From: Alistipes sp.
GTDB taxonomy: Bacteria > Bacteroidota > Bacteroidia > Bacteroidales > Rikenellaceae
Direction: 5' to 3'
Assembly (NCBI GenBank): GCA_017628595.1
Contig: JAGBYV010000094.1
Span: 1-10,242, forward strand
Length of the DNA: 10,242 bases
Below the pieces are notes generated by a model. The model was given only the letters and a program-made list of their open reading frames with translations, searched no databases and was not told the origin of the DNA. Shown in pieces: positions 1 through 10,242 of this stretch (position 1 is its first letter; every line of letters begins with the position of its first letter). The position numbers and the translations under genes were made by a program.

Positions 1-398
1 CTGCGTGTGGCGACGATGATCCCGCAGATACTCCCTCTGCTTATGGTACGCCTACTGCTACTTATATCTACAGAGGTACGGTTACCGACGAAGAGGGTAA
101 TCCTATTAAAGATATAGATGTAGTGTTGCATGGGGTGATTGAGGGTTCCATGAATGCAAGTTTGGTTATTAAGACTGACAAAAATGGTGTTTTCCGCACT
201 GGATACCTCAATACGTCGCAGACATGGGTGGAAACTATTGATTTTGTCGATCGTGATGGCGAGGCTAATGGAGGTGACTTTGAGAGTCAGACACTTGAAG
301 TAAAAGATTTGGATTCTAAGAAAGTGACCGAAGGCAGTGGCTGGTATCAGGGAGAATTCGAAGTGCAAGCCAATGTCCAACTTGAAAAGAAAGAGTAA
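1..398 (+). CDS. Putative lipoprotein of the rSAM/lipoprotein system (5' end missing)
   Basis: The reading frame is open from the window edge (first full codon at 3) to TAA at 396-398, giving 131 visible residues. It opens with A-C-G-D-D-D-P. The Cys fits a lipobox Cys, so nearly all of the mature protein is visible and the signal peptide lies outside the window. The acidic DDD after Cys resembles the surface-export signal of Bacteroidetes lipoproteins, suggesting outer-membrane surface location (inference). Next come AYGTPTATYIYRGTV and DEEGNPIKDIDV, then KTDKNGVFRTGY, the pattern of a carboxypeptidase-regulatory-like beta-sandwich. The AYGTP-ATY head and the downstream radical SAM partner match my memory of the Bacteroidetes family TIGR04134 (lipoprotein with rSAM). 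There is no Cys beyond the lipobox. The gene shares one base with the next one (TAATG), so translation is probably coupled. Function is unknown; a search of the complete gene against TIGR04134 would settle the family. Confidence 0.8.
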   Translation, partial: ACGDDDPADTPSAYGTPTATYIYRGTVTDEEGNPIKDIDVVLHGVIEGSMNASLVIKTDKNGVFRTGYLNTSQTWVETIDFVDRDGEANGGDFESQTLEVKDLDSKKVTEGSGWYQGEFEVQANVQLEKKE

Positions 399-1471
399 TG
401 AGCGGTAAATCACTCTCGTTGCGTCGTCGTCTGGCTTTGGAGGTGTGGCGACAAATGGAGAAGAAGCGTGTGCAGGAGCATACGCTTCGTCAACTTTTTT
501 GGGAGTGTACGTTGCGTTGCAATCTTAATTGCAGGCATTGTGGTAGCGATTGTAGGGCATCTTCATCACAAAGCGATATGCCTTTGGAGGATTTCCTTAA
601 AGTGCTTGACCAAATATCTCCGCACGTTCAGCCACATAGTGTTTTTGTCGTTATTACGGGAGGCGAACCGCTGATGCGAACCGACCTGGAGCAATGTGGT
701 CGTGCTATATATGAACGAGGTTTTGCGTGGGGTATGGTGACTAATGGCCTGGCAATGACCCCCAAGCGTTATCAGGCGTTGCGAGCTGCGGGAATGCATA
801 CGGCAACAGTTAGCTTGGACGGTTTGTGCGAGGAACATAACTTTATGCGAGGCAATAAGCAGAGTTATACTCGTGCTATTGATGCCCTGCGAATGATGGG
901 AGCCGATGAGGGCTTTGTATTCGATGTGGTCACCTGTGTGAATAGTCGCAACATTAAGCAATTAGATGAGATAAAAGAGGTGTTAGTAGGGATAGGCGTA
1001 AAAGCATGGCGCCTCTTTACCATCTTTCCGTCCGGTCGTGCTGCAACAGATGATTCTCTGCAATTGTCGGCCGAGGAGTTTCGCTTTTTGATGGATTATA
1101 TCAAAACAAACCGCGCCAACGAGACCCGAATCCGCCTATCTTATGGATGTGAGGGCTTCTTGGGCAATTATGAGGGTGATGTGCGAGATCACTTTTTTGC
1201 GTGCAATGCTGGTGTAAGTGTGGGTTCGGTTTTGGCCGACGGAGCAATATCGGCTTGTTCGAGTATTCGAGCCAATTATCATCAAGGAAATATATATCAA
1301 GATGATTTTTGGGAGGTATGGCAAACCAAGTTTGAGAAATATCGCAATCGAGATTGGATGCGAATAGGTAAATGTGCAACTTGCTCCGTGTTCCGCTATT
1401 GTCAAGGAAATGGAATGCACTTGCGCGATGATGATGGGCAGTTGATGCTATGCCATCTGGATAGATTATAA
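398..1471 (+). CDS. Radical SAM enzyme with SPASM-like C-terminus, rSAM/lipoprotein system
   Basis: This 357-residue protein has the radical SAM cluster motif CNLNCRHC (C41-x3-C45-x2-C48, with extra cysteines C37 and C52), the SAM-contacting GGEP at 88-91 and further barrel motifs (MVTNGLAM, VSLDG). The C-terminus looks like a SPASM domain that binds auxiliary Fe-S clusters: C269-x12-G282-x4-C287, then C326-x2-C329-x5-C335, and C352. The sixth canonical SPASM cysteine, three residues after C335, is replaced by glycine (CQGNG). Such enzymes usually modify peptides or proteins oxidatively. Pairing with the lipoprotein immediately upstream agrees with TIGR04133 (rSAM enzyme, rSAM/lipoprotein system, from memory). 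I infer that the lipoprotein or a related envelope protein is the substrate; the chemistry is unknown. The ATG overlaps the upstream stop codon, which fixes the start. A hairpin terminator follows four bases after the stop. Confidence 0.88.
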   Translation: MSGKSLSLRRRLALEVWRQMEKKRVQEHTLRQLFWECTLRCNLNCRHCGSDCRASSSQSDMPLEDFLKVLDQISPHVQPHSVFVVITGGEPLMRTDLEQCGRAIYERGFAWGMVTNGLAMTPKRYQALRAAGMHTATVSLDGLCEEHNFMRGNKQSYTRAIDALRMMGADEGFVFDVVTCVNSRNIKQLDEIKEVLVGIGVKAWRLFTIFPSGRAATDDSLQLSAEEFRFLMDYIKTNRANETRIRLSYGCEGFLGNYEGDVRDHFFACNAGVSVGSVLADGAISACSSIRANYHQGNIYQDDFWEVWQTKFEKYRNRDWMRIGKCATCSVFRYCQGNGMHLRDDDGQLMLCHLDRL

Positions 1472-1474
1472 TAA

Positions 1475-1505
1475 AAAAGGTTGCCTCTCGCAAGGGCAAC
1501 CTTTT
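1475..1505. terminator. Bidirectional intrinsic terminator between convergent genes
   Basis: An 11-bp perfect stem (1475-1485 with 1495-1505, core GGTTGCC/GGCAACC) encloses a 9-base loop. It is flanked by an A run at 1473-1478 and ends in TTTT at 1502-1505, so it can end transcripts from both sides. It lies between the radical SAM stop (1471) and the stop of the convergent transporter gene (1516) and serves both operons. Confidence 0.88.
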
Positions 1506-1515
1506 CTATTGTGTA

Positions 1516-2958
1516 TTACAGTTTAATCGGCTTATACTGTGGCACAAAGGTCTTCATCGCCATCCAGCTTATAAGATATGCCACGGCACAGAACGAGAAG
1601 GCGATCATATAGCCTGCTTCGATGCCCGTGTAACCCATAAACGACATGTTGCTCAGCTCGGCATAGTCGAACAGACGACCGGCACCCATCTGTATGCAGA
1701 ACGAGCCCACGCCACCGGCCATACCGCCGATGCCTGTGATTGTTGCAATCATCGACTTGGGGAACATATCGCCAACGGTAGAGAAGATATTTGCCGACCA
1801 CGACTGGTGGGCTGCAGCAGCGATACCGATGAAGACAATGGGGAACCAGTAAGAGTACTGCGACAGAGGCTGTGCCAATAGTGCAAACAGGGGGAAGAAT
1901 GCGAAAATCAGCATCGCGCGCATACGTCCTGCATAGGGGTTCATCTTATACTTTTCGATAAAGATCGTAGGCAGGTAACCGCCCAGTACAGAGATCATTA
2001 CGATAAGATACAGCACGCCCAATGCCAGCTGGAACTCGAAACTTGTCGATGACATTCCGCAGGCGTTCTTCAGGTACGAGGGCATCCAGAACAGATAGAA
2101 CCACCACACTCCATCGGCAATAGCCTTACCCGAGATGAAGGCCCACGTCTGGCGGTAGCCAAAGCACTGCCACAGCGACACCTTGGGTGCGGCAGCCTTC
2201 TCCTTAGCATCACGCTCGGCAGCAAGGCGCTCCTCCTCGCTGTCGGAGTTGATATACTCCAGCTCAGCGGCATTTACCTTGGGGTTCTGATCAGGTTTCT
2301 TATACATAAACTGCCAGAAGCCCATCCAGATAAATCCCAGCGCACCGATGATGATAAAGGCGGCTTCCCAGCCAAACTTGGCGGCGAGGGTGGGGATGGT
2401 GAATGGAGCAAGCAGTGCACCGACGGTAGTACCCGCATTGAAGATACTTGTTGCGTACGCACGGTCCTTCTTGGGGAAGTACTCGGCTGTGGCCTTGATG
2501 GCAGCGGGGAAGTTACCCGCCTCACCGATAGCCAGCACACATCGGGCCATGATGAAGAGCGTGAGCGAGATATGGGCTATGCGAGCCACCAGATCCACGT
2601 TGCCGATGGCTGCACGCAGAGCCTCCGCATCGGGCAGACCCACGGCCCACTCGGTCACAACGCCGCATAATGAGTGTACGCAGGCGCCGATTGACCATAT
2701 GAAGATGCTCCACATATAACCCTTCTTGGTATCCAGCTTATCCACTATACGACCGGCGAAGAGCATACCGATAGCGTAGACCAGCGAGAAGATACCCGTA
2801 ACGAGTCCGTAGTGGGCATTTGTCCAGTGAAATTCGGGGCGAATGAAATCCTCCCATGTAAGTGAGAGCACCTGACGGTCGAGGTAGTTGATTGTCGTTG
2901 CGAAGAAGAGCAGCGAACAGATCACCCATCGATAGGAGGTAGGTTTGTTTTGATTCAT
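1516..2958 (-). CDS. exuT: MFS hexuronate transporter, ExuT-like (anion:cation symporter family)
   Basis: This 480-residue membrane protein has the features of the MFS anion:cation symporter (ACS) group. These are NYLDRQ in the first helix (24-29), the loop GRIVDKLDTKKG (69-80), the ACS-like stretch GEAGNFPAAIKATAEYF (145-161) and the second-half motif DGVWWFYLFWMPSYL (282-296), with about 12 hydrophobic helices in all. It should import a hexuronate such as glucuronate or galacturonate with a cation across the inner membrane. The assignment rests on sequence style plus its operon with kdgK and eda, the KDG branch enzymes. It is somewhat longer than E. coli ExuT. The excess is an extra stretch around 100-135 (VTEWAVGLPD onward) before the GEAGNFP helix and a charged central loop at about 225-260. 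It is the last gene of its operon, 51 bases after eda. Another sugar acid as substrate is possible. Confidence 0.82.
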   Translation of the reverse strand: MNQNKPTSYRWVICSLLFFATTINYLDRQVLSLTWEDFIRPEFHWTNAHYGLVTGIFSLVYAIGMLFAGRIVDKLDTKKGYMWSIFIWSIGACVHSLCGVVTEWAVGLPDAEALRAAIGNVDLVARIAHISLTLFIMARCVLAIGEAGNFPAAIKATAEYFPKKDRAYATSIFNAGTTVGALLAPFTIPTLAAKFGWEAAFIIIGALGFIWMGFWQFMYKKPDQNPKVNAAELEYINSDSEEERLAAERDAKEKAAAPKVSLWQCFGYRQTWAFISGKAIADGVWWFYLFWMPSYLKNACGMSSTSFEFQLALGVLYLIVMISVLGGYLPTIFIEKYKMNPYAGRMRAMLIFAFFPLFALLAQPLSQYSYWFPIVFIGIAAAAHQSWSANIFSTVGDMFPKSMIATITGIGGMAGGVGSFCIQMGAGRLFDYAELSNMSFMGYTGIEAGYMIAFSFCAVAYLISWMAMKTFVPQYKPIKL

Positions 2959-3009
2959 ATTTCGGTATTTTTTGTGTTTTCGATTTACTCCGTAGTCCCT
3001 GTTGTGGGG

Positions 3010-3678
3010 TTATCGTGCCTCGGCGATATAGGCCAATGCCTCGCGACACTTTTCTGCTATTTTACCCCACTCCTTACCTGCAATTATCTCCTTGGGGAAG
3101 AGCTTTGAACCCATGCCCACAACCGTAGCGCCGGCCTTCATCCACGAGGTGAGGTTCTCGCGTGTAGGCTCCACGGCGCCTGTGGCCATAATCATCGACC
3201 AGGGCATAGGTGCCAGCACATTCTTTACAAACGAGGGGCCTCCCACCTCGCCTGCGGGGAATATCTTCACAAGTTCGCAGCCAGCCTCCTGTGCATCTCC
3301 GATCTCTGTAACGGAGCCACAGCCTGGGGTGTAGGGCACCTGGCGACGGTTGCACACCTTTGCCACCTCAGCATTGAACATGGGACCTACAACAAAGTTG
3401 GCTCCCAGCTGCATGTAGAGTGCTGCCGTGGGTGCATCCACCACGCTGCCAACGCCAAGAATCATCTCGGGACACTCCTCGGCCACCCAGCGGCTCAGCG
3501 CAGCAAAGGTCTCGTGGGCGAAGTCGCCACGGTTGGTGAACTCGAAGGCGCGAACACCACCCTCGTAACAAGCCTTGATGACCTGCTTCGAGGTCTCCAC
3601 GTCGGCGTTATAGAATACGGGGACCATTCCCGTATGTTTCATAGTCTGAATGACCTCTATCTTTGAAAATCGTGCCAT
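3010..3678 (-). CDS. eda: 2-dehydro-3-deoxyphosphogluconate (KDPG) aldolase
   Basis: This 222-residue cytoplasmic class I aldolase cleaves KDPG into pyruvate and glyceraldehyde 3-phosphate. Visible signatures are the general acid/base Glu in RAFEFTNR (E46, near the position known for E. coli Eda), [12 protein letters not shown] (115-126, the family's P-G-x-x-T-E substrate loop, here with Cys after PG), the Schiff-base lysine in LVKIFPA (K138) and the phosphate-binding [10 protein letters not shown] region. The length is normal for the family. It lies between the KDG kinase, 29 bases upstream in transcription, and the hexuronate transporter, 51 bases downstream, so it most likely works in hexuronate breakdown. 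Eda homologues can also cleave 4-hydroxy-2-oxoglutarate, and a KDPGal-type activity cannot be excluded from sequence. Confidence 0.92.
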
Positions 3679-3707
3679 ATCTCTTTTGTCTTTATTTTTC
3701 TTGTTTG

Positions 3708-4745
3708 CTATCTTGCCACACGGCCCGAGCCATCGCCCTTCATCAGGTTCTCCACCTCGGCTACACTCACGAGGTTGAAATCGCCATAGATCGTATGCTT
3801 CAAGGCCGATGCTGCCACAGCGAAATGTAGTGCTCGCTCATCGTCCTTATACTCTCTCAGTCCGTAGATCAATCCACCCATAAATGAGTCGCCACCGCCC
3901 ACGCGGTCAACGATGTGTGTGAGATCGTAGCGGGGTGATGAGTAGAGCTTCTCGCCATTGAAGAGTACGCCTCCCCAGGTGTTGTGGTTGGCATTTATCG
4001 AGCCACGCAGTGTGATGATAACCTTCTTTGCGCGGGGGAAGCGAGCCATGATCTGACGGCAAACGCTCTCAAATGCGCCCTGCTCCACCTCGCCGGCAGT
4101 CTTGGCAGCATCGAAGCCCTCGGGCTTGATGCCAAAGACCTTCTCTGCATCCTCCTCATTGCCCAGCACCACGTCGCAACACTCTACCAGTGCGGGCATA
4201 ACCTCTGCAGCCGTCTTGCCATATTTCCAGAGGTTCTTGCGATAGTTGATGTCGCACGATACGGTGATACCCATTCTGTTTGCCACCTTGCAGGCCTCCA
4301 GACACACCTCGGCAGCCGATGCACTGATGGCGGGGGTAATACCCGTGAAATGAAACCAGTCGGCACCCTCGAATACACTCTCCCAGTCGATCATACCCAC
4401 CTCGATGGTTGAGATCGATGAGTGTGCACGGTCGTAAACAACCTTGCTCGGGCGTGCTATAGCGCCTGTCTCGAGGAAGTAGATGCCCAGACGCTCACCT
4501 CCATAGACTATCTTCGATGTGCCAACGCCCCACTTGCGAAGCTCTGAGACGCACGCGGCAGCGATGTCGTTCTCAGGCAGGCGTGTTACGAATTCGGTCT
4601 CAACGCCATAGTTTGCCAGCGACACGGCTACGTTTGCCTCGCCGCCACCGTAAGTTGCGGTGAGTGAATTGCTCTGCGCAAAACGCAGGTTGTCGGGTGT
4701 TGCCAGGCGAAGCATTATCTCGCCAAAAGTGACTACTTTTTTCAT
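3708..4745 (-). CDS. kdgK: 2-dehydro-3-deoxygluconate (KDG) kinase, PfkB family
   Basis: This 345-residue PfkB/ribokinase-family sugar kinase should phosphorylate KDG with ATP to give KDPG for the aldolase encoded next. Evidence includes the N-terminal [17 protein letters not shown], the glycine-rich substrate site [15 protein letters not shown] (33-47), [10 protein letters not shown] (164-173) and the catalytic anion-hole motif [12 protein letters not shown] (280-291, base D286), a G-G-G-D variant of the usual G-A-G-D. I chose ATG at 4745. A TTG at 4772 would add nine residues, but the family consensus starts at [11 protein letters not shown] and a promoter-like element lies just upstream. 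It is first in the operon kdgK-eda-exuT. Fructokinase or another PfkB sugar kinase is the main alternative, made unlikely by the eda neighbour. Confidence 0.9.
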
Positions 4746-4787
4746 ATTGTAATTCTCAATTATTTTCAACAAAATGCATTAGATATA

Positions 4788-4795
4788 CAAAACTA
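4788..4795 (-). promoter_or_regulatory. Bacteroides-type -7 element for kdgK-eda-exuT
   Basis: Read on the minus strand the site is TAGTTTTG, matching the Bacteroidetes primary-sigma consensus TAnnTTTG. Transcription would start near 4780, leaving a leader of about 35 bases before the ATG at 4745. I see no clear TTTG about 19-20 bases further upstream, so the -33 half is weak and an activator or derepression step may be needed. No regulator gene for this operon lies in the window. Confidence 0.5.
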
Positions 4796-4831
4796 ACAAA
4801 AATTGTAGAAAAATACACGCCCAAACATAAT

Positions 4832-4872
4832 AAAAAAGCACAGCACTCCATGCATTTTGCATTGTGCTGCGC
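4832..4872 (-). terminator. Intrinsic terminator after the glycosyltransferase/sigma operon
   Basis: On the minus strand the transcript past the sigma factor stop (4898) folds into a long hairpin. AGCAC/GTGCT (4842-4846 with 4864-4868) is stacked on ATGCA/TGCAT (4850-4854 with 4858-4862), with a three-base loop and a small internal bulge. Six U residues follow (A run at 4832-4837). It separates the sigma operon from the kdgK promoter. Confidence 0.82.
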
Positions 4873-4897
4873 CTTATTGCTACTTGTTGATAATGTT

Positions 4898-5467
4898 TTA
4901 TGCTTTTTCGCCCTCGCCCTCAATGATAAGCTTGCACATGCGCTCGCGAGCGCGATGTATCTGAGTCTTTACGGTGCCCATCGGCAGGTGCAGTTTCTCG
5001 GCTATCTCGTCGTAGGAGTAGTCCTCCAGAAATCGCATCGTAAAGAGACGGCGGTAATTCTCCGGCAGCGACTGGATGTAGTGCTCGATCTGTCGGCGTT
5101 GTTGCTGGCGGATCATATTCTCCTCGGGAGTGGGTGTATTGGCTATGGGTGCGGCAAACTTCTCGTCGATGGAGAGATCCTCCTGACGGCGTCGCTCAAA
5201 GTCGATGTGTGTGTTGCGCGCGATGGTGTAGACCCACTGTCCGAAGGTGTACTCGGGTGAGTAGCGGTCGAGGTTGACATATACCTTGATGAAGGTCTCC
5301 TGCAGCAGGTCTTCAGTATCCTCGGCCGATGTTGAGCGTTGTAGAAAGAGGCGTCGCATAGCCTCGCAATAGCGCATAAAGAGGTGCTCGAAGGCTACGT
5401 CGTCACCCCCAAGCGAGCGCTCCACGAGCGTGCGGTCGTCGGCAATGATATACTCCTCTATTTCCAT
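4898..5467 (-). CDS. ECF-type RNA polymerase sigma factor
   Basis: This 189-residue protein has the two-domain layout of extracytoplasmic-function sigma-70 factors. Region 2 (about 25-94) contains the core-binding helix EDLLQETFIKVYVNLDRY and the -10-reading helix FGQWVYTIARNTHIDFERR. A Pro-rich linker (about 105-115) leads to region 4 (about 125-178) with the helix-turn-helix YSYDEIAEKLHLPMGTVKTQ, which reads the -35 element. There is no region 1 or 3 and no extra C-terminal sensor domain. The ATG lies inside the 3' end of the glycosyltransferase gene (10-base overlap), so the two are co-transcribed and probably translationally coupled. Directly downstream is a terminator, with no anti-sigma gene, so how its activity is held in check is not visible. 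Its regulon is unknown; the pairing suggests a link to envelope glycans. Confidence 0.92.
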   Translation of the reverse strand: MEIEEYIIADDRTLVERSLGGDDVAFEHLFMRYCEAMRRLFLQRSTSAEDTEDLLQETFIKVYVNLDRYSPEYTFGQWVYTIARNTHIDFERRRQEDLSIDEKFAAPIANTPTPEENMIRQQQRRQIEHYIQSLPENYRRLFTMRFLEDYSYDEIAEKLHLPMGTVKTQIHRARERMCKLIIEGEGEKA

Positions 5468-6615
5468 GCGGTGCTATCCTTGCGCATCATGGCTATGCGT
5501 GTGCAGAGCATCAGCGCAGGGTTTACGATATCGAATATGAAGTAGCGCAGTGCTACGCCCTTTTCGCCCACGCGCTTGGCAATGGTGCGGGCACGAAGCA
5601 TGGCCGTAAGATAACGTACAAGTAGCAGCAGCGCTGTTGCTGCCTTGAACTCCAGGGGCATAGCCACCAAAGCCACCAGTGAGCAGAGGAAGAAGAGCGA
5701 CTGCGAGCCCAGATCCCACTCCATGGCGTTGCGTGCCGAGATGGGGTAGTAGCGGTATGCCTCGCCGTAGTGGTGCAGGTGTGCGATCCACCACTTCAGA
5801 CCTCCCCACTGATTCTCAATCATGCGTCCCTTGGGGATGAGTACCACGCTGGCGTTGTTGTCGTAGGCGATGCTCTGGATGAACAGGTCGTTCTCGCCGA
5901 TGTTCATATTCAGGTGTGTGAAGCCCTTGACGCTGAAATAGAGGCTCTTGGTGAAGCCTATATTATGGCGCGAACCACGGTACGTCTTGCCCACAACGGC
6001 ACGCGACAACCAGTAGGTCGAAATCTGCATGCGCGAGAGGCGTATGAGGTAGTTTGTGAGTCCCTTGCCCTGCTCTATCGAGGTGTAACCCAGTACAATA
6101 TCGCCACGCATGAAGGCCTTGCCCATCATCGAGAGCCACTGCTCCGAGGCGGGTGTAGCATCGGTTGTGGTGATGAGAATATGTTCGTTGTGCGCAGACT
6201 TGATACCCACGTTGATGGCCATCTTCACCGAGATGGGGAAGCGGGGATTGAACTGTATCTTGGTTACAATCAGATTGGGGTAGCGCAGGCGCATATTCGA
6301 CAGCTCCTCGTAGAAGTCGTTGTCGCTGCCCACATAGACGATTACCACTTCGAATAAGGTGTTGTACTTCTGCTGCATGATCAGGGGCAGGCGCTCGTCG
6401 ATGTAGTTGTAATCCTCTGAAAACAGGGGTATGATGACAGATACCGGCGGCTCGGCGTCAAGACGCTTGCGGCGGCGTGAGTTGCGGAAACGTGCCACAC
6501 GACCATAGACGATGAGGTGGTAGTACATCTGCACAAAAAAGAGCACCAAAAGTGCCGCGGCGAGGGCTGTTCCCTGCCATCCGTAGTGCTCAATAATATA
6601 GTCGAGGTATTGCAT
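5458..6615 (-). CDS. Membrane-anchored family 2 glycosyltransferase
   Basis: This 385-residue GT-A-fold glycosyltransferase has an N-terminal membrane helix (about 13-37), a basic stretch (RRRKR) and the nucleotide-sugar-binding start VSVIIPLFSEDYNY (58-71). The metal-site region is ITTTDATPASEQWL (148-161), where the usual D-x-D reads D152-A-T154. An acidic catalytic motif IGEND (239-243) and an acceptor-side stretch QWGGLKWWIAHLHHYG follow. Two or three C-terminal hydrophobic segments (about 305-375) suggest it sits in the inner membrane with the catalytic part in the cytosol and acts on a lipid-linked or exported glycan. Donor and acceptor cannot be told. I chose ATG at 6615. A TTG at 6633 would add six residues but would leave almost no leader after the promoter at 6643-6673. 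It is first in the operon with the sigma factor. Confidence 0.85.
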   Translation of the reverse strand: MQYLDYIIEHYGWQGTALAAALLVLFFVQMYYHLIVYGRVARFRNSRRRKRLDAEPPVSVIIPLFSEDYNYIDERLPLIMQQKYNTLFEVVIVYVGSDNDFYEELSNMRLRYPNLIVTKIQFNPRFPISVKMAINVGIKSAHNEHILITTTDATPASEQWLSMMGKAFMRGDIVLGYTSIEQGKGLTNYLIRLSRMQISTYWLSRAVVGKTYRGSRHNIGFTKSLYFSVKGFTHLNMNIGENDLFIQSIAYDNNASVVLIPKGRMIENQWGGLKWWIAHLHHYGEAYRYYPISARNAMEWDLGSQSLFFLCSLVALVAMPLEFKAATALLLLVRYLTAMLRARTIAKRVGEKGVALRYFIFDIVNPALMLCTRIAMMRKDSTAWK

Positions 6616-6642
6616 ATACGATACAAAAATCAATAAGAGTTA

Positions 6643-6673
6643 CAAAGGTAGGGAATAGAATTCAAAATGCAAA
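6643..6673 (-). promoter_or_regulatory. Promoter of the glycosyltransferase-sigma operon
   Basis: On the minus strand TTTG (6670-6673) is followed by exactly 19 bases and then TACCTTTG (6643-6650). This is the Bacteroides -33/-7 consensus (TTTG, about 19 bases, TAnnTTTG) in full. The predicted start near 6636 leaves about 20 bases before the ATG at 6615. No Shine-Dalgarno sequence is evident. Confidence 0.75.
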
Positions 6674-6700
6674 ATTCAATGTCAAGAATTCAATGTTATA
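6659..6700. repeat. Degenerate heptad tandem repeat, AATTCAA/AATGCAA type
   Basis: Read in steps of seven the plus strand gives AATTCAA, AATGCAA, AATTCAA, TGTCAAG, AATTCAA, TGTTATA. The AATTCAA units recur exactly every 14 bases (6659, 6673, 6687). The repeat begins inside the spacer of the glycosyltransferase promoter and covers its -33 element. It looks like a short decayed minisatellite. Confidence 0.6.
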
Positions 6701-6707
6701 GCTACTT

Positions 6708-6733
6708 GTTACACGCCGTTGCAAGGGTGTAAC
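6708..6733. promoter_or_regulatory. Inverted repeat GTTACAC-N12-GTGTAAC, possible operator
   Basis: Perfect 7-base arms (6708-6714 and 6727-6733) enclose 12 bases. It lies in the divergent control region, upstream of both the glycosyltransferase promoter and the tgt promoter. No U run follows, so it is not an obvious terminator. A dimeric regulator binding site is possible but unproven; a chance repeat is a real alternative. Confidence 0.3.
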
Positions 6734-6809
6734 CCCTTTCGCTATGTGGCGGTTGTGGCCGCGACTCACTTTTCCTGCTAAAAAACGCTTATTTTTCATA
6801 GAAAAATAG

Positions 6810-6817
6810 TACCTTTG
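6810..6817 (+). promoter_or_regulatory. Bacteroides-type -7 element for the tgt operon
   Basis: TACCTTTG matches TAnnTTTG and is the same octamer used by the divergent glycosyltransferase promoter. The ATG of tgt is 17 bases after it, so the leader would be only about 10 bases. No clear -33 TTTG is present at the right distance; an A/T-rich stretch occupies that area. Confidence 0.6.
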
Positions 6818-6834
6818 TACGAATATTTGTTTTT

Positions 6835-7965
6835 ATGAAATTTACTTTACAACATACCGCTCCTGGCTCTAAAGCCCGAGCAGCACTTATTGAGACCGAC
6901 CACGGTCCCATCCAGACCCCCATCTTTATGCCCGTAGGTACGGCGGCAGCAATGAAGGGTATCTTCCACCGTGACGTGAAGGAGGATGCCCGTGCGCAGA
7001 TTATCCTTGCCAATACCTATCACCTCTACCTGCGTCCCGGTATGGAAATACTGGAGAAAGCAGGTGGTGTGCACCGCTTCTCGACGTGGGATGGCCCAAT
7101 GCTTACCGATAGCGGTGGCTTTCAGGTATTCTCGCTGGCCGACTGCCGTAAACTCAAGGAGGAGGGTTGCCACTTCCGCTCGCATATCGACGGCTCGAAG
7201 CATCTCTTTACGCCCGAGAGTGTGATTGACACCGAGCGCACGATAGGTGCCGACATCATGATGGCCTTCGATGAGTGTCCCCCGGGCGATGCCCCCAGGG
7301 AGTATGCAGCCAAGTCGCTGGCGCTGACTGAGCGCTGGCTCGACCGTTGCTTCAATCGTTACCACCAGACCTCACCCAAGTGGGGACACTATCAGTCTTT
7401 GTTCCCCATCGTGCAGGGCTGCTCATATCCCGACCTTCGTGCCAAGGCAGCCGAGAATGTGCAGCAGTATGATGCCGACGGCTACGCCATAGGCGGCCTG
7501 GCTGTGGGTGAGCCTACCGATGTGATGTACTCGATGATTGAGGTTGTGAATGCCGTCCTGCCGGAGAATAAGCCCCGTTACCTGATGGGTGTGGGTACGC
7601 CTATAAACATTCTGGAGGCTATTGACCGAGGTGTGGATATGTTCGACTGCGTGATGCCCACGCGCAATGGCCGCAACGGTCAGATCTTCACGAGCGAGGG
7701 TACGATCAACCTCAGAAATAAGAAGTGGGAGGATGACTTCTCACCGCTCGACCCCAATGGCGCGAGCTTCGTGGACAGACTCTACACGAAAGCCTACGTT
7801 CACCACCTTGTGGTGTGCAAGGAGATGCTGGCGGCGCAGATTGCCTCGCTGCATAACATAGCCTTCTACCTGTGGCTGGTGGGTGAGGCTCGTAAGCATA
7901 TTATCGAGGGCGACTTCGCGCAGTGGAAAGCGGTGATGGTAGAGAAGTTGGGACGCAGACTGTAA
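6835..7965 (+). CDS. tgt: tRNA-guanine transglycosylase (queuosine biosynthesis)
   Basis: This 376-residue enzyme swaps guanine-34 in the anticodon of GUN tRNAs (Asp, Asn, His, Tyr) for a queuosine precursor base. Landmarks are LTDSGGFQVFS (D92), MAFDECPP (D146), GGLAVGE (220-226) and MFDCVMPTRNGRNG (269-282, nucleophile D271). V224 and C148 match the bacterial preQ1-type pocket. Oddly, the usual zinc site C-x-C-x2-C is absent. The aligned positions are G309, S311 and D314, while the partner histidine H340 is kept at the expected 26-residue distance. I recall other Bacteroidales Tgt proteins being similar, so this is probably a lineage trait rather than damage. The length is normal and the start follows directly after the promoter. 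It is first in an operon with the Lpt-type permease ten bases downstream. Confidence 0.96.
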   Translation: MKFTLQHTAPGSKARAALIETDHGPIQTPIFMPVGTAAAMKGIFHRDVKEDARAQIILANTYHLYLRPGMEILEKAGGVHRFSTWDGPMLTDSGGFQVFSLADCRKLKEEGCHFRSHIDGSKHLFTPESVIDTERTIGADIMMAFDECPPGDAPREYAAKSLALTERWLDRCFNRYHQTSPKWGHYQSLFPIVQGCSYPDLRAKAAENVQQYDADGYAIGGLAVGEPTDVMYSMIEVVNAVLPENKPRYLMGVGTPINILEAIDRGVDMFDCVMPTRNGRNGQIFTSEGTINLRNKKWEDDFSPLDPNGASFVDRLYTKAYVHHLVVCKEMLAAQIASLHNIAFYLWLVGEARKHIIEGDFAQWKAVMVEKLGRRL

Positions 7966-7975
7966 AGAGAAGAGT

Positions 7976-9088
7976 ATGAACGATCGCCTGAAACTATCGT
8001 GGCCGGGATATAAGATCCTCGACCGTTACATATTGCGCAAGTTCCTGGGAACCTATGCCTTCGCCATTGCCATGATTACGGTCATCCTGGTGGTGTTCGA
8101 CTACGCCGAGCGAGTGGATAACTTCACCGAGTCGCACGCGCCGTGGTCGGCCATTATCTTCGACTACTACATCAACTTCATTCCCGACTTCATCAATCAG
8201 TTCAGTGGTCTGTTTACCTTCATCTCGGTGATCTTCTTCACCTCGAAGATGGCCTACCAGACCGAGATTATCGCCATGCTCTCGGGTGGAGTGAGCTTCC
8301 GTCGTCTGATGTGGCCCTACTTCCTGGGCTCACTCTTTATCGCGATGCTCTCGCTTGCGCTCAACCTCTGGGTGATTCCCGAGTCGCAGGTGGCCTGCGT
8401 AAAATTCCGCCAGACCTACTTCAAGAAGTATAAGAACGAACAGTACGACCGCCACATCTATCGCCAGGTGGCCCCCGGCGAGTTTGTCTATGTGCGCGGA
8501 TTCAATACCACCAATAAAGCCTCTTACCTTGCCATCGAGCGCTATGATGGCACAGCCATCTCCGCTACGCTCGAGGCTTCGGACGTCTCGGTTGATCCCG
8601 AGACAGGTCGCTGGAAGGCTCAGCGCTACATCACGCGCCACATCGATGAGCAGGGCGTGGAGCACTTTGAGCAGCTGCGCGACCTGGATACGCTCATTAA
8701 CATCGACGTGAAGGAGCTGGGACGTATCGAGCAGACTGTATCGACGATGAAGATAGGCGAGTTGAACCGTTTCCTCGAGCAGCAACGCATCAAGGGCTCG
8801 GACTCAATCAATCTGATTGAGGTGGAGCGTCATACACGCTATGCCTATCCCTTCGCGACATTCATCCTTACGCTCATAGGCGTAGCACTCTCTTCGCGCA
8901 AGGTGCGCGGCGGCACGGGACTGCATATCGGTATTGGTATCGTGCTCTGCTTCTCGTACATCATGCTCAACCGTCTGTTTGAGGAGTTTGCCAAGAGTGG
9001 TGGCCTGCCTGTGATGCTGGCCGTATGGCTCCCCAATATCATATTCACACTGATTGCAATCTACCTTTACCGAAAAGCACCGAAATAA
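7976..9088 (+). CDS. LptF/LptG-family LPS export permease (YjgP/YjgQ)
   Basis: This 370-residue inner-membrane protein belongs to the YjgP/YjgQ family. Such proteins pair as LptF and LptG with the ATPase LptB to pull lipopolysaccharide from the inner membrane toward the outer membrane. The layout fits the family. Three N-terminal membrane helices lie at about 24-43, 62-92 and 113-134, with the coupling-helix stretch TEIIAMLSGGVSFRRL (96-111). A periplasmic beta-jellyroll domain follows (about 136-285), with three C-terminal helices at about 290-307, 315-334 and 344-365. The charged SSRKVRGGTG (306-315) lies between helices four and five. Whether it plays the LptF or LptG role is not decided by what I see. 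It starts ten bases after tgt, behind a purine-rich AGAGAAGAG that could act as a weak ribosome site, and its stop overlaps the start of mqnE by one base. Confidence 0.9.
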   Translation: MNDRLKLSWPGYKILDRYILRKFLGTYAFAIAMITVILVVFDYAERVDNFTESHAPWSAIIFDYYINFIPDFINQFSGLFTFISVIFFTSKMAYQTEIIAMLSGGVSFRRLMWPYFLGSLFIAMLSLALNLWVIPESQVACVKFRQTYFKKYKNEQYDRHIYRQVAPGEFVYVRGFNTTNKASYLAIERYDGTAISATLEASDVSVDPETGRWKAQRYITRHIDEQGVEHFEQLRDLDTLINIDVKELGRIEQTVSTMKIGELNRFLEQQRIKGSDSINLIEVERHTRYAYPFATFILTLIGVALSSRKVRGGTGLHIGIGIVLCFSYIMLNRLFEEFAKSGGLPVMLAVWLPNIIFTLIAIYLYRKAPK

Positions 9089-10164
9089 TGGAAAAGTGGG
9101 AAGATATACTCGTGCGTGTTGCCGATGGCGCACGCCTTTCGTCGGAAGAGGCCCTCACGCTGTGGCAGGATGCTCCGTTGTGGCGTCTTGCTGAGGTGGC
9201 CGTTGCCCGTAAGCGAAGAATAAGCGGCGACAAGGTCTTCTATAATAAGAACTTTCATATCGAGCCGACCAACGTATGCCTCTTTAATTGTAAGTTCTGC
9301 TCCTATCGTCGTCCGCGCGGCAGTGCCGAGGCGTGGGACTACTCGATCGAGGAGATGGAGGCAAAGGTGCGCTCTTTCGTAGGCAAGGGCGCAACGGAGA
9401 TGCACATCGTTGGAGGCGTTCACCCCGATCATACTATCGAGTTCTACTGCGAACTCATTCGACGCGTGAAGGCCATTCTGCCCGAGGCAGCCGTTAAGGC
9501 CTATACCGCCATCGAACTGTCGTATATGATCCGCAAGGCGGGACTCTCGGTAAGGGAGGGCTTGCAGATGCTGATTGATGCCGGCATGGAGGCTATACCC
9601 GGCGGTGGTGCCGAGATCTTCGATGAGACGGTGCGTCAGCAGATATGCCCCGATAAGGGCTCTACGCAGGAGTGGTTCGAGGTGCATCGTACGGCGCATG
9701 AGCTGGGACTCAAGACCAACGCTACAATGCTCTATGGCCACATCGAGAGTGTGGAGCACCGCATCGATCACTTGATGCGTCTTCGTGAGTTGCAGGACGT
9801 AACGGGTGGCTTTAATGCCTTCATCCCGCTGAAGTATCGCAACTATGGCAACTCGATGTCCGAGATTGGCGAGGTGCCTATCGTCGATGACCTGCGTACG
9901 CTGGCTATGAGTCGCCTGATACTGGACAACGTGCCCCACATCAAGGCCTATTGGGTGATGTATGGCAAGCAGACCACGGAGATGGCCCTGGCCTTTGGTG
10001 CTGACGACGTGGATGGCACAATCGAGGACTCTACGAAGATCTACTCCATGGCTGGTGCCGATGATCAGCGTCCCACGATGAGCGTGGAGGAGATGCACGC
10101 CATGGTTGCCCGCGTAGGCTTTAGAGCTGTGGAGCGCGACACACACTACAACGAAATAGCGTAA
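9088..10164 (+). CDS. mqnE: Aminofutalosine synthase (radical SAM, menaquinone biosynthesis)
   Basis: This 358-residue radical SAM enzyme should join the chorismate-derived MqnA product with SAM to make 6-amino-6-deoxyfutalosine, an early step of the futalosine route to menaquinone. The cluster motif is EPTNVCLFNCKFC (C64-x3-C68-x2-C71). Further signatures include HIVGGVHPD (106-114), AIPGGGAEIFDETVR (169-183), CPDK (187-190), TNATMLYGHIE (210-220), LRELQDVTGGFNAFIPL (232-248) and the tail motif AFGADDVDGTIEDS. TMLYGHIE with GGFNAFIPL favours MqnE over its relative MqnC, though a phylogeny would be decisive. I chose ATG at 9088, which overlaps the permease stop (TAATG). The upstream in-frame ATG at 9025 would add 21 residues lying inside the permease gene that do not look like the family. 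No other menaquinone gene is visible in the window. Confidence 0.92.
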   Translation: MEKWEDILVRVADGARLSSEEALTLWQDAPLWRLAEVAVARKRRISGDKVFYNKNFHIEPTNVCLFNCKFCSYRRPRGSAEAWDYSIEEMEAKVRSFVGKGATEMHIVGGVHPDHTIEFYCELIRRVKAILPEAAVKAYTAIELSYMIRKAGLSVREGLQMLIDAGMEAIPGGGAEIFDETVRQQICPDKGSTQEWFEVHRTAHELGLKTNATMLYGHIESVEHRIDHLMRLRELQDVTGGFNAFIPLKYRNYGNSMSEIGEVPIVDDLRTLAMSRLILDNVPHIKAYWVMYGKQTTEMALAFGADDVDGTIEDSTKIYSMAGADDQRPTMSVEEMHAMVARVGFRAVERDTHYNEIA

Positions 10165-10175
10165 ACGAGATAATT

Positions 10176-10242
10176 ATGGATAAGAGAAGAAATAGCAAAA
10201 AGAGAAAACAGAGTGGCGTGCAGGCGTTGATTAGCCGCCTCA
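10176..10242 (+). CDS. Start of an unidentified gene (3' end outside the window)
   Basis: ATG at 10176, eleven bases after the mqnE stop and on the same strand, opens a frame with no stop to the window end. It gives 22 residues with a strongly basic beginning (MDKRRNSKKRKQSGVQAL). The tight spacing suggests it continues the tgt-lpt-mqnE transcription unit. The visible part is too short to name a family. A basic, low-complexity start like this can precede either a membrane helix or a soluble domain. Confidence 0.6.
   Translation, partial: MDKRRNSKKRKQSGVQALISRL

What the first reader, a model, noticed from the sequence alone, without database searches (positions are those of the whole stretch)
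1..1471. Lipoprotein plus radical SAM/SPASM enzyme: an orphan modification system
A lipoprotein with a carboxypeptidase-regulatory-like fold is translationally coupled (TAATG) to a SPASM-type radical SAM enzyme and closed off by its own terminator, so the two form a self-contained module. This layout fits the rSAM/lipoprotein pair defined bioinformatically (TIGR04133/TIGR04134, from memory), for which I know of no demonstrated substrate or chemistry. A radical SAM enzyme devoted to a single envelope lipoprotein would be an unusual protein-modification system.
Basis: partly seen in the sequence, partly recalled or inferred. Interest (0 to 1): 0.7.

Follow-up and report, generated by a model that had tools for sequence, protein, structure and literature searches.

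The report
Predicted backbone-splicing enzyme for surface lipoproteins
In this bacterium a lipoprotein gene overlaps the gene of a radical SAM enzyme, and the lipoprotein carries the same Tyr-Gly signal at which likely kin of that enzyme cut a piece out of a peptide backbone, so the enzyme is predicted to do the same here and would leave a reactive group on a cell-envelope protein.

Summary
The lipoprotein hits TIGR04134 (92.8 bits, cut-off 39.8), the enzyme TIGR04133 (575.6, cut-off 425); their genes overlap in TAATG and a terminator follows. The lipoprotein is cut by the contig end; database protein P0126, identical over the window part, adds 24 residues with a lipobox. It persists in partners without the beta domain, some only 53 to 107 residues long. 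XYG is the site of PlpX-type spliceases, radical SAM enzymes that excise a tyramine unit from a peptide backbone. In a tree of 57 SPASM enzymes TIGR04133 groups with the splicease families (98/89; 67/18 in one of five leave-out trees). [quoted passage not shown] The chemistry is untested, 16 of 89 loci show no linked motif partner, no PlpY-type helper gene is seen here, and splicease is not the nearest family by profile score. Scott et al. 2022 is not held and may already cover this.

The parts
3..398 (+). TIGR04134 lipoprotein, 131 residues in the window; 5' end cut by the contig end (24 residues missing by comparison with P0126)
6..8 (+). codon of the lipobox cysteine (C2 of the window frame), predicted lipidation site
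   Evidence: LGFSAC in P0126; aligned cysteine
9..20 (+). GDDD directly behind the cysteine; resembles the acidic lipoprotein export signal of Bacteroidetes (inferred)
   Evidence: sequence; SDDDD consensus of B. fragilis in passages of PMC5080379
39..53 (+). AYGTP (A13-P17): predicted splice site Ala-Tyr-Gly with the common following x-Pro
   Evidence: coil in the model
54..395 (+). beta-sandwich domain (carboxypeptidase-regulatory/Ig-like, weak family matches)
396..400 (+). TAATG overlap of stop and start
398..1471 (+). TIGR04133 radical SAM/SPASM enzyme, 357 residues, predicted leaderless splicease
518..547 (+). CxxxCxxC (C41-C48) followed by G49-S50, a CGS shared with TIGR04103/TIGR03913 enzymes
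1202..1453 (+). SPASM cysteine region (C269 to C352)
1475..1505 (+). terminator-like hairpin behind the enzyme gene

Best explanation
[quoted passage not shown] Shown: the two families, the gene overlap, the conserved XYG(xP) motif near the lipid anchor, its enrichment in partners of the enzyme, and the grouping of the enzyme with spliceases in the tree. Inferred: the two genes are co-translated; the enzyme reads the motif directly in the unfolded precursor in the cytoplasm, with neither RiPP leader nor PlpY helper; the product is then lipidated and exported, likely to the cell surface. Inferred with least confidence: the alpha-ketoamide is a tethered electrophile, for instance a trap for proteases in which X sets the target.
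For: Motif: 70 of 89 enzyme loci have a linked secreted or lipoprotein partner with YG(xP). Over the TIGR04134 cut-off, 35 of 39 matches have YGxP and 38 of 39 YG (shuffle mean 0.7 for 38 of them). Controls: TIGR04134-type matches in frames up to 300 aa carry YGxP in 48 of 60 from genomes with the enzyme and 1 of 8 without, and that one has a C-terminal remnant of the enzyme behind it; lipoprotein frames beside the enzyme 65 of 102, elsewhere in the loci 3 of 51. Partners without the beta domain keep the motif. Kin: clade with TIGR04103/TIGR03913 at 98/89, shared residues. Precursors of that clade have XYG: Nostoc LYGLPP, Pleurocapsa P0295 AMYGVVFP, 58 of 63 Nif11 relatives with YG in the last 35 residues, an unannotated Agathobacter ORF ending VMYGTGVRM. 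PlpXY acts at XYG and needs no leader (passages of PMC10533398; PMC11002830).
Against: No chemistry was observed. By profile score AhbD (131.3 bits) and TIGR04053 (129.3) lie as near as TIGR04103 (128.2, cut-off 725). Clade support falls to 67/18 without the Agathobacter and L143 rows, and a TIGR04133+PqqE clade is not rejected (p 0.198). No PlpY-type gene lies beside the enzyme in the window, whereas PlpX was studied with PlpY. 16 of 89 loci have no linked motif partner, among them near relatives of the window (L063, L067), and of 12 genomes checked only L062's has TIGR04134 over the cut-off. Two of three GDL precursors of L131 have MYA instead of YG.
Confidence: 0.66

Rival explanations
1. 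The enzyme recognises XYG(xP) but does other radical chemistry there, such as oxidation, bond cleavage or a crosslink of the Tyr side chain.
For: Other SPASM enzymes such as MftC and PqqE act on Tyr without excising tyramine (MftC: passage of PMC8326336; PqqE recalled); TIGR04133 is a separate, long branch (1.51 changes per column) in the tree; PqqE as sister not rejected.
Against: Gly is as constant as Tyr (38 of 39 with YG), which fits backbone splicing at YG; best tree places the family with spliceases; MftC as sister rejected, p 0.0027.
Confidence: 0.2
2. YG(xP) is only a docking tag; the enzyme modifies another place, for example the beta domain or a cysteine.
For: Some partners lack Pro or have several copies of the motif, as a docking tag might.
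Against: Several partners are hardly more than signal peptide, cysteine and motif (L090 53 aa, L082 60 aa, L052 71 aa), which leaves little else to modify. In the YGxP-seeded alignment A4 the only invariant columns are Y14, G15, P17 and G62 (the motif columns are invariant by selection).
Confidence: 0.1
3. The motif has nothing to do with the enzyme: it is a lipoprotein sorting signal or shared ancestry within one lineage.
For: Most loci come from one order, and one lipoprotein away from the enzyme has a motif close to its cysteine (L078 CTTDYGNP).
Against: Lipoproteins in the same loci but away from the enzyme have YGxP in 3 of 51; TIGR04134-type matches in genomes without the enzyme in 1 of 8. 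The motif recurs beside the enzyme in Spirochaetota (SCYGMP), Hydrogenedentota (VYGVP) and Chloroflexi, and as CYGVM in a deltaproteobacterial MAG.
Confidence: 0.04

Closest known systems
TIGR04133 / TIGR04134 (NCBIfam rSAM_w_lipo and lipo_with_rSAM)
   Same: Both proteins score well over the curated cut-offs and are adjacent.
   Different: The families are listed as hypothetical equivalogs without reaction. TIGR04134 covers only part of the partners: ten short or coiled-coil partners scanned stay under its cut-off but keep XYGxP.
PlpXY splicease, nif11-class peptide radical SAM maturase 3 (TIGR04103)
   Same: SPASM radical SAM enzyme; XYG(xP) in the substrate; same clade in the best tree; shared G49, S50, H147, T179, W204, R263 and C269.
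   Different: Score 128.2 bits against a cut-off of 725; no Nif11 or NHLP leader but a lipoprotein signal peptide; no PlpY-type gene beside it in the window; substrates are envelope lipoproteins.
GDL motif peptide-associated maturase (TIGR03913) with DUF1843 peptides
   Same: Same clade; PYG in two of the five DUF1843 peptides read near their N-terminus (L131, L132).
   Different: 113.7 bits against a cut-off of 591.75; substrates are small cytosolic-looking peptides; two of three L131 peptides have MYA.
MftC and PqqE
   Same: SPASM enzymes that act on a Tyr of a ribosomal peptide (MftC, PqqE recalled).
   Different: Outside the splicease clade in the best tree; MftC as sister rejected, PqqE not rejected.

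Membership tests
TIGR04133 | Score over the curated cut-off | tested here: met
   575.6 bits, cut-off 425
TIGR04134 | Score over the curated cut-off and gene beside a TIGR04133 gene | tested here: met
   92.8 bits, cut-off 39.8; genes overlap by one base
PlpX-type splicease (TIGR04103) | Score over the TIGR04103 cut-off | tested here: not met
   128.2 bits, cut-off 725: not filed as a member of TIGR04103
PlpX-type splicease (TIGR04103) | XYG in the substrate | tested here: met
   AYG at 39-47; 38 of 39 TIGR04134 matches over the cut-off have YG
PlpX-type splicease (TIGR04103) | Common ancestry with TIGR04103/TIGR03913 to the exclusion of other SPASM families | tested here: inconclusive
   98/89 in the best tree; kept in five leave-out trees with support from 67/18 to 100/99; few outgroup families
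PlpX-type splicease (TIGR04103) | PlpY/RRE partner gene | tested here: not met
   Window: terminator and a convergent MFS gene follow the enzyme; what lies before the lipoprotein is beyond the contig end. Relatives not surveyed systematically.
PlpX-type splicease (TIGR04103) | Nif11 or NHLP leader on the substrate | tested here: not met
   P0126 has a lipoprotein signal peptide and hits TIGR04134 only
PlpX-type splicease (TIGR04103) | Excision of tyramine, loss of 135.07 Da | not testable with these tools
   needs mass spectrometry
Bacteroidetes surface-exported lipoproteins | Acidic export signal directly behind the lipobox cysteine | tested here: inconclusive
   CGDDDP against the B. fragilis SDDDD consensus; the CYGxP partners have no such stretch

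The most novel reading that the evidence does not exclude
Bacteroidales and a scatter of other phyla run a protein-splicing system on their envelope lipoproteins: a single leaderless radical SAM enzyme removes the tyramine part of a Tyr from the main chain of several substrates, giving lipid-anchored, surface-displayed alpha-ketoamides. In the subclade with A-C-Y-G-T-P (X is C in 21 of 85 YGxP sites) the rebuilt residue would be the lipid-bearing cysteine itself, a lipoprotein anchor of a kind not known to me.
Probability: 0.45. Interest if true: 0.88.

Novelty: new variant of a known kind. Interest (0 to 1): 0.7.

Why it matters
If right, a pair of families that NCBIfam lists as hypothetical gets a substrate site, a reaction and a one-step mass test. 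Backbone splicing would move from small natural products into the cell envelope of common Bacteroidales: the enzyme is in 51 of 198 genomes drawn from the order, against 1 of 295 others in a sample of the phylum at large. A leaderless one-gene splicease would also be a simpler tool for placing a reactive ketone in a protein than PlpXY, whose tags were accepted in 2 of the 16 tag and site combinations in the FtsZ table passage that I saw (PMC10533398).

Tried and rejected
Rfam and tRNA scans of the window found nothing. The PDB sequence search gave 6 distant radical SAM enzymes. Fold search of the enzyme model gave SkfB, BlsE, SuiB, anSME and PqqE near the top, which does not separate chemistries. 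Fold search of the lipoprotein gave weak catechol-dioxygenase and transthyretin-like matches without functional meaning. A first, quick tree with long-branched rows was replaced by the careful one; left out there were L140, L141, L144-L146 and L148-L158 (long branches or near-copies), L147 already, and L119 and L120 (short, divergent). The tree holds 33 of the 89 enzyme loci plus two plasmid records. The first count of motif carriers was wrong for minus-strand loci and was redone; two matches left out by oversight were added at the end, which changed 47 of 59 to 48 of 60 and 1 of 7 to 1 of 8. LamG proteins beside the enzyme in rumen relatives were considered as substrates and set aside: three of four have Phe where the Tyr should be (L063, L064, L068; L066 has Tyr). 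Alignments A2 and A4 and the search were seeded with YGxP rows, so the 120 of 120 is biased and is not used as evidence. Papers: I saw passages only of PMC10533398, PMC11002830, PMC8326336, PMC10373908, PMC11117315, PMC10885120, PMC10683472, PMC9505594, PMC11374674, PMC5080379 and PMC10352776, and search listings with abstract starts for the rest. Scott et al. 2022 (Chem) and Lakis et al. 2022 are not held; I saw them only as references and as described by others.

Full report
Observation. The window is the start of contig C69 of its genome. The first frame, 3-398, is a TIGR04134 lipoprotein (92.8 bits, cut-off 39.8) and the second, 398-1471, a TIGR04133 radical SAM/SPASM protein (575.6, cut-off 425). 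TAA and ATG share base 398, and a 12-pair terminator-like hairpin follows at 1475-1505. The lipoprotein lacks its N-terminus because the contig ends; the database protein P0126 is identical over the window part and ends its signal peptide in LGFSAC. The enzyme's nearest row in the tree is L062, an Alistipes MAG (68 to 70% identity).

Conserved pairing. In 198 genomes drawn from the order, TIGR04133 occurs in 51 at E<=1e-60 (47 over the cut-off) and TIGR04134 over its cut-off in 28; all 28 are among the 51 (P 2e-20). In 23 pairs whose match edges I compared, 17 are at most 50 bases apart, two are 65 and 76 apart, and four 380 to 1284. Of 296 genomes drawn from the phylum, only the window's own and one other have the enzyme; that other one (L184) again has a partner with EYG directly upstream, though without Pro and without a lipobox.

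The motif. I collected 89 enzyme loci (the window and L033-L120; L001 duplicates the window and was dropped). A script found a lipobox-type frame with YG behind the cysteine, ending at most 1.2 kb upstream, in 62 of 89. One of these, L066, is a LamG-type protein and probably spurious. Four more were missed by the script but are plain (window, L034, L077, L090), and five have the partner downstream (L058, L086, L088, L093, L112). That makes 70 of 89. Three are cut by contig ends (L074, L075, L117). Sixteen show no linked motif partner: L053 (only a C-terminal piece of a partner), L063-L069, L071, L072, L083, L085, L089, L098, L119 and L120. L072 has a lipoprotein frame with TMYGGP 3.7 kb downstream, not counted. 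Over the script's 85 YGxP sites, X is C 21, M 15, E 15, K 12, V 9, L 6, A 4, S 1, N 1, Y 1; the residue before Pro is T in 33; the Tyr lies 1 to 17 residues behind the cysteine in 55 of 85. The 85 include a few that are probably chance, such as L066.

Is the motif more than chance? Three controls say so. Of the 39 TIGR04134 matches over the cut-off, which were not chosen by motif, 35 have YGxP and 38 have YG; shuffling 38 of them gives 0.7. Of TIGR04134-type matches in frames up to 300 aa, YGxP is in 48 of 60 from genomes with the enzyme and 1 of 8 from genomes without; the exception, G018, has the C-terminal part of a TIGR04133 protein directly behind it. Of predicted lipoprotein frames, 65 of 102 beside the enzyme and 3 of 51 elsewhere in the same loci have YGxP within 60 residues of the cysteine (Fisher p 7e-13).

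The motif does not depend on the domain. One search lists thirteen partners of another make, several of them little more than a signal peptide, a cysteine and KYGVP, MYGVP or VYGSP; the shortest is 53 residues (L090). Ten of the thirteen were scanned and none reaches a Pfam or NCBIfam cut-off; L070 and L090 match the start of TIGR04134 weakly. Some loci have several partners with different X, for example KYG and MYG in L052 and L070, and 7 genomes have motif-bearing frames on contigs without an enzyme match. In the AlphaFold2 model of the window lipoprotein (mean pLDDT 87.8) residues 13-17 lie in a coil before the first strand at residue 18; mean pLDDT is 50 for residues 1-10 and 77 for 11-20.

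The enzyme's kin. In a tree of 57 SPASM enzymes (IQ-TREE, 340 columns) the 35 TIGR04133 rows form one group (100/100), and a branch with 98/89 support unites them with TIGR04103 and TIGR03913-type enzymes, an Agathobacter enzyme and L143, against MftC, PqqE, NirJ, an AhbD/NirJ2-like protein, TIGR04053, TIGR04347 and one Indioceanicola enzyme. The root is the midpoint. AU tests give p 0.0027 for TIGR04133 with MftC, 0.049 with the heme/NirJ group and 0.198 with PqqE. Five trees with rows left out keep the grouping, with support 94/96, 100/99, 96/87, 100/99 and 67/18. The kinship is likely, not proven; many SPASM families were not sampled, and by profile score AhbD and TIGR04053 are as near as TIGR04103. 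Residues shared by TIGR04133 and the spliceases but found in at most 36% of the 11 other rows include G49, S50, H147, T179, W204, A215, R263 and C269.

What the kin do. [quoted passage not shown] a ten-residue tag suffices and the leader is not needed (passages of PMC10533398; PMC11002830). The Nostoc TIGR04103 gene used here is preceded by a Nif11 precursor ending SIALYGLPPELF. Its relative P0295 from Pleurocapsa sp. PCC 7319 has AVAAMYGVVFP behind GG, which matches a tag in that paper apart from an engineered Gly. Of 63 relatives of the precursor, 58 have YG in the last 35 residues and 32 YGxP. The Agathobacter enzyme is preceded by an unannotated 35-residue ORF ending GPVMYGTGVRM. Of the five DUF1843 peptides read beside TIGR03913-type enzymes, two have PYG near their start and three do not. 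For L143 no clear XYG peptide was found beside the enzyme.

Mechanism proposed (inferred). Co-translation from the overlapping genes would keep the enzyme near the precursor. The enzyme would take the unfolded N-terminal stretch of the prolipoprotein into its active site, start a radical at the Tyr, and expel the tyramine part while the remaining carbonyl joins X. Lipidation and export would follow. The keto group would then sit close to the membrane anchor, and in CYGxP partners on the anchor residue itself. Spliced peptides are reported as protease inhibitors (passages of PMC10373908 and PMC11117315), so a surface protease trap is the function I find most likely, at perhaps 0.3; at CYGxP sites a protease would hardly reach the group, and another use of the electrophile must be supposed.

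What speaks against it. No chemistry was seen. The window shows no PlpY-type gene, and PlpX was studied with PlpY. The rumen relatives next to the window and L062 in the tree (L063, L067) have no linked motif partner, and of 12 such genomes checked only L062's has TIGR04134 over the cut-off: either their substrates lie elsewhere or the function has drifted.

Known or new. The two families and their pairing are in NCBIfam. No paper on TIGR04133, TIGR04134 or a splicease acting on a lipoprotein came up in my ten searches of the held library. Scott et al. [quoted passage not shown] it may include this family, and I put that chance at about one third. I therefore rate the finding a new variant of a known kind.

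Noticed in passing
window 1516-4772 (-): MFS transporter, KDPG/KHG aldolase (over its NCBIfam cut-off) and PfkB-type sugar kinase side by side on the minus strand: an ordinary 2-keto-3-deoxy-sugar catabolism set.
   Followed up: partly
window 7976-10164 (+): LptG-like permease and MqnE (aminofutalosine synthase, over its cut-off); the ATG at 9088 shares a base with the LptG stop, another TAATG.
   Followed up: partly
L040 959-1489 and L043 912-1466: In the two same-family genomes G103 and G187 a second lipoprotein without YGxP lies between the motif lipoprotein and the enzyme.
   Followed up: no
L058, L088, L093: Partners downstream of the enzyme with AQYGAP or AQYGSW directly behind a signal peptide without lipobox cysteine: XYG at what looks like the mature N-terminus.
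   Followed up: partly
L183 1309-1416: Unannotated 35-residue ORF ending VMYGTGVRM before an Agathobacter rectalis radical SAM gene: a candidate short splicease precursor.
   Followed up: partly
L133 2674-5482: Tropicibacter plasmid: a TIGR03913-like radical SAM gene (under the cut-off) overlaps a trypsin-like peptidase gene.
   Followed up: no
L063, L064, L066, L068, upstream of the enzyme: Rumen relatives have a secreted LamG-type frame directly before the enzyme with Phe/Tyr-Gly-x-Pro; Tyr only in L066, meaning unknown.
   Followed up: partly
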